NCBI GenBank assembly: GCA_900321035.1
Contig: ONUH01000006.1
Coordinates: 62,001-126,000, forward strand
Origin: an uncultured Selenomonadales bacterium
Lineage (GTDB): Bacteria > Bacillota > Negativicutes > Selenomonadales > Selenomonadaceae
Length of the DNA: 64,000 bases
Direction of reading: 5' to 3'
Part shown: positions 1-64,000 of the stretch, in pieces
Layout of the letters: every line of letters begins with the position of its first letter
How positions within the stretch are numbered: the stretch's first letter is position 1
The notes under the pieces: generated by a model
What the model was told of the DNA's origin: nothing
Database searches by the model: none
What the model saw: only the letters and a program-made list of their open reading frames with translations
Position numbers and translations under genes: made by a program

Positions 1-352
1 TGTACTTCGTCGTGATGCCCTCGGCCTTCATCTTCTCATGAGCGTCAATGGTGCCGCCCAACCAGACGTCGGCTTTCGGCGCATCCTTCTCCGCGATCAG
101 ACGCGCAACGGCCTCGCCGGTCGGCAGGCGGATGAATTTCACTTCGCAGCCCGTCTTCTCTTTGAAGCCCTTCGCCAGCTCCTTCGTCGTGTCCTCATGG
201 AAAGAGACGTACAAGACGACTTCTTTTCCCTTGAGAGACTGCTCCGCCTTGGCATCCTTCGGCTTCTCTCCCCCGCCGCCGCCTCCGCAGCCAATCGCGG
301 TCAGCATACAGGCACCTGTCAGGAACGCCGCTGCCATCTTCTTGAAATTCAT
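1..352 (-). CDS. ABC transporter substrate-binding lipoprotein, iron(III)-type (3' end outside window)
   Basis: Only the first 117 codons are inside the window; the gene continues past base 1. The N-terminus is a lipoprotein signal (MNFKKMAAAFLTGACML) with a lipobox ending AIGC, followed by a Gly run and the mature domain (VVLYVSFHEDTTKELAKGF, then ADVWLGGTIDAHEKMKAEG). This fold start is typical of the Fe(3+)/2-aminoethylphosphonate type periplasmic binding proteins (SBP_bac_6/8), which deliver a metal or small solute to an ABC permease. I chose the ATG at 352 because an AAAGGGGAG ribosome site sits nine bases upstream; an in-frame ATG at 361 abuts that site and is too close. The permease and ATPase would be expected beyond the left edge. 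The substrate cannot be told from this fragment. Confidence 0.8.
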   Translation of the reverse strand, partial: MNFKKMAAAFLTGACMLTAIGCGGGGGGEKPKDAKAEQSLKGKEVVLYVSFHEDTTKELAKGFKEKTGCEVKFIRLPTGEAVARLIAEKDAPKADVWLGGTIDAHEKMKAEGITTKY

Positions 353-398
353 TTCATCCATCTCCCCTTTCAGATAATTCTTACAATCACCTGCCTTC

Positions 399-426
399 AT
401 TATATCATCTGCCCGTCAGAAAACAA
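399..426 (-). promoter_or_regulatory. Probable sigma-A promoter of the substrate-binding gene
   Basis: On the minus strand a TTGTTT box (421-426) and a perfect TATAAT (399-404) are separated by 16 bp, about 40 bp upstream of the ATG at 352. The remaining bases up to 675 are non-coding upstream DNA of two divergent genes, and I see no further gene there. Confidence 0.55.
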
Positions 427-675
427 GAGGGATTTCCGCCCACGCTTCGGAGAAAATTGACCCGAAATTCCTGCGCCGCGCCGTAAACCGCCGTTCCTCG
501 AACGCATGCCGCGATGCGCCGGCAGATCACATTTTCATTCCCCGGCAAGGGCTTCCTATAAAAAAACATAAATCATCGATTTCGTGCATTTTTTTCTCGC
601 TTTGAAAAGGATATATCCATACGGTGCAGAATATATAAATAAGGTTTGCATTGTTCGCGATGGGAGATGTTTTCT

Positions 676-3600
676 GTGAAATCCGCGGGGCAGAAAGAAT
701 TCATGAAGGAAGCTGTCATCGGCTGCGTCATTGTCGCCGCCATTCTTTTATTCGGTACCATCATCACGGGCAGGAACGCCAGCGAGGACACGGAATCCGC
801 CGTCCACGCGGTGAGCCTGATGTATCTCGACGAGCTGGCGGAACGCCGCGCGCAGGTCGTTTCCTCTACGCTGGCGGGCTATGCCGCCAACATGGACGCC
901 GCCGTCGGGCTGCTCACAACCGACGACTTGGCCAGCGTGGCAAAACTGCAGGCGTACCAGGCGCGCATGAAGCAGCTCTACGGGCTGGAAAAATTCGCCT
1001 TCGTGGACAGCGACGGCCTGATCTACACCTCCCGGGGCACGCGGACAGATATCCAGCTTTACAAATTCGACTACAACCATATCGCGGGACCGGAAGTCTC
1101 CCTGAAAAACGCGGACGGCGCGAAAAAAGCCGTCATCGCCATGCCGGTGGACCGTCTGTCGCTGGAAGGGAAAACGCTGGTCGCCTGCTTCATGGAGATT
1201 GACATGGGCCGTATGCTTCGGAGTCTTTCCCTGCAAACGGACAACAACAACACTACATTCTGCAACATATACACCCGTAAGGGCTCGGCGCTGTCGGACA
1301 TGGTGCTCGGCGGCCTCGCCAGCGAGGACAATCTCCTGGAAGCGCTCGGGCACGCGGAGTTCAAGAAAGGACATTCCTTCCAGTCGGTGGCGGCGGACTT
1401 CGAGGACGGCAGGGCCGGCGTGGTGTCCTTCACTTACGGCACGATCCGGGAGACGCTTTGCTATGTGCCGATCAAGGGAACGGATTGGATGCTCACCTAT
1501 CTTGTGCGGGACAGCGTCATCAACGAACAGATCAGTCCGATTGCCGACGGGATTGCCCGTCGCAGTCTCGCACAATCCGCGCTGACGGCGGTCGCTCTCT
1601 TAGCGGTGTTCGCCGTTCTCTACATGCAATCCCGACGAGCCGCCCAGATGACGCTGGAGAAGGAGGTCTCCGAAGCCGAGAACCGGGGCAAGCAGCAGGA
1701 ACTGGAGGAACAGCTTGCGCTGCAGGAGGAGCTTTTGGCGCAGGAGCAAAACAAGGCGCAGCAGGAAAACGTCATCAATTCCCTTGCCGCCAATTACCGA
1801 AGCGTCTACTACGTCGACCTCGACACTGACGACGCGGTATGTTACCGCGCGGACGATCCCTTGGAGGACGCGCCGAATCTTGGCGAGCACTTCCCGTATC
1901 ATCAGAAATTCACCTCCTATGGCGAACGATTTGTCAATCCGGAATATCAGGGCGAATTCTTCCGCTTCATCGAGCCGGGGGAGATTCGTCGTCATCTGGC
2001 TGAGGAGTCGGTTTTCAACTATCGTTATCTGGCGAAGCATCACGGCGAGGAACGCTATGAGCAGCTTCGGATTTCCGCCGCGAATACCGTAGCAAACGAA
2101 ACGGGCATGGTCGTCCACGCCGTCTGTATGGGATTCGCGGACGTCGACGCGGAGATGCGCCGCGACCTGCAGAGGAAACAAGAGCTGGAGAACGCGGTGC
2201 AGGCCGCCAGGGAATCCGGTGAAGCGGCGGAGGCGGCGAACCAAGCGAAGTCGGCGTTCCTTTCGATGATGAGCCACGAGATACGGACGCCGATCAACGC
2301 CGTCATCGGCATGAACGAGATGATCCTGCGGGAGAGCGCCGAAGAAAACGTGCTGACCTATGCGGAAAACGCCCGGGCCGCTTCCATGAGCCTGCTTTCC
2401 ATCATCAACGATATTCTCGATTTCTCCAAGATCGAGGCGGGCAAGATGGACATCCTCCCGACGGAATACGCGCTGCCCTCCCTTGTGAACGACCTCGTCA
2501 ATCTCGTGCGCCTGCGGGCGGAGGAGCACGGCCTTGCCCTTTACGTCAAGGTCGATCCGGACACGCCCAACACTCTCTTCGGCGACGAGATCCGGGTCAA
2601 GCAGATCATCACCAATATCCTGACCAACGCGGTAAAATACACGGAAAAGGGTTCCGTGTCCTTCTCTATCGGGTTCCATCAGACGGCGCCGGACGAGATC
2701 GCCCTCGACGTGTCCGTCACCGACACCGGCCGCGGCATCAAGGCGGAAGACATCGAAAAGCTTTTCGCCGCCTTCAACCGGTTGGACGCGGAAAAGACGC
2801 GAAATATCGAAGGCACCGGTCTCGGCCTCAACATCACGCAGCAGCTTCTGGATTTGATGGGAAGCCGCCTCGAGGTACGGAGCGTGCTCGGCAAAGGCTC
2901 GACCTTCTCGTTCTCCCTGCCGCAGAAAGTAGTGGACTGGGAAGGCGTCGGCGATCTTTCCGCAGCATTGAAACGTATGGAGGCCAAGCGCGTTCGCCGG
3001 CACGCAGGCTTCGTTGCGCCGAACGCGCGAATCCTCGTGGTGGACGACGCGCCGATGAATATCGCGGTCATCTCGGGACTCCTGCGGCGCACGAAAATTT
3101 TTGTGGACACGGCCTCCAGCGGCGAGGAATGCATCGAGAAATTCGGAGCGAATCAATACGACCTTGTCTTCCTCGACCATCGGATGCCGGGCATGGACGG
3201 CATGGAAACGCTGGGCGAGCTGCGGCGCCTCTATCCGGGCAAAGCCAAGGACACGCCGATCATCTCCCTGACGGCAAACGCGGTTTTCGGCGCGAAGGAG
3301 GAATATCTCGCCGCCGGGTTCGCGGACTATCTCTCCAAGCCCGTCATGCCCGACGCACTGGACGAGATGATCCTGAAGCATCTGCCCGCCGATAAGCTTA
3401 TTTTCGCGGAGGTGGGCGAAGAGGCGGAAGACACGCCTCTCCCGGATTGGCTCAGCGATATCCCGCTGATCTCCACCCGCCGGGGCGTCGAGTTCTGCGG
3501 CGGCAATCAGGAATACCTCGACGCGCTCAAGATTTTTGCCACTTCCATCGAAGAACGCGCCGACGAACTGGAGCGGCTCTACAAGAGCCACGACTACAAA

Positions 3601-4209
3601 GAGTACACGGTAAAAGTCCACGCCCTCAAGAGCATGGCAAAATCCATCGGCGCCGCGGAACTTTCCGAGCTGGCGGCGGAAATGGAGGAAGCAGGCAAGA
3701 ATCGCGATATTGCCGCGCTCACCGCAGGCGCCGAAGTGCTGCTTTCGCTCTATCGCAGCCTTGACGAGCCGCTGAAACGGCTGACAGAAGAAACGCCGAA
3801 GCAAGACGACGGCGCGGAGGCGGAAAAAACGCTCGTCACCGACCGACGGCACACGCTGCTCTTGGTGGACGACGACGAGGACTTCCTCGCGCTGGTAACG
3901 CGCTGGCTCAAAAAGGACTACGCGGTGACGGCAGTCAATTCCGGCAGGAAGGCCTTGAAATATTTGGAGAAAGAGCGGCCCGACCTCGTGCTGCTCGATT
4001 ACGAGATGCCTGAAATGAACGGCGCCGACGTGCTGGAGCAAATCCGTGAAACGCAAAGGCTTCATGATTTGCCGGTGGTGTTCCTGACCGGAACGGAAGA
4101 CAAGGAAAATATCAGGAAAGCCGAGCATTTGCATCCTGACGGCTTCCTGCCAAAGTCGATGGGAAAGAAAGGGCTTCTGATGGGAATCGCCACGTTCTTT
4201 GACCGATGA
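676..4209 (+). CDS. Membrane hybrid sensor histidine kinase (Cache-HisKA-HATPase-REC-HPt-REC)
   Basis: About 1177 residues. A membrane segment near residues 12-31 and another near 297-319 bracket an extracytoplasmic sensor of about 260 residues that resembles a double Cache domain. A coiled coil and a PAS-like stretch follow, then HisKA with His534 (SMMSHEIRTP), an HATPase with GTGLGLNI, a receiver with Asp834 (FLDHRMPGMDG), an HPt domain with His982 (VKVHALKSMAK) and a final receiver with Asp1108 (LLDYEMPEMNG). It should sense a small ligand outside the inner membrane and run an internal four-step phosphorelay. No output domain exists, so phosphate must reach other proteins, plausibly the free REC-HPt and receiver proteins encoded at 7820-9423. 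The start is set at GTG 676 because GGGAG lies nine bases upstream; the same frame opens at TTG 646. It is paralogous to the next gene from HisKA to the end. Confidence 0.9.
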   Translation: MKSAGQKEFMKEAVIGCVIVAAILLFGTIITGRNASEDTESAVHAVSLMYLDELAERRAQVVSSTLAGYAANMDAAVGLLTTDDLASVAKLQAYQARMKQLYGLEKFAFVDSDGLIYTSRGTRTDIQLYKFDYNHIAGPEVSLKNADGAKKAVIAMPVDRLSLEGKTLVACFMEIDMGRMLRSLSLQTDNNNTTFCNIYTRKGSALSDMVLGGLASEDNLLEALGHAEFKKGHSFQSVAADFEDGRAGVVSFTYGTIRETLCYVPIKGTDWMLTYLVRDSVINEQISPIADGIARRSLAQSALTAVALLAVFAVLYMQSRRAAQMTLEKEVSEAENRGKQQELEEQLALQEELLAQEQNKAQQENVINSLAANYRSVYYVDLDTDDAVCYRADDPLEDAPNLGEHFPYHQKFTSYGERFVNPEYQGEFFRFIEPGEIRRHLAEESVFNYRYLAKHHGEERYEQLRISAANTVANETGMVVHAVCMGFADVDAEMRRDLQRKQELENAVQAARESGEAAEAANQAKSAFLSMMSHEIRTPINAVIGMNEMILRESAEENVLTYAENARAASMSLLSIINDILDFSKIEAGKMDILPTEYALPSLVNDLVNLVRLRAEEHGLALYVKVDPDTPNTLFGDEIRVKQIITNILTNAVKYTEKGSVSFSIGFHQTAPDEIALDVSVTDTGRGIKAEDIEKLFAAFNRLDAEKTRNIEGTGLGLNITQQLLDLMGSRLEVRSVLGKGSTFSFSLPQKVVDWEGVGDLSAALKRMEAKRVRRHAGFVAPNARILVVDDAPMNIAVISGLLRRTKIFVDTASSGEECIEKFGANQYDLVFLDHRMPGMDGMETLGELRRLYPGKAKDTPIISLTANAVFGAKEEYLAAGFADYLSKPVMPDALDEMILKHLPADKLIFAEVGEEAEDTPLPDWLSDIPLISTRRGVEFCGGNQEYLDALKIFATSIEERADELERLYKSHDYKEYTVKVHALKSMAKSIGAAELSELAAEMEEAGKNRDIAALTAGAEVLLSLYRSLDEPLKRLTEETPKQDDGAEAEKTLVTDRRHTLLLVDDDEDFLALVTRWLKKDYAVTAVNSGRKALKYLEKERPDLVLLDYEMPEMNGADVLEQIRETQRLHDLPVVFLTGTEDKENIRKAEHLHPDGFLPKSMGKKGLLMGIATFFDR

Positions 4210-4286
4210 GCTTCCCCACCCCGCATTGAATTCCTTTTCCCCATCGAATGATGCAAGGCAAATCGCCATAAGAAGGTTGTGATTCC

Positions 4287-7200
4287 ATGCTGCAAAAAAC
4301 GCTGATTACGAACAACGCCGACGAGCTCGCGGCCTATATCGAGGAAATCAAGGGCCTGCCCGAATACGCGCGCAAAGGGGACAAACTGCTGCTCTTCAGC
4401 AGCCCCGACGCCGATCGTGAAACGCTTGCCGCGCGGGTTGATACAGTGCGGCGTGCACTGCCCGGAATCAAGATCGTCGGCATGACCACGCACAGGAACG
4501 AAGTGGAAAACGGCTTCGCACTGGAGGGCGAAGATTATTCGTTCCTGCTGATGGAGCAGGCGAAGGCGGAGCTTCTCTATTATGACTGCCGAAAGATTTC
4601 CATAAAGGACGCGGGGCAGAAGTTCCAGGACGCGGTCCGGGCCCGGAAACACGTCGCGGCCATCCTGCTGTTCACGGCGGGCATGGAGTTTGAGATCGAC
4701 CAGTTCCTGACCTTTCTCCTGAATGAGAATGGAGGCTACGAAATCCCGATCCTCGGCGCGCAATCCGGCGCGCAGCATCCCTATATCTGCGGCACGTTCC
4801 GGGACGGGGAGCCGGACGACCGGGGCATCGTCGCCGTCGTCCTCTATGGGAAAGGCCTTTCCGTCTATTACAATTACGATATGGGCTGGACGCCCATCGG
4901 CAAGGAGATGAAAATCACCGGCACCGACGGGCGGACCCGCGTCACGTCTATCGACGGCCGCCCGCCGGTGGACATTTACCGCGAATATCTCGGCGTGGAG
5001 CCGGACGAGTATTTTGTTGAAAACGTGCGGGAATTCCCTTTCATCTGCCGACGGGGAGAGCATCTGGTCGTCCGCACGCCGTCGGGTTACGACGAGGAAG
5101 GCGGCATATCGTTTATCGCGCGGGTCAACCAGGGGGACACCGTGCAGCTTTCCTACGGCAATCCGCGCCGTCTGCTGGAAAAAACGCGTGTCTACGCGGA
5201 GTCCATGCAGGCCTTCGGGCCGCAGGCGCTTTTCCTCGTGGTCTGCGAGAATCGCGTCCGCTTTCTCGCCTCCCAGGCCGCCTCCGACGTCGCCGCGTAT
5301 CGCGCGATTATGCCCCAGTCTTCATGGATGCGCGGCTATACCGCCATCATGCTGGACAAGAAAGGCGGCGGCCTTGTGAACGCCGCCATCGTGTCCGTCG
5401 GAATGCGCGAGGGCTCTCAGAGCAAAGAAGACGCTTCACGACCCGTCGTCCTCCCGGCGGAAACGCAGGCTGCGGGCGCCATCCCCAGAGAGCAGCGGCT
5501 TGCGATGTTCCTCGAGAAGACCACGCAGGAGCTGGAAAACATGGCGGTGGAGGCGAACGCCGCCAACCGCGCGAAATCCGAGTTCCTCTCGATGATGTCC
5601 CACGAGATCCGCACGCCGATCAACGCCGTGCTCGGCATGAACGAAATGGTTTTGCGCGAATGCGACGACGAGAACGTGATGACATACGCGGAAAACGCCC
5701 ACGCAGCGGGGCTCTCGCTGCTCGGCATCATCAATGAGATCCTCGATTTCTCGAAAATCGAGGCGGGCAAGATGGAGATCGTGCCGCAGGAATACGAGCT
5801 GGCCTCCCTCATTAGCGACCTTGTGAACCTGATCCGCATGAAGGCGGAGGAACGCGGCCTGTCCCTCTATGTGAAGGTCGCGCCGGAAACGCCGTCCCGC
5901 CTTATCGGCGACGAGCTGCGCATCAAGCAGATCATCACGAACCTGCTGACAAACGCGGTGAAATATACGGAAAAAGGATCGGTGACGCTTTCGGTGAACT
6001 ATCGGCGCGTCGGAGACGGTGAAATGATGCTCGACGTATCGGTCGAGGATACGGGCGTCGGCATCCGGGAAGAGAATATCCAAAAGCTGTTCCACGCCTT
6101 TGACCGCATCGACGCGGAGCGCACGCGAAAAATCGAGGGCACGGGGCTTGGCATCAACATCACCCAGCGGCTCTTGAAACTGATGGGCAGCGGTCTTGAC
6201 GTCAAGAGCACGTTCGGCGTAGGCTCGGTCTTCTCCTTTGCAGTGCCGCAGAAAGTCGTCAGCTGGAAGGGCATCGGCGATATCACCAAGGCGCTGAAGA
6301 AGGTCAACGACAAGCGGGCCAAGCGCAAGACGCGTTTCACGGCGCCGAACGTACGGATCTTGGTGGTGGACGACGCGCCGATGAATATCGCCGTAATCTC
6401 CGGCTTGCTGAAGCGGACGAAAATCCAGGTGGACACCGCCGAGAGCGGCGAGGAATGCATCGAGAAATTCGCGGTCAAGTCCTACGATCTCGTGTTCCTT
6501 GACCACCGGATGCCGGGCATGGACGGTCCGGAGACGCTTGGGCAGCTCCAGAGGCGTTTCGCGGCGAAATTTGCGGAGACGCCGGTGGTTTCCCTGACGG
6601 CCAACGCCATGTCCGGCGCGCGGGAAGAGTATATCGCGCTGGGCTTCAGGGACTACCTGTCGAAGCCCGTCATGGCGGAGGAATTGGAAGCGCTGCTGCT
6701 GCGTGTGCTGCCCCCGGAGAAGATCGTCGTGAAGGACGAAACGGAAGAAATCCAGGAACTGTCGGATGACACGCCGCTGCCCGACTGGCTGATAGAATCG
6801 CCGTTCTTCAATACGAAAAAGGGCGTGCTGTTTTGCGGCGGCAACGCCGAATATTTGGAAACCCTTGCGCTGTTCGGGAGGTCGATTCATTTCCAGTCGT
6901 CTGAAATCGAGCGTTTTTGGAAGGAAAAGGACTACGACGCCTATACGATTAAGGTCCATTCGCTGAAAAGCATGGCCAAGGCCGTCGGCGCGATGAAGCT
7001 TTCCCGTCTGGCGGCGGAGCTGGAGGAGGCGGGGAAAGAGGGCGATATCAGTTCCATCGAGAACGGGACGGAGGCGCTGCTCACCCTCTATCGGAATCTG
7101 AGCAAGCCTTTGTCGCGGCTGAACGAGGAGGCCGCGTCGCTGTCCCCCGCCCCAAAGAAGGAGCAGGCCGACGCGGTGACGACGAAGCGCCACACAATCC

Positions 7201-7547
7201 TCCTGGTGGACGACGACGACGATTTCCTGGCGCTGACGAGCCGCTGGCTGAAAAAGGACTATGCGGTCACGGCAGTCAATTCCGGGAAAAAGGCGCTGGC
7301 GGCGTTGGAAAAGGAAATCCCCGAGCTGCTCCTGCTCGACTACGAGATGCCGGACATGAACGGCGCGGAAGTGCTGCGGCAGATTCGCGCCAACCCGAAA
7401 CTCAAACGTCTTTCCGTGGTCTTCCTGACCGGCACCGAGGACAAGGAAAACGTCAGGAACGCCGAAAGCCTGCACCCGGAAGGCTTCCTGCTGAAGACGA
7501 TGGGAAAATCGGGGCTCTTGATGGGGATCGCGGCGTTTTTCGACTGA
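4287..7547 (+). CDS. Soluble hybrid histidine kinase with FIST sensor (FIST-HisKA-HATPase-REC-HPt-REC)
   Basis: 1086 residues, no membrane segment. The first ~360 residues match the FIST_N/FIST_C layout (GIKIVGMTTHRNEV near 60, ILGAQSGAQ near 155, then the C-terminal half to about 370), a sensor thought to bind small ligands such as amino acids. HisKA carries His439 (MMSHEIRTPINAV), the HATPase has GTGLGINI, receiver 1 has Asp739, the HPt has His891 (IKVHSLKSMAK), and receiver 2 has Asp1018. From HisKA onward it is a close paralogue of the upstream kinase, so the pair look like a duplication with different sensors attached: one periplasmic, one cytoplasmic. The 77-bp gap suggests co-transcription. 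The ligand is unknown. Confidence 0.9.
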   Translation: MLQKTLITNNADELAAYIEEIKGLPEYARKGDKLLLFSSPDADRETLAARVDTVRRALPGIKIVGMTTHRNEVENGFALEGEDYSFLLMEQAKAELLYYDCRKISIKDAGQKFQDAVRARKHVAAILLFTAGMEFEIDQFLTFLLNENGGYEIPILGAQSGAQHPYICGTFRDGEPDDRGIVAVVLYGKGLSVYYNYDMGWTPIGKEMKITGTDGRTRVTSIDGRPPVDIYREYLGVEPDEYFVENVREFPFICRRGEHLVVRTPSGYDEEGGISFIARVNQGDTVQLSYGNPRRLLEKTRVYAESMQAFGPQALFLVVCENRVRFLASQAASDVAAYRAIMPQSSWMRGYTAIMLDKKGGGLVNAAIVSVGMREGSQSKEDASRPVVLPAETQAAGAIPREQRLAMFLEKTTQELENMAVEANAANRAKSEFLSMMSHEIRTPINAVLGMNEMVLRECDDENVMTYAENAHAAGLSLLGIINEILDFSKIEAGKMEIVPQEYELASLISDLVNLIRMKAEERGLSLYVKVAPETPSRLIGDELRIKQIITNLLTNAVKYTEKGSVTLSVNYRRVGDGEMMLDVSVEDTGVGIREENIQKLFHAFDRIDAERTRKIEGTGLGINITQRLLKLMGSGLDVKSTFGVGSVFSFAVPQKVVSWKGIGDITKALKKVNDKRAKRKTRFTAPNVRILVVDDAPMNIAVISGLLKRTKIQVDTAESGEECIEKFAVKSYDLVFLDHRMPGMDGPETLGQLQRRFAAKFAETPVVSLTANAMSGAREEYIALGFRDYLSKPVMAEELEALLLRVLPPEKIVVKDETEEIQELSDDTPLPDWLIESPFFNTKKGVLFCGGNAEYLETLALFGRSIHFQSSEIERFWKEKDYDAYTIKVHSLKSMAKAVGAMKLSRLAAELEEAGKEGDISSIENGTEALLTLYRNLSKPLSRLNEEAASLSPAPKKEQADAVTTKRHTILLVDDDDDFLALTSRWLKKDYAVTAVNSGKKALAALEKEIPELLLLDYEMPDMNGAEVLRQIRANPKLKRLSVVFLTGTEDKENVRNAESLHPEGFLLKTMGKSGLLMGIAAFFD

Positions 7548-7623
7548 CCGCTGCCTCTGCCGGAAGGACGCAAGCACAGGCTGCGATCGGACCCTATCGT
7601 ATCGTCGTTTTGCCGCAGACATG

Positions 7624-7673
7624 AAAAATTTCCGGCGCAGGAAGGACGCATCTTCCTGAACCGGAAATTTTTT
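7624..7673 (+). terminator. Terminator after the hybrid kinases
   Basis: AAATTTCCGG and its complement flank a stem with GGAAG/CTTCC, ending in a run of seven T on the plus strand. It lies 77 bp after the FIST kinase stop. Confidence 0.75.
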
Positions 7674-7744
7674 TCATATGGAAATTTTCAGCGAATTTTG
7701 CAATCCCTTGCCTTGCAATCGATTGCACGCAGTTCGTTTTCGTC

Positions 7745-7783
7745 AAAAAAGCTGAGGTAAGAAATTCTCACCTCAGCTTTTTT
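7745..7783. terminator. Bidirectional terminator between convergent operons
   Basis: A 14-bp perfect inverted repeat (AAAAAAGCTGAGGT / ACCTCAGCTTTTTT) around an 11-base loop, U-rich on both strands. It serves the plus-strand kinases and the minus-strand receiver genes that converge here. Confidence 0.85.
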
Positions 7784-7819
7784 CATGTGCTTCAAACCCA
7801 CGGTATCACTGCATATTTT

Positions 7820-8605
7820 TTACGCCATGCGATAATGGAAAATGCTCATCACGAAGAAGCGGTTCAGCGCGTCCAAGAGCTCCGACTTCCGGCAGGTTTT
7901 CAAAAGGTAGCCGTCGGGGCGATGCTGGACGATGCGCATGACGCTCTCCCGGTCGTTGACGCCGGTGAGGAAGATGATCGGGATGTCCGCTGTTTGCGGC
8001 GTAGCGTGCAGCCATTGCATCACGTCGTAACCGTCGAGATCAGGCATCTCGTAATCCAGCAGGATCAAATCGGGCAGCGGATGATGCTGGAGATAGTTCA
8101 CGGCTTCGACGCCGGAGGTCACGCCGACGACGTCGTAATAGGTATGCAGCCAGTAGTTCATGATCATCAGGAAATCACTGTCGTCGTCCACGACGAGAAG
8201 CGTCTTCCGGCGCCGGAACTCATCGTGCGCGTCCGCCAGCTCCGTGAGGTCGTCGGCGACGTCGTTCATGTCCAGCGGGCGTACATAGATATGCGCCGCC
8301 CATTGAGAGCTGCCCATCTTCTTGACCTGCGCGCGGGTCGCGTTGTCCACGATCAGGCACATGGATTTGTGCTCGTCGCGGCAAAGGTCGGCCAGATAGT
8401 GCATGACGATTTCCGTCTTCGGGCTGGTGTAATCGAGGTAGCAAAGGAAAATATCGGTGTTGTGACGATTCTTGTTGATTGCGTCGATGTCCGACGGAAT
8501 CGCGATGACGCGGAAGCCCGCCTCGGTCAGCCGGTTTTCCACCGCCTGCGTTACGATATGCTTCTCCTGCCCGATGTAGATCATCGTGCGTTCGGGCGTC
8601 TTCAT
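7820..8605 (-). CDS. Receiver protein: degenerate REC plus intact REC, no output domain
   Basis: 261 residues. Residues 1-125 form a receiver-like fold that keeps an Asp after CYL (Asp58) but lacks the acidic pair at the start (IGQE) and has Arg where the signalling Lys should be (VRPLD), so it is probably a pseudo-receiver. Residues 134-255 are a canonical receiver: Asp140/Asp141, phosphoacceptor Asp184 (LLDYEMPDLDG) and Lys236. This second receiver resembles the last receivers of the two hybrid kinases (LLVDDD..DFL, LLDYEMP, VVFLTG). It has no DNA-binding or enzymatic output. It overlaps the upstream REC-HPt gene by four bases (ATGA), so the two are translated together. Likely role: terminal receiver of the local phosphorelay, acting by protein contact. 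Confidence 0.85.
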   Translation of the reverse strand: MKTPERTMIYIGQEKHIVTQAVENRLTEAGFRVIAIPSDIDAINKNRHNTDIFLCYLDYTSPKTEIVMHYLADLCRDEHKSMCLIVDNATRAQVKKMGSSQWAAHIYVRPLDMNDVADDLTELADAHDEFRRRKTLLVVDDDSDFLMIMNYWLHTYYDVVGVTSGVEAVNYLQHHPLPDLILLDYEMPDLDGYDVMQWLHATPQTADIPIIFLTGVNDRESVMRIVQHRPDGYLLKTCRKSELLDALNRFFVMSIFHYRMA

Positions 8606-9423
8606 GATTCGCCCTCCGCGTCCTCGGACAACGGCGAGAGATGGTCGGCATAAGCGCGATACGCCGAAAGGAGCATCGGCGTCTTTTCCCGGATGACGTC
8701 AAAATCGCTGTTTTTTCCGGCCGCCTCCATCTCGGCGGCGGCTTCCGAAAGGCTCAATGCGCCGACGAGGCGTGCCATGCTTTTTAGGGAATGTACTTTC
8801 AGCGTATAGCGGCTGAAATCCTCCTCCGCGAGCAGCCGCTCGATTTCGTCGGCTTTATCCGTGACGGACGCGGCAAAGACGGCCAGCGCGTCCACATAGT
8901 CGTCCGCAGTTTCACAGTTCCCCATGCCGCAGGCGAGGTCGAGTCCCGGCACGCCGGAAAGCCAGCGGGGGAGCTTCGCCAGCTCCACCTTCAGCTTCGC
9001 TTCCTCGTCCTCACGGTTCCGATGACTTTCGACGCTGCCCTCGGGCAGGTATTCCATCAGCACGTCCGAAAGGCGCTGGGGCTGAATGGGTTTGATCAGC
9101 ACGTCGGCGAAGCCCGCCGCTTTGTAAAGGTTGATATTGTCCTTCGCCGCTTCCACCGTATGGCAGACCACCGGCACCTCGCGCCCCTGCTCCTTGAAGA
9201 TCTCCTTGAGCTGCACGAAAGTGTCCACGCCGTCGATGCCCGGCATCCTGTGGTCGAGCAGGATCAGGTCGTACTTATTCTCACGGCAAAGCTGCAGGCA
9301 TTCCTCGCCGCTTGACGCAAGATCGGACAATACGCCGTTTGACGCCAAGAGCGACGAGAGAATCATGCGGTTGACCCGCATATCATCCACGATCAGCACA
9401 CGGGACTGCGGTTTTGTTTCCAT
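8602..9423 (-). CDS. REC-HPt phosphotransfer protein
   Basis: 273 residues. An N-terminal receiver has Asp13/Asp14, phosphoacceptor Asp57 (LLDHRMPGIDG) and Lys111; a linker leads to an HPt domain with His211 (TLKVHSLKSMARLVGA). The Asp57 and His211 motifs are the same as those in the middle of both hybrid kinases (FLDHRMPGMDG; VKVH.LKSMAK). Together with the next gene it recreates, as two separate proteins, the REC-HPt-REC tail that the kinases carry fused. It may compete with or extend that tail and let kinases cross-talk. Translationally coupled to the downstream receiver gene. Confidence 0.87.
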   Translation of the reverse strand: METKPQSRVLIVDDMRVNRMILSSLLASNGVLSDLASSGEECLQLCRENKYDLILLDHRMPGIDGVDTFVQLKEIFKEQGREVPVVCHTVEAAKDNINLYKAAGFADVLIKPIQPQRLSDVLMEYLPEGSVESHRNREDEEAKLKVELAKLPRWLSGVPGLDLACGMGNCETADDYVDALAVFAASVTDKADEIERLLAEEDFSRYTLKVHSLKSMARLVGALSLSEAAAEMEAAGKNSDFDVIREKTPMLLSAYRAYADHLSPLSEDAEGES

Positions 9424-9610
9424 AGGGATTCAACCTTCTTTCCAAATGGTCTGCGTACATAAAAAGTATAGCATAAGAAGCCGGCGGCGAAAATGATTTT
9501 CCAATATCAATATATTTATATTCAACGCAGACGGCGACTTTCCCTGCCTCTCCCTGGAATGTTTTGAAAAAATGCGTCTGTCTAATCATTTCCAAGAGCA
9601 AAAATCATAC

Positions 9611-9640
9611 AAAAAGACCTCCGGGATTCCCCGGAGACCT
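9611..9640 (-). terminator. Second rho-independent hairpin downstream of tRNA-Thr
   Basis: GACCTCCGGG and CCCGGAGACC form a strong stem; read on the minus strand it is followed by TTTTTG. It resembles the hairpin that directly follows the tRNA (9777-9810), including the flanking ATACAAAAAGAC. The DNA between the two hairpins has no gene I can support. Confidence 0.6.
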
Positions 9641-9776
9641 CGATCTCTTTATGTCTTTTTTCATATTTAGTATTTCATTATGATATTATATCACGATTCT
9701 CGCTAAACCGCATTTTCGCACTGGAAAAGCCTGCCCCATAAGGCGCAAATAAGGCGCATTGGGGCCCAAAAGATAC

Positions 9777-9810
9777 AAAAAGACTTCGGGGCGATGTGCC
9801 TCGAAGCCTT
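9777..9810 (-). terminator. Terminator of tRNA-Thr
   Basis: On the minus strand GGCTTCGAGG pairs with CCCCGAAGTC and is followed by TTTTTG, starting 11 bases after the CCA end of the tRNA. Confidence 0.7.
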
Positions 9811-9820
9811 GATTTTCCTA

Positions 9821-9896
9821 TGGAGCTAGCTATAGGACTTGAACCTACGACCTGCTCATTACGAATGAGCTGCTCTACCAACTGAGCTAAGCTAGC
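9821..9896 (-). tRNA. tRNA-Thr (anticodon CGU)
   Basis: A 76-base cloverleaf on the minus strand. The acceptor stem GCTAGCT pairs with AGCTAGC, followed by the discriminator T and an encoded CCA. The D arm (AGCTCAGTTGGTAGAGC), the anticodon arm GCTCA-TTCGTAA-TGAGC giving CGT, and the T arm (GGTTCAAGTCC) are complete. It reads ACG threonine codons. It has its own promoter and terminator. Confidence 0.95.
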
Positions 9897-9912
9897 GTGA
9901 CTGACAAGAAAT

Positions 9913-9942
9913 AGTATAACGTAGATATCGCTTGTCTGTCAA
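9913..9942 (-). promoter_or_regulatory. Promoter of tRNA-Thr
   Basis: Minus-strand TTGACA (9937-9942) and TATACT (9913-9918) with an 18-bp spacer, 17 bp before the mature 5' end. Confidence 0.85.
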
Positions 9943-10018
9943 TAGGTTTGAGAAATTTCTTTGGCAAGTCCCTCCGCGCCCGCCCGGCGAAGATGTTTCC
10001 ATTTCTCCCGCTTTCTGC

Positions 10019-10024
10019 TATACT
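10019..10024 (+). promoter_or_regulatory. -10 element (TATACT) upstream of the 10112 gene
   Basis: TATACT lies 88 bp before the start codon, with a weak TTTCCA box 17 bp further upstream. The order fits a sigma-A promoter, but the -35 box is poor. Confidence 0.4.
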
Positions 10025-10111
10025 GTAAAGCGTGTTATGCGAATCCGCATCCAGCCGCCTGCGGCGCTTTTTGCCGCCGGCGCCAATGAATCACCGGAAA
10101 GGAAGAGTCCC

Positions 10112-10528
10112 ATGAAGGAAAAAGAACAGGATGTGTCGCTGCCTCACGGCGAGGACCAGATCATCAAGATGGATATCCTCGGCATGATCCACAGTGCGGA
10201 AAATCCCTTCGATATTATCTACCACGTTGCGAATTATTTGGAAGACAAGTCAAAGGAAGCCGGCTACGCCCAAATCGTGCTGGAAAATATGCGGACGGTT
10301 TACGGCGTCGTGCTCGGCGAGCAGAAGCTCCTGACCGACGAGCTGCACGACGTGGAGAAGCGCCTGCAGCATATCGAGGAAGTGCTGAAGACCACGGAGC
10401 TGACCGAGGAGGAATCCATCCGCGCCGATTTCGCGGTGACGCTGCACAAGAAGAACATCGAGCGGCTCAAACTGCGCATCCACGAGCTGAAAGCAAACGG
10501 CGAATCCCTGTACTTCGTGAAAAAATGA
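10112..10528 (+). CDS. Small soluble coiled-coil protein, function unknown
   Basis: 138 residues with no signal peptide and no membrane segment. I do not recognise the family. Residues ~15-60 (IIKMDILGMIHSAENPFDII) look globular; residues ~70-125 are charged and helical with heptad-like spacing (DVEKRLQHIEEVLKTTEL), so a coiled-coil dimer is likely. The ATG at 10112 has GGAAAGGAAGAG just upstream. The frame stays open for 180 bp before it, but that stretch contains the promoter-like region and no ribosome site. It is a single gene, with a hairpin terminator 13 bp after the stop, convergent to the flavoprotein gene. Confidence 0.75.
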   Translation: MKEKEQDVSLPHGEDQIIKMDILGMIHSAENPFDIIYHVANYLEDKSKEAGYAQIVLENMRTVYGVVLGEQKLLTDELHDVEKRLQHIEEVLKTTELTEEESIRADFAVTLHKKNIERLKLRIHELKANGESLYFVKK

Positions 10529-10540
10529 CCCAAGACGCAG

Positions 10541-10575
10541 AAAAGCGGAAGTCGATAGTGACTTCCGCTTTTTTA
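10541..10575. terminator. Bidirectional terminator
   Basis: AAAAGCGGAAGTC and GACTTCCGCTTTT around a short loop, with a T run on the plus strand and an A run at the other side. It serves the convergent genes on both sides. Confidence 0.85.
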
Positions 10576-10583
10576 TTTCCCTT

Positions 10584-11816
10584 TTATTCTTCCCGCGCTT
10601 TTTCCCGCAGATACTCGCTCATGGCTTCTGCCACGTGCCGTGCGCTCTTCACGGCCTGCACTACGTTAAACGGGCCGAGGGTCACGTCGCCGCCCGCAAA
10701 TACGCCCAGGCGCGTCGTCCTGCCGCTCTCGTCCACTTCCAACAGGCCCCTCTCATTGCTGTCAAGGCCGATGGTGGTGCTGGAGAGCTTGTCCTTCGCC
10801 CGCTGGCTGACGGCGATGATCGTGCTGTCCGCCGCCGAGATGGCCGGCTCGCTGCGGGAAACGATCTCACCCGCGTCATTATAAGTACGATGCACGAAAA
10901 GCGGCCCCTCGTCGGTGATGGCGAGGGTTTCCACGCCGTAGGCGATCTCCACGCCGTCCGCCAGCGTATACTCCACTTCCCGTTTGCTGGCGGTCACTTT
11001 GTTGTCCCGGGAATAAATGGTAACGTAGCGGCTGCCGTGCCGGATGACCGTGCGCGCCACGTCCATCGCGGAGTTGCCCGCGCCGATGATTGCCACCGTA
11101 TCGCCCAGCTCGTAGGCGTCGGGATTTTGCAGATAATCGACGGCATAATGGACGTTTCCGAGGCTCTCCCCCTTGACGCCGAGCCTGCGCGCCCGCCAGG
11201 TGCCGACGCCGATGAACACCGCGTCGAAGCCGTCGTCGAAAAGGTCGTCGATGCGGAGCGCGCCGCCGATAGTGGTATTCGGACGAATGTGGACGCCCAG
11301 CGCCCGGAGTTTCTTCTCATAGCGATCCAGGATTTTCTTCGGCAGGCGGAACTCGGGAATGCCATAGCGGAGCATGCCGCCGATCTTGTCCTTCCGCTCA
11401 AAGACGGTGACGTTGTAACCCTCCCGTGCAAGACGAACCGCCACGGTCAGCCCCGCGGGGCCGCTGCCGATGACGGCGACCTTCTGCCCCTTGTCTGGCT
11501 CCCGCGTCGCCACGAGGCGGTCAAGATACGCGTCGGAAATGTAATGCTCAATGCTGGAGATCTGTACCGGGCTGTCCGATTCCTTCCCCTGGATGCAATG
11601 CCCTTCGCACTGCCCTTCATGATCGCAGACCAGCGAGCAAAAAACGCTCATCGGGTTATTGTCGAAAAGCATCGTGCCGGCCTCGTTCAGATTGCCTTCG
11701 AGAAACAGCTTGATCATTTCGGGAATATTCGTCTTCACCGGGCAGCCGTCCTCGCGGCAGGTCGGCTCGCTGCATTGCAGGCAGCGCCGAGCTTCGCGGA
11801 TAACATGGATCGCCAT
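10584..11816 (-). CDS. Glutamate-synthase small-subunit-like NAD(P)/FAD oxidoreductase
   Basis: 410 residues. The N-terminus is a Cys-rich Fe-S module ([35 protein letters not shown]) as in the small subunit of glutamate synthase, sulfide dehydrogenase SudA and NfnB. An FAD site follows ([14 protein letters not shown] near 113), then an NAD(P) site ([15 protein letters not shown] near 245) and a terminal FAD contact ([11 protein letters not shown]). Proteins of this shape pass electrons from NAD(P)H through FAD and Fe-S to a partner subunit. No large glutamate synthase subunit or SudB/NfnA partner is adjacent, so the electron acceptor is unknown. GAGGTGAGGAA precedes the ATG. The gene is monocistronic. 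Confidence 0.85.
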
Positions 11817-11942
11817 TTCCTCACCTCATCGTGAATATTGGATTTTAACTCTTTTAGTGTACCACAACTACGCTTACTTTTCCATTCGAAAATCCCCATG
11901 CGCGATACAAATCGGCATGGGGATCAAAAAGACAGGAGCTGT

Positions 11943-12713
11943 CTACACAACCTCGGTCTTCCAATATTGAGTATCGTGAATTGCCGCAAGCCGCAAATGC
12001 TTTTCCGCCGCCTCGGCCGCTATCCGGTGCGCCGCCTCACGTCTTTCCCGTTTTTTCGCCTGTTCCCGTTCAATCTGGCGCAGTGTGTGTTCGTCCGGGC
12101 CGATCATCCCGCCGCCGCTCGTCACGCAGGCATGTTCGACCTCGCCTTCTTCATTCAGCACGATCACCGAGCCATACGTTCTCGTACCGTAGAATTTTGT
12201 CCCCGGCATCGGAAGGAACGGCTGCGGACGATGAAACGAATAGACGCGTTCGACAGCATCCGCCGCTTTACGCGCAAGCGCCGGATCGTGCCTCATCTTC
12301 TCGTCCAGTTCCGGCGGCACGAAAATCGCATGTCTTCCAAGCGTCGCCTGCGTTTTCGCCTGCACCTCCGCATCGAGCTGCGGTGGATTTGCCCGCGACG
12401 GACGCCAGGAAAGAACGCTTGCATCCGGCTCCTCCCGCATCAGCCTGCCAAAGGGGAAATCGTTGTGCTGCCACTCTGCGTCGGAAATACCGGACGCGTC
12501 CATCACATGATAAAACCACTGACCCGCGCCCTGCGGAAAATATTTCCCGTACGCGGCTTTCCACATATCCGCGAAGCTTCCCGCCGGCTGTGACGCCGTT
12601 TGCAAAACATCCGCAAAAGCTGCGCCGCCTGACGGAAGCGCCTGCGCCGGACCGCCGTTTTTCGATGCCGCCGTTTCCCACAATGCCAAAGAGCGCACGG
12701 AATCCATCTGCAT
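11943..12713 (-). CDS. Hypothetical protein
   Basis: 256 residues with no confident signal peptide. It is rich in Ala, Gln and Glu. Short recognisable stretches are YGKYFPQGAGQWFYHVMDAS, an aromatic-rich centre (FHRPQPFLPMPGTKFYG), and a β-hairpin-like SVIVLNEEGEVEHACVTSGGG. The C-terminal 45 residues are a charged helix (RQIEREQAKKRERREAAHRI). I do not recognise a family with confidence; a flagellar or chemotaxis-associated unknown protein is possible only from the general context of the genome. The ATG at 12713 has GGAAGGGG upstream. A hairpin in the 12780-12905 gap separates it from pyrG. Confidence 0.7.
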   Translation of the reverse strand: MQMDSVRSLALWETAASKNGGPAQALPSGGAAFADVLQTASQPAGSFADMWKAAYGKYFPQGAGQWFYHVMDASGISDAEWQHNDFPFGRLMREEPDASVLSWRPSRANPPQLDAEVQAKTQATLGRHAIFVPPELDEKMRHDPALARKAADAVERVYSFHRPQPFLPMPGTKFYGTRTYGSVIVLNEEGEVEHACVTSGGGMIGPDEHTLRQIEREQAKKRERREAAHRIAAEAAEKHLRLAAIHDTQYWKTEVV

Positions 12714-12856
12714 ATACCAAATCCCCTTCCGGCTTCCATGCTTTCGTTTTCATTCTCGTCCTCTGCCTATATATCGTCATTTCCCCGCAAAACTTAATGG
12801 TCGGGCGCGAAAGACGAATATCCCGGCGTGAAATCCTTCAGCCCCCTTTTCCACGA

Positions 12857-12902
12857 AAAAACCGCAAGTCCGACGAAGATTCGCCGAAGCTTGCGGTTGT
12901 TT
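12857..12902. terminator. pyrG: Terminator of the pyrG operon
   Basis: ACCGCAAG and CTTGCGGT arms with A-rich left and T-rich right flanks, seven bases after the pyrG stop on the minus strand. Confidence 0.75.
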
Positions 12903-12908
12903 ATCGTG

Positions 12909-14552
<1,644 letters not shown>

Positions 14553-14565
14553 CTAACCTTGCACT

Positions 14566-14889
14566 TTATTCCTGAATGCTCTCCAACAACTTCTCCCGGC
14601 GGCGGCTCGACTTCGAAGCGGAAGACGACGTCCCCGCGGCCGAGCTGGACCGCTTGGTTTCCGGCGGGTTCCATTCGGTCAGCCCCCACATGCTCTTTCC
14701 CACATGATGGAAGCGGCTGTCCATATTGATCTGCGTATAGACCTCCGCGATAGCCCTGGAAAGGGACTGCACCGGCTTCGCCTTCTTCTTGATGACCTCC
14801 GTGACGAGGTCCTTGTAATAGATCGGCTCGCCCTTCTTGGAGAGAATGTAATACGCGACGTCCGTCTCCGAACTTTTTGCATAATTCAT
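14566..14889 (-). CDS. rpoE: RNA polymerase delta-subunit homologue (HARE-HTH)
   Basis: 107 residues. Residues 5-75 match the HARE-HTH domain of the RNA polymerase delta subunit (DVAYYILSKKGEPIYYKDLV, then MDSRFHHVGKSMWGLTEW). Delta speeds core recycling and tunes promoter response to the initiating NTP. In Bacillus-type deltas the C-terminal half is a long run of Asp and Glu. Here it is short and Ser/Arg/Lys-rich (KRSSSAAGTSSSASKSSRRR), so the electrostatic nucleic-acid displacement of classical delta may be lost or reversed. Position between argS and pyrG supports the assignment. Confidence 0.88.
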   Translation of the reverse strand: MNYAKSSETDVAYYILSKKGEPIYYKDLVTEVIKKKAKPVQSLSRAIAEVYTQINMDSRFHHVGKSMWGLTEWNPPETKRSSSAAGTSSSASKSSRRREKLLESIQE

Positions 14890-14916
14890 GATACCGAAAA
14901 ATCCTCCTTACCGTCC

Positions 14917-16566
14917 TTACATTTTTTCGGGCGCGCTGACGCCCAATATATGAAGCGCATGGCGAATCACCTGCGCCGTCTTCCCTGCCAACGCGAGACG
15001 CGCTCCCGCCAGCTCCGGCTCCACGCCCATGATGCGGCAGCGGCTGTAAAAACTGTGGAACGCGCTCGCCATTTCATGCGCAGCCCGGGCGATACGCTGG
15101 GGCGCAAGGTCGGCGGCCGCCTTCTCCACCTCTCTCGGGTATTCCTCGATCTTCTTGATGAGATCGAACTCCGACTCGTCCGTCAGAAGCGCGAACGCAT
15201 CGCTTTCTTTGAGCCCCGTCTCCGCCGCCTGCCGGAACACGCTGGCAATGCGCGCGTGGGCGTACTGGACGTAATAGACCGGGTTCTCGCTGGACTGGGA
15301 CTTCGCCAAATCGATATCGAAATCCAGCTGGCTGTCCGGCGAACGCATCACAAAGAAATACCGCGCCGCGTCCGTGCCGACCTCCTCGATCAGCTCGGCC
15401 AGCGTCACGCTCTCGCCGGTACGCTTCGACATCTTCACGGCCTCGCCGCCGCGCAGGAGGCTCACCATCTGCAGAAGCATCACCGTCAGCTTCTCCGGGT
15501 CGCCGCCCATCGCTTTGATGGCCGCCTTCACGCGGCAGATATAGCCATGATGGTCCGCGCCCCACAGATTGATGACGCGCCCGAAGCCGCGCTCAAACTT
15601 GTCCTTGTGATAGGCGATGTCCGCCGCCAGATATGTCGGCTCGCCGCCCGCGCGGATAACCACGCGGTCCTTGTCGTCGCCGTAATCCGTCGAGCGCAGC
15701 CAGAGAGCGCCGTCCTTCTCGTAAATATTCCCGTTGGCGCGGAGCTTCTCCACCGCCGCATTCACCTTGTCCGGGTGCAGCGTCCGCTCGCTGAACCAGA
15801 CGTCGTACTGCACGTTGAACGCCGCCAAATCCTCTTTCAGGGCCGCGAGCTTTTCCGACAGCGCGCGCTCCTTGAAAATCGCCAGCCGTTCCGCCTCGGG
15901 CATCGAAAGGTATTTGTCCCCGTCCTTCTCCCGGATGCGCCGTGCCGTCTCCACGATATCCTGTCCGCGGTAGCCGTCCTCCGGCACTTCCACGTCCTGC
16001 CCGCAAAGCTGCAAATACCGCGCGTTCACCGACTCAGCCAAATGGTCGATCTGGTTGCCCGCGTCGTTGATGTAATACTCCGCTTCCACGTCGTAGCCCG
16101 CCGCGCGCAGGAGGTTCACCAGCGCGCTGCCCACCGCCGCGCCGCGCCCGTGCCCCACGTGAAGCGGCCCCGTCGGGTTCGCGCTGACATACTCGACCTG
16201 TACTTTCGGCAGATTCTTATTCGGAAGATTCCCGTAGGCCTCCCCCGCCTCTATCGCCTTACGGAGGCCGTCATAGATCACGTCCTTCGTTAGGTAGAAA
16301 TTGATAAAGCCCGGCCCCGCAATCTCCGCCCGGTCGATCCCGTCCCTGGCAATCCGCGCGATCAGTTCTTCCGCGATCTGGCGCGGACTCTTATGAAACG
16401 CTTTCGCCGACTTCATCGCGAAATTCGTCGCGAAATCGCCCATTTCCTTCTTCGGCGGGACTTCCAGCTCCACCGCCGCCAGCTCCGCCTCCGGGAACAC
16501 GCCGTCGGCGATTCCCTGCTCCGCCGCCGCGCGAATGGCCGCGGCGAGCTTCTCCTTCATATCCAT
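14917..16566 (-). CDS. argS: Arginyl-tRNA synthetase
   Basis: 549 residues, class I synthetase that charges tRNA-Arg. It has the N-terminal Add-1 domain, the HIGH-type motif HVGHGRG (preceded by SANPTGPL), the KMSKRTG motif (VKMSKRTGESVTL) and a C-terminal DALR anticodon-binding domain starting near residue 430 (YVQYAHARIASVFR). The ATG at 16566 has GAGGG six bases upstream; an ATG two codons further in is the alternative. It follows the DUF1934 gene by 16 bp, as argS follows ywiB in Bacillus. Confidence 0.97.
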   Translation of the reverse strand: MDMKEKLAAAIRAAAEQGIADGVFPEAELAAVELEVPPKKEMGDFATNFAMKSAKAFHKSPRQIAEELIARIARDGIDRAEIAGPGFINFYLTKDVIYDGLRKAIEAGEAYGNLPNKNLPKVQVEYVSANPTGPLHVGHGRGAAVGSALVNLLRAAGYDVEAEYYINDAGNQIDHLAESVNARYLQLCGQDVEVPEDGYRGQDIVETARRIREKDGDKYLSMPEAERLAIFKERALSEKLAALKEDLAAFNVQYDVWFSERTLHPDKVNAAVEKLRANGNIYEKDGALWLRSTDYGDDKDRVVIRAGGEPTYLAADIAYHKDKFERGFGRVINLWGADHHGYICRVKAAIKAMGGDPEKLTVMLLQMVSLLRGGEAVKMSKRTGESVTLAELIEEVGTDAARYFFVMRSPDSQLDFDIDLAKSQSSENPVYYVQYAHARIASVFRQAAETGLKESDAFALLTDESEFDLIKKIEEYPREVEKAAADLAPQRIARAAHEMASAFHSFYSRCRIMGVEPELAGARLALAGKTAQVIRHALHILGVSAPEKM

Positions 16567-16582
16567 TCCATTCCCTCTCTTA

Positions 16583-17020
16583 TCAATTCAGCCGCCCGAC
16601 CTCGCTTGCGTCCGGGCTGATCTCGATGGAAAGCGTATTGTCGCTCTGCCATGTGCCGTTGATTGCCATCGCGTAGTCCACGCGGATTTCCCCCGACACC
16701 GTGCCGTAGGAAATCTCCATGTTCCGCGTCCTGACCGACAGCGTCAAACTGCCCAGCGGCGTCACATATTCGCTGGTGCTTTCCATGCCGTTCGCGAAAT
16801 GCTGCTCCTGCGTGACCGCGCCGCTGCGGGTAAGATGGAGCCGATCCGGCTCGATCTTCAGCATCGTGGAAATCGACTCGTCCGCCATATGGTCGTCATA
16901 CAGCACATAGTGCATGCCGTTCTTGAAATAATGGCGGCCTTCCGCCACCACCTCGACGGCATTCGTCTCGCCGTCCGCGCCCGTCTGCTCTCCGCGCACC
17001 TTTACAATGACCCGGTCCAT
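16583..17020 (-). CDS. DUF1934 (YwiB-type) beta-barrel protein
   Basis: 145 residues with alternating strands (VIVKVRGEQTGADGE, MHYVLYDDHMADE, LTLSVRTRNMEISY, IRVDYAMAINGTW). Sequence and position before argS match the DUF1934/YwiB family, a calycin-like β-barrel of unknown biochemical role. GAGGTGAGAAG precedes the ATG. It is the first gene of the operon ending in pyrG. Confidence 0.85.
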   Translation of the reverse strand: MDRVIVKVRGEQTGADGETNAVEVVAEGRHYFKNGMHYVLYDDHMADESISTMLKIEPDRLHLTRSGAVTQEQHFANGMESTSEYVTPLGSLTLSVRTRNMEISYGTVSGEIRVDYAMAINGTWQSDNTLSIEISPDASEVGRLN

Positions 17021-17060
17021 CTTCTCACCTCGTTCCGCAGTTCCTAAAACATACTTTAAT

Positions 17061-17089
17061 ATTATAGCCCACGCCGTCCGTTCCGTCTA
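17061..17089 (-). promoter_or_regulatory. Promoter of the DUF1934-argS-rpoE-pyrG operon
   Basis: Minus-strand TAGACG (17084-17089), 17-bp spacer, perfect TATAAT (17061-17066), about 40 bp before the ATG at 17020. Confidence 0.6.
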
Positions 17090-17301
17090 TGGGAAAATTT
17101 TCGCCCCTAAACAAAAAACGGCGAAATAATCCCGCGCCGTCCGGTGCCGCATCTGCTGTTGCACTGTCGTGCGGAATTGTTTTCAGCATCTTTTCAGGTT
17201 ATGTTCGATATTTTCACGTAAAACATTTTGAGATTCGTTTTTATTTTTTGCGAAAGGTTATGATAGTGGCTTATCCGACTATTTATCATTGTGTAATTAT
17301 A

Positions 17302-17690
17302 CCAGGGGCGCCGCCCCTGGAACCCTGCAAAGGGCGTTCCTCCCTTTGGAACCCTCCTTAGGGCCCTGCGGGGCCGGGATTCCGCGGTGAAAGCTCAGAA
17401 AATCTTTTAGGTTCGTTTATCCCGCGATTCAGCCTCTTGCCAACTTAAAGATTAGCCCATTTTGCAGAGTTTGAATATGTTTGCACAGCCGCAACCAAAA
17501 CCCGCAAAAATGGGCTAATGTCAAAGTTATTAAGAGCTTTCTCGCGGGATGAACGAATCCTAAAGTTATACTTTCCTTTTACCGCGGAATCCCGGGCCCG
17601 CAGGCCCTTCTGGGGAGCCACGAGGGATCTCCCTCGTGTGGGCGGGGGATCCGGGGGAGGGCGACGCCCACCCCCGGAAAAAGGAATTGT
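17302..17690. repeat. Large imperfect inverted repeat with satellite hairpins
   Basis: Two arms of about 105 bp, 17361-17465 and 17504-17608, are imperfect reverse complements around a 38-bp centre. Shared blocks include CGGGATTCCGCGGT, GGxTTCGTTxATCCCGCGA and ATTAGCCCATTTT. Outside each arm lie further palindromes (17302-17320 on the left, about 17612-17638 and 17641-17680 on the right). No ORF in it has family resemblance. The rest of the gap 17021-17998 is AT-rich spacer, a small hairpin at 17706-17738 (AAACGCT/AGCGTTT) and one short palindromic repeat. This looks like a non-autonomous or structural repeat element. Confidence 0.75.
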
Positions 17691-17901
17691 TTCCGTGATT
17701 AGAAACGCTTGGAAGCGCCAGTTTGTTAGCGTTTCTTATGCAGGCGAAGCCTGTAACAACAAAACATAACCTGAAAATTTAATGAAATATCCCATTCACT
17801 GCCGCGGCGAGCGGGAAAGGAACATTCGTACAAGCCGCTAATATAATGTTTAGCTAAAGAATAGTATTTAAGCAATACTTAAAACGAAAGTTTCTTAATA
17901 A

Positions 17902-17948
17902 CACCTCATCCGGCGGCTACGCCGCCACCTTCCCCTCCAGGGGAAGGC
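17902..17948. repeat. Isolated copy of the CACCTCATCC palindromic repeat
   Basis: Head CACCTCATCC, hairpin GGCGGCTACGCCGCC, tail hairpin CCTTCCCCTCCAGGGGAAGG. It is the same family as the many copies at 33.2-42.2 kb but stands alone here, downstream of cheX. Confidence 0.85.
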
Positions 17949-17983
17949 AAGGAACGACAATAAACAATATCGCCGTGCAGGCA

Positions 17984-18015
17984 TAAAAAAAGCGAGGCAT
18001 GCGCCTCGCTTTTTC
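17984..18015. terminator. Terminator of cheX operon
   Basis: AAAAAGCGAGGC and GCCTCGCTTTTT around a four-base loop, overlapping the last codons of cheX. Confidence 0.85.
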
Positions 18016-18475
18016 ACGCCTGTACGGCGATATTCAGCTCCATGATTTGTCCGCCGAGATCCATATCCACCACGAGATAATTCTCGTTGCTGATCTTGAT
18101 CTGGAAATCCTGCCCCACCGTCAGGCTCGGCGTGGAAATATCCACGGTATAACCCATGGCCGCCAGGTTTGTCGCCGCGTTGGCGGTGAGCATATTGCTC
18201 ATCTCCGACAGCGCGCTCTGCGCCATTTCATCCAGCGCCTCGACGGGCATCCCCATCATCATCTTGGACGCGATGAATTTTGCGGCGTCCTCCGACAGAT
18301 TGTAAACGACATTTCCCCGCAGTCCCTTCGTAAATCCGACGATAATGGAAACGCCGAGGCTCGCGCAGGTCTGGCTCTTCACGCTCATCTTCGTGCGTTT
18401 CGGCACGTCAAAACCCATCTGCGGCATAACGGCGACGAGGGCGTCGATAAACGGATTGACTAATTTTGCATCCAT
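18014..18475 (-). CDS. cheX: Chemotaxis phosphatase CheX
   Basis: 153 residues. It matches the CheC/CheX/FliY family by length and by the single phosphatase helix (ALSEMSNMLTANAATNLAAM), whose Glu and Asn match the ExxN signature; CheC has two such helices, CheX one. CheX removes phosphate from CheY to reset the flagellar motor signal. The strand-rich C-terminus (FQIKISNENYLVVDMDLGG) fits. It lies four bases after the REC-CheX fusion gene, so both come from one mRNA. AGGGGGAATAACGGC precedes the ATG. Confidence 0.87.
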   Translation of the reverse strand: MDAKLVNPFIDALVAVMPQMGFDVPKRTKMSVKSQTCASLGVSIIVGFTKGLRGNVVYNLSEDAAKFIASKMMMGMPVEALDEMAQSALSEMSNMLTANAATNLAAMGYTVDISTPSLTVGQDFQIKISNENYLVVDMDLGGQIMELNIAVQA

Positions 18476-18479
18476 GCCG

Positions 18480-19343
18480 TTATTCCCCCTCTGCGAATCC
18501 TACATTCATACAGACTTTCCCAAAACGGGTCTTTGCTTCGATATAGTAGGAAGAAATCTTGAAATTCGCGATGCGGATATTCTTGCCTACGATGGTGCCC
18601 GGCGGCGAAATGCGCATATCGACGTCCTTCAGGTCGTTGATGACGGACGCACAGCGCCCGACGATGATATTGGCCGCTTCCTCGATGACATCCCCGGCCT
18701 CCTCGGCGGTCATCTTATCGTCGTCTTCCTTCATCAAAATAGCTTTCGCCATGGCGAACATCGTCTCCGTGTCCATATAGACAATGGCGCGCCCCATGGG
18801 CGATCCGGTCAGGCCCACGATGACGGCGATACCGGAAGGGATATCGAGATACGAGCCTTCCGCGCGCTCCATCGACATTTCGCTGTGAACGCCCACAAGG
18901 CTGAAAAGGCTCTGCCGCAGCACTTTGGAAAAAGACTGGATATAAAGGTCGCGAATACTGGTATTGCGCTTGATATCGTCGGAAACGATGCAGGAAAGCG
19001 CGTCAATCAGCTCGTACGGGCTGACCGGCTTCTGCAGGAAAGAAGTGATGCCCACCTCGCGGCCGCGCTCCATAAGGCTCGCGTCCTTCATGGCGCTGAT
19101 CATGACGATGCGGGCGTCCGGGTCGATCTCCCGGATGCGGCGGCTGCACTCGATGCCGTCGGCGTCGGGCAGATTCATGTCCATCGTGACCGCCATCGGA
19201 CGGAGCGACTCATATTTCAAAACGGCGTCCGCACAGTTGGAAGCCATGCCGCAAACCTCGAAATTCGTCTTTGCCATCATATTGGAAAGCATCGCGCAGC
19301 TAACGCGCGAATCGTCCACGACCAAAACCTTGATTCTTTCCAT
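18480..19343 (-). CDS. Response regulator fused to a CheX/CheC-type phosphatase domain
   Basis: 287 residues. Residues 4-120 are a receiver (VLVVDDSRVSCAMLS, phosphoacceptor in VTMDMNLPDADG, MISAMKD, QKPVSPYE). Residues 135-285 resemble CheX/CheC, with a helix bearing EEAANIIVGRCASVIND and an IAVIVGLTG strand. A receiver joined to its own phosphatase could be a self-resetting timer or a targeted CheY phosphatase whose activity depends on phosphorylation. I chose the ATG at 19343 (AAGGTGGGGAAACTGC upstream); the open frame runs 29 codons further but has no site. It precedes cheX by four bases. No cheA is in the window. Confidence 0.83.
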   Translation of the reverse strand: MERIKVLVVDDSRVSCAMLSNMMAKTNFEVCGMASNCADAVLKYESLRPMAVTMDMNLPDADGIECSRRIREIDPDARIVMISAMKDASLMERGREVGITSFLQKPVSPYELIDALSCIVSDDIKRNTSIRDLYIQSFSKVLRQSLFSLVGVHSEMSMERAEGSYLDIPSGIAVIVGLTGSPMGRAIVYMDTETMFAMAKAILMKEDDDKMTAEEAGDVIEEAANIIVGRCASVINDLKDVDMRISPPGTIVGKNIRIANFKISSYYIEAKTRFGKVCMNVGFAEGE

Positions 19344-19470
19344 GCAGTTTCCCCACCTTATCTGTGAGCATTGTTGTAATATTCGACGCCGAAAAATGAA
19401 ATCCCTGCCTGTCTGAGAAAAAGGACACAAAAAACTTTCGGGAATTTCGGCGCGTCATCTTATAACCTAT

Positions 19471-19499
19471 AGTATATAGAAAAAATAGCACGCGCACAA
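19471..19499 (-). promoter_or_regulatory. Promoter of the REC-CheX / cheX pair
   Basis: Minus-strand TTGTGC (19494-19499), 17 bp, TATACT (19471-19476), giving a leader of about 120 bases. Confidence 0.5.
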
Positions 19500-19520
19500 G
19501 GGGCGGCAAAACAATTTTAC

Positions 19521-20906
19521 TCACCCCATGCGGGACAGTATCGTCCGCGCCACATAGACGCCGCTGGCCCCTGCCTGGGACAGTCCTCTCGTGACGCCCG
19601 CGCCGTCTCCCGCCGCGAAAATATTTTTCAGCGGCATCTCCAGCTCCTTCGTCAGCGTGATGCGGGAGCTGTAGAACTTGACCTCCACGCCGTAAAGCAG
19701 CGTGTCGTCGTTCGTCATGCCCGGCGCGATGTTGTTCAGCGCCTGGATCATTTCGAGGATATTGTCTAAATGGCGTTTCGGCAGTACCAGCGAAAGATCG
19801 CCCGGCGTCGCCTGCAGCGTCGGCTTCGTGAAGCTCTTGGACAGACGGTCCATGTCGGTGCGCCGCCCCTTGAAGAGGTCGCCGTACCGCTGCAGAAGCG
19901 CGCCTCCCGCCAGCATATTCGAGAAGGAGGCAATGCGCTTGCCGTATTTGTACGGCTCCTTGAAAGGCTCCGTGAACCGGTTCGACACCAGGAGCGCGAA
20001 ATTCGTGTTATGGCTTTGGAGCTTCGGATCGCTGTAGGAATGGCCGTTCACCGTAATCACGCCGTCGGTGTTTTCCATGACGACGTGGCCGTGGGGATTC
20101 ATGCAGAACGTCCGCACAAGGTCGCCGTAGCGCTTCGTGCGGTAAACCAGCTTCGCCTCGTACACCTTCGAGGTAATATGGTCCCAGACCTCGTCGGGCA
20201 CCTCCACGCGCACGCCCACATCCACCTGGTTGTTCAAAAGCTCCACGCCGAGGCTGCGGCATTCGTCGCTGAACCACTCCGCCCCCGCGCGGCCCGGCGC
20301 GATAATCAGATATTCCGCCTCGATGCGCTCGCCGTCCTCCATGACAAGCGCGTGCGTGCCTTTGCCGTCGGCCTCGATATGCGCCACCGGCGAAAGGAAA
20401 CGGAACTCCGCCTTTTCCCGCAAACCGGCATACATCTTCTGCAGCATCTTCAGATTGTTCTCGGTGCCGAGGTGACGCACGCTGGCGTCCAGGAGATGCA
20501 GGTCGTATGCCAGCGCGAACTTCTTGATCTCGCTGCCCTCGGTGGTGAAAACCTTCGACGGCGCGCCGTTCTTCTGGTTGATCTCATCCACATAGTAGAT
20601 GAGCCGCATGACTTCCTCGTCGTCGAGGTATTCGTTGAGCCAGCCGCCGAACTGCGTCGTGAAATTGTACTTGCCGTCGGAAAACGCGCCCGCGCCGCCG
20701 AAGCCCCGCATGATGCTGCACGGCGTGCACCCGATGCACCGCTTCGATTTGCCCTGCGCGATGGGGCAGCTTCGCTGGTTGATGTCCTTGCCGCTTTCCA
20801 ACACTATGACGGACAGTCCCGGCTTTTTTTCGAGCAGCTCATAAGCCGCGAAAGAACCGGCCGGCCCCGCGCCTACAATAGCAACGTCGTATTGCTTCTT
20901 ACCCAT
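19521..20906 (-). CDS. FAD-dependent dehydrogenase, COG2509 family
   Basis: 461 residues. The FAD-binding start is YDVAIVGAGPAGSFAAYELL; a Cys-rich segment follows (RSCPIAQGKSKRCIGCTPC) and then GFGGAGAFSDGKYNFT, both typical of the uncharacterised COG2509 dehydrogenases. The C-terminal FAD contact is NIFAAGDGAGVTRGLSQAG. These proteins are annotated as NAD(P)/FAD oxidoreductases; substrate and partner are not known. The frame is open for 900 bp upstream, but AGGAGAGGAAACG and the FAD motif fix the ATG at 20906. It is divergent from putP with back-to-back promoters. Confidence 0.85.
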   Translation of the reverse strand: MGKKQYDVAIVGAGPAGSFAAYELLEKKPGLSVIVLESGKDINQRSCPIAQGKSKRCIGCTPCSIMRGFGGAGAFSDGKYNFTTQFGGWLNEYLDDEEVMRLIYYVDEINQKNGAPSKVFTTEGSEIKKFALAYDLHLLDASVRHLGTENNLKMLQKMYAGLREKAEFRFLSPVAHIEADGKGTHALVMEDGERIEAEYLIIAPGRAGAEWFSDECRSLGVELLNNQVDVGVRVEVPDEVWDHITSKVYEAKLVYRTKRYGDLVRTFCMNPHGHVVMENTDGVITVNGHSYSDPKLQSHNTNFALLVSNRFTEPFKEPYKYGKRIASFSNMLAGGALLQRYGDLFKGRRTDMDRLSKSFTKPTLQATPGDLSLVLPKRHLDNILEMIQALNNIAPGMTNDDTLLYGVEVKFYSSRITLTKELEMPLKNIFAAGDGAGVTRGLSQAGASGVYVARTILSRMG

Positions 20907-20942
20907 TCGTTTCCTCTCCTCATATTCACACTCACTTCCTAT

Positions 20943-20971
20943 AATATACCATATTTTTCTTTCGCTTCCAA
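20943..20971 (-). promoter_or_regulatory. Promoter of the COG2509 dehydrogenase
   Basis: Minus-strand TTGGAA (20966-20971), 17 bp, TATATT (20943-20948). Its -35 box lies three bases from the -35 box of putP, so a regulator binding there would affect both genes. Confidence 0.6.
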
Positions 20972-20974
20972 TGC

Positions 20975-21004
20975 TTGCCTTTCTCCCTGCTTTTTTTGTA
21001 TAAT
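20975..21004 (+). promoter_or_regulatory. putP: Promoter of putP
   Basis: TTGCCT (20975-20980), 18-bp spacer, TATAAT (20999-21004), about 35 bp before the TTG start. Confidence 0.65.
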
Positions 21005-21038
21005 GTGTTGAAAATTGCACGATTAGGAGGCCTTTCCC

Positions 21039-22517
21039 TTGTCCCAGAACACTTCCGTCGTCGCCGCTTTCATCATCTATCTTTCTGTGATGATGGTCAT
21101 CGGCGTCTATTTTTACCGCCGGACACAGAACATGTCCGACTATATCCTCGGCAGCCGCAGGCTCGGCGCCTGGGTCATTTCCATGAGCGCCGAAGCCTCC
21201 GACATGAGCGGCTGGATGCTGATGGGGCTTCCGGGGTATGCCTACCTCGCCGGACTGAACGCGGGCTGGATTGCCCTCGGCCTCGGCCTCGGCACGCTGG
21301 CAAACTGGAAATTCGTCGCCCAGCGCCTCCGCAAATACACGGAGCTGGCGAACAACTCCCTGACGCTGCCGGATTTTCTGCTGAACCGCTACGATGACAA
21401 AAGCAATCTCCTGCGTATCGTCCCCGCCGTCTTCATCTTGATTTTCTTCATCATTTATACTTCGTCGAGCTTCGTCGCGGGCGGCAAGCTCTTTGAGACG
21501 GTCTTCGGGCTTCCGTACATTTGGGCGCTGCTCCTGGGCGCCTCCGTCGTCATCTTCTACACCAGCGTCGGCGGATTCTTGGCCGTGGTCTGGACCGACT
21601 TCATCCAGGGCATCATGATGTTCTGCGCGATTTTCCTCGTGCCCGCCATGGCGGCCTATGCTCTCGGCGGCGTCGCCGCGACGGAAGCCGCTGTCCGCGC
21701 CGTCAATCCCGCATTTTTTGAGCCGCTGACGAAACCCGACGGCTCCGCTATGACCTTTGTGGAGCTGATTTCCCTGCTTGGCTGGGGTCTCGGCTACTTC
21801 GGCCAGCCGCACATCTTAGTGCGCTTCATGGCCATCCGGACCTCCGGCGAAATCCGGCGCGCCACCCGCATCGCCATGATCTGGGTCGTCGTCTCCCTCG
21901 CCGCCGCCGTACTCGTCGGCATGGTAGGCCACCCGTTCCTCAAAGGCGAACTTCACGGCGCCGGCTCCGAGACCGTCTTCCTGCTGATGACGAACGAACT
22001 CTTCTCTCCGTTCTTCGCCAGCATCATCCTCTCCGCCGTGCTGGCGGCCATCATGAGCACCGTGTCCTCCCAGCTTCTCGTCGCATCCTCCGCCTTCGCG
22101 CAGGACCTTTACCACACCCTGCTGCGGAAAGACGCGGGCGAAAACGAACTGGTCTGGGTAAACCGTGTTTCCACCTTCGTCATCGCTGCGATTGCTATGG
22201 CGCTGGCGCTGAATCCCGACAGCTTCATCCTCGACATCGTGGCCTACGCGTGGGCGGGCTTCGGCGCGGCCTTCGGCCCGGCGATCCTGGCCTCCCTCTT
22301 TTGGCGGCGCGCCACAAGAAACGGCGTCCTCGCCGGCATCATAGTCGGCGGCCTGACCGTCTTGATCTGGAAGCAGCTCGCGTTGTTCGGCCTGTACGAA
22401 ATCATCCCCGGCTTCTTCCTCTCGTCCCTCGCGATTTACGTCGTGAGCCTTCTTGACGCCCCGCCGTCGGAGGAAGTCACCGCCGTCTTCGACGAAGTGG
22501 AAAACAGCGGGATATAG
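21039..22517 (+). CDS. putP: Sodium/proline symporter
   Basis: 492 residues with about 13 membrane segments, in the solute:sodium symporter family. The PutP signature is clear: DYILGSRRLGAWVISMSAEA, SDMSGWMLMGLPGYAY, and later FGQPHILVRFMAIR and SSQLLVASSAFAQDLY. It imports proline with Na+ across the inner membrane. The start is TTG at 21039, placed by AGGAGG eight bases upstream; no ATG fits. A T-rich hairpin at 22605-22654 follows. The proline genes proA and proB are elsewhere in the window, so uptake and synthesis are not in one operon. Confidence 0.95.
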   Translation: MSQNTSVVAAFIIYLSVMMVIGVYFYRRTQNMSDYILGSRRLGAWVISMSAEASDMSGWMLMGLPGYAYLAGLNAGWIALGLGLGTLANWKFVAQRLRKYTELANNSLTLPDFLLNRYDDKSNLLRIVPAVFILIFFIIYTSSSFVAGGKLFETVFGLPYIWALLLGASVVIFYTSVGGFLAVVWTDFIQGIMMFCAIFLVPAMAAYALGGVAATEAAVRAVNPAFFEPLTKPDGSAMTFVELISLLGWGLGYFGQPHILVRFMAIRTSGEIRRATRIAMIWVVVSLAAAVLVGMVGHPFLKGELHGAGSETVFLLMTNELFSPFFASIILSAVLAAIMSTVSSQLLVASSAFAQDLYHTLLRKDAGENELVWVNRVSTFVIAAIAMALALNPDSFILDIVAYAWAGFGAAFGPAILASLFWRRATRNGVLAGIIVGGLTVLIWKQLALFGLYEIIPGFFLSSLAIYVVSLLDAPPSEEVTAVFDEVENSGI

Positions 22518-22526
22518 GAAAATGCA

Positions 22527-22555
22527 TTGACGAAAAAAAGGAACCAATATATAAT
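22527..22555 (+). promoter_or_regulatory. Strong sigma-A promoter for a short RNA
   Basis: TTGACG (22527-22532), exactly 17 bp, TATAAT (22550-22555). It begins ten bases after the putP stop and has no coding sequence after it. Confidence 0.75.
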
Positions 22556-22561
22556 AAGCAT

Positions 22562-22654
22562 AGAAAAAGGCGCTGCCGGTAAACGGTCAGCCCTCGTTAG
22601 TAGTCAGAATGACCGCCAAGTTTGTGGGACTCGGGCGGTCATTTCTGTTTTTTG
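22562..22654 (+). ncRNA. Short RNA resembling the antisense antitoxin of Hol_Tox-type type I modules
   Basis: A strong promoter is followed about 90 bases later by a hairpin GAATGACCGCC / GGGCGGTCATTTC and a T run, with no ORF between. The order of elements (GGAACCAATATATAATAAGC at the -10, a GCTGCC-rich middle, then a GACCGCC/GGCGGTC end hairpin) is what I recall from the antisense RNA of small holin-like toxin loci (PF16935) in Firmicutes. In those loci the toxin ORF runs on the opposite strand into the same hairpin. Here the minus strand beyond the hairpin has only the gtrB-like gene terminator and no toxin ORF with a membrane segment. I read this as an orphan antitoxin RNA or a repurposed small RNA. 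The promoter and terminator are seen; the family link is recall. Confidence 0.5.
22605..22654 (+). terminator. Terminator of the short RNA and of putP
   Basis: GAATGACCGCC pairs with GGGCGGTCATTTC, followed by TGTTTTTTG. Confidence 0.8.
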
Positions 22655-22687
22655 CATAGTTTTGTCCCAGCACATAGCCAAGAGCGC

Positions 22688-22728
22688 AAAAATGGCAGAA
22701 CCGCAATGCGGCTCTGCCATTTTGTTTT
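22688..22728. terminator. Bidirectional terminator after the GT2 gene
   Basis: AAAAATGGCAGAACCGC and GCGGCTCTGCCATTTT form a long stem with A and T flanks. Confidence 0.85.
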
Positions 22729-22729
22729 C

Positions 22730-23698
22730 TTATCCTCTTGCGCCCACTGCCGAGGGCCCGCCGTTTGCCTCGTCCTTCGGCTTCCCTCTGGCGATCAGGT
22801 ACAGCGGACGGCCTTTCGTTTCCTCAAAGATACGCCCGATATATTCCCCCATGATGCCGAGGATGATGAGCTGGAACCCGCCGAAGAACAGGATGCAGCC
22901 CAGGATCGTCGCCCAGCCGGGCACGGCGTCGTTCTCCACGTACTTGACGAAGAGCACGTGCAGGAACAGGCAGAAGCTGACGAAGCCGCACAATACGCCG
23001 CCGTAAAGGGCGAACCGCAGCGGCAGCGTCGAATAGGCGAGAATGCCGTCCAACGCGAAATGCAGCATCTTCCGCGGGGAGAATTTCGACACGCCGGCGA
23101 AACGCGGCGGCGCGACGAACTCGATCTTTTTCTGCCGGTATCCCATGGCGCCCACCATGCCGCGGATGAACCGCGCGTGCTCGCGATAGCGCCGGAAGGC
23201 CCGCACCGCGACGCCGTCCATTAGGCGGAAATCAGAGCCGCCGGGCTGGATCGGCACGGTGGAAATCATGTTCAGCAGCTTGTAATAAAGATTGGACGTC
23301 GCTTTCTTGATGAACGAAACGCCCTCAGTGGTCTTGCGTATCGTCTGTACGACCTCGTAGCCGTTTTCCCATTCCGCAAGGAGCGTCGGGATCATTTCCG
23401 GCGGATGCTGCATATCGCCGTCCATCATGATGACCGCGTCGCCGTCGGCGTAATCGAGGCCGCAAGTCAGCGCCAGCTGATGGCCGGAGTTTCGTGCGAG
23501 GAAAATCGGCTGCACCCGCTCGTCCTCCTGCTCCAGCGCGTGCAGAATCTCCCGGCTGGAATCCGTCGAGCCGTCGTCTACGAAGATCAGCTCAAACGTA
23601 TAGGGCAGCGGCTCCATCACTTCCCGGATTGCTTCATAGAAATGACGGATATTCACTTCCTCGTTGTAAACGGGCACAACAATCGAAATCAGTTTCAA
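22730..23698 (-). CDS. GtrB/DPM1-like membrane glycosyltransferase, family GT2
   Basis: 322 residues. The catalytic GT-A domain has IVVPVYNEEVNI at the start, FVDDGSTDSS (nucleotide binding), MMDGDMQHPPEMI (DxD-type motif) and the SDFRLMDG acceptor segment. Two C-terminal hydrophobic helices (~230-255 and ~265-290) are as in GtrB/DPM1, which move a sugar from UDP to undecaprenyl phosphate. The product would feed a flippase and a membrane glycosyltransferase, neither of which is next door. TTG at 23698 is the likely start: AAGGGGATTCTT precedes it and the protein begins KLISIVVPV directly. It is a single gene with terminators at both ends. Confidence 0.88.
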   Translation of the reverse strand: MKLISIVVPVYNEEVNIRHFYEAIREVMEPLPYTFELIFVDDGSTDSSREILHALEQEDERVQPIFLARNSGHQLALTCGLDYADGDAVIMMDGDMQHPPEMIPTLLAEWENGYEVVQTIRKTTEGVSFIKKATSNLYYKLLNMISTVPIQPGGSDFRLMDGVAVRAFRRYREHARFIRGMVGAMGYRQKKIEFVAPPRFAGVSKFSPRKMLHFALDGILAYSTLPLRFALYGGVLCGFVSFCLFLHVLFVKYVENDAVPGWATILGCILFFGGFQLIILGIMGEYIGRIFEETKGRPLYLIARGKPKDEANGGPSAVGARG

Positions 23699-23776
23699 AG
23701 AATCCCCTTCTTTATCTTATCTCACAACATCATCTATAATACCACATTCGCCGCGCAAGGTCTACGCCCCGCATAG

Positions 23777-23817
23777 AAAAACCGCCGCGTGATCATTCTC
23801 ACACGGCGGCCGTTTTG
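23777..23817. terminator. Terminator of cheV
   Basis: ACCGCCGCGTGA and TCACACGGCGG arms, seven bases after the cheV stop, T-rich on the right. Confidence 0.75.
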
Positions 23818-23823
23818 TCAATC

Positions 23824-24759
23824 TCAGTCTTCCTTTTTCTTCTTGACGCCGAAAATCAGGTCGTCCAAAAGGCCGATCAGCTGATTGATCTCCGGCTTCG
23901 CGATCTGGCCGTTCGCGCCGAGCTCGTCGCCCTTGCGGCGCATCTCCTCGTTGATCAGCGAGGAGAACAGCACGACCGGAACGTCATGCAGGCGATCGTT
24001 GGCCCGAATCAGCTTCAGCAGGCGATGGCCGTCCATCTGCGGCATCTCGATATCGGTGACGACGAGCCGGACAAGGCTCTCGATCGGCGCGTCCTTCGCG
24101 GCGAGCGCTTCGAGATAGTCCCAAGCCTCTTTACCGTTGGAGTACGGCTTGACGTAATTGTAGCCGGATTCATGCAGCGTCGTGGTCAGGAGGTCGCGAA
24201 GCATCGGCGAATCCTCGGCGACGACGATATGCTCCTTGGAGCGGCGCTCCTTGAGGTCCGCTTCCGCTTCCTCGAAGGTGGTCAGCTTCGCGTTGATTTC
24301 CGGATTGACCTCCGCGATGATCGTCTCAAAGTCGAGCAGCAGCACGATCTTCTCGCCGAACTTCACGATGCCGACGACGCGGGACTGGTCGCCCACCTCC
24401 GGAGCCGGTTCCATGTCCTTCCACGAAACGCGGTGAATGCGGGAAACATTGTCCACCAGGAAGCCGATATAGTATGCGTTGATTTCCGTGACGATGATGT
24501 TCTTCGCGCGGTCGGAGCCCGGCACATTCAAGCAGCGCGGCAGATTGACGAGCGGCATGGAACGCCCGCGCAGCGTGAACAGGCCGTCAATATACGGGTG
24601 AGCCTGCGGCATTTCCGTAACAGGAAAATCCGACGCCGTGATAACTTCGCGCACCTTGGCGACATTGATGCCGTAATTGACGTCTCCGATCCCAAACTCG
24701 ACGATCTCAAACTCATTCGTACCTGTTTCAAGAAGGATTCCCTTTTTATCCTCTGCCAT
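23824..24759 (-). CDS. cheV: Chemotaxis coupling protein CheV (CheW-REC)
   Basis: 311 residues. The CheW-like domain covers residues 1-160 (GILLETGTNEFEIVEFGIGD, YGINVAKVREVI, LPRCLNVP, VLLLDFETII); the receiver covers 175-305 (VVAEDSPMLRDLL, phosphoacceptor in LVVTDIEMPQMDG, FSSLIN, AKPEINQ). CheV couples chemoreceptors to CheA and adapts through phosphorylation. The usual CheV start (short lead to ILL.SGTNE) favours the ATG at 24759, with GGGGG eight bases upstream; a frame-continuous ATG at 24810 would add 17 residues. It has its own promoter and terminator. Confidence 0.93.
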   Translation of the reverse strand: MAEDKKGILLETGTNEFEIVEFGIGDVNYGINVAKVREVITASDFPVTEMPQAHPYIDGLFTLRGRSMPLVNLPRCLNVPGSDRAKNIIVTEINAYYIGFLVDNVSRIHRVSWKDMEPAPEVGDQSRVVGIVKFGEKIVLLLDFETIIAEVNPEINAKLTTFEEAEADLKERRSKEHIVVAEDSPMLRDLLTTTLHESGYNYVKPYSNGKEAWDYLEALAAKDAPIESLVRLVVTDIEMPQMDGHRLLKLIRANDRLHDVPVVLFSSLINEEMRRKGDELGANGQIAKPEINQLIGLLDDLIFGVKKKKED

Positions 24760-24883
24760 GCCAATCGCCCCCAAAATCTCCTCCGCCGCAAGCCCGGCAA
24801 AGGTTTTCATTTTAGTTATTCGCCGCGCGCGGAAAAATTCCTTCTTTCCCGCAAAAAAAGCTCCGACGCACAGCTTCCATTGT

Positions 24884-24913
24884 ATTATATCATAGCTGTC
24901 AGAAATTTTACAA
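24884..24913 (-). promoter_or_regulatory. cheV: Promoter of cheV
   Basis: Minus-strand TTGTAA (24908-24913), 18 bp, TATAAT (24884-24889). The leader to ATG 24759 is about 120 bases. Confidence 0.65.
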
Positions 24914-24930
24914 CGCTTTCTTCGTTTCTT

Positions 24931-25872
24931 TTAAGATTCTTTTGCATTTTCTTCGCAAACGCCCGCGCGCAGATACGTCCAGCCGTCCCGCTGCTCGATC
25001 TTCCCTTCTTTCAGGAGACGCCCCAACGCCCGCTTGAAAGCGGCCTTGCTGACGCCGAACTTGTCCCGGATGATTTCCGGCGAAGTAGCGTCACTGTACG
25101 GCATCTTCCCCTTCCGTTCCCGAAGCAGCGCCAGGATTTCCTCGCCGTCCGAGACCATCGCCTTCTCCTTGATCTCACGGAGCGATGCGTTGAGCCGTCC
25201 GTCCTCGCGAACGAACGTCACGCGGGCCGTGACCGTCTCCCCCACCCTCGGGCGGACCTTCATTTCCTTGTTGTCGATGAAAACGATGTACCGCTCTTTG
25301 GAAAACAGGAACGCGCCCGAATCCGTGTAATTGTAAATCTCCCCGGTCACGCTGTCGCCGACCTTCACGCCCTCGGCGGGCTTCGAGGCGCGGCGCATCT
25401 CGTCCTCCACCTCCATCGTCACGGCGAGGCGGCCCGATTTGTCGGTGTAGAGCTTCGCCCAAACCCGCTCGCCGACCCGGGGCCGCCCACGCATACCGGC
25501 AAAGGGCATGAAAATCCCGCGCTCCGCGCCGACGTCCAGGAACGCCCCGTCCTTGCTGACGTTGACCACCTTCATGCGCGCGATCTGCCCTTCCTTCATC
25601 TTCGGCACGCGCATGCTGGCGGTCAGGCGGCGCTTCGGGTCGCGGTACAGGAACACCTCCACCTCGTCGCCCACGGCGACGGGAGCCGTCTGCTGCTGGC
25701 TGTGCAGCAATACGTCATCGGAAGTATTTCCCGTCTCCGCGTCGAGGAACGCGCCCATTTCGCCGAGGCGCACGACGCGCATGACGGCGACCATGCCCTC
25801 GTGGACGCTCCGCCGTTTGCGGACGGGTGCCTCCGGCGCTGTTTCCGGCTCTTTTCCTTCCGGTCCGTTCAT
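24931..25872 (-). CDS. cvfB: CvfB/YitL-family S1 RNA-binding protein
   Basis: 313 residues. Three S1-like OB folds are visible (GMVAVMRVVRLGEMGAFLD near 26; IARMKVVNVSKDGAFLDVG near 97; GDSVTGEIYNYTDSGAFLF near 170), then a C-terminal winged helix (SPEIIRDKFGVSKAAFKRAL). This is the CvfB layout, an RNA-binding regulator of virulence genes in staphylococci. It is the last gene of the proA-nadD-yqeK-LCP-rsfS run; its ribosome site GAGGA lies in the end of rsfS. Confidence 0.88.
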   Translation of the reverse strand: MNGPEGKEPETAPEAPVRKRRSVHEGMVAVMRVVRLGEMGAFLDAETGNTSDDVLLHSQQQTAPVAVGDEVEVFLYRDPKRRLTASMRVPKMKEGQIARMKVVNVSKDGAFLDVGAERGIFMPFAGMRGRPRVGERVWAKLYTDKSGRLAVTMEVEDEMRRASKPAEGVKVGDSVTGEIYNYTDSGAFLFSKERYIVFIDNKEMKVRPRVGETVTARVTFVREDGRLNASLREIKEKAMVSDGEEILALLRERKGKMPYSDATSPEIIRDKFGVSKAAFKRALGRLLKEGKIEQRDGWTYLRAGVCEENAKES

Positions 25873-25875
25873 CTG

Positions 25876-26226
25876 TCAGTCCTCATAGGGCGTCAGCTCC
25901 GCGTCGCCCCAAAGCTGCTCCAGCGCATAATATTCGCGGCTGTCGCGGGTGAAAACGTGCAGCACGCAGTCGCCGTAATCCATCAGGATCCATTCGCCCT
26001 CGCGATAGCCCTCCTTGTGGCTGAAATCCACGCCGGCCTCCGTCAGCTTCTCCTCGACCTCGTCCGCGATGGCCCGGGTCTGCGTCGCCGTATTCGCGGA
26101 ACAGACGACGAAATAATCCGTCGCCACGGTCAGCCCCTCCATCTTCATCAAAACGATGTCGTGCGCTTTCTTGTTGCTCGCCGCCTCGGCAATCGCCAAA
26201 GCCAGCTCTTTCGATGACTGAAACAA
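25876..26226 (-). CDS. rsfS: Ribosome silencing factor
   Basis: 116 residues from TTG 26226. The family core is clear: LALAIAEAASNKKAHDIVLM, TDYFVVCSANTATQTRAIAD, GEWILMDYGDCVLHVF and YYALEQLWGDAE. RsfS binds L14 on the 50S subunit and blocks joining of subunits when nutrients are scarce. AAAGGAGG lies seven bases before the TTG, which gives the normal family N-terminus. The frame stays open 19 codons upstream to an ATG that overlaps the LCP stop; that lead is Arg/Gly/Pro-rich and covers the ribosome site, so I reject it. Confidence 0.93.
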   Translation of the reverse strand: MFQSSKELALAIAEAASNKKAHDIVLMKMEGLTVATDYFVVCSANTATQTRAIADEVEEKLTEAGVDFSHKEGYREGEWILMDYGDCVLHVFTRDSREYYALEQLWGDAELTPYED

Positions 26227-26279
26227 CCAGTTTCCTCCTTTCGGCCGCGAACGCGACCCCTCCGCGCCTTCCGGCGCCG

Positions 26280-27281
26280 TCATGTATCGGCGTTCCCCTC
26301 CGCTTTCGGGAACAAATGCTTCATCTTTTGCTTGGCCTGCTCGCGGTCGGGGAGCCAGATGCTTTCATCCCCGGCGTACGGCCGGCCGGGCAGCATGAAC
26401 GTCTCCGGCGCTTCCTGCGAAAGCCCCTTCAGGACCTCCGCCAGCTGCGCGCTGTCCCAGACCTCCACGTTGGTGTTCACCTGCTCCTGCAGGACCTTTG
26501 CCAGCGCCGGCAGGCGCCCCAGCGTCTCCACATGCAGGATGCGGTCGTACAAAGCCTTCAGGAAACGATGATGCCGCTGCACGCGCCCCACATCGCCCAG
26601 CTCGCCGCTCCGGAAGCGCAGATACTTCTGAGCGACGTCGCCGTTCATGTGCTGGAACCCTTGGGGGATATGTATGGACAGCCCCAATTCGGGATCGTCG
26701 TAATCCATGCGCATTTCCACATAGACGTCGATGCCGCCCAGCGCGTCGATCAGGCTTCCCGCCGCCTGCGCGTCCACCACCACGTAATAATCCACGGGAA
26801 CCCCCAGCAGGTTCCGCACCGCCTCGGTCATGCCGGAAATGCCGACCGCCGAGAATTTTTCCCCGATGCGCTCCCACGTCGCGCCGTCCGGCGCCACCAA
26901 GACCGTGCCCCGGGGGATGGAAATGACGCGCACCTTGCCCGACGCGTTGTCAAGGCTCAAAAGCAGGATCGTGTCCGCGTGGCGGCCGTCGAAATCCCCG
27001 GCCTTGTCCGTGCCCAGCACGAGGACGTTCATGTAGGCCTCGAACTTCTCGTCTGTCGGCGACCGGCGGGCTTCCTTCCGTTCCTTGTACGCGTTGTAAT
27101 ACGTCTCGTACTTCTGATAGACCGCCGCACCCCGGCGAAGCTCCTGCCACGACGCCCAGCAGACGCCGGACAGGACGGCGACGAGCAGCATCAGCTTGAA
27201 AATGCCGAGAATCCCCCGCAGCAGCCGCCTTCGGCGCTTCGCCCGAATATTGTTTTTCGTCGTACTCTTGTGCTCCGTCAT
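26280..27281 (-). CDS. LytR-CpsA-Psr (LCP) family cell-wall ligase
   Basis: 333 residues. A basic N-terminus (RAKRRRRLLRGI) and one membrane helix (~24-43) anchor it; the LCP domain faces outside with the family motifs MNVLVLGTDKAG, GRHADTILLLS, VISIPRGTVLV, DYYVVVDAQAA, ALGGIDVYV and GDVGRVQRHHRFL. LCP proteins join teichoic acids or other glycopolymers to peptidoglycan. Start and stop overlap both neighbours by ATGA, so translation is coupled with yqeK. Confidence 0.92.
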   Translation of the reverse strand: MTEHKSTTKNNIRAKRRRRLLRGILGIFKLMLLVAVLSGVCWASWQELRRGAAVYQKYETYYNAYKERKEARRSPTDEKFEAYMNVLVLGTDKAGDFDGRHADTILLLSLDNASGKVRVISIPRGTVLVAPDGATWERIGEKFSAVGISGMTEAVRNLLGVPVDYYVVVDAQAAGSLIDALGGIDVYVEMRMDYDDPELGLSIHIPQGFQHMNGDVAQKYLRFRSGELGDVGRVQRHHRFLKALYDRILHVETLGRLPALAKVLQEQVNTNVEVWDSAQLAEVLKGLSQEAPETFMLPGRPYAGDESIWLPDREQAKQKMKHLFPKAEGNADT

Positions 27282-27877
27282 CGCGCCTCCCCCGATGCGC
27301 CCCGGGACGCTTTCCCTGCCAGCAGCAGTTCGTTCCGGGCCAGCACCGTATCGGGATGGATCAGATGCCCTTTCTCCAGGACGAAAGCGATGGAGCGCGT
27401 CAGCCCCGCCAGCGTCATCTCGTCCAAGTCCGCTTCCCGCATAAGGCGGCGAAGCTCCTCTACCCCCGGATACTCCCGCGTCGGCTCGACCATATCGGCG
27501 AAATAGACGATCTTATCCAAAGCCGTCATGGCCGCGCCGCCCACCGTATGGCGCGCGATGGCGCGCAGCACGGCCTCGTCCTCGGCGCCGTATTTCTCCC
27601 GGGCGAGCAGCGCGCCCAGCGGCGCGTGCAAAAGCAGCGGCATCGACGCCTCCACCGCGCCGTAGGATACGCCGCGCGCGTCCGCTTCCGCCCGCATCGC
27701 CTCGTTGGGGAACTCCCGCGCGCAGTCGTGCAGGAGCCCCGCCGTCCGCGCCCGCGCCTCGTCCTCGCCGAACCGCCGCGCCAAAAACGCCGCCGTGTCC
27801 GCGACGCCCAGCGAATGCTCGTAGCGGCTCCGCTTCAGGCGGCGGGAAAGCGCATCCTTCATTTCCTCGTAATCCAT
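27278..27877 (-). CDS. yqeK: YqeK-type HD hydrolase (symmetrical Ap4A hydrolase)
   Basis: 199 residues. HD-domain motifs are present: YEHSLGVADTAAFLA, GLLHDCAREF (HD pair), LLLHAPLGALLA and IARHTVGGAAMTALDKIVYF ADM. The family hydrolyses diadenosine tetraphosphate to two ADP using iron. Its ATG overlaps the nadD stop, the usual nadD-yqeK pair; a TTG one codon upstream is possible. Confidence 0.92.
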   Translation of the reverse strand: MDYEEMKDALSRRLKRSRYEHSLGVADTAAFLARRFGEDEARARTAGLLHDCAREFPNEAMRAEADARGVSYGAVEASMPLLLHAPLGALLAREKYGAEDEAVLRAIARHTVGGAAMTALDKIVYFADMVEPTREYPGVEELRRLMREADLDEMTLAGLTRSIAFVLEKGHLIHPDTVLARNELLLAGKASRGASGEAR

Positions 27878-28491
27878 CAACGATACAGACCCTTTTTATA
27901 AATGTAATGTTCCACTTCGGACGGAACGATATACTTGATCGACCGGCCCGCGGCGACGCGCTCGCGGATATCCGTCGACGAGATCTCCAGCTCCGGCGTA
28001 TTGAGCAGATGAATCTGCCGCACGCCCAAGTCGCCCAGCAGGTTCCGCGTCCGTTCCACGTCGGGACGGCAGCCGGGCCGGGACGCCGCGATAAACGGAC
28101 AGATGGCCAGCAGCTCCTCGATCCGCTCCCAGGTGTGGATCTCCCGGATGACGTCGGTGCCCGCGATAAAGAAGAACTCCGAATCGCCGCCGGTGGCCCG
28201 GAGCAGCGCCCGCACCGTGTCGATGCTGTAGGACGGCCCCTCCCGGCGCATCTCGATGTCCGAGACCTCAAAAGCGGGATTCATGCAGGTCGCCAGCACC
28301 GTCATCATATAACGGTCCTCCGCCGGCGAGATCTTATGGCCCCGCTTGTGCGGCGGCTGCGCGGCGGGAATGAACAGCACCTTTTCCATCTCGTACTCGT
28401 CGCGCACCGCCTCCGCCATCATCAAATGGCCGTTATGGATTGGGTCGAACGTGCCGCCCAAAATGCCGACGCGATGTTTTGTTTCCGCCAT
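27877..28491 (-). CDS. nadD: Nicotinate-nucleotide adenylyltransferase
   Basis: 204 residues. The nucleotidyltransferase motif GGTFDPIHNGHL and the C-terminal ISSTDIRERVAAG are diagnostic of NadD, which makes deamido-NAD from nicotinate mononucleotide and ATP. The PHKRG segment also fits. The ATG at 28491 follows GGGGTGCGAAT; the frame opens six codons earlier without a better site. A 164-bp inverted-repeat element sits just upstream, between nadD and the proA-linked small gene. Confidence 0.95.
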   Translation of the reverse strand: MAETKHRVGILGGTFDPIHNGHLMMAEAVRDEYEMEKVLFIPAAQPPHKRGHKISPAEDRYMMTVLATCMNPAFEVSDIEMRREGPSYSIDTVRALLRATGGDSEFFFIAGTDVIREIHTWERIEELLAICPFIAASRPGCRPDVERTRNLLGDLGVRQIHLLNTPELEISSTDIRERVAAGRSIKYIVPSEVEHYIYKKGLYR

Positions 28492-28507
28492 ATTCGCACC
28501 CCGTTCC

Positions 28508-28671
28508 AAGGAATCACTGAATAAGTCAATTTATGGTCTTGCCGAGGGATTTTTTCGTCAGGCAAGAAAGATGGCGCGAAGGCGTAGCATCGCTACGTCG
28601 AACGACATCTGACGCAGCATGACGGGAAAAGACCCGGCAAGGACGTGAAGGGACTTGTTCAGTGGTTCCTT
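28508..28671. mobile_element. MITE-like 164-bp inverted-repeat element
   Basis: Two arms of about 80 bp are imperfect reverse complements: left end AAGGAATCACTGAATAAGTC, right end (reverse) AAGGAACCACTGAACAAGTC. Inner blocks also match (CTTGCCG.G, TTTT.CCGTCA, and GGCGTAGCATCGCTACG at the centre). It has no ORF. It lies inside the proA-nadD operon and can fold into a long hairpin in the mRNA. The last two bases of the right end are used in the stop codon of the 28670-28819 gene. I see no target duplication that convinces me. Confidence 0.7.
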
Positions 28672-28819
28672 AACTTAACAGACAATACGCCGCCGCCGTC
28701 GCGGCCGCCATCGTCGCCGCGACGATCAGCACGGCCCGCGCCGCGTCGATCATATCGTACCGGTTTTTCGGGTCGCGCCACGCGCTCTGAAAAGACGAGA
28801 TGTAATCTGAAAGGCTCAT
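28670..28819 (-). CDS. 49-residue single-pass membrane protein coupled to proA
   Basis: A short ORF whose ATG overlaps the proA stop (ATGA) and whose upstream sequence has GGGGAAGGACAG. The protein has a polar N-terminus (MSLSDYISSFQSAWRDPK, NRYDMIDAARA) and a single hydrophobic helix near the C-terminus (VLIVAATMAAATAAAYCLL). I do not know a family. Coupling to proA and good GC-rich codon use support that it is real. The stop TAA uses bases of the right end of the neighbouring inverted-repeat element, so the original C-terminus may have been different. Confidence 0.6.
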   Translation of the reverse strand: MSLSDYISSFQSAWRDPKNRYDMIDAARAVLIVAATMAAATAAAYCLLS

Positions 28820-30078
28820 GACCGAATCTGTCCTTCCCCGAAAATCAGATACTTCGTGCTGGTCAGCTCGTTCAGCCCCATGGGGCCGCGGGCATGGAGC
28901 TTCTGCGTGCTGATGCCGATCTCCGCGCCGAAGCCGAACTCAAACCCGTCGGTGAACCGCGTGGACGCGTTCACATAGATCGCCGCCGCGTCCACCTCCC
29001 GCTGGAAGCGTTGGGCGCGGTTCAGGTCGTTCGTCACGATCGTCTCCGAATGGCCCGTATTGTAACGGTTGATATGGGCGATCGCCTCGTCGAGGCTCTT
29101 CACGACCTTCACGGAAAGGATCAGATCGTCGTACTCCGTCGCCCAGTCCTCCTCCGTCGCCGCCGCCATGTCGGGAACGGCCGCCCGCGCCGCCTCGTCG
29201 CCGCGCAGCTCCACGTCCTTTTCCCGCATCGCCTTCGCCATCTTCGGCAGGAACTCCTTCGCGACGCCCTCATGCACCAGGATCGTCTCCATCGCGTTGC
29301 AGACGGCGGGCCGGGACGTCTTCGCGTTCAGCGCGATGCGAAGCGCCATGTCGAGGTCCGCGCCCTCGTCCACAAACGTATGGCAAATGCCCGCGCCGGT
29401 CTCGATCACCGGCACGGCGCTCTCCGTGACCACGCGGCGAATCAGCCCCGCGCCGCCCCGGGGGATAATCACGTCCAGGAGCCCCGTCAGATTCATCATC
29501 ACGCCCACCGCGTCGCGGCTCGCGCTGTCGATGAACTGCAGCGCGCCCTTCGGCATCCCCGCCTTCTCTGCGGCCTCCACCAGGACCCGGCTGACGGCGC
29601 GGTTCGACTGCAGCGCCTCCGAGCCGCCGCGCAAAAGGACGGCGTTCCCCGATTTCAGGCAAAGGGCGGCGGCGTCCGCCGTCACGTTCGGCCGCGCCTC
29701 GTAAATGATGCCGATGACGCCGATGGGCACCTTCACACGGCGGATCTCCAGCCCGTTCGGGCGGATTGTCTCCATCTCGCCCTCGCCGATGGGATCGGGC
29801 AGCATCGCCGTCTGCCGGAGCCCGTCCGCCATGCCGTGTATCCGCTTCTCGTCCAGCATCAGACGGTCGAGCATCGCCCGGGGCGTTCCCTTTTCCCGCG
29901 CCGCAGCCATATCCTCGGCGTTCGCCTCCAATATCTTCGCCGCGTTCTCTTCCAGCGCCTCCGCCATCGCGCGGAGCGCGGCGTCCTTCACCGCCGACGA
30001 CGTCACCGCCAGCCGCCGGGAAGCCTCCTTCGCCGCCCGCGCCTGTTCGCGGACGATTTCTTCTATCGTATTGCTCAT
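28816..30078 (-). CDS. proA: Glutamate-5-semialdehyde dehydrogenase
   Basis: 420 residues, normal length. It reduces γ-glutamyl phosphate to glutamate semialdehyde with NADPH, the second step of proline synthesis. Motifs include PIGVIGIIYEARPNVTADAA, VLLRGGSEA, IPRGGAGLI, the catalytic Cys in TSRPAVCNAMETILV, and the C-terminal HARGPMGLNELTSTKY. GGAGGG precedes the ATG. proB, usually directly upstream, is 15.8 kb away, and proA has its own promoter and a 5' hairpin. Confidence 0.97.
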   Translation of the reverse strand: MSNTIEEIVREQARAAKEASRRLAVTSSAVKDAALRAMAEALEENAAKILEANAEDMAAAREKGTPRAMLDRLMLDEKRIHGMADGLRQTAMLPDPIGEGEMETIRPNGLEIRRVKVPIGVIGIIYEARPNVTADAAALCLKSGNAVLLRGGSEALQSNRAVSRVLVEAAEKAGMPKGALQFIDSASRDAVGVMMNLTGLLDVIIPRGGAGLIRRVVTESAVPVIETGAGICHTFVDEGADLDMALRIALNAKTSRPAVCNAMETILVHEGVAKEFLPKMAKAMREKDVELRGDEAARAAVPDMAAATEEDWATEYDDLILSVKVVKSLDEAIAHINRYNTGHSETIVTNDLNRAQRFQREVDAAAIYVNASTRFTDGFEFGFGAEIGISTQKLHARGPMGLNELTSTKYLIFGEGQIRS

Positions 30079-30099
30079 GCAAAATCCCTCCGAAAACCA

Positions 30100-30130
30100 A
30101 AAAGGAAAACAGCGTCAACTGTTTTCCTTA
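30100..30130 (-). terminator. Hairpin in the proA leader (attenuator or stabiliser)
   Basis: AAGGAAAACAG and CTGTTTTCCTT with a six-base loop; on the minus strand it is followed by TTTTTGGTTTT and then the proA ribosome site. The promoter at 30130-30158 puts the transcription start right at the foot of this hairpin. Confidence 0.6.
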
Positions 30131-30158
30131 TTATTGCACACCGTGCACGCTTCGTCAA
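30130..30158 (-). promoter_or_regulatory. proA: Promoter of proA operon
   Basis: Minus-strand TTGACG (30153-30158), 17 bp, AATAAT (30130-30135). Confidence 0.65.
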
Positions 30159-30198
30159 TTTTTTCGCACGGCGGGCGCGGTTCCCGTTCCCGTCCGAC

Positions 30199-30236
30199 AA
30201 AAATCCCCGTCGGCAGGTACATACCGGCGGGGACTA
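30199..30236 (-). terminator. Terminator of the 30308 gene
   Basis: Minus-strand stem TCCCCGCCGG / CCGACGGGGA followed by TTTTTG, about 70 bp after the stop. Confidence 0.75.
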
Positions 30237-30307
30237 TTTAATAAGGAAGGAAATATGAAATTCAGGGGTAAGGACTTCCTGCTTCCGGAAGCCTGTTCCG
30301 CAGCTTC

Positions 30308-30664
30308 TTACTGGAGCGACGCAGTGCCGTCGTTGTTCAGCGTGACCTGATACGTGGAGAGCAGGTCGATGTTGTACCAAGCGATGCTGCTGCCATCCTC
30401 GAAGATCGCCTGGATATCCCAGTACTGCTGGTTGCCGACGCCGAAAGTGACATGGACGGACGAGCCGTTCGGCAGGATGTCGGAACCGAGGATATCCTCT
30501 TCCCAGCTGTTGGTGCTGGCGGCGCTGACGTTAACCTTGTAGATCGGATAACCGGTGTTGTTCACCAGCGTGAAATCCTGAGCGCCCGCGAAAGCGACGC
30601 TGGACAGCGCCATGACGAAAAGAGCGGCGAGGAAGAACACTTTGAGGGATTTGATTTTCTGCAT
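30308..30664 (-). CDS. Small secreted beta-sandwich-like protein
   Basis: 118 residues. A clear signal peptide (KIKSLKVFFLAALFVMALSS, cleavage after VAFA) is followed by a strand-rich domain: FTLVNNTGYPIYKVNVS, NSWEEDILGSDILP, VHVTFGV, QQYWDIQAIFEDGS. Many outer-membrane and delta-proteobacterial genomes carry such short proteins with LVNNTG and WEEDILG; they are often mislabelled argininosuccinate lyase, with which they share nothing enzymatic. Function unknown; export to the periplasm is inferred. AGGAGGCG precedes the ATG at 30664. Confidence 0.8.
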   Translation of the reverse strand: MQKIKSLKVFFLAALFVMALSSVAFAGAQDFTLVNNTGYPIYKVNVSAASTNSWEEDILGSDILPNGSSVHVTFGVGNQQYWDIQAIFEDGSSIAWYNIDLLSTYQVTLNNDGTASLQ

Positions 30665-30736
30665 TGTAGATACGCCTCCTGAAAAATAATCAAATTTCGA
30701 CCGGATCGACGTGTACCCGTCTCCCAATTCGGAAAA

Positions 30737-30765
30737 AGTATATCATCGTCTGTTTCCAAAATCAA
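30737..30765 (-). promoter_or_regulatory. Promoter of the 30308-30664 gene
   Basis: Minus-strand TTGATT (30760-30765), 17 bp, TATACT (30737-30742). Confidence 0.6.
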
Positions 30766-30767
30766 GA

Positions 30768-30850
30768 TTTAGGGAGTAGACAGTAAATTTATGCCGTGAA
30801 TGAGAAAAAAAAGCTCATTCACGGCATAAATTTACCATTCACTCCCTAAA
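30768..30850. repeat. 83-bp palindrome between divergent genes
   Basis: Inner arms of 22 bp are perfect complements (30783-30804 and 30814-30835); outer arms of 10 bp (TTTAGGGAGT / ACTCCCTAAA) are also perfect; five bases between them do not match. The loop is A-rich. It touches the -35 regions of both divergent promoters. Confidence 0.85.
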
Positions 30851-30852
30851 TA

Positions 30853-30878
30853 TTGACAATCGAAAAAAATGGTATAAT
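30853..30878 (+). promoter_or_regulatory. Probable promoter of the C11 peptidase gene
   Basis: TATAAT (30873-30878) lies 37 bp before the ATG. A perfect TTGACA (30853-30858) is present but only 14 bp away, too short for strong unassisted use, so an activator or altered DNA shape may matter. Confidence 0.45.
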
Positions 30879-30915
30879 CTGAAATGAAGGAATAATGAAA
30901 CTGGAGGCTTCTGCC

Positions 30916-33186
<2,271 letters not shown>

Positions 33187-33295
33187 GCCCTCCCCTCTGG
33201 GGCGTAACGTGCCAGTGGCACGTTACGGGGACCGCCGTCCGTTACCTTGCCCTCCCCTCTGGGGAGGGGGGACCGGCGAAGCCAGTGGGTGAGGT
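33187..33295. repeat. Palindromic repeat copies B1 and B2
   Basis: B1 (33187-33240) is a truncated minus-oriented copy carrying a 25-bp palindromic module at 33203-33227. B2 (33249-33295) is a full minus-oriented copy (CCCTCCCCTCTGGGGAGGGG, then GGCGAAGCC hairpin, GGGTGAGG). Forty bases later copy C starts in the opposite orientation. Confidence 0.85.
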
Positions 33296-33334
33296 CCTTG
33301 CAACGTTGCCTTTGTGTTAGTCGTTACGTTACAA

Positions 33335-33455
33335 CACCTCATCCGTCAGCCCTTCGGGCTGCCACCTCCCTCAGAGAGGGAGGCAGTGTAGCCCGAAACG
33401 AACTCAAGCCCTCCCCTTGAGGGGAGGGTCCCGCCGCAGGCGGGGGGTGAGGTGG
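33335..33455. repeat. Palindromic repeat copies C and D, tail to tail
   Basis: C (33335-33384, CACCTCATCCGTCAGCCC...) and D (33409-33455, ending GGGTGAGGTGG) are inverted to each other with a 24-bp gap. Confidence 0.85.
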
Positions 33456-33491
33456 CTTCGACGTTATGTTCACAATCATTGTTGCGGCAAA

Positions 33492-33536
33492 CACCTCATC
33501 CGGCGCTTCGCGCCACCTTCCCCTCCAGGGGAAGGC
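33492..33536. repeat. Palindromic repeat copy E
   Basis: CACCTCATCCGGCGCTTCGCGCC followed by the CCTTCCCCTCCAGGGGAAGG tail. Head to head with copy D across 36 bp. Confidence 0.85.
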
Positions 33537-33554
33537 TGATGGGAGCGCAGTCCT

Positions 33555-33627
33555 CGAAACACTCCAAAAAATTACAATCAGAAATTCCGAAAATCAGATT
33601 TTCCGAAATTCTGATTTTCTGATTTCC
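33555..33627 (+). repeat. Direct repeat R1 upstream of the first heptosyltransferase
   Basis: Shares AAACACTCCAAAAAA, ATCAG and a 30-bp block containing CAGATTTTCCGAAATTCTGA with 42190-42254. The block is itself palindromic (AATCAGA / TCTGATT). Confidence 0.8.
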
Positions 33628-33682
33628 TTACTAAAAAATTTACACTTGCATGCAGCAGGCATAAGAACCCGGCAAAGGGACG

Positions 33683-34936
33683 GTGAACGAATTGGACGAA
33701 CAAACGACAACGGCAAGCGCCTCTGCGCAGACGGCGCCGAAAAAGAACTACGTCAGCTTCAATCCCGCCCCCGTCTCTCTCGAAACGGAGCTTCCCGGCG
33801 TGAAGCTGGACTTCAACTACGGGGCGCGGGTGCTGATCCCCGAGGGCAATTACCATGTGCGGCTCACCGACCTCAGCACCAGCTCCATCCTCTACGACGC
33901 GGACGTGTCGAACGCGCTCGTCACCAGCACGAAGAAATATTATATCCCCTTCCGCGTGGAAGTCTGGAAAGACGGGGAGCTGAAGCTGACCCACGACCTC
34001 GGCCTGAAAGGCAGGACCGTGCATATCCGTTATCCCGTCGGGACCCTGGGAGACATCCTGGCGTGGTTCCCCTACGCCGAGGAATTCCGAAAGAAGCACG
34101 GCTGCCGCGTCTATTGCTCCATGAGCGAAAAGATCGCCGCGCTGCTCCGCCCCGCCTATCCGAAAATCACCTTCATCAAGCCGGGGACGGAGCCGGAGAA
34201 TTGCTACGCGACCTATTACATGGGCATCTTCTTCCCCGCCGACGACCGTTTCCATCAGCCGACGGACTTCCGCGTCATCGGCCTGCAGCTCAATATCCCG
34301 TACATCCTCGGCCTCGAAGTGACGGAGCGGCGGCCCCTGCTGACGCCGTCGAAGAAGCGGCCGATCAGGGAGCCCTACGTCTGCATCGCGGCGCAGGCCA
34401 CCAGCCAGGCCAAGTATTGGAACAACCCGCAGGGCTGGATCGAGACCGTGGACTTCTTGAAAGCGCTGGGCTACCGGGTGCTCTGCATCGACAAGGAAAA
34501 ATGCCACGGCTTCGGGCGGCACTGGAACACCATCCCTTATGGCGCGGAGGATTTCACCGGCGACCGCCCCTTGCAGGAGCGGGTCGATTTCCTCGGCCAC
34601 GCGGACTTCTTCGTCGGCCTGTCCAGCGGCCTGTCGTGGCTCGCCTGGGGTGCGGGCGTCCCCATCGTGATGATATCCGGCTTCACGCTGCCGCACAACG
34701 AATTCCACACCCCCTACCGCGTCATCAACTTCCACGTCTGCAACGGCTGCTGGACGGACAGCAGCGAGGAATTCGTCCACGCGGATTTCGGCTGGTGCCC
34801 GCGCCATGAGAATACGGAGCGGGAATTCGAATGCACGCGGTTCATCAGCTCCGGGCAGGTCTGCCAGACCATCGCCCGCCTGATGCAGGACTACAATCTC
34901 GACCCGAAAAAAGGCCACCGGAAACAGGGAAAATAG
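33683..34936 (+). CDS. Autotransporter strand-loop-strand O-heptosyltransferase (TibC/BAHT family), copy 1
   Basis: 417 residues. Residues ~45-115 form the family β-rich N-terminal domain (LDFNYGARVLIPEGNYHVRL); the GT domain follows (IRYPVGTLGDILAWFPYAEE, VCIAAQATSQAKYWNNPQGW, FFVGLSSGLSWLAWGAGVP). Four Cys in the C-terminal part, 353, 356, 372 and 384, give C-X2-C-X15-C-X11-C, the iron-binding set of TibC-type heptosyltransferases. These enzymes move heptose from an ADP-heptose donor to Ser in the short loops of AIDA-type autotransporters before secretion. The target is almost certainly the autotransporter at 37217. GTG 33683 is used here; TTG at 33692 is possible, since the AAAGGGA site is close to the GTG. 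Confidence 0.9.
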   Translation: MNELDEQTTTASASAQTAPKKNYVSFNPAPVSLETELPGVKLDFNYGARVLIPEGNYHVRLTDLSTSSILYDADVSNALVTSTKKYYIPFRVEVWKDGELKLTHDLGLKGRTVHIRYPVGTLGDILAWFPYAEEFRKKHGCRVYCSMSEKIAALLRPAYPKITFIKPGTEPENCYATYYMGIFFPADDRFHQPTDFRVIGLQLNIPYILGLEVTERRPLLTPSKKRPIREPYVCIAAQATSQAKYWNNPQGWIETVDFLKALGYRVLCIDKEKCHGFGRHWNTIPYGAEDFTGDRPLQERVDFLGHADFFVGLSSGLSWLAWGAGVPIVMISGFTLPHNEFHTPYRVINFHVCNGCWTDSSEEFVHADFGWCPRHENTEREFECTRFISSGQVCQTIARLMQDYNLDPKKGHRKQGK

Positions 34937-35046
34937 CCTCGCCCTATGAGGGAGGTGGCGCGAAGCGCCGGAGGGAGTATTGGCGCAAACCGAATTTAGC
35001 CTTCCCCTTGAGGGGAAGGGGGACCGCGTCAGCGGTGGATGAGGTG
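34936..35046. repeat. Palindromic repeat copies F (degenerate) and G
   Basis: F (34936-34978) is decayed. G (35000-35046) is complete: CCTTCCCCTTGAGGGGAAGG, hairpin ACCGCGTCAGCGGT, end GGATGAGGTG. The end of G, nine bases before the DUF559 ATG, provides that gene's ribosome site. Confidence 0.85.
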
Positions 35047-35054
35047 TTATATCC

Positions 35055-35414
35055 ATGAACCAAGAACACAATCCAAAACTAAAAACGAATGCGCAAAACT
35101 TACGCAAAAACATGACAAAAGAAGAACGTAAACTATGGTATGACGGTTTGAAGAAACTGCCGATCACCGTCAACCGTCAAAAAGTCTTTGGCAAATACAT
35201 TCTCGACTTTTATTGTGCAAGCGCGAAAATCGCAATCGAATTAGACGGTTCCCAACATTACGAAGAAAAAGGACAGGCTAAGGATGAGGAGCGCGACAGA
35301 TACTTGAATGAGCGTGGAATCACCGTCCTTAGGTATTCCAATCGCGATGTAAATCAGCGATTTAGAACTGTATGCGAGGATATTGAAAGCCACCTCATCC
35401 GTCAGCTTCGCTGA
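35055..35414 (+). CDS. DUF559 (Vsr-like PD-(D/E)XK) nuclease-like protein
   Basis: 119 residues. The family pattern is clear: NAQNLRKNMTKEERKLWY near 12, QKVFGKYILDFYCASAKIAI near 42 with the Asp of the fold, ELDGSQHYEEKGQAKDEERD near 62, and VLRYSNRDVNQ near 91. DUF559 is related to very-short-patch-repair nucleases; cellular roles are not settled. The start has GGATGAGG upstream, inside repeat copy G. The C-terminus HLIRQLR and the stop are encoded by repeat copy H (CACCTCATCCGTCAGCTTCGCTGA). The gene is AT-richer than its neighbours. The unit G-gene-H is bounded by inverted CACCTCATCC ends, which suggests one mobile or co-evolving unit. Confidence 0.85.
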   Translation: MNQEHNPKLKTNAQNLRKNMTKEERKLWYDGLKKLPITVNRQKVFGKYILDFYCASAKIAIELDGSQHYEEKGQAKDEERDRYLNERGITVLRYSNRDVNQRFRTVCEDIESHLIRQLR

Positions 35415-35527
35415 CACCCGTGACAGTCCACTGGACTGTCACGCCTCAAGTGGAAAGCAAGTAACGGACGAACCCAAGCCCTCCCCTTGAGGGGAGGGGG
35501 GACCGCCGCAGGCGGTGGGTGAGGTGG
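35391..35527. repeat. Palindromic repeat copies H and I, tail to tail
   Basis: H (35391-35457) starts CACCTCATCC and carries a 25-bp palindromic module at 35419-35443. I (35479-35527) is the opposite orientation, ending GGTGGGTGAGGTGG. Confidence 0.85.
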
Positions 35528-35570
35528 AAACAGCGTTGCGTTTACGTTTACGTTTATGGCTACGTCTTAA

Positions 35571-35685
35571 CACCTCATCCGGCGCTTCGCGCCACCTTCC
35601 CCTCAAGGGGAAGGCAAATGACGCACTCCCCCAAGCCTTCCCCTTGCGGGACGCAACGAACCCACCTTCCCCAGAGGGGAAGACT
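35571..35685. repeat. Palindromic repeat copy J and degenerate copy K
   Basis: J (35571-35615) is complete; K (about 35634-35685) keeps only tail hairpin pieces (CCTTCCCC, CCCAGAGGGGAAG). With H and I they fill the 325-bp gap before the second heptosyltransferase, where I see no gene. Confidence 0.75.
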
Positions 35686-35739
35686 AATATTCGACGTCAC
35701 GCCTCATAGCGAAGGCAAGTAACCACAGGAGGCAATAGA

Positions 35740-36990
35740 ATGGAAGAAAACAAAACGCCCGAGAAAAAGCCCTATATGACCTTCGACCCGCCGCAGACGC
35801 CGACGCAGGAAACGCCCGTGGAAGGGCTGCGGTTCGACTTCAATGCCGGCCTTCGGGTCTCGGTGCCGGAGGGCAGCTACCGGGTGCGGTTCATCGACCG
35901 GGACGCGGCGCTGACCGTTTACGACGCGAAAGCCTCGGGCGTGATCGCCTCCAGCACGAAGCGGTATTTCGTCAACTTCCGCCTCGAAGTCTATGAGACG
36001 CCGACGGAGGAAGAACAGCGGGCGCGCAAGGACAAGGACGAGCCGCTTCTGGAAGAGAAGCTGATCTTCTCCCACGACTACGACGCGAAGGGAAAGAACG
36101 TACTGATGAAATTCGCCGGCGCGGCCATGGGCGACCTCTTAGCGTGGGTCCCCTACGCCGAGGCCTTCCGCGAAAAGCACGGCTGCGAGCTTTACGCCTG
36201 GATGGACGCGCGGTATATCGAAATATTGCGGGCGGGCTATCCGAAGATCCACTTCCTGTCCCCCGACGACCCGCGGCCCGACAACCTCTACGCGACGTAC
36301 TACGTCGGTCTCTTCGCGCCGTGGGATGACCGCGATCTCCAGCCCACGGACTGGCGCGTGGTCGGGCTTCAGGCCCACGCGGCCTACCTCCTTGGCGTAG
36401 AGCCAAAAGAAACGCCGCCCCGGCTCCTGCCCTCCCCCGGCGCGAAAAAGATTCGCCCGAAGGAGCCTTACGTCTGCATCGCCACGCAGGCCACGGCCCA
36501 GTGCAAATACTGGAACAACGCCCAAGGCTGGATGGATACGGTCGCCTATCTGAAAGAGCTGGGCTATCGCGTGCTCTGCGTGGACCGGGAGCGCGTCACC
36601 GTCAACGGGATTTACGGCAACTCGATTCCCTACGGCACGGAAGACTTCACCGGCGACCGTTCCCTGCAGGAGCGCGTCGATCTGATTTCCGGCGCGGACT
36701 TCTTCATCGGCCTGTCCAGCGGCCTCTCATGGCTGGCGTGGGGCGCGGGCGTCCCCGTCGTGATGATCGTGGGCTTCCTGTCGCCGGGCACGGAATTCTC
36801 CACCCCCTACCGCGTCCAGCAGTTCCACACCTGCCACAGCTGCGGCAACGACCAGCGGAACGAGCATAAATACGAGGACTTCGGCGCCTGTCCCCGCCAC
36901 CGGGGCACCGAACAGGAATTCGAGTGTACCCGATGTATCGCGCCGGACTTCGTGAAGAAAACCATCGACCGCCTGCGGGAAGATAGATAG
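35740..36990 (+). CDS. Autotransporter strand-loop-strand O-heptosyltransferase (TibC/BAHT family), copy 2
   Basis: 416 residues, clear paralogue of the enzyme at 33683 with the same order: LRFDFNAGLRVSVPEGSYRV, MKFAGAAMGDLLAWVPYAEA, VCIATQATAQCKYWNNAQGW, FFIGLSSGLSWLAWGAGVP. The Cys set 365, 368, 384, 396 has exactly the same spacing as copy 1, with an extra Cys399. Two enzymes for one autotransporter could form mixed rings (the family is dodecameric), modify different loops, or use different heptose donors. ATG 35740 has AGGAGG eight bases upstream. Confidence 0.9.
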   Translation: MEENKTPEKKPYMTFDPPQTPTQETPVEGLRFDFNAGLRVSVPEGSYRVRFIDRDAALTVYDAKASGVIASSTKRYFVNFRLEVYETPTEEEQRARKDKDEPLLEEKLIFSHDYDAKGKNVLMKFAGAAMGDLLAWVPYAEAFREKHGCELYAWMDARYIEILRAGYPKIHFLSPDDPRPDNLYATYYVGLFAPWDDRDLQPTDWRVVGLQAHAAYLLGVEPKETPPRLLPSPGAKKIRPKEPYVCIATQATAQCKYWNNAQGWMDTVAYLKELGYRVLCVDRERVTVNGIYGNSIPYGTEDFTGDRSLQERVDLISGADFFIGLSSGLSWLAWGAGVPVVMIVGFLSPGTEFSTPYRVQQFHTCHSCGNDQRNEHKYEDFGACPRHRGTEQEFECTRCIAPDFVKKTIDRLREDR

Positions 36991-37060
36991 CCCTCCCCTT
37001 GAGGGCGTGACAGTCCAATGGACTGTCACGGGGGACCGCCGCAGGCGGTGGGTGAGGTGG
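36991..37060. repeat. Palindromic repeat copy L with 25-bp module
   Basis: Minus-oriented copy starting at the stop codon of the second heptosyltransferase; module at 37006-37030 interrupts the tail hairpin. Confidence 0.85.
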
Positions 37061-37097
37061 CAATAGCGTTGCGCTTATGTTTATCGCTACGTCTTAA

Positions 37098-37148
37098 CAC
37101 CTCATCCGTCGCGCTTCGCGCGCCACCTTCCCCTCAAAGGGGAAGGCA
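37098..37148. repeat. Palindromic repeat copy M
   Basis: CACCTCATCCGTCGCGC... head-to-head with copy L across 37 bp; it ends 68 bp before the autotransporter ATG. Confidence 0.85.
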
Positions 37149-37216
37149 AGATTTCGTGAAATTTAATGGCCGGAGTAATAAATCCACACCACGCGCAAAG
37201 AAAGGAAACCGATACT

Positions 37217-40200
37217 ATGAGCCGCTCGAAAAAATCACTGAAGCAAAAACTGGCGGTGGCGCTGTCCGTCGTCAACGCGCTGAACGTCTGCGCGCCCATC
37301 GCGCTGCCCTACGTCAACGTGGCGAGAGATATGTCCACTGGGGGGGGGCACGCCGAGCCGCTGTCCGATAGCCTTGCCCGTGCATTCTACGGCACGGCGC
37401 AGGCTGCAACGACGCAAACCATACCCGACGGAGATACGAAAAGCGCCGCCTGGTCCGGCGGAACGATGGGAGACAAGGCCGACAAGCAGATTATCAAAAG
37501 CGGCGGTACTGGCACGGTCGAGACCTTGAACGATGGCCAGCAGTGGATTTCCAGCGGCGGCATGGGCACGGTCGTGACCAATAATGGCGGCGAGCAGGCT
37601 GTCAACAACGGCGGCGAGGGGTATATCACGAACATGAAGAACTCCGGCACCCAGACCGTCTCGGGTGGCGGCACGGGCACGGTCACGACCATGTCCGGCG
37701 GCTACCAGTACCTCCGCGTCGGCGGCGGCGGCACGGTCGTGACCATGAACAACGGCGTGCAGTACGTCAACTACAAAAGCGGGAACGACCCCACGGGCAC
37801 GGGCACGGGCAGGGTCGAAACCATGAACGGCGGCAAGCAGCATGTCTGTGTTAGCGGCACGGGCACGGTTGAAATCATGAGCGGCGGCACGCAGCTTGTC
37901 TGGAAAGGCGGCACGGGCAAGGTCACGTCCATGTTCGACGGCGAGCAGATCGTCAACGACAGCAACGGCACGGGCACGGGCTCGGGCACGGTCTCGTCCA
38001 TGACCGGCGGCACGCAGGTCGTCAGAAGCGGCGGCTCGGGCACGGTCACGAACATGACCGGCGGCACGCAGATCGTCAGCAACGGCGGTGTGGGCACGGT
38101 CACGAACATGACCGGCGGCACGCTGGACGTCAGCGGCGGCGGCACGCAGGCCGTCAGCGGCACGCAGGTTGTCCTCAACGGCGGCGCGGGCACGGTCACG
38201 AACATGGTCGACGGCACGCAGATCGTCAGCAACGGCGGCGCGGGCACGGTCACGACCATGATGACCGGCGGCACGCAGACGATTGAAAACGGCGGCGTCG
38301 GCAGCGTCACAAGCCTTGGCGGCACGCAGACCGTCAAGAACGGCGGTACGTCAATAGTTACGACGGTCAAAAGCGGCGGCAAACAGATGGCCGAGGCGGG
38401 CGGCATCCTCGCGGGCACGCAGACCATCGAGGCGGGCGGCTCGGCAAGCGGCGGCACGCTGACGGGTACGCAGTCTGTCGCAGGCCGGGCAACAGGCATA
38501 ACCGTCGCCACCGGCGGCACGCAAATCGTCGAGAACGGCGGTACGGCCAGCGGAACCATGCTCGCCTCCGGCTACAAGTCCGGAAGTCCCGAGGTTTTAT
38601 ACAGCGGCGGCATACAGATCGTCAAGAGCGGCGGCGTGGCGGTAAGCACCACCATCAGCGGCACCTCGCAGGACGTCAGCGCCGGCATGGGCGGCACCCA
38701 GGTCGTTTCGGCGGGCGGCATCGTTAGAGCCTCCAAGGATGCCGGGGGCGTGCTGGAAATTCACAACGGCGCCATCTTCCAAAATACAGATGGTATGCCA
38801 ATCAGCTATGGGGACTACGCCCTCTCCGGCGGCACGCTGCGGGTGCAGGACGGCGCCTCGGTTGATTACAACATCTACGCCCTTTCCTCCGGCACCATCG
38901 AAGTGACCGCGGGCGGCTCGGCCTCCATCGACAGCGTAGGCCCGCAGGGCAAACAGGTTCTCTCCGGCGGCTCCGCCTCCGGCACCGTGGAGACCTTGGA
39001 CGGTTATCAAAAAATCTATTCCGGCGGCACAGGCTCGGCGACCGTCATGGGCGGCTATGCCGGCAACGCGCCCCATCAGGAAATTTACAACGGCGGCACC
39101 GGCACGATCGGGACCATGAACGCCGGCAAGCAGACCGTCAGCAGCGGCGGCGCGGGCATTGTCACGACCATGAGCGGCGGCATACAGAACATTCTAAGCA
39201 GCGGCACGGGCACGGTCACCGCCCTGATGAGCGGCGGCACGCAGATTGTCTATGGCGGCGGCACTTCTAAAGATACCTCCGTTCATGACGGCGGCGTAAT
39301 AGAAGAATCAGGCAGCGGCGGAACCGTCACCGGCGCCTCCTTCGCGTCGGGCGGAACCCACCGCATTGCGAACAGCGCAACGGTAACCGGCACAAACGTT
39401 TCCGGCCATATCCTTGAAGTCGTGAACGGCGGAACGGTCACAAGCGCCACTGTCCAAAGCGGCGGCACGGCGAATGTGGTGGGCGGCGGCATAGCATCGA
39501 ATACCACCGTCAGCAACGGCGGCACGCAGAATGTCAGCAACGGCGGCGATGCGCAATTCACCAGCATCTACAGCAGCGGCGTGCAGAATGTCAACAACGG
39601 CGGCTCGACGTACGCAACCTCCGTCAACGGCGGTGTGCAGAACGTCAACAGCGGCGGCTCGGCGACCATAACCGAAATCTACGAGGGCGGCGTGATGAAC
39701 GTCAACAGCGGCGGCTCGGCGAACACAGCCATCATCTACAACGGCGGCGTGGAGAACGTCAACGACGGCGGCACGCAGGAAGGAACCAGCATCGAAAGCG
39801 GCGGCGTGCAGAACGTGAACAGCGGCGGCGTGGCATTGGGCGGTTACATCTCCGGGGGCGGCGTGCGGAATGTCAAAAGCGGCGGTACGGCGAATGGCGC
39901 CCAAATCCTATCCGGCGGCAAACAGATGGCCGAGGCGGGCGGCATCTTAGCGGGCACGCATGGCATAGCCGGAGGCGGCGTGGCCTCGGGCGGCACGCTG
40001 ACAGGCGAGCAGTTTGTCCATAGCGGCGGCTCGGCGGCAGGCGTCACCGTCGCCTCCGGCGGCATACAGAAAGTCGAAAATGGCGGCGTTGCGTCGGGAG
40101 GGACCGTTAACAGCGGAGGCGTACAGACTATTTCGTCAGGCGGCATCGTGACGAACGCCATCTTGAACGGCGGCACGCAGACCGTTTCGGCGGGCGGCGT

Positions 40201-42040
40201 CGCCTCGGGCGGCACGCTGAATAGCGGCACGCAGACCGTCCAGAACGGCGGCAAAGCGGAAAACGTGACGGTCAACGGCGGCACGCAAAACATCGCTTCC
40301 GGCGGCACGGCGACGAGCGTGACGGTCAACGGCGGTGTGCAGACCGTCGCGCCGGGCGCTGTGGTCAGCGCTGCGACCATCAACGGCGGTACGCAGATTC
40401 TTTCGTCGGGCGCGTCCATCGACGGCGACCAGACGGTGGCGGCCGGCGGCGTGGCTTCCGGCGGCACGATTACCAGTACGCATACCCAGCACGTTTACGG
40501 CAAGGCCGCGGGCGCGACCATAAACAGCAGCGGCGTGCAGCACGTTTACGGCGGCGGCTATGCCACCGCGACGAAGATCGCAAACGGCGGCACGCTGATC
40601 GTGGAGGACAAGGGAACCGCGCAGGTTGCGCAGATAGACTCAACCAACGCCTGTGTGGAGCTTCGCGACCTCGGCGACGCGACGGTCATTTTCGGCGGCT
40701 CGGCGAACGAGACCTTTACCGTCCCGAATCTCTCGGCGACGGGGGACAACGTCCGGCTCCGGGCGGAGGGCGATTTCACGGTGCCTGTTGCCGCAGCGGA
40801 CGGGCACAAGGAGCTCACCGTCACGAAAATGTCAGGCCATGCGGATTTCTATGTCAATACCGACGTGGCGAACAACGCCGCCGATATTGTTCACATTACG
40901 AGTGTGACAGGCGCATCGTCGGCGAACAAGATCCGCATCAATTACGACCCGACGCTGGCGGCGGGCAACGCCGTGGCGTCCACGCATACGATGGTCGCCG
41001 AAAGCGTGGACGGCAAGGCGACGTTCGAGGGGGCGAAGAGCACCGTCGGCGGCCTTTCCTATCTGCCTACGGTGACGGCGAAGGGCAATAACTGGTATAT
41101 CACGAAGGTGGACAGCCTCGGCGCCAGCGAAGCCAGCCACCATACGCTGATGGCCATGACGGCGGCCACGGCTGCTCTTGCCGCGGGCACCGCTTTCATC
41201 GACGACGCGGCGCGGGGACTTTCCCTTGCCTCGAACGTCGGCGCGGACGGCGTGTCGTCCTTCGCGAAGATGGGCGGCGGCAGCGTCCGGCAGGAAACGG
41301 GCAGCCATGTGGACGTCCACACCTGGAACGCGATCCTCGCCCTCGGACACGCGAACAAAAAAGAACGCGGCACGTTCGAGTACGGCGCGTTCTTCGAGTA
41401 CGGCAGCGGGAACTATACGACCGAGTGCGAAGACACCCGGCGCGGCGACGGCAGCCTGCACTACACCGGCGGCGGCGTTCTCGCGAAATGGACGGACGCC
41501 CACGGGCTGTATGTGGAAGGGAGCTTCCGGGCGGGCACGGTGCACGACGACGCGCGGGACGTGCTGCACGACGACATGAACACCTACAGTTATGAGACCG
41601 ACGCGGGCTATCTCGGCGCGCATTTAGGCGTGGGCAGGGAAATCGCGCTGGCGGACGGGAACAGCGTGGACGTTTACGGCAAGTATTTCATGAGCCGCAG
41701 GAACGGCGTCTCCTTCCGCACGGGCGGCAACGCCTACGACCTCGACGCGGTGACGAGCCAGGTGCTGCGCGTCGGCGCGAGGTACATGATGAAGCGGGAG
41801 AAGTGGAATTTCTACGGCGGCGTAGCCTATGAGCACGAGTTCGACGGGAAGGCAAACGGTACGGTGGACGGCCACGCGATTCGGGGCGCGGACATCGGCG
41901 GCGGCAGCTTCCGGGCGGAGCTCGGCGCGACGATGACGCCGGGAGAGAATTCCCCGTGGAAGCTGGATTTGAATTTGGCAGGGTTTGCAGGGAAGAAACA
42001 AGGCGTCACCGGCGGGATATCCGTGGCGTGGATGTTCTGA
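37217..42040 (+). CDS. AIDA-type autotransporter adhesin with strand-loop-strand passenger
   Basis: 1607 residues. An unusually long leader (about 70 residues, basic start MSRSKKSLKQKLAVALS, end near YGTAQAATTQ) leads to a passenger of roughly residues 75-1150 built from about 19-residue repeats (GGTQ.V..GG., GSGTVTxM), each a strand-loop-strand turn of a β-helix. The short Ser/Thr/Asn-rich loops are the sites glycosylated in AIDA-I and TibA. A linker follows, then the C-terminal autotransporter β-barrel of about 270 residues (from near 41230) ending in VAWMF, the usual terminal Phe of the BAM signal. It is exported by Sec, inserted in the outer membrane, and displays the passenger outside. 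A run of nine G at 37340-37348 is in frame as three Gly codons. AAAGGA precedes ATG 37217. Confidence 0.93.
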   Translation: MSRSKKSLKQKLAVALSVVNALNVCAPIALPYVNVARDMSTGGGHAEPLSDSLARAFYGTAQAATTQTIPDGDTKSAAWSGGTMGDKADKQIIKSGGTGTVETLNDGQQWISSGGMGTVVTNNGGEQAVNNGGEGYITNMKNSGTQTVSGGGTGTVTTMSGGYQYLRVGGGGTVVTMNNGVQYVNYKSGNDPTGTGTGRVETMNGGKQHVCVSGTGTVEIMSGGTQLVWKGGTGKVTSMFDGEQIVNDSNGTGTGSGTVSSMTGGTQVVRSGGSGTVTNMTGGTQIVSNGGVGTVTNMTGGTLDVSGGGTQAVSGTQVVLNGGAGTVTNMVDGTQIVSNGGAGTVTTMMTGGTQTIENGGVGSVTSLGGTQTVKNGGTSIVTTVKSGGKQMAEAGGILAGTQTIEAGGSASGGTLTGTQSVAGRATGITVATGGTQIVENGGTASGTMLASGYKSGSPEVLYSGGIQIVKSGGVAVSTTISGTSQDVSAGMGGTQVVSAGGIVRASKDAGGVLEIHNGAIFQNTDGMPISYGDYALSGGTLRVQDGASVDYNIYALSSGTIEVTAGGSASIDSVGPQGKQVLSGGSASGTVETLDGYQKIYSGGTGSATVMGGYAGNAPHQEIYNGGTGTIGTMNAGKQTVSSGGAGIVTTMSGGIQNILSSGTGTVTALMSGGTQIVYGGGTSKDTSVHDGGVIEESGSGGTVTGASFASGGTHRIANSATVTGTNVSGHILEVVNGGTVTSATVQSGGTANVVGGGIASNTTVSNGGTQNVSNGGDAQFTSIYSSGVQNVNNGGSTYATSVNGGVQNVNSGGSATITEIYEGGVMNVNSGGSANTAIIYNGGVENVNDGGTQEGTSIESGGVQNVNSGGVALGGYISGGGVRNVKSGGTANGAQILSGGKQMAEAGGILAGTHGIAGGGVASGGTLTGEQFVHSGGSAAGVTVASGGIQKVENGGVASGGTVNSGGVQTISSGGIVTNAILNGGTQTVSAGGVASGGTLNSGTQTVQNGGKAENVTVNGGTQNIASGGTATSVTVNGGVQTVAPGAVVSAATINGGTQILSSGASIDGDQTVAAGGVASGGTITSTHTQHVYGKAAGATINSSGVQHVYGGGYATATKIANGGTLIVEDKGTAQVAQIDSTNACVELRDLGDATVIFGGSANETFTVPNLSATGDNVRLRAEGDFTVPVAAADGHKELTVTKMSGHADFYVNTDVANNAADIVHITSVTGASSANKIRINYDPTLAAGNAVASTHTMVAESVDGKATFEGAKSTVGGLSYLPTVTAKGNNWYITKVDSLGASEASHHTLMAMTAATAALAAGTAFIDDAARGLSLASNVGADGVSSFAKMGGGSVRQETGSHVDVHTWNAILALGHANKKERGTFEYGAFFEYGSGNYTTECEDTRRGDGSLHYTGGGVLAKWTDAHGLYVEGSFRAGTVHDDARDVLHDDMNTYSYETDAGYLGAHLGVGREIALADGNSVDVYGKYFMSRRNGVSFRTGGNAYDLDAVTSQVLRVGARYMMKREKWNFYGGVAYEHEFDGKANGTVDGHAIRGADIGGGSFRAELGATMTPGENSPWKLDLNLAGFAGKKQGVTGGISVAWMF
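37340..37348 (+). repeat. G9 homopolymer within the autotransporter coding start
   Basis: Nine consecutive G, codons 42-44, in the leader region. The gene otherwise prefers GGC for Gly, so three GGG in a row are atypical. Confidence 0.95.
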
Positions 42041-42054
42041 GAACGACGCTGAAA

Positions 42055-42175
42055 CACCTCATCCGTCAGCCCTGCGGGCTGCCACCTTCCCCTCAAGGGG
42101 AAGGCAAAGAACGGGCGAACCCAAAAGCCCTCCCCTTGAGGGGAGGGGGGACCGGCGAAGCCGGTGGGTGAGGTG
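42055..42175. repeat. Palindromic repeat copies N and O, tail to tail
   Basis: N (42055-42107) follows the autotransporter stop by 14 bp. O (42128-42175) is inverted; its end GAGGTGTTATATC repeats the sequence that precedes the DUF559 ATG at copy G, a possible trace of a lost nuclease gene. Confidence 0.85.
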
Positions 42176-42189
42176 TTATATCACATCGC

Positions 42190-42254
42190 AAAACACTCCA
42201 AAAAAGTTATGATCAGAAAATCAGATTTTCCGAAATTCTGATTTTCTGATTTTC
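42190..42254 (+). repeat. Direct repeat R2 upstream of the DUF4337 gene
   Basis: Partner of 33555-33627. The two copies bracket the heptosyltransferase-autotransporter cassette. Confidence 0.8.
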
Positions 42255-42324
42255 CTACTTTCTTACCTCAACAATTTTACCCATCACAAAATCAACCGAA
42301 GCAAATGAAGGAGGAACTATCAGA

Positions 42325-42885
42325 ATGGCGGAAGAAATCGAGAAAGAGGAATCCACGGAGCCCGAGGCTCCGAAGGAGAAGGAATTTTCCAAGCGGGTGA
42401 CGCAGCTCATCGCCCTTTCGGCGCTGGTGCTCGCCATCTGCGCGACCTTCTCCTCCCTGAAAGCGGGCGCGTTCAGCAGCAAGGCCATCCTCGCACAGAA
42501 CGCCGCTTCCAACGGCTGGGCCTACTACCAGTCGAAGAGCCTGAAGGAAAACACCTACAAGGTGCAGCTCGACCAGATGAGAATGAACGGCGCCCTCGAC
42601 CCCGCGGAGAAGGAAAAGGTCATGAAGAAGTATCAGGAGACCGTGGACCGCTACAAGGCCGAGGAAAAGGAAATCATGGCGGACGCACGGGCCGCCGAGG
42701 CGACGCGGGACAAGTCGCTGGAGCTGAACAAGGGCTTCGCCGGCGCGCTGACCTTCCTGCAGATCGCGATCCTGATGGTCTCCCTGGCCGGCCTCGTCAA
42801 GCAGATCTGGTTTTGGTACGCGGGCCTCGCCGTGGGCGCGGTGGGTATCTTCCAGTTCGCCACGATGATGATGCAGACGTTATAA
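42325..42885 (+). CDS. DUF4337 membrane protein
   Basis: 186 residues. An acidic N-terminus is followed by a first membrane helix (VTQLIALSALVLAICATFSS, ~25-45), the family stretch NAASNGWAYYQSKSLKENTY, a charged helical domain (~85-140) and two C-terminal hydrophobic helices (FAGALTFLQIAILMVSLAGL and the last 25 residues). This fits DUF4337, an inner-membrane family without a known role. AAGGAGG precedes the ATG. It follows the autotransporter and shares an upstream direct repeat with the first heptosyltransferase. Confidence 0.85.
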   Translation: MAEEIEKEESTEPEAPKEKEFSKRVTQLIALSALVLAICATFSSLKAGAFSSKAILAQNAASNGWAYYQSKSLKENTYKVQLDQMRMNGALDPAEKEKVMKKYQETVDRYKAEEKEIMADARAAEATRDKSLELNKGFAGALTFLQIAILMVSLAGLVKQIWFWYAGLAVGAVGIFQFATMMMQTL

Positions 42886-42886
42886 T

Positions 42887-42919
42887 AAAAAAAGGGCAGA
42901 CGCAATGTCCGCCCTTTTG
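42887..42919. terminator. Bidirectional terminator
   Basis: AAAAGGGCAGAC and GTCCGCCCTTTT arms between the convergent DUF4337 and histidine kinase genes. Confidence 0.8.
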
Positions 42920-42934
42920 CCATATTTGTTAATC

Positions 42935-44272
42935 TTACGTTTTCTCTATACCGCTCCAGTACATCAGCAGGCGCACCCAGCTGTCCCTCTGCTCGAAAAT
43001 CACTTCCGCGCCGTATTTCTGGCTGAAGTTCCGCAGGGAGACCATGCCGGTGCCGTGGCCGCGTTCCGCCGTTGTCGGCAGGCCGTCGTCGCCAAAGGCG
43101 ACGGGCGCGTCGCAGCGGTTTTCCACGACCAGCGCGTATTCCCGCTCGGTGCGGGCCAGCGAGACGCGGATTTCCCTCTCCCCCACCGGCTGCTTGCGGC
43201 TGGCGATGACAGCGTTCTCTATGACGTTGGACAGGAGGATCGCCAGGTCGTTGTCCCCGCTTCGGGAAGCGCCCGTCTCTATGTCCACTTCACAGGAGGT
43301 CCGGATTCCTTCTTTTTTCGCGAGCTGCATATAGACGGTCAGCGCCGCGTTCAGGATCGGGCTCTCGCAATACGCGGCGATGGGCTGCGCCAAAAGTTCC
43401 CTGTCCTGGGCCTCGATCAGCGCCCGCGCTTTTTCAACCTCGCCCGCGTCGAGCAGGGACGCCAGGAGGCGATTGTAATGGCGCAGGTCGTGCCGGGCGC
43501 GCTGGACGTCTTCCGCCCGCGACTGGAGCATCGTGGCGTGGGATTCCAGCGCCTGCAGCTGCTGCGACAGGAGCTCGTTCGTGTGCCGCCCGCTTTGGAT
43601 CTGCGCCGCGCGCTCCCCGGCGTACAGCGTGTATTTGTAGAGGATCAATCCCCATAGGAAGCGGATGAAGTGCAGCATCATGTCCGTCGTCGTATTCATC
43701 ATCGGCCTGTCGAGCAGCAGGACAAAGGGCGTGACGCAAATCCCTATGGGCAGGATCGCGAAGCACCATGCCGCCAACCGGCTGCCGGTGAAAAGATAGG
43801 GCGGCAGCAGGTTTCGGAAAAATCTCTGCTCCAACGGCAGCAGCAGGAGGAAGCAGCAGATATACACGATCGGCTGCGACAGAATCCGGTTGTCGCCTGC
43901 GCCCAGCGTCGGCGGGAGCAGCACCAGGATCAGCACGCTGCTGATCGTATGCAGCATGAATAACCAGAGCGTCTGCATCCCCAGCACGAAGACGTGGCGC
44001 ATGGCCCCGTGCCGGATGACGACGAGGGAGAACACGAAGAACGGAATCCAGCCGACGTACTGGACGCGCTTGAAGGTAATGACGTCGCACCCCGCATGGT
44101 AAAAATATGCGGCGTAAATCGTGAAGGCGACCGGCGCCCAAGACAGGATGTATCTCCAAAGACGACCGCGTTCCTCCGGCAGGAGCCTCGCCTCAAAAGG
44201 CAGATAACGAAGATACGCGCCGATGAGCTGGATCAGCGTGATGCTCGCCGCCGTACCTACAGTGAGAATCAT
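42935..44272 (-). CDS. AgrC-like membrane sensor histidine kinase (GHKL)
   Basis: 445 residues. Six or seven membrane helices fill the first ~215 residues (for example VFVLGMQTLWLFMLHTISSV). A dimerisation helix has the phosphoacceptor His in RARHDLRHYNRLL, and the GHKL ATPase domain has NVIENAVIAS and GHGTGMVSLRNF. This is the AgrC/ComD type that pairs with LytTR regulators, here encoded divergently at 44412. No AgrB/AgrD-like peptide gene is nearby, so the ligand is unknown. ATG 44272 has AAGGGA six bases upstream; the frame is open 19 codons further. Confidence 0.85.
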   Translation of the reverse strand: MILTVGTAASITLIQLIGAYLRYLPFEARLLPEERGRLWRYILSWAPVAFTIYAAYFYHAGCDVITFKRVQYVGWIPFFVFSLVVIRHGAMRHVFVLGMQTLWLFMLHTISSVLILVLLPPTLGAGDNRILSQPIVYICCFLLLLPLEQRFFRNLLPPYLFTGSRLAAWCFAILPIGICVTPFVLLLDRPMMNTTTDMMLHFIRFLWGLILYKYTLYAGERAAQIQSGRHTNELLSQQLQALESHATMLQSRAEDVQRARHDLRHYNRLLASLLDAGEVEKARALIEAQDRELLAQPIAAYCESPILNAALTVYMQLAKKEGIRTSCEVDIETGASRSGDNDLAILLSNVIENAVIASRKQPVGEREIRVSLARTEREYALVVENRCDAPVAFGDDGLPTTAERGHGTGMVSLRNFSQKYGAEVIFEQRDSWVRLLMYWSGIEKT

Positions 44273-44411
44273 AGAGAATCCCTTCATTTCTTTACTCGAA
44301 TGTGTGCGCTTCGAAATCCTTTCACGCAAAAACCATCAATCCACGGGCAGGCTCCGGATGTTTTTCTTCGAGCCGCCTTATGATACAATTATACTATAAA
44401 ATGGGAAGAAG

Positions 44412-45161
44412 ATGAATACCATGCGAATCGCCATCGTGGAGGACGAAAAAAAGGATATGCTCCAGCTCACAGGCGTCCTCACCGCGTATGCCGAAAAACA
44501 CGGGCTGACCATCGCCATCGACACGTTTTCCTCCGGCGAAAGTTTCCTGCGCGCCTTCGAGCCGGAAAAATACAAGCTGGTCTTTTTCGACAATTATATC
44601 GGGAACGGGTTGGGCATCGACCTGGCGCGCAAGGCGCGGGCGCTGGACGAGGCGGTGGAGTTCGTCTTCGTCAGCATGAGCATGGAGTTCGCGCTTTCGG
44701 GGTACGAGGTGCGCGCGCTGCATTATCTGATCAAGCCCGCCACGCCGGACGAGATCGAGAAGGTGTTCGAGCGCCTGCTGAAGCAAATGCCGAACCCCCA
44801 GGAGGCTACGGTCGAGGTGATTTGCGATTATCATCCGGTCCTGATTCCCATCCAGTCCATCCGCTATATCGAGGCCGTCAACAAGGCGTGCGTCATCTAC
44901 GGCGAGGAAGAGTTCAAGACTTATATGCGGCTCGTGAACCTGATGGAGCTTTTGCCGCCGGAGGAATTCATCCGCACGCACCGAAGCTACGTCGTGCATC
45001 TTCCCTCCATCCAGTCGATGAACAAGGATGATTTTACCCTGAAGGACGGCAGGACCGTCCCCATCAGCCAGTCGTATCACAACGACTGTGCGCGCGCCTA
45101 TATCGAGTACCGCGCGCACGGCAAAAACCGCCGCAGCCCCGCCGCAAAACCGAAATCATGA
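44412..45161 (+). CDS. LytTR-family response regulator
   Basis: 249 residues. The receiver has the acidic start (IAIVEDEKKD), phosphoacceptor Asp in LVFFDNYIGNGLG, and the Lys in LHYLIKPATP. The LytTR DNA-binding domain covers about 140-240 (IRYIEAVNKACVIY, FIRTHRSYVVHLPSIQSM, VPISQSYHND). It should bind direct repeats upstream of target genes when phosphorylated by the divergent GHKL kinase. Location in the island suggests it controls island genes; I did not find convincing paired LytTR sites. ATG 44421 is an alternative start. Confidence 0.9.
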   Translation: MNTMRIAIVEDEKKDMLQLTGVLTAYAEKHGLTIAIDTFSSGESFLRAFEPEKYKLVFFDNYIGNGLGIDLARKARALDEAVEFVFVSMSMEFALSGYEVRALHYLIKPATPDEIEKVFERLLKQMPNPQEATVEVICDYHPVLIPIQSIRYIEAVNKACVIYGEEEFKTYMRLVNLMELLPPEEFIRTHRSYVVHLPSIQSMNKDDFTLKDGRTVPISQSYHNDCARAYIEYRAHGKNRRSPAAKPKS

Positions 45162-45168
45162 TACCATC

Positions 45169-45218
45169 TATAATGTGAAAGGGAAAACAGCAGATGCTGT
45201 TTTCCCTTTCACATTATA
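45169..45218. repeat. Perfect 24-bp-arm palindrome after the LytTR gene
   Basis: Arms 45169-45192 and 45195-45218 are exact reverse complements (TATAATGTGAAAGGG...). It lies eight bases after the stop and lacks a proper T run, so it may be a transcript-end stabiliser or a repeat element as well as a weak terminator. Confidence 0.85.
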
Positions 45219-45342
45219 CGCCGCATATTTTCTCAATACTCCGCAACGGCAAATGAAACTTCAATTAACAACACATTAAAGCTCTCTTAAAAATGGGCTC
45301 TTTTCTTACTCTCGCAAAGACTTCATCAATTTTTCACTTCGC

Positions 45343-45369
45343 TTGACATGTGCATGGGGGGGGTAAAAT
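45343..45369 (+). promoter_or_regulatory. Probable phase-variable promoter with G8 spacer
   Basis: TTGACA (45343-45348) and TAAAAT (45364-45369) are 15 bp apart; eight of the spacer bases are a G run (45356-45363) abutting the -10 box. Two more G would give the ideal 17-bp spacing. Confidence 0.75.
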
Positions 45370-45452
45370 GTACATACAAAGCGGACAATCCTAAGCGAAA
45401 AAGGAGGCGCAAGAAAAAGTCGTCCGAGAAAAAGGAAACGGGGGAATGTAAA

Positions 45453-45890
45453 ATGCAGAAAATGAAAAGCGGTTTGATGATGTTTTGCCTAACGGTGTTG
45501 CTGTCCTGTGCCGCACTGATGATGAACACAGGCACGGCCAGTGCGATGACACTGCAAGATTTGTGTGGAGATTATCGAATTGTTGGAGAAACAAGAGCGC
45601 TAAAAGCTTATTATTGCAGCCAAATAGGCTGTATCGTTTCATTCAATATGGAAGATGGCACATTTATAGGGAAGCAGAAAGATGCCTCAGGAAAATTAAC
45701 AGGGCATGACTACATAACGAACGTTTACGTTCACAATGGAACTATTCATTGCTGGGCAAACATTCAGGGGCTGAAGAGCCGGAATGATTGCTGGATCAGA
45801 ATATATAACAACGGAGCAACTTTGGAAATCGTCGATAATGACCCTATTCATGGTGATGAACCAGTTTTCCTGAAATTGAGCCGTATGTAA
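45453..45890 (+). CDS. Small secreted Cys-containing protein, function unknown
   Basis: 145 residues. The signal peptide spans 1-31 (KSGLMMFCLTVLLSCAALMM, cleavage after GTASA). The mature 114 residues are predicted strand-rich with five Cys (one in DLCGDYRIVG, two in YYCSQIGCIVSFN, one in GTIHCWANI, one in RNDCWIRIY), so disulfides are plausible. No known family is apparent. It is clearly AT-richer than flanking genes, a sign of transfer. The ATG at 45453 has GGGGGAA eight bases upstream; the longer open frame starts inside the promoter and is not credible. Expression likely depends on the G-run promoter. Confidence 0.8.
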   Translation: MQKMKSGLMMFCLTVLLSCAALMMNTGTASAMTLQDLCGDYRIVGETRALKAYYCSQIGCIVSFNMEDGTFIGKQKDASGKLTGHDYITNVYVHNGTIHCWANIQGLKSRNDCWIRIYNNGATLEIVDNDPIHGDEPVFLKLSRM

Positions 45891-45900
45891 TATAACGATA

Positions 45901-45942
45901 AAAAAGAAGAGGGCGCGGCGTATGTCGCGCCCTCTTCTTTTG
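45901..45942. terminator. Bidirectional terminator between the secreted protein and proB
   Basis: AGAAGAGGGCGCG and CGCGCCCTCTTCT with an eight-base loop and A/T flanks. It marks the right boundary of the island. Confidence 0.9.
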
Positions 45943-47067
45943 CTATATGATCATCACCAAATCGTCGCGATGGATGACTTCGTCGTGGGCCGCGCCGGGA
46001 AGCAGCTTTGCGATTTCCTTCGTGCTTTTGCCCGCGATGCGGCGCAAGTCCTCCGCGCCGTAGTTCACGATGCCCCGCGCGATTTCGCGCCCGTCGGGGC
46101 CGAGCACGCGCACCGTGCTTTTCTCCGAAAAGTCGCCGTCCACCGTCACGACGCCCGCCGCCAGGAGGCTCGCGCCGCCGCGCATGGCCTCGACGCAGCC
46201 CTCGTCCACGGTCAGGTTGCCTTCGATATGGCGGCCGAAGGCGAGCCACGCTTTGCGCGCGCGCAGGTGCGCTTCCCTGGCGTGGAATACGGTGCCGACA
46301 GGCTCGCCCGACAGCACTTCGCGCATGACGCCGATGCGGTCGCCCCGCGCGATGACCATGGTGACGCCCGCGCTCATGGCGATTTTCGCCGCCGCCAGTT
46401 TCGTGACCATGCCGCCGGTGCCGCCCGCCGTTCCGGCGCCGCCCGCGAGTCCTTCGATTTCCGGCGTGATCTCATGCACCTCGGAAATCAGCTTCGCGTC
46501 GGGATTCTCCTGCGGGTTCGCGTTGAAGAGGCCGTCCACGTCGGACAGGATGATCAGCGCGTCGGCGTCCACCAGCGACGCCACCGTCGCCGACAGGGTG
46601 TCGTTGTCGCCGATTTTCAGCTCGTCCACGGAAACCGCGTCGTTTTCGTTGACCACGGGCACGACGCCCATGTCCAGCAGGGCGAGCAGCGCGTTGCGGG
46701 AATTCGTGTACTGGTTGTGGCGCAGGGAATTCTCCTTCGTCAGGAGCACCTGCCCCGCTGTCTGCCCGTAAGAGGCGAACATCGTTTCATAGAGGTGCAT
46801 CAGGACGCCCTGCCCGACCGCCGCCAGCGCCTGCCGCTCGGGCACGCCCTTCGGACGGACGGAGAGCCCCATGCGGTTCATGCCGGCCGCAATCGCGCCC
46901 GACGTAACCAGCACCATTTCCCGCCCTTCGTCTTTCAGGCCGACGATCTCGCGCACGATCTCCTCCATGCGCGCGAGATTCGACGCGCCGTTTTCCCGGG
47001 TGATGGTGCTGGTGCCGACTTTGACGACGACGCGCTTCGCTTTTTTCAATGCGTCTCTGACGTTCAT
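45943..47067 (-). CDS. proB: Glutamate 5-kinase with PUA domain
   Basis: 374 residues. The amino-acid kinase domain has VVVKVGTSTIT, VTSGAIAAGMNRMG, NENDAVSVDELKIGDNDTLS and GTGGMVTKLAAA; the PUA domain covers the last ~80 residues (ASLLAAGVVTVDGDFSEKST). It phosphorylates glutamate, first step of proline synthesis, and is normally inhibited by proline. It is the last gene of rplU-prp-rpmA-obgE-yhbY-proB. proA does not follow but lies beyond the island. Confidence 0.96.
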   Translation of the reverse strand: MNVRDALKKAKRVVVKVGTSTITRENGASNLARMEEIVREIVGLKDEGREMVLVTSGAIAAGMNRMGLSVRPKGVPERQALAAVGQGVLMHLYETMFASYGQTAGQVLLTKENSLRHNQYTNSRNALLALLDMGVVPVVNENDAVSVDELKIGDNDTLSATVASLVDADALIILSDVDGLFNANPQENPDAKLISEVHEITPEIEGLAGGAGTAGGTGGMVTKLAAAKIAMSAGVTMVIARGDRIGVMREVLSGEPVGTVFHAREAHLRARKAWLAFGRHIEGNLTVDEGCVEAMRGGASLLAAGVVTVDGDFSEKSTVRVLGPDGREIARGIVNYGAEDLRRIAGKSTKEIAKLLPGAAHDEVIHRDDLVMII

Positions 47068-47109
47068 GCTCTCCGCCTTCTTTCAGAAAATGTGACGAAA
47101 GACGAGTCT

Positions 47110-47220
47110 CCCATACTCCCCCCTGTCAGCTTCACTGACGTCCCCCCTCATGGAGGGGGGGCTTATCTTGCCTCTCTCATGGATGGGGGCTTATCTTGCC
47201 TCCCTCATAGAGAGGGGGCG
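47110..47220. repeat. Degenerate palindromic repeat and short tandem repeat
   Basis: 47117-47160 resembles the CACCTC family (TGTCAGCTTCACTGACG hairpin, CCCCCCTCATGGAGGGGGG). Next come two tandem copies of GCTTATCTTGCCTC(T/C)CTCAT with G-rich ends. They fill the gap between yhbY and proB. Confidence 0.6.
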
Positions 47221-47238
47221 GCAGCCCGAAAGAAGCTC

Positions 47239-47544
47239 CTACTCGGGGAACTCGATCTGAGGCTTCTTGAAATTGCGCTTGAACAGCAGGCCGTTCCGCC
47301 CGATGACCTGCACGAGGTCGGCGTCCACGCGCGTCGTCAGCCGCTCGATGGCGTCCTTCGGCTCCTCCGGGGCGTTCTGCAGCACGCGCACCTTGATCAG
47401 CTCGCGCTTCGTGATGGCGTCCTTGGCCGACTCCACCACCGTCGGCGTCACGCCTTCCTTGCCGACGTTCACCACCGGGTCGAGCTCCGTGCCCATCGCG
47501 CGCAGGAACCGCTTCTGCTTGCTCGTCAATGTATTCCGAATCAA
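47239..47544 (-). CDS. yhbY: YhbY-family CRM-domain RNA-binding protein
   Basis: 101 residues. The CRM fold is shown by LTSKQKRFLRAMGTELDPVV, VGKEGVTPTVVESAKDAI, RELIKVRVLQNAP and the conserved VIGRNGLLFKRN. It associates with 50S precursors. TTG 47544 is the start: GGGAGG lies seven bases upstream and itself forms the first codons of a longer frame, ruling that out. Located between obgE and proB, as in other Firmicutes. Confidence 0.93.
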   Translation of the reverse strand: MIRNTLTSKQKRFLRAMGTELDPVVNVGKEGVTPTVVESAKDAITKRELIKVRVLQNAPEEPKDAIERLTTRVDADLVQVIGRNGLLFKRNFKKPQIEFPE

Positions 47545-47618
47545 AATATATCCTCCCAAAAAAGCAAAGAGAGAGCGTTATTCAACTCCACTCTTCACTC
47601 TCCACTCTTCACTCTTCC

Positions 47619-48902
47619 TTACGCGTGGTACTCAAACTCCATCGCGCCGATGCGCACGGTGTCGCCTTCCTTGATGCCACGCTTCAAAAGCCGCGCGTCG
47701 AGGCCCTTCATCCGCCAGATGTACTGGAAGCGGCGGATCGCCTCGTCGTTGGCGAAGTTCGTCATGGCGACGAGTTTTTCTATCGCCTTGCCGCTGACGA
47801 CAAAGGCGCCGTCGTCGGCCCGCTTGATCTCGACCCGCTCCGGGTCTTCGTCCTTGGACGCGTCGTAAACCTTCACGCCGTCCTCATGTTCCGGCTCTTC
47901 CACATAGGCGTCGAGCGCCTCCGCCGTGCGCTCCACCAGCGTGCGAAGCCCTTCCTGCGTCGCCGCCGACACCGCCAGCATCGGGATATGCTCCTCCGCC
48001 GCCAGTTTTTCCAGTCGGGGCAGGTTTTCCTCCGCCCCCGGCAGGTCGATCTTGTTCGCGACGAGGATTTGCGGACGCCGCGCCAGTTTCTCGCTGTACC
48101 GTTTCAGTTCGTGGTTGATGCGGCGGTAATCTTCCACCGGGTCGCGCCCCTCGATGCCCGACGCGTCCACCACGTGCAGGATGACCTTCGTGCGCTCGAT
48201 ATGGCGCAGGAATTCATGGCCGAGCCCCGCGCCGTCCGCCGCGCCTTCGATCAGGCCGGGAATGTCCGCCATCACGAAGTTCTTTTCCTCGTCCACGGCC
48301 ACCACGCCCAGCACCGGCGTGATCGTCGTAAAATGGTACTCGGCGATCTCGGGCCGCGCCGACGAGACGCAGGAAATGATGCTGGACTTGCCGACGCTGG
48401 GATACCCGACGAGGCCCACGTCCGCCAGGAGCTTCATTTCCAAGAGGAGCTCCTTCTGCTCCCCCGGCTCGCCCAGCTCGGCAAAGGTCGGCGCTTTGTT
48501 GCGGCTCGATGCGAATTTCGCGTTGCCGCGTCCGCCGCGCCCGCCCCGGGCGATGACCTCCCGCTGGCCGTTCTCGGTCATGTCCGCCAAAACCTCGCCC
48601 GTTTTCGCGTCCTTGACGATCGTGCCCGGCGGCACCTTGATGATGCAGGGCGGCGCGCAGGCGCCGAACTGATTCTTGATGTCGCCGTTCTCGCCGTTCT
48701 GTCCGAGGAATTTCCGATGGTAGCGGAACTCCAGCAGCGTATTCATGTTGTTGTCCACGACGAAAACGACGTCCGCGCCGCGCCCGCCGTCGCCTCCCGA
48801 CGGCCCGCCCTTCGGCACGAATTTTTCCCGACGGAACGCGGACTTGCCGTTGCCGCCGTCGCCGCCCTTCACCGTGATGGTTGTTCTGTCAATAAATTGC
48901 AT
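47619..48902 (-). CDS. obgE: GTPase Obg
   Basis: 427 residues with three domains: the Gly-rich Obg fold (1-158, GGDGGNGKSAFRREKFVPKG), the G domain (GYPSVGKSSIISCVSSARP, switch FTTITPVLGVV, DIPGLIEGAADGAGLG, NKIDLPGAEEN) and the C-terminal OCT domain (~345-427). Obg acts in 50S assembly and the stringent response. A terminator hairpin separates it from rpmA, so full read-through from the rplU promoter is unlikely. Confidence 0.98.
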   Translation of the reverse strand: MQFIDRTTITVKGGDGGNGKSAFRREKFVPKGGPSGGDGGRGADVVFVVDNNMNTLLEFRYHRKFLGQNGENGDIKNQFGACAPPCIIKVPPGTIVKDAKTGEVLADMTENGQREVIARGGRGGRGNAKFASSRNKAPTFAELGEPGEQKELLLEMKLLADVGLVGYPSVGKSSIISCVSSARPEIAEYHFTTITPVLGVVAVDEEKNFVMADIPGLIEGAADGAGLGHEFLRHIERTKVILHVVDASGIEGRDPVEDYRRINHELKRYSEKLARRPQILVANKIDLPGAEENLPRLEKLAAEEHIPMLAVSAATQEGLRTLVERTAEALDAYVEEPEHEDGVKVYDASKDEDPERVEIKRADDGAFVVSGKAIEKLVAMTNFANDEAIRRFQYIWRMKGLDARLLKRGIKEGDTVRIGAMEFEYHA

Positions 48903-48921
48903 AAAGAATCATCGTTTCCTT

Positions 48922-48953
48922 AAAAAAATACCTGCGCCGCGAAGCGCAGGTAT
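48922..48953 (-). terminator. Terminator between rpmA and obgE
   Basis: Minus-strand ATACCTGCGC / GCGCAGGTAT with loop TTCGCG, followed by TTTTTTT. It should end or attenuate the ribosomal-protein transcript. Confidence 0.85.
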
Positions 48954-48979
48954 CTCCAATGCTTTTCCTTGCGGACGGA

Positions 48980-49279
48980 TTACACCGTCGCAGTCTCCTC
49001 CACCGGGTATACGCTTACCTGGCGGTTATAGCGGCCCTTGCGCTCGAAAGCGACCCTGCCGGCGACCTTCGCAAACAGCGTGTCGTCCTTGCCCCGGCCG
49101 ACGTTCGTGCCCGGATGGAAATGCGTGCCGCGCTGGCGAACGAGAACGCTGCCCGCGGTCACCACCGTATTCGCCTGCTCCTTGACGCCGAGACGCTTGG
49201 AATGGCTGTCACGGCCGTTGCGCGTGCTCGAAACGCCCTTCTTATGCGCGAAAAGCTGCAAATCAAACGTAAAATTCAT
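48980..49279 (-). CDS. rpmA: 50S ribosomal protein L27
   Basis: 99 residues. The N-terminal extension [11 protein letters not shown] followed by HKKG is the Firmicute type that must be cut before assembly, by the protease encoded just upstream. The body ([34 protein letters not shown]) is standard. ATG 49279 has GGAGG eight bases upstream; a GTG three codons earlier overlaps prp. Confidence 0.98.
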
Positions 49280-49284
49280 ACCCT

Positions 49285-49620
49285 TCACCTCCCGGATATT
49301 CCGTTCAGAACCCGTGTGCGAACGGCGTCGGGATAGAGCTTTTCAATCTCCTCGATTCCCATACGCATCGTTCGCAATATTGTCTCCGTAAAATCATCAG
49401 GCGCATCCTTGAGCTCCATGTGAAGGTCCCCGCTCGGGTCGATATGGTAATCTATTTCCCGATGCAAATGCCTTCCCAGGCCCAAAAGAGCGGTCTGCGC
49501 CAACGCGGAAACGCCTGCGCAGACGATATCCCGGCCCTTCGGCGCAAGGCCGCTGTGCCCGTGCACAGAAAAGGCGGATATCCTGCCGTCTTTCTCTTCG
49601 TAAATCTCGATCTCGATCAT
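49285..49620 (-). CDS. prp: Ribosomal-processing cysteine protease Prp
   Basis: 111 residues. The catalytic His in VHGHSGLA (His22 region) and Cys in [14 protein letters not shown] (Cys34 region) are present. Prp removes the N-terminal extension of L27 after the FxxLQLFA-type motif, and that motif is visible in the neighbouring rpmA. Its place between rplU and rpmA is conserved in Firmicutes. Confidence 0.96.
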
Positions 49621-49626
49621 GCGGGC

Positions 49627-49938
49627 TTACGCCTCGATCTTTTCGATGGAGACCTTCGTATAGGGCTGACGATGGCCCTGACGACGACGGTAGTTGGACT
49701 TGGCCTTGTACTTGAAGACGAGGATTTTCTTTTCCTTGCCCTGCTGAAGAACCTTGCCCGTGACCTTCGCGCCGTCAACGAGCGGCTTGCCGACTTTGAC
49801 GCCGCCGTCCGTGACAACCGTGAGCACCTGATCAAACGTGACGGCATCGTCCACGGCCGCCTCCAGCTTCTCGACATAAATCGTGTCGCCTTCAGCCACC
49901 TTGTACTGCTTGCCGCCGGTCTTGATAATCGCGTACAT
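49627..49938 (-). CDS. rplU: 50S ribosomal protein L21
   Basis: 103 residues. Standard L21: [14 protein letters not shown] at the start, [20 protein letters not shown] and [14 protein letters not shown] at the end. First gene of the operon, preceded by a 125-base leader and AGGGAGGTG. Confidence 0.99.
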
Positions 49939-49944
49939 TCCTGT

Positions 49945-50063
49945 TTACACCTCCCTGATGGTTTACTCGCCGACTACGGTAGCGCCCGCATTCGCGGACC
50001 GCATTTCAAAAAAACCTCGCCGCGCGGTTGGGGAAACGCGCCAAGGCGCGCTTAACCGTCGAT
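49945..50063 (-). promoter_or_regulatory. 5' leader of rplU, possibly an L21 autoregulatory leader
   Basis: The leader contains GCGCGCC/GGCGCG and GCGGTCCGC/GCGGGCGC stems before the ribosome site. Structured L21 leaders occur in Firmicutes at this place; the match to that motif is not tested. Confidence 0.4.
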
Positions 50064-50092
50064 ATGATACCACAAGGACGATGGCTTGTCAA
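50064..50092 (-). promoter_or_regulatory. rplU: Promoter of the rplU operon
   Basis: Minus-strand TTGACA (50087-50092), 17 bp, TATCAT (50064-50069). Confidence 0.85.
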
Positions 50093-50112
50093 ACAATAAT
50101 ATGACGGCCGTA

Positions 50113-52878
50113 TCACGCTTCGATCCGGACGCGGCTTCCCTGCTCCCGCGCCTTCGTCACGACGAGCTTCCTGTCGATCCGTTCCTTCAGCGCGTCCACG
50201 TGAGAAATGACGCCGACGAGACGGCGGCCTTCGGAAAGAGAGGCCAGCGCGCGCATGGCCTGCTCCAGCGATTCGTCGTCGAGGGAGCCGAAGCCTTCAT
50301 CGACGAACATGGTATCCAGCTCCACGCCCCCCGCCGAGGACTGGATTTCATCGGCGAGGCCGAGGGCCAGAGACAGCGAAGCCTTGAAGGACTCGCCGCC
50401 GGACAGTGTCTCGACGCCCCGGATCGAGCCGTTGTAATGGTCCACGACGTCAAGGTCGAGACCGCTCTGCCCTTTGTTCGTGGTCGCCGAGGCACGGCGG
50501 CGCAGCTCGTACTGACCGCCGGACATGACGAGCAGCCGCAGGTTCGCCCGCGAGACGATGCGCTCGAAATAACGCATCTGCACATAGGTCTCCAGCATGA
50601 TTTTTTCCCGGGCGCCGATCTTTCCCATCACCGTATCGGCCAGGGCCTTGAGCCACTGATACCGCGCTTCCGCTTCCGCCAGACGCGCCGCCTCTTTGCC
50701 GAGGGCGTCGAGGGTTTCCCGGTTTTTCGCGAGACGCACCCGCAGGCTGTTTTGACGTTCCTGCAGTCCGCGCCGTTCGGCGGCCCGCGCCGTGTTTTCC
50801 TCGCGCAGCTTGGCGACGTCTTCCTCCGGCGCCTCGGCGATGCTTTTCTCCAGCGTCTCTATGCGTCCCGCCAATTCCTGCAAATTTTTTTCTTCCGCGC
50901 GGACGGCTTCTTCCGCCCGCTTTTTCTCGCTCTGCCGCTTCTCGCGTTCGCCGCGCAGCGCCTTGATTCGTGCCTCCGCCTCTTTTTTCGTGGGGAATCG
51001 CAGCTTCGCGGCAAGCTCTTTCAAGGCGTTCTCTTCCGCGGCGCGGGCCGTTTCCGCCGCGGCCCGCTTCGCACCCGCGTCCGCAATCCACGCGTCGGCC
51101 TCCGCCGCCGCTTTCTCGTCCTGCGGGATTCCCGCCTCCAGCTCGGCTTTCCGCTTCGCTTCCTTCTCCTTGGCCCGCAGCCGTTTCTCGAGGTCGGACA
51201 GTTCTCCCTCGATCTCGGTAAGAACCGCCGGCAATTTCTCCTTCGCTTCCCGATTATTGAAATCGCCTAAATGCTCCTTCACGGACGCCTGCAGCGACGC
51301 CTTGCGCTCGTCCAGTACGCCTTTCCCCTGCTCGAAGCGCCCGCGAAGCTGCATCGCCTCCGCCTGCGCCGCGTTCCGGTCCTCCTGGAGCGCGCGCACC
51401 TTCGCCTCGTCCGGGGCGTTCTCCGGCAGCTCGGCCGCCTTGGGATGGTCGGTGGAGCCGCAGACGGGGCAGGGCGTCCCCGGCCGGAGCGTCTGCGCGA
51501 TATGGCCCGCCTGCGCGGCGAGGAACGTCCCTTCCGCCGCGAGATACGCCGTTTCTTTTTGGTGCCACGCTTCGGTCGCCGCGGTCAGTTTTTGATATAC
51601 GCCGTTGACTTCCTGATACAGCGCCTCGTACTTCTTCATTTCCTCCGCCAGCGCGGCGATCTGCTCCCGCCGCCGGAGGACGTCTTTCTTGTGGGAGGAA
51701 AGCTTTTCCCGTTCCGCGCCCACGTCGCCCATGCGGGAAAGCTCCTGCTTCTCTTCCTCCAGCCGCTTGCCCGCCGCCGCTTTTGCCTCTTTGGCCCCGC
51801 GTTCTTCCTCCACCGCGGTTTTCGCCGCCGCCGAAAGGCGCGAGACCTCCTTCCGCTTTGTCTCCGCCGCCTCATAGTCGGGCAGTTCCTTTTCGATCTG
51901 CGCTTCCTCCCGGGCGAAGGCCTCCGCGTCTTTCGCCCGCTCCGCCGCTTTTTCCGCCGCTTCCTTCGCCGCCGCCAGCGCCGGTTTCCGGCGCGTCTCC
52001 TCCGCCTTGGCCAACCGCAGCTCTTCCCGGTTCTTCTGGATTTCCCCCGCGCGTCCGATGCGGGTGTTGAGGACGCCGATGGCCTCCTCTAATTTTTGGA
52101 GCGCGTTCTGCGCCTCCGCCGTCGCCGCCTCGTCGCTTTCAATCAGCGCGCGGAGCAGCCTGTCCGCGTCCTCCGGCAGCAGCTCGCCCGCTCTCGCCTT
52201 TTCCGCTTCCGCCGCTCCCAGATGGTCCGCCGGGCAGTCCACCGTCGCCGTCAAATCCAGCGCCTTGTCGCGCGTACGCTCCCATGCCCGCTCCGCGTCG
52301 TTGGCGTCGCGGTTCACCGCCGCCGCCAGCCGTTCAAACCGCTCCGTATGAAAGATGCTGCGAAAGATCTTCTGCCGTTCCTCCGTCTTCGCCAGCAGGA
52401 GCCGCAGGAACTGCCCCTGCGCGATCATCGCGATCTGCATGAACTGCGTCGCGTTCAGTCCCAAAAGCTCCTCCACGCGCTTCGTGACATCCTGGGCCTT
52501 CGTCACCACGCTGCCGTCCGGCAGGCGAAGCTCCGCGGCGGCAGTCTTCTTCGTCGTGCCCGTGCCGCGCAGCTTCGGGCGCTCGTATTCGGGATTCCGT
52601 TTCACGACGTATTCCTTGCCCCGCAGCAAAAAGCGAAGCTCCGTCTCCGTGGGCGTGTCCGCCGCCGCGTATTTCGAGCGGAGCATCGCGGCCGTCCGCG
52701 TGCCGCCGCTGGTCACGCCGTACAGCGCGAACACGATGGCGTCGAAGATCGTCGTCTTGCCCGCGCCCGTGTCGCCCGTGATCAAATACAGCCCCCGGTC
52801 GCCCAGCCGGGAAAAATCAATGGTCTCGCTCTCCGCGTACGGGCCGAAGCCCGTCACTGTCAACGTCAGCGGTCTCAT
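50113..52878 (-). CDS. sbcC: Exonuclease subunit SbcC
   Basis: 921 residues. Walker A (ITGDTGAGKTTIFDAIVFAL) near 30, long coiled-coil arms around a zinc hook (GTPCPVCGSTDHP), then the ABC signature LSGGESFKASLSLALGLAD and Walker B MFVDEGFGSLD. With SbcD it opens DNA hairpins and trims ends. The ATG at 52878 overlaps the sbcD stop (ATGA). In a genome so rich in long palindromes this nuclease would act on many of them when they extrude. Confidence 0.97.
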   Translation of the reverse strand: MRPLTLTVTGFGPYAESETIDFSRLGDRGLYLITGDTGAGKTTIFDAIVFALYGVTSGGTRTAAMLRSKYAAADTPTETELRFLLRGKEYVVKRNPEYERPKLRGTGTTKKTAAAELRLPDGSVVTKAQDVTKRVEELLGLNATQFMQIAMIAQGQFLRLLLAKTEERQKIFRSIFHTERFERLAAAVNRDANDAERAWERTRDKALDLTATVDCPADHLGAAEAEKARAGELLPEDADRLLRALIESDEAATAEAQNALQKLEEAIGVLNTRIGRAGEIQKNREELRLAKAEETRRKPALAAAKEAAEKAAERAKDAEAFAREEAQIEKELPDYEAAETKRKEVSRLSAAAKTAVEEERGAKEAKAAAGKRLEEEKQELSRMGDVGAEREKLSSHKKDVLRRREQIAALAEEMKKYEALYQEVNGVYQKLTAATEAWHQKETAYLAAEGTFLAAQAGHIAQTLRPGTPCPVCGSTDHPKAAELPENAPDEAKVRALQEDRNAAQAEAMQLRGRFEQGKGVLDERKASLQASVKEHLGDFNNREAKEKLPAVLTEIEGELSDLEKRLRAKEKEAKRKAELEAGIPQDEKAAAEADAWIADAGAKRAAAETARAAEENALKELAAKLRFPTKKEAEARIKALRGEREKRQSEKKRAEEAVRAEEKNLQELAGRIETLEKSIAEAPEEDVAKLREENTARAAERRGLQERQNSLRVRLAKNRETLDALGKEAARLAEAEARYQWLKALADTVMGKIGAREKIMLETYVQMRYFERIVSRANLRLLVMSGGQYELRRRASATTNKGQSGLDLDVVDHYNGSIRGVETLSGGESFKASLSLALGLADEIQSSAGGVELDTMFVDEGFGSLDDESLEQAMRALASLSEGRRLVGVISHVDALKERIDRKLVVTKAREQGSRVRIEA

Positions 52879-54014
52879 GCCTCGTCCTCCCATACCGTCC
52901 CGATCATCCGCCGCAAATATTCGGTCTGCGCGCCGCTCATGGGCCGCCCGTTTTGCAGCGCGTAAAATTCCTCCGCCAGCGCCAGCGGCGACTTCTCCTC
53001 CGCCTCCGGCGCGGCCTCAACGACGGCGCCGCTCCTCGTCCGGACGTTGTCGTAATCGAGGCGCAGGACGTTCGGATAGACGGTCTTCAGCTTTCGCATG
53101 GCGTCCGGCACGTCCTCCTCATCCGTCAATACGATATGAAGGTAATCCTCCGTCGCCGTCCCCTCGTAGTTTTCTTTTTTCATCAGCTCTTCGTAAGTCC
53201 CCTTGACTTCCCGCAGATCGCGCTTCGGCGTTAGGGGAACCGTGCGGAGGCTGACCTCCCCTTTCCCGTCCAGCTCGGCCATCGTGACCGACTTCCCGTC
53301 TGCCGCCTCGGAAAACGAATATTTGAGCGGCGTGCCGGAGTAGCGGACCCGCGGCGAGCCGATATTCTGCGGGCGGTGGATATGGCCGAGGGCGACGTAG
53401 GAAAACGGCGCGAACACGGCGGCGTCCACATTGTCCAGCCCGCCGACGGAGACCTCCTCCGAATCCGATCGCACCGCACCCGTCACGAACTGGTGGGCGA
53501 CCAATACGCTGCGCCGCTTCGGATTCACCGCCATGCGCTCCACCGCGACGCGAAGCGCATCCGTGTAGCTCTCGATTTTCTCGTCGGGGAAAGCCAGCGA
53601 CACATGCACAGGCTTGACGAACGGCAGCAGATAGATATCCACGGGGCCGTGCCCGTCCGTCAGCATCACGGGACGCACGCCGCCCTCATAAGCGGGCGCG
53701 GACAGATGCACGCCGCTCCGCTCCATGATGCGTCCGCCGTAAGCCACCCGCGCCGCCGAGTCGTGATTGCCGCTGATGACGAAAACCGTTTGCCCGTCCG
53801 ACGCGAGCCCTGAAAGGAAGTCGTCGAACAGCCGCACCGCTTCCGCCGACGGCGCGCTCTTGTCGTAGATATCCCCGGCGATTAGCACCGCGTCCGGCTT
53901 CTCGTCCCGCAGTATCCTGCGGATCTCTTCCAGGATATACGCCTGATCGTCCAAAAGCGAAACCTCGTGCAGCCGCTTTCCTATATGCAGATCGGAAATA
54001 TGCGCGAATCTCAT
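52875..54014 (-). CDS. sbcD: Exonuclease subunit SbcD
   Basis: 379 residues. Mre11-type phosphoesterase motifs: RFAHISDLHIGKRL, LIAGDIYDKSAPS, VISGNHDSAAR, VALGHIHRPQ. It is the Mn-dependent nuclease of the SbcCD complex. ATG 54014 has GGGAGG seven bases upstream; a TTG two codons earlier is less likely. Confidence 0.97.
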   Translation of the reverse strand: MRFAHISDLHIGKRLHEVSLLDDQAYILEEIRRILRDEKPDAVLIAGDIYDKSAPSAEAVRLFDDFLSGLASDGQTVFVISGNHDSAARVAYGGRIMERSGVHLSAPAYEGGVRPVMLTDGHGPVDIYLLPFVKPVHVSLAFPDEKIESYTDALRVAVERMAVNPKRRSVLVAHQFVTGAVRSDSEEVSVGGLDNVDAAVFAPFSYVALGHIHRPQNIGSPRVRYSGTPLKYSFSEAADGKSVTMAELDGKGEVSLRTVPLTPKRDLREVKGTYEELMKKENYEGTATEDYLHIVLTDEEDVPDAMRKLKTVYPNVLRLDYDNVRTRSGAVVEAAPEAEEKSPLALAEEFYALQNGRPMSGAQTEYLRRMIGTVWEDEA

Positions 54015-54150
54015 CGGCAATCCTCCCTAAACGATAGTCTTGTCTTATTATAACGCAGGCAGTAGGAAAATACTATGGCGCACCGCCCCCGCGGGAGAGG
54101 CGCAAAACAGCGGCAAATGACACGACATCGGCGTCGCTCGAAATGCGCGC

Positions 54151-54199
54151 AAAAAAATCTGAGGGAAGAAAATAAGAATTTCTTACCTCAGATTTTTTG
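54151..54199. terminator. Bidirectional terminator after ispF
   Basis: AAAAAATCTGAGG and CCTCAGATTTTTT around an A/T-rich loop. It resembles the hairpin at 7745-7783. Confidence 0.75.
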
Positions 54200-54280
54200 A
54201 CGCCTTCAAAACCGCGTCGCGACGCAGGGAAAAAAATCGGACTGCCCAAAAAGGGAAACCGGTCTTCCGATTCGCTGTCG

Positions 54281-54757
54281 TTACGCCGTTTCCAGCCCCG
54301 CCACGGCGTACGCCGACATGCCTTCGCCGCTGCCGGTGAAGCCGAGCCGCTCTTCCGTGGTCGCCTTGACGTTCACGCAGTCGAGGGAAACGTCCAGCAC
54401 CCGCGCGATATTTTCCGTCATTTTTCCTATGTGCGGCGCGAGCTTCGGCGCCTGCGCCACGATGGTCGCGTCCACGTTGCCGACGCGGAAGCCCTTTTCC
54501 CGGACCAGCCGCACGACCTCCGCCAAGAGCTTCATGCTGTCCGCGCCCGCAAATTTCTCGTCCGTGTCGGGAAAATGCCGTCCGATGTCCCCGAGGGCCG
54601 CCGCGCCGAGCAGTGCGTCCGCGACGGCGTGCAGCAGCACGTCCGCGTCCGAGTGGCCGAGCAGCCCCTTCTCCCACGGAATCTCCACGCCGCCGAGGAT
54701 CAGCTTTCGCCCCTCGACGAGACGGTGCACGTCATATCCCATGCCGAACCGCGTCAT
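54281..54757 (-). CDS. ispF: 2-C-methyl-D-erythritol 2,4-cyclodiphosphate synthase
   Basis: 158 residues. Metal and substrate motifs [48 protein letters not shown] and the C-terminal [18 protein letters not shown] are all present. Fifth step of the MEP isoprenoid pathway; dxs, the first step, is also in the window. ATG overlaps the ispD stop by ATGA. Confidence 0.98.
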
Positions 54758-55578
54758 TTCTTTTCCCCCTTGCCCCGATACGCCTGCAATTTCTCGCTGA
54801 CCGTGGCGGCCAGCTTGTCCGCGAAAGCGTCGAGCCCGCTCAGCGCCGCCTCGATGTCCTCGCCGGCGCTTTCCATTTTCGCCTTCACCGTGCCGATGAC
54901 GTCGCGCTCCATGAATGTCTCCACCACCCAAAGGTCCTCCGGCGTCGTGACTTTGATATTCCGATAGCTGCCCTCGACCACGCGCACTGGAAGGCCCATG
55001 CGCTCCACCAGTCCCGCGTCGTCCGTGCCGAGGAATCCGTCTGCTTCTGCGCGCCGATACGCCGCCTCGAGGATGTCCCGCCGGAATCCTTGCGGCGTCT
55101 GCACTTCCCAAAGATTGGCGCGTTCCGGCGTGCTTTCCACCACGCCGTCGCCCCGCACCACCTTGATGGTGTTCTTCGCCCGCACGGCGGCAATGGCCGC
55201 GCCCGAACGCCAAGCCTCCGCCGTCACCGCCTCGATGGTCTTCACGGAAACGAGCGGACGGGCCGCGTCATGCACCAGCACCACGTCCGCGTCCGGGTGC
55301 AGCGCCGCGATGCCGTTTCGCACGCTGTACTGACGTTCCGAGCCGCCCGCCACCACGCGGAAGGGCTTCAGGCCGCCCACCTTCTGCAGTTCCCGCTCTA
55401 CGAGCTCCACGTCTTCCTCGCCCACCACGACGATAAAATCATCCACCGCCGGGCACTCCGAGAAGCGCAGCAGCGTCCGAACGAGGATCGGCTTTCCCAT
55501 CAATTCCAAAAGCACCTTATTTTTTCCCGCGTTCATGCGCCGGCCCTCGCCCGCGGCGGGGAAAATCACAGAAACCAT
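54754..55578 (-). CDS. ispD: 2-C-methyl-D-erythritol 4-phosphate cytidylyltransferase
   Basis: 274 residues from ATG 55578 (GGAAGGGAGAAGG upstream). Motifs: [53 protein letters not shown] and [10 protein letters not shown]. It makes CDP-methylerythritol. It has about 45 extra C-terminal residues ([19 protein letters not shown]...), predicted helical, beyond the usual end. They may hold IspD and IspF together or be a dispensable tail. Confidence 0.96.
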
Positions 55579-55596
55579 TTTCCTTCTCCCTTCCAA

Positions 55597-55648
55597 TAAA
55601 AAAGGAGCGAGACAAAGCATCGGGAAAACGCCTCGTCTTCACTCCTTC
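55597..55648 (-). terminator. Terminator after the YacL-like gene
   Basis: Minus-strand AAGGAGTGAAGACGAGG pairs with the GTCTCGCTCCTT half, followed by TTTTTT. Confidence 0.65.
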
Positions 55649-55653
55649 TCCAT

Positions 55654-56838
55654 TCAGTTTTTCGCGTAACGCCGCGGCTTCGCGAAAATCATGCGCCCCG
55701 CCGCCGTCTGCAGCGCGGACGTCACTTCCACGTCGATGTCCTGGTTCAGATGGCGGTGTCCGCCCTCAATGACGATCATCGTGCCGTCGTCAAGATAGGC
55801 CACGCCCTGCCCCTGCTCCTTGCCGTCCTTCACCACCGTCACGTGCATGGATTCGCCGGGAACCACCACCGGCTTCACCGCGTTCGCCAGCTCGTTGACG
55901 TTGAGCACGGAAACGCCCTGCAGCTCCGAGACCTTGTTCAGATTGTAATCGTTGGTGACGATCTTTCCTCCGACCATGCGCCCCAGCCGCACCAGCTTGG
56001 AGTCCACCTCCGCGATGTCGTCGAAATCCCGGCTGTCGATTTCCACCGGCAGCTTTTCCTCCGAGCGTATCTTTTGGAGGATGTCCAGACCGCGCCGTCC
56101 GCGCACCCGCTTCAAGGCGTCCGCCGAATCCGCGATCCGCTGCAGCTCCTCCAGCACGAAAACGGGAATCAGCAGCGTGCCTTCGAGGAATCCGCTGTCG
56201 ATCACGTCCGCGATGCGGCCGTCGATAATGGCGCTGGTGTCGAGCAGCTTGTACCGCTTATCCCCGTCCGTGACTTCCTCCTTCGGCGCCGGCAGCGCCT
56301 CAGGCTGCGCAGGCAGCGGTTCCGGCTTCGTCTCGCGCGCCCGCAGGATGTCCTTGAAAAAGCGCGGAATGAAATTGAACATCTCCGCGATCTCTTCGCG
56401 CTTCGTCATCGTGATGCGAATGCCCAGATAGCCGAATACGATGGCAAACACCACCGGGATATAATTGCCCACGATGGGAATCCTGGAAAACGCGGCGCCT
56501 AATAATGTAGCAAGTATAAGTCCTAAAGAAAGCCCCGCCACGCCTGCGATCACGTCGTGAATCGGCATCTTGTTGAGCTGCGTTTCCACCCACGCGGAAA
56601 ACCGTTTCAGCACGGAAATGAAGTACGACGCTGTCACCATGCCGATCAGCGCGCCGATCGCGCCGCCCACGAGGATGCAAAGCAGTCCCGCCAGCGTCAT
56701 GCGCAGGAATCCCATGTCCGTCTTCAATATCTCCGTTCCGATGAACTGCGTCAAAGAAGGACTGGCCAGCTGCATCAGCGCGGCTCCGGCCGCCGCCAAA
56801 AGCGCGGCAATGAAGAAACGCAAAACTTTGTCCAGCAT
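55654..56838 (-). CDS. YacL-like membrane PIN/TRAM-domain nuclease
   Basis: 394 residues. Four membrane helices (~5-25, 45-75, 95-117, 123-142), then a PIN domain with acidic residues (KLLDTSAIIDGRIADVI, VDSKLVRLGRMVGGKIVTND) and a C-terminal TRAM domain (~325-385, VVPGESMHVTVVKDGKEQGQ). Bacillus YacL has this layout and sits with ispD and carD-like genes. A membrane-bound RNase is the likely role. ATG 56838 has GGAGG eight bases upstream. Confidence 0.9.
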   Translation of the reverse strand: MLDKVLRFFIAALLAAAGAALMQLASPSLTQFIGTEILKTDMGFLRMTLAGLLCILVGGAIGALIGMVTASYFISVLKRFSAWVETQLNKMPIHDVIAGVAGLSLGLILATLLGAAFSRIPIVGNYIPVVFAIVFGYLGIRITMTKREEIAEMFNFIPRFFKDILRARETKPEPLPAQPEALPAPKEEVTDGDKRYKLLDTSAIIDGRIADVIDSGFLEGTLLIPVFVLEELQRIADSADALKRVRGRRGLDILQKIRSEEKLPVEIDSRDFDDIAEVDSKLVRLGRMVGGKIVTNDYNLNKVSELQGVSVLNVNELANAVKPVVVPGESMHVTVVKDGKEQGQGVAYLDDGTMIVIEGGHRHLNQDIDVEVTSALQTAAGRMIFAKPRRYAKN

Positions 56839-56872
56839 CTTGCTCACCTCCTTTCTTAAATTAAATGGTAAA

Positions 56873-56918
56873 GAAAAAAGCGGATAAATTCATAATACTC
56901 AATTCATCCGCTTTTGTC
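56873..56918. terminator. Terminator between carD and the YacL-like gene
   Basis: AAAAAAGCGGAT and ATCCGCTTTT with AATTCA/TGAATT-like inner pairs; T-rich end on the plus side and A-rich on the other. Confidence 0.7.
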
Positions 56919-56934
56919 AAAAATTGATTCTCAT

Positions 56935-57429
56935 TTATCCGTCAAAACCGTTCTTTTCCAAAATCCCGTCCATCCATGCGGTGACCTCTTCCGGCTTTTT
57001 GCCGCAGGCATAAACGAGCTCGCTGACCAATATCTGTTTGGCCAGATCCAGCAGCCGGCGCTCCCCGCTGGAAATCTTGCGGACCCGATCCTGCAGAATC
57101 AGATTGCGGGCCACTGCCGCCACGTCGCAGATATCCCCCGACTTCATCCGCGTCAGCGTCGCGTGAAAGCGTTTGTTCCAGCTTCCGACCGCGCGTTCCG
57201 GGGTATCCGCCAGCACTTCCGCCACTTTCTTGACGCCCTTTTTCGAAATTACGTCGCGCAGTCCGATATTTTCCACATTGTCCGTGGGTATCATCACTTT
57301 CATGCTGCCGATGGGCATTTTCAGGACGTAATAAGACTTCACCTCGCCCATGACTTCGCACTGCTCGATGTCCGCGATTACGCCCGCGCCGTGCATCGGA
57401 TACACGACCTGGTCTCCAACCTGAAGCAA
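56935..57429 (-). CDS. CarD-family transcription regulator
   Basis: 164 residues. The N-terminal RNA-polymerase interaction domain (LQVGDQVVYPMHGAGVIADI, YYVLKMPIGSMKVMIPTDNV) and the C-terminal helical domain with the conserved Trp segment (AVGSWNKRFHATLTRMKSGD) define CarD. It binds the polymerase β lobe and stabilises open complexes. TTG 57429 follows GGAGG by seven bases and gives the normal N-terminus. Confidence 0.93.
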   Translation of the reverse strand: MLQVGDQVVYPMHGAGVIADIEQCEVMGEVKSYYVLKMPIGSMKVMIPTDNVENIGLRDVISKKGVKKVAEVLADTPERAVGSWNKRFHATLTRMKSGDICDVAAVARNLILQDRVRKISSGERRLLDLAKQILVSELVYACGKKPEEVTAWMDGILEKNGFDG

Positions 57430-57494
57430 ACGCTCACCTCCTTTTGCCGCTTTATTATTATAGCACAAAAATTTCCTCCGTGTAAAAATTTTTT

Positions 57495-57523
57495 AGTATA
57501 TCACGCTTTATATATACTGTCAA
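57495..57523 (-). promoter_or_regulatory. Promoter of carD
   Basis: Minus-strand TTGACA (57518-57523), 17 bp, TATACT (57495-57500). Confidence 0.85.
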
Positions 57524-57542
57524 ATTTTATCGAAAATCGCGA

Positions 57543-57589
57543 AAAAACGGGACGAAAAGCGCATTCTTCTTTCGCTTTTTCGCCCCGCG
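57543..57589 (-). terminator. Terminator of the dxs-to-M50 operon
   Basis: Minus-strand CGGGGCGAAAAAGCG / CGCTTTTCGTCCCG followed by TTTTTT. Confidence 0.85.
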
Positions 57590-57682
57590 TATCAGTTCCG
57601 CGCAGTCGTTTCCAGCCGCGCAGTCTCACCCATATGCACTTTTTAGCAGTCATGAGGCGCCGTCGCAAGCAGCCGCCGAAAA

Positions 57683-58312
57683 TTACAGAATCACCATCCA
57701 TATCCCGCTGAACAGCCCCAGCAGGAACTGGGCGATGGGAATCAAGATATAGCCCAGGATCGGCGTCGCGATGAAAATGAGGAAGATGATCATGCTGTAC
57801 CGCTCCAGCCCCGCGTAACGATACTGCATCTCATAGGGCAGAACGGCCATCAGGATCCGGGAGCCGTCCAGCGGCGGCAGCGGAATCAGGTTGAAGACGC
57901 CGAAGTTGATATTGTAAACGACGATGAGCCAGAGCACCGAGCGCAGGCCGTAGCTCAGCTCCATGTGCATCTTGCGCGTGAGGATAAGCAGCACGCCGAC
58001 AGCGAGAAACGCCAGCAGAAAATTCATGGCGGGCCCCGCCAGCGCCACGAGGATCTCGCCTTTCTTCCGGTCCCGGAAGTTATGCGGATTGATGACGACG
58101 GGCTTCGCCCAGCCGAACCGCGCGATCAGGAGCATCGCGAGACCGATGGGGTCGATATGCGCCAACGGGTTCAGCGTAAGCCGTCCCATCATGCGCGGCG
58201 TGAAGTCCCCCATTGCCACCGCCGCCCGCGCGTGCGCGTACTCGTGCAGCGCCAGCGCCATAATCAACCCCGGCAGTCCCGCCACCATTTCCATCAGATT
58301 AAAGCCGAACAT
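57683..58312 (-). CDS. Site-2-protease-family (M50) membrane peptidase
   Basis: 209 residues with about five helices. The zinc motif is ALHEYAHARAA (HExxH) in the first half, and the third ligand region is NLIPLPPLDGSRIL. It is the short single-unit M50 type without PDZ. Substrate unknown. ATG 58312 has AAAGGGG upstream, one base after the nudix stop. Confidence 0.92.
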   Translation of the reverse strand: MFGFNLMEMVAGLPGLIMALALHEYAHARAAVAMGDFTPRMMGRLTLNPLAHIDPIGLAMLLIARFGWAKPVVINPHNFRDRKKGEILVALAGPAMNFLLAFLAVGVLLILTRKMHMELSYGLRSVLWLIVVYNINFGVFNLIPLPPLDGSRILMAVLPYEMQYRYAGLERYSMIIFLIFIATPILGYILIPIAQFLLGLFSGIWMVIL

Positions 58313-58313
58313 A

Positions 58314-58865
58314 TCAAATCCCCTTTTTCCTTCGCGCCGCATACAGCAAAAGCGCGGTGACGGTCTTGCCGTCAACGATCGTGTTGTCGCTCACTTTTTC
58401 CAGCGCCTCTGCGAGCGGCATGCGGACGGTATGGATGAACTCGTCCTCGTCCGGGCAATCCGCCCCCGCCGTCAGTCCTTCCGCCAGATAGATGTGAATC
58501 CATTCGTCGGAGAATCCCACCGTCGTCGCCAGGGAAAACAGTTTCTCATAACGCTCGGCGGCGTACCCCGTTTCCTCTTTCAATTCCCGTTTTGCACATT
58601 CCAACGGGTCTTCTCCCGGCACGTCCAGCTTGCCCGCAGGGATTTCCAACGTCACGCGCCCGACGGGATAACGATACTGCCGCACCAGGATCACGCTGCC
58701 GTCGTCCAGAACCGGCAGTACCGCCGAAGCGCCGGGATGCTTTACCCACTCCCGTATGGTTTCATGACCGTTTGGCAAGAGCACCGTATCGCGCCGCACA
58801 TGGAGCAGTTTCCCGTCGAAGACGCTCTCGCCCGCAAGTCGCTTCTCGATCAAATCTTCGTCCAT
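58314..58865 (-). CDS. NUDIX hydrolase, ADP-ribose pyrophosphatase type
   Basis: 183 residues. The Nudix box is complete: GKLDVPGEDPLECAKRELKE followed by ETGY. The upstream segment VILVRQYRYPVGRVTLEIPA is typical of ADP-ribose pyrophosphatases (NudF-like), which split ADP-ribose to AMP and ribose 5-phosphate. It lies between recN and the M50 gene on one mRNA. Confidence 0.93.
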   Translation of the reverse strand: MDEDLIEKRLAGESVFDGKLLHVRRDTVLLPNGHETIREWVKHPGASAVLPVLDDGSVILVRQYRYPVGRVTLEIPAGKLDVPGEDPLECAKRELKEETGYAAERYEKLFSLATTVGFSDEWIHIYLAEGLTAGADCPDEDEFIHTVRMPLAEALEKVSDNTIVDGKTVTALLLYAARRKKGI

Positions 58866-58875
58866 TTCGCGCCTC

Positions 58876-60576
58876 CTATGGCTTCCGCAATTTCTTTTTC
58901 GTCTCGGCGGCCCGGGCGATCATTTCCTTCGCGTTCCTCAGGGACGCCTCCGTGGCGTCCGCTCCCGACGCCATGCGCGCGATCTCTTTCGCACGCTCCT
59001 TTGGCGTCAGGGCGCGCACGTCCGTGGACGTCTTTCCGTCCTTCGCCGTCTTTTCCAGATAATAGTGGACGTCCGCCATGCAGGCGATCTGCGGCAAATG
59101 CGTGATGCAAAGCACCTGCCTCTGCGCGGCCACGCGGGCGATGCGCTCGGCGACCATTTGCGCGGTGCGCCCTCCGATGCCCGTGTCAATCTCGTCGAAC
59201 ACCATGCTCTGCGCCACGGAATCTCCCGCCGCCGCCACGGTCTTCACCGCCAGCGCGATGCGCGAAAGCTCGCCGCCGGACGCCACCTTCGAGAGCGTTT
59301 TTTCCGGCTCCCCGGCATTGGCGGAAAACATCATCTCTATCTCGTCCGCCCCCCGCGCCGACAGCTCCGCCGGGAGCAGGGAGACGTCCAGCTTCGCGTC
59401 GGGCATCCCCAGCGCAACCAGCTGTTCCACGATGGCGGCGGACAGCTTTTGCGCCGCCTCTTTCCGCGCCGCCGTCAGGAGCTCCGCCCGGCGCTCGACC
59501 TCCGCCAGCGTCTCCGCGCGCTTCTTTTCCAGCGCGGCGACGATCTCGTCGTAATTCTCGAAGCTCTCGATCTCGTTCTCTATCTTTTCCCGGTAGGCAA
59601 ACACCGCCTCAATGGAATCCCCATATTTTTTCTCTAATTTCTCTATGGCGTCCATGCGGGCCTGCAGCTCGTCGAGCCGTTCCGGGTCGAACTCCAGGCC
59701 GTCCCGATAGCCCTGCACGGTATAGAATACTTCCTTCAGCTGGCAGGCCGCGTCTTCCAGCATCGGCGCCGTCTCGTCAAAGGTCTTGTCGAACTGCCGC
59801 AGCGCCTCGATCCTGCGCTGCAGCGCGCCCACGTCGGCCAGTATGCCCTCGCTCTCCGCACCGCCCTCCAGCAGCGCGGCGGCTTCGCCCACGTTCTCCG
59901 TAATGCGTTCGGCGTTGGAAAGGCGGTTGATTTCCGCTTCCAACTCCTCGTCCTCATGGAGGCGGAGATTGGCGTCGGCGATTTCCTTCGCCTGCCATTT
60001 GAGCATATCCATTCGGTCGGCGGACGTCTCCGCCGAGGATTTTTTCTCCGCCAGCGCCTCGTCTGCGGCTTTCCACGCGCGAAACGCCGCCGCGTAATCC
60101 TCGCGGAGCTTCGGGATGCCGTCGTCGCTGCCGTCCAGCAATGCGAATTGATTTTCCGCGCGGACGAGGGCCAGATTCTCATGCTGGCCGTGAATATCCA
60201 CCAGGAACTCCCCGATGGCGCGGAGCGTCCCCACGGTCACATGGCAGCCGTTGACGAGGATGACATTTTTCCCTTTCGTGGTAATCTGCCGCGTGATGAT
60301 CAGGGAATCGTCCTCGTCGTCGATGGCCTGGTCCGCCAGCAGCGCATGCAGGCGCTTTTCCCCCGCAATATCAAAAATCGCCTCGACGCGCAGCCAGTCG
60401 CAGTCCGTGCGGATCGTGTCGGCGGAAAGCCGGTGCCCGAGCACCGCGCCGAGGGCGTCGATCAGGATGGACTTGCCCGCGCCCGTCTCGCCCGTCAGAA
60501 TATTGAGCCCCGTGTCGAAATCGATCTCGACGTGCTCCAAGAGCGCAAAATTCCAAACGGTCAGCGTTTTCAGCAT
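58876..60576 (-). CDS. recN: DNA repair protein RecN
   Basis: 566 residues. SMC-like: Walker A NILTGETGAGKSILIDALGA near 30, coiled coils in the middle, signature ASGGELSRIALAVKTVA and Walker B VFDEIDTGIGGRTAQMV. It organises double-strand breaks for RecA repair. ATG 60576 overlaps the argR stop (TAATG); GGGAGG lies eight bases upstream. Confidence 0.97.
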   Translation of the reverse strand: MLKTLTVWNFALLEHVEIDFDTGLNILTGETGAGKSILIDALGAVLGHRLSADTIRTDCDWLRVEAIFDIAGEKRLHALLADQAIDDEDDSLIITRQITTKGKNVILVNGCHVTVGTLRAIGEFLVDIHGQHENLALVRAENQFALLDGSDDGIPKLREDYAAAFRAWKAADEALAEKKSSAETSADRMDMLKWQAKEIADANLRLHEDEELEAEINRLSNAERITENVGEAAALLEGGAESEGILADVGALQRRIEALRQFDKTFDETAPMLEDAACQLKEVFYTVQGYRDGLEFDPERLDELQARMDAIEKLEKKYGDSIEAVFAYREKIENEIESFENYDEIVAALEKKRAETLAEVERRAELLTAARKEAAQKLSAAIVEQLVALGMPDAKLDVSLLPAELSARGADEIEMMFSANAGEPEKTLSKVASGGELSRIALAVKTVAAAGDSVAQSMVFDEIDTGIGGRTAQMVAERIARVAAQRQVLCITHLPQIACMADVHYYLEKTAKDGKTSTDVRALTPKERAKEIARMASGADATEASLRNAKEMIARAAETKKKLRKP

Positions 60577-61061
60577 TACGCGTTCCTCCCCAGCATGCCT
60601 TTCATGCGTCTCGCAACGGCGTCCACGGCTGTTTCCGGCTTCACGGCGGCAAAGATCGTATCGTCGCCCGCCACCGTCCCCAAGATTTCCGGCCACTGCG
60701 CCGTGTCAAGGGCGGAAGCGACGGCATTCGCCATACCCGGAAGCGTTCGCAGGACGACAAGATTTCCGGAAGCGTCGACGCCCGTAACGGCGTCCGCGAA
60801 CAGGCCTTCCAGCCGGCTTTCCTTGCGCCCGCCGGCTTCCGCTGCGGGGAACGCATAGCGGGAACGCCCGCCGCCCGTCGGCATCGGCACTTTGACCAGC
60901 ATCAATTCCTTTATATCGCGGGAAACCGTCGCCTGCGTGACCGCAAAATCCTCCCGCCGAAGACGCTCCGCCAAATCCGACTGCGTCTCCACGATATGAT
61001 TCTCCACGATTTCCCGTATCTTTTCCTGCCGAAGCGCTTTCATGCGCTCATCTTTCTTCAT
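60576..61061 (-). CDS. argR: Arginine repressor ArgR
   Basis: 161 residues. A winged-helix DNA-binding domain (IREIVENHIVETQSDLAERL, QATVSRDIKELMLVKVP) and the C-terminal arginine-binding trimer domain (GNLVVLRTLPGMANAVASAL, TVAGDDTIFAA) with the GDDT motif. It represses arginine genes when arginine is bound. The start at 61061 has a weak site (AAGGCGG); ATG 61043 is an alternative. The argR-recN pair is common in Firmicutes. Confidence 0.95.
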   Translation of the reverse strand: MKKDERMKALRQEKIREIVENHIVETQSDLAERLRREDFAVTQATVSRDIKELMLVKVPMPTGGGRSRYAFPAAEAGGRKESRLEGLFADAVTGVDASGNLVVLRTLPGMANAVASALDTAQWPEILGTVAGDDTIFAAVKPETAVDAVARRMKGMLGRNA

Positions 61062-61075
61062 TAAAAACGCCGCCT

Positions 61076-61930
61076 TCACGCACTGTAGAGGAGCTTCGTC
61101 CGGATGGTCTGATAATAGTTCTTGTCGTCGAATTTGACGATCTTCGCCGGAAGCGGCGCGCGCCGCACGATGATCACGTCCCCCGGCAGGATGTGGAAGC
61201 TGTCCTGCCCGTCGAACGTCACCATGATGTCCCGATGCAGCGCGGCAACGTCGATCTTGATCTCGTCGTCCTCGTCCATGACGATGGGCCGCGCGTTGAA
61301 CGTATGCGGACAAATCGGCGTCAGGAGCAGCGCCTTGATCTTCGGGTTGACCAGCGGGCCGCCCGCCGAAAGGGAATAGGCCGTGGAGCCGGTCGCCGTC
61401 GAGACGATAAGCCCGTCCGCCTTGTAATCCATCACATGGAAGCCGTTGACCGTGAGACCGAGCTGGAGCATGCGCGCCGCGCCGCCCTTGGTCACGACCA
61501 CGTCGTTGACCGCGTTGCCCAAGAACCGTTCCTTCTGTCCTTCGCTCTGCACAAAGCCCGAAATGACCATGCGCTCTTCCAGATGATATTCGCCGCGCAG
61601 GATCTTTTCCAGCTTCGCCTCCAGCTCCGTCAGCTCGATATCCGCCAGGAAGCCGAAGGTGCCGATATTCACGCCGCAGACCGGGGCGTCTTTCTCGTAG
61701 ACGCGGCGGCACACGCCGAGCAGCGTGCCGTCGCCGCCGACGGAAAGCGCCATGTCCATCGGCTCCCCGTCGATATCGGGAACGCCGTATTCCTCGCAAT
61801 GGAAAAACGCCGCGTCCTCCTGCGACGTCATCAAGCGCACGTCCTTGTCCCGAAAGAAACGGAAAATGCGCGCCAGGACGTTCGGCGCGTCTTCCTTGTC
61901 CCTGTTTGGAAACACCGCGATCCGCATCAT
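61076..61930 (-). CDS. nadK: NAD kinase
   Basis: 284 residues. The substrate motif LSVGGDGTLLGVCRRV, the VNIGTFGFLADIE segment and the TGSTAYSLSAGGPLVNP region are diagnostic. It phosphorylates NAD to NADP. The ATG at 61930 overlaps the tlyA stop by ATGA. Confidence 0.97.
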   Translation of the reverse strand: MMRIAVFPNRDKEDAPNVLARIFRFFRDKDVRLMTSQEDAAFFHCEEYGVPDIDGEPMDMALSVGGDGTLLGVCRRVYEKDAPVCGVNIGTFGFLADIELTELEAKLEKILRGEYHLEERMVISGFVQSEGQKERFLGNAVNDVVVTKGGAARMLQLGLTVNGFHVMDYKADGLIVSTATGSTAYSLSAGGPLVNPKIKALLLTPICPHTFNARPIVMDEDDEIKIDVAALHRDIMVTFDGQDSFHILPGDVIIVRRAPLPAKIVKFDDKNYYQTIRTKLLYSA

Positions 61931-62751
61931 CGTTCGTCCCTTTCCCTGTCGAGAGTCTTGTGGGCCTCGGCCACGACCCCGTCGATTTTCTCCTCTGTCG
62001 CCGCGTCCGGTCCGGTTTCCGACTGGGCAAGACGCACAAGGTACTCGATATTCCCCTCCGGCCCTTTGACGGGGGAAAACGTCAGCCCCGCCGGCCAGAA
62101 TCCAATGTCCCGGCTGTAAGCCGCGACCGCACGGATGACCTGCCGGTGCACCTCGGGGTCGCGCACCACGCCTTTCTTCCCGACGTTGCCGCGCCCCGCC
62201 TCGAACTGCGGCTTGATCAGCGCCACGATCTCTCCCGCGTCTTTCAGCAGATGCTTCGCCGGTTCCAGCACCTTCTCCAGGGATATGAACGCCACGTCGA
62301 TCGAGGCGAAGTCCAGCAGTTCCCCAATATCCTCGGGGCAAACGTAGCGGATATTCGTCCGCTCCATATTCACCACCCGCGGGTCGTTCCTGAGTTTCCA
62401 CGCGAGCTGCCCGTATCCGACGTCGATGGCATAGACCTTCGACGCGCCGTTTTGGAGCGCGCAGTCCGTGAAGCCGCCCGTGGACGCGCCGATGTCGGCC
62501 ATGACCCTGCCCGCAAGGGAAATCCCGAAGACTTCCAGCGCCTTTTCGAGCTTCAGCCCGCCCCGGCTCACATAGGGAAGCGCGTTGCCCAGAATGCGGA
62601 GCTCCGCTTCCTCCTTCACCATCGTCCCGGCCTTGTCGATCTTTTGCCCGTCCACCAGGACGAGGCCCGCCATCAGCGTCGTCTTCGCCTTCTCGCGGCT
62701 CTCGACGAGCCCGCGCTTTACCAGCAATACGTCCAACCGTTCTTTTGCCAT
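61927..62751 (-). CDS. tlyA: TlyA-family rRNA methyltransferase / hemolysin-like protein
   Basis: 274 residues. An N-terminal S4 RNA-binding domain (ERLDVLLVKRGLVESREKAK) and an FtsJ-like methyltransferase domain (VMADIGASTGGFTDCALQNG, IVALIKPQFEAGR). TlyA proteins methylate rRNA 2'-O positions; the hemolysin name is historical. Conserved place between dxs and nadK. Confidence 0.95.
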   Translation of the reverse strand: MAKERLDVLLVKRGLVESREKAKTTLMAGLVLVDGQKIDKAGTMVKEEAELRILGNALPYVSRGGLKLEKALEVFGISLAGRVMADIGASTGGFTDCALQNGASKVYAIDVGYGQLAWKLRNDPRVVNMERTNIRYVCPEDIGELLDFASIDVAFISLEKVLEPAKHLLKDAGEIVALIKPQFEAGRGNVGKKGVVRDPEVHRQVIRAVAAYSRDIGFWPAGLTFSPVKGPEGNIEYLVRLAQSETGPDAATEEKIDGVVAEAHKTLDRERDER

Positions 62752-62752
62752 C

Positions 62753-64000
62753 TTACGAGAGCCCCGCCCATTTCTCCATGATCTTGTCCGCCATCTGCTC
62801 CGGCAGGAATCCGCAGGATTCCAGGAGCTTCTTTCGCGCGCCCTGCGGAACGAACCGGTCGGGGATGCCGATGCGAAGCACGGGCGTCCTATAGCCCTCG
62901 TCCGCCAGATACTCCGTCACCGCCGTGCCGAACCCGCCCGCCAGGGCGTTTTCCTCCATCGTCACCAGCAGCCCCGCGCTTCCGGCAAAGCGATCGACGG
63001 CCTCGGTATCCAACGGTTTCACAAAGCGCATGTTGACCACCGAAGCACGGACGCCTTTTTCCGCAAGGAGCGCCGCCGTTTTCCAGGCAGCGTCCACCAT
63101 CGTTCCGACAGCTAAGAGCGCTATATCGCCGCCTTCGGAAAGCACTTCCGCCTTGCCGACCTCGATTTCCCGAAAGCCCTCGGAAAGCTCGACGCCAAGC
63201 CCCGCGCCGCGCGGATAGCGAATCGCCGTCGGCGAATCCATGTGGACCGCCGTATAGAGCATATCCCGCAGCTCGTTTTCGTCCTTCGGCACGAAGACCG
63301 TCATACCCGGCATCGTCCTGAGATACGAGAGGTCGAAAACGCCGTGATGGGTCGGCCCGTCCTCCCCGACAATCCCGGCCCGGTCCAGGCAAAGGGTGAC
63401 GGGAAGATTTTGCAGGCAGACGTCATGCATCAGCTGGTCGTAAGCGCGCTGGGCAAAGGTCGAATAAATCGCCGCCACGGGATGAAGCCCCGCAGCCGCC
63501 ATGCCAGCCGCCAGCGTCACCGCATGCTCCTCGGCGATTCCCACGTCGAAGAAGCGCTTCGGATAGCGCTCAGCAAACTTTTTCAGTCCCGTGCCACCGG
63601 GCATCGCCGCCGTGATCGCCGTCAGCCTCGGCATATCCTGCGCCAGCTCGATCAGCGCGTCGCCGAACACAGACGTGTAGGACATCGGCGCGGCGGGATC
63701 TTTATACACGGCGCCCGTCGCCGCGTCAAATTTGCCGACGCCGTGGAACTTGTCCGGCTCCATTTCCGCAGGCAGATAGCCGCAGCCCTTTTTCGTCCGC
63801 ACATGGACGAGGATCGGGCCGTCCAGCATGCAGGCCTCCGAGAACACGTCGCGCATCAGCCGGATATTGTGGCCGTCGATGGGGCCGATATAGGTGAAAC
63901 CCATTTCCTCAAAGAGGCCGCCCGGCACCAATACGGACTTGACGCCTTCCTTGATGTATTCCGCCGTCTTGACCACCGTATCGCCGATATGGGGGATGCT
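62753..64000 (-). CDS. dxs: 1-deoxy-D-xylulose-5-phosphate synthase (5' end outside window)
   Basis: The last ~415 codons; the first ~215, with the first half of the thiamine diphosphate site, lie beyond base 64000. Visible motifs are YIGPIDGHNIRLMRDVF, the pyrimidine-domain RFFDVGIAEEHAVTLAAGMA with the catalytic Glu, DRAGIVGEDGPTHHGVFDLS and IRYPRGAG. It condenses pyruvate and glyceraldehyde 3-phosphate, the first MEP-pathway step. It heads the run down to the M50 gene, with a one-base gap to tlyA. Confidence 0.97.
   Translation of the reverse strand, partial: SIPHIGDTVVKTAEYIKEGVKSVLVPGGLFEEMGFTYIGPIDGHNIRLMRDVFSEACMLDGPILVHVRTKKGCGYLPAEMEPDKFHGVGKFDAATGAVYKDPAAPMSYTSVFGDALIELAQDMPRLTAITAAMPGGTGLKKFAERYPKRFFDVGIAEEHAVTLAAGMAAAGLHPVAAIYSTFAQRAYDQLMHDVCLQNLPVTLCLDRAGIVGEDGPTHHGVFDLSYLRTMPGMTVFVPKDENELRDMLYTAVHMDSPTAIRYPRGAGLGVELSEGFREIEVGKAEVLSEGGDIALLAVGTMVDAAWKTAALLAEKGVRASVVNMRFVKPLDTEAVDRFAGSAGLLVTMEENALAGGFGTAVTEYLADEGYRTPVLRIGIPDRFVPQGARKKLLESCGFLPEQMADKIMEKWAGLS

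Follow-up and report, generated by a model that had tools for sequence, protein, structure and literature searches.

The closest described counterparts of the locus reported here are the REPtrons, in which REP/REPIN repeats are found together with RAYT (TnpA-REP) transposases (PMC2817692, PMC3116915, PMC3733652) and whose hallmarks are REP-like palindromes, inverted dimers and an open reading frame (ORF) situated between inverted repeats (PMC2817692). REPs with a CGTC tag are said to lack a dedicated transposase, and which enzyme moves RAYT-less REPs is held open in the literature (PMC3733652). The present locus lies in a window of 64,000 nt, the whole stretch of DNA that was analyzed, from an uncultured Selenomonadales bacterium (draft genome G000). 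An initial annotation of this DNA had placed a DUF559 gene within an inverted pair of palindromic repeats and had proposed that a Vsr-like PD-(D/E)XK protein plays the part of the RAYT transposase. DUF559 (PF04480) is a protein family without an assigned function, and Vsr, the very short patch repair endonuclease, acts in mismatch repair and is associated with a cytosine methylase. In the open-licence literature, no published account linking DUF559 with REP-like repeats was found.

Both repeat copies were located (Table 1), and their tags, GGATGAGGTG upstream and CACCTCATCC downstream, are exact reverse complements which point inward to the gene and leave the hairpins outside. The upstream tag faces the gene and occupies its ribosome-binding position, ending 8 nt before the ATG at 35055, as had been annotated. 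The downstream tag (35391-35400) is located within the DUF559 ORF, and the last seven codons and the TGA, read from 35391 onward, are encoded by this copy, again as annotated (...His-Leu-Ile-Arg-Gln-Leu-Arg-stop). Hairpin A reads ACCGC-GTCA-GCGGT in the upstream copy and GTCAGC-TTC-GCTGAC (35401-35415) in the downstream copy, where it contains the stop codon. Gene and repeats had been described as sharing 10-bp inverted termini; the tags do match in this way, but the repeat is longer than such a terminus and comprises tag, hairpin A and hairpin B. Hairpin B of the downstream copy is interrupted by a 25-nt palindrome (35419-35443). This palindrome, CGTGACAGTCC-A(C/T)T-GGACTGTCACG, was also observed at 37006-37030, in both cases within hairpin B of a repeat copy, and is apparently a second small repeat inserted into the first. 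The element is flanked by two neighboring paralogous TibC/Aah-type autotransporter heptosyltransferase genes (TIGR04414; 33683-34936 and 35740-36990), and a gene for a 1624-aa AIDA-like autotransporter (37166-42040) is found downstream of both.

Table 1. Features of the DUF559 element and of the facing repeat pairs in the window.
Feature	Position	Strand	Remarks
DUF559 (PF04480) Vsr-like PD-(D/E)XK nuclease gene, 119 aa	35055..35414	+	profile match and predicted fold
Upstream repeat copy	34998..35046	-	hairpin B 35000-35019, hairpin A 35023-35036, tag 35037-35046
Downstream repeat copy	35391..35443	+	tag, hairpin A, then 25-nt palindrome in hairpin-B position
Island: DUF559 element and repeat pair, ~0.8 kb	34937..35727	.	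between two TibC-like genes
Gene-less facing repeat pair	33249..33384	.	tags ~40 nt apart, element layout minus gene
Facing repeat pair	33407..33537	.	tags 33445-33454 minus, 33492-33501 plus
Facing repeat pair	35477..35616	.	tags 35517-35526 minus, 35571-35580 plus, 46 nt apart
Facing repeat pair	36989..37149	.	tags 37050-37059 minus, 37098-37107 plus, 40 nt apart

In G000, the repeat unit is built of a 10-nt tag, a hairpin A of variable sequence and a hairpin B, in this order, and both hairpins are present in 44 of the 50 copies examined. Fifteen different hairpin A arms were identified among these copies and, because each has its complementary partner, the palindrome is kept while the sequence changes. 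With up to one mismatch, CACCTCATCC matches 16 times in the window compared with 3.7 expected, and none of 100 shuffles scored as high. Pattern searches, which cover some tag types only, returned 26 occurrences of CACCTCATCCG in the 2.40 Mb draft genome (reversed control, 0) and 83 of ACCTCAYCCR in the assembly (reversed control, 7). Genomes of the genus contain dozens of relatives of the last facing pair in Table 1, and no Rfam match was obtained for 32-43 kb of the window.

The whole assembly contains 19 pairs of facing tags less than 1 kb apart, of which 14 have spacers of 38-46 nt and three of 18-21 nt. The two remaining spacers are long (346 and 385 nt), and it is these two pairs that enclose the DUF559 genes, of which the assembly yielded no others; no gene other than DUF559 was found inside any of the 19 pairs. 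The annotated position of the gene, where other facing pairs have a short spacer, thus holds across the assembly (18-46 nt in 17 of 19 pairs). Of the two G000 paralogs, the one in the window has the ending CACCTC and the other (L002) the ending AACCTC. In a sample picked by similarity, facing tags combine C with C in ten pairs and A/G with A/G in six, with no mixed pair (chance 3.5e-5).

The 119-aa product scores 102 bits against the PF04480 profile; only DUF559 and related nuclease models match the window enzyme, and PF01797, the HUH Y1 transposase, does not. The AlphaFold2 model (mean pLDDT 88.8) has a predicted Vsr-like fold, which agrees with the annotated enzyme type, and its structural matches include N. 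gonorrhoeae 3hrl (Z 15.2), I-Bth0305I (3r3p; Z 12.7, rmsd 2.6 over 96 residues) and Vsr (1cw0; Z 11.3). TnsA of Tn7 was matched with a Z of 7.4, a likeness that reflects only a common arrangement. Residues E24, D51, E62, D64, H68, and D77 do not vary across 45 proteins and, taken together with the predicted fold, suggest that the DUF559 protein is probably constrained and active as a hydrolytic nuclease. Beyond its fold, I-Bth0305I, one of the EDxHD/Vsr-like homing endonucleases, is comparable as a small free-standing nuclease with apparent selfish behavior. However, neither an intron nor an intein is present here, and the gene is situated in a repeated palindromic dimer instead of a single conserved gene site. 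Vsr resembles the protein in fold, whereas the DUF559 gene described here is linked to repeats. A PADLOC search yielded only weak partial matches (DpdF, 28.7 bits, residues 50-102) and no near-full-length match to a defence model. The predicted transcript fold (z -6.1) shows the 5' and 3' tags paired with each other; in the mRNA, this pairing would mask the ribosome-binding site and might keep the nuclease scarce.

The association of gene and repeats was followed in two sets, 20 short DUF559 genes from relatives within Negativicutes and 80 named loci that belong almost entirely to Clostridia. The closest named relative (L031, 77% identity) comes from an uncultured Selenomonadaceae genome, and G000 itself apparently belongs to this family. 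Flanks were called inverted repeats when their local inverted-repeat score reached 18. By this measure, 63 of 98 DUF559 loci (64%) carry inverted flanks compared with 10 of 533 other genes on the same contigs (1.9%), and when flank pairs were swapped between loci, 22% reached the same score. The proposed link therefore withstood this comparison; about one third of the DUF559 loci are without a detectable inverted pair. The tags vary by enzyme lineage, the two ends usually matching (CACCTCATCC, CACCTTATCC, TACCTCATCC, AATCCCTCAGTC, CCCTCTCAGTC, CCCCCACCACC, and others), and different tags were found on paralogs of one genome (G004, G007, and several of six in G269). Within 10-kb loci, counts were too small for a tag-specific effect in trans, and T4 loci were also T1-rich. 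On the protein tree, which is poorly resolved, repeat association is scattered; when examined for a single origin, it changes 30 times compared with 34 in shuffled data.

Among 17 DUF559 genes from plasmid or phage records, eight have inverted flanks (Sphingobium, two from Sphingomonas, Novosphingobium, Sinorhizobium meliloti, Azospirillum lipoferum, Qipengyuania, and Deinococcus), and the order hairpin B, hairpin A, tag recurs in several of them. No such repeats were found at the E. coli and N. gonorrhoeae genes of this set. At an NGO0050-like gene of N. gonorrhoeae (L329), the flanks are direct, not inverted, copies of a ~60-nt repeat. Some DUF559 genes are located within gene clusters, namely among hpa genes in Deinococcus (L326), carboxylase genes in Sphingobium (L325) and transhydrogenase subunits in Sphingomonas (L335), as expected for insertions. 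An Anaerolineaceae (Chloroflexota) genome bin (L062) carries the same element and repeats as Clostridia, which represents either horizontal transfer or a binning error. The repeats resemble the CGTC-tagged REPs in their hairpin, with a CGTC-like foot and a CCA-like tail in part of the copies. DUF559 as the missing enzyme of CGTC-tagged REPs is not supported, as no CGTCATTCCCG-type repeats were seen around the 17 plasmid and phage genes.

Repeat number was compared with the presence of DUF559 in 247 genomes of one Clostridia order (at least 90% complete), using a two-class repeat pattern, which misses other tag types, net of a reversed control. At least 20 net copies were found in 14 of 60 genomes with DUF559 and in 1 of 187 without (p 9e-9, a statistic that ignores kinship), and at least eight net copies in 11 of the 187 genomes without the gene. 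In 41 Negativicutes, the association has a p of 5e-5, and of 0.009 outside the window's own genus, kinship again being ignored. Repeats are thus much rarer in genomes without DUF559, and the idea is not refuted by this check. Where repeats occur without the gene, as in G008 (56 copies), G010 (31), G002 (13) and the 11 of 187 genomes, loss of the gene or another source of repeats can be responsible.

The same genomes bear on the explanation that these are ordinary REPs moved by a RAYT, a Y1 tyrosine transposase encoded elsewhere in the genome, with the position of DUF559 being incidental. In its favor, the REP-like palindromes, the inverted dimers and the ORF enclosed by inverted repeats all count as hallmarks of RAYT (PMC2817692), and Y1_Tnp genes are present in some of the genomes. 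However, no Y1_Tnp match (PF01797) was obtained in 12 of 28 genomes searched, including G007 (113 copies), G195 (110), G008, G010, G052, and G299; G000 holds only a broken copy, and the tag is not GTAG. This makes a RAYT acting from elsewhere very improbable. In G008 and G010, two repeat-rich genomes from the genus to which the window belongs, no DUF559 gene and no Y1 transposase was detected.

Evidence for movement comes from six to seven elements of ~90% identity which share a starting point 57 nt ahead of the match, where the upstream repeat has its outer edge, and have unrelated genes outside. Of three element copies in G061, one (L287) has a disrupted reading frame; between intact copies dN/dS is 0.02-0.08, and the intact gene copies are under strong purifying selection. 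At the site of the window, the TibC-like genes overlap in G002 with no island between them and are 34 nt apart with a lone hairpin in G006, compared with ~0.8 kb in the window. A gene-less site of the window revealed only a possible CCACAGGA duplication, and no clear target duplication was found for the repeat unit itself. Hairpin B was considered as a target-site duplication and rejected, since the loop of one copy is the reverse complement of the loop of the other (e.g. GTGTA and TACAC), which makes them inverted, not direct. When L289 was compared in search of an exact empty site of the bare repeat unit, the intergenic region proved hypervariable in every relative.

These observations also bear on the main rival of the reading that we favor below, namely that DUF559 is a homing endonuclease situated in the spacer. 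The repeat pairs would then spread by other means, and the nuclease would cut gene-less pairs, recognizing the pair or the spacer, and enter by gene conversion over the flanking repeats, thereby interrupting its own target. The predicted fold is that of the homing endonuclease I-Bth0305I, the gene is located exactly at the spacer position of gene-less pairs, and repeats also occur without it. By inspection, the spacers of gene-less dimers hold no obvious ORF remnant, so that dimers need not be deletion products. However, homing leaves the spread of the dimers unexplained even though repeat number follows DUF559, Y1 transposases were undetected in several repeat-rich genomes, and element copies start at the outer repeat edge at unrelated sites instead of being exchanged at the spacer alone. 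On balance, homing is regarded as unlikely, at about one chance in four.

A 1.25-kb insert carrying the DUF559 element in G061 is absent from G330 and G251, which show an intact terminator hairpin. The insert is a larger terminal inverted repeat (TIR) element that holds further cargo, so the comparison documents presence and absence and not where exactly the repeat unit ends. Such larger elements were observed in Oscillospiraceae (L092, 4278-5523; also L087, L077/L093, and L098), where they end in CAGGGTGTCACTCTAAAGGACAG with an apparent TA duplication and carry variable small cargo genes beside the DUF559 element; in G061, the element had entered the loop of an intrinsic terminator. In the Oscillospiraceae genus of G061, gene-less pairs combine both end types of the gene-bearing element, left and right, around a ~20-nt spacer. 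As the DUF559 element is often found inside the larger transposon in this Oscillospiraceae genus, part of its mobility may belong to that transposon. The repeats might even be moved entirely by some other machinery, for example this transposon, DUF559 being a host or defence nuclease caught between them that uses them for ribosome binding, termination and autoregulation. Such a passenger role could draw on the tag at the ribosome-binding position, on the two tags that can pair in the mRNA and on the elements inside the larger TIR element. A passenger role would not lead one to expect that the association recurs in independent lineages whose tags differ, that paralogs of one genome pair with separate tags, or that facing pairs enclose no other genes, and the PADLOC matches are weak and partial; we therefore consider it improbable.

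Across hundreds of related genomes, the evidence suggests that gene and repeats form one mobile-DNA partnership. It is somewhat more probable than otherwise that this partnership is a REPtron-like selfish mobile pair with a Vsr-like nuclease in place of RAYT, and by analogy the nuclease may be what spreads the repeats. As in REPtrons, palindromic intergenic repeats with a short unpaired tag form facing dimers with a fixed spacer, the enzyme ORF lies between two inverted copies, several enzyme-repeat lineages coexist in one genome, and enzyme and repeat number are correlated (here in the 247 and 41 genomes, with kinship ignored). Unlike in REPtrons, the enzyme is, by its predicted fold, a Vsr-like PD-(D/E)XK hydrolase and not an HUH Y1 transposase, the repeats have two hairpins each, and the tag, which lies at the ribosome-binding position, is ~10 nt long (CACCTCATCC and relatives) instead of GTAG. 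Because enzyme fold and tag both differ, the system would work like, and yet not be, a REP/RAYT system. Pairs of insertion sequences (IS) and MITEs offer a further parallel, as an autonomous unit and gene-less units share their ends; in contrast to these, there is no DDE transposase here and no clear target duplication of the repeat unit.

For the REPtron-like pair, we infer the following course. The full unit would consist of repeat, DUF559 gene and inverted repeat, and the gene-less units, two facing repeats with a fixed spacer of 18-46 nt, would be non-autonomous and relate to it as REPINs do to RAYT transposases. The nuclease would recognize the ends, tag and hairpin, of repeats belonging to its own lineage, most likely in a folded or single-stranded form of the DNA, and cut there; host repair or replication would then copy the unit, with or without the gene, into the cut place. 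Since we know of no strand-transfer step for a PD-(D/E)XK hydrolase, joining would have to come from host enzymes. In its broadest form, which we put forward tentatively and rate at slightly below an even chance, DUF559 elements would constitute a new class of autonomous mobile DNA in which a single small hydrolytic PD-(D/E)XK nuclease, without transposase or recombinase, mobilizes the paired palindromic repeats of its own lineage. This class would be a second, non-homologous counterpart to RAYT, present in Bacillota and probably in Alphaproteobacteria and Deinococcota.

The proposed partnership assigns much of DUF559 a concrete role that can be tested, and it provides a candidate enzyme for part of the REP-like repeats that abound in gut Clostridia and Negativicutes, including several genomes without a detectable Y1 transposase. 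It would also offer compact nuclease-repeat pairs in which paralogs of a single cell differ in specificity. If true, REP-type selfish repeats would have been enlisted by at least two unrelated enzymes.
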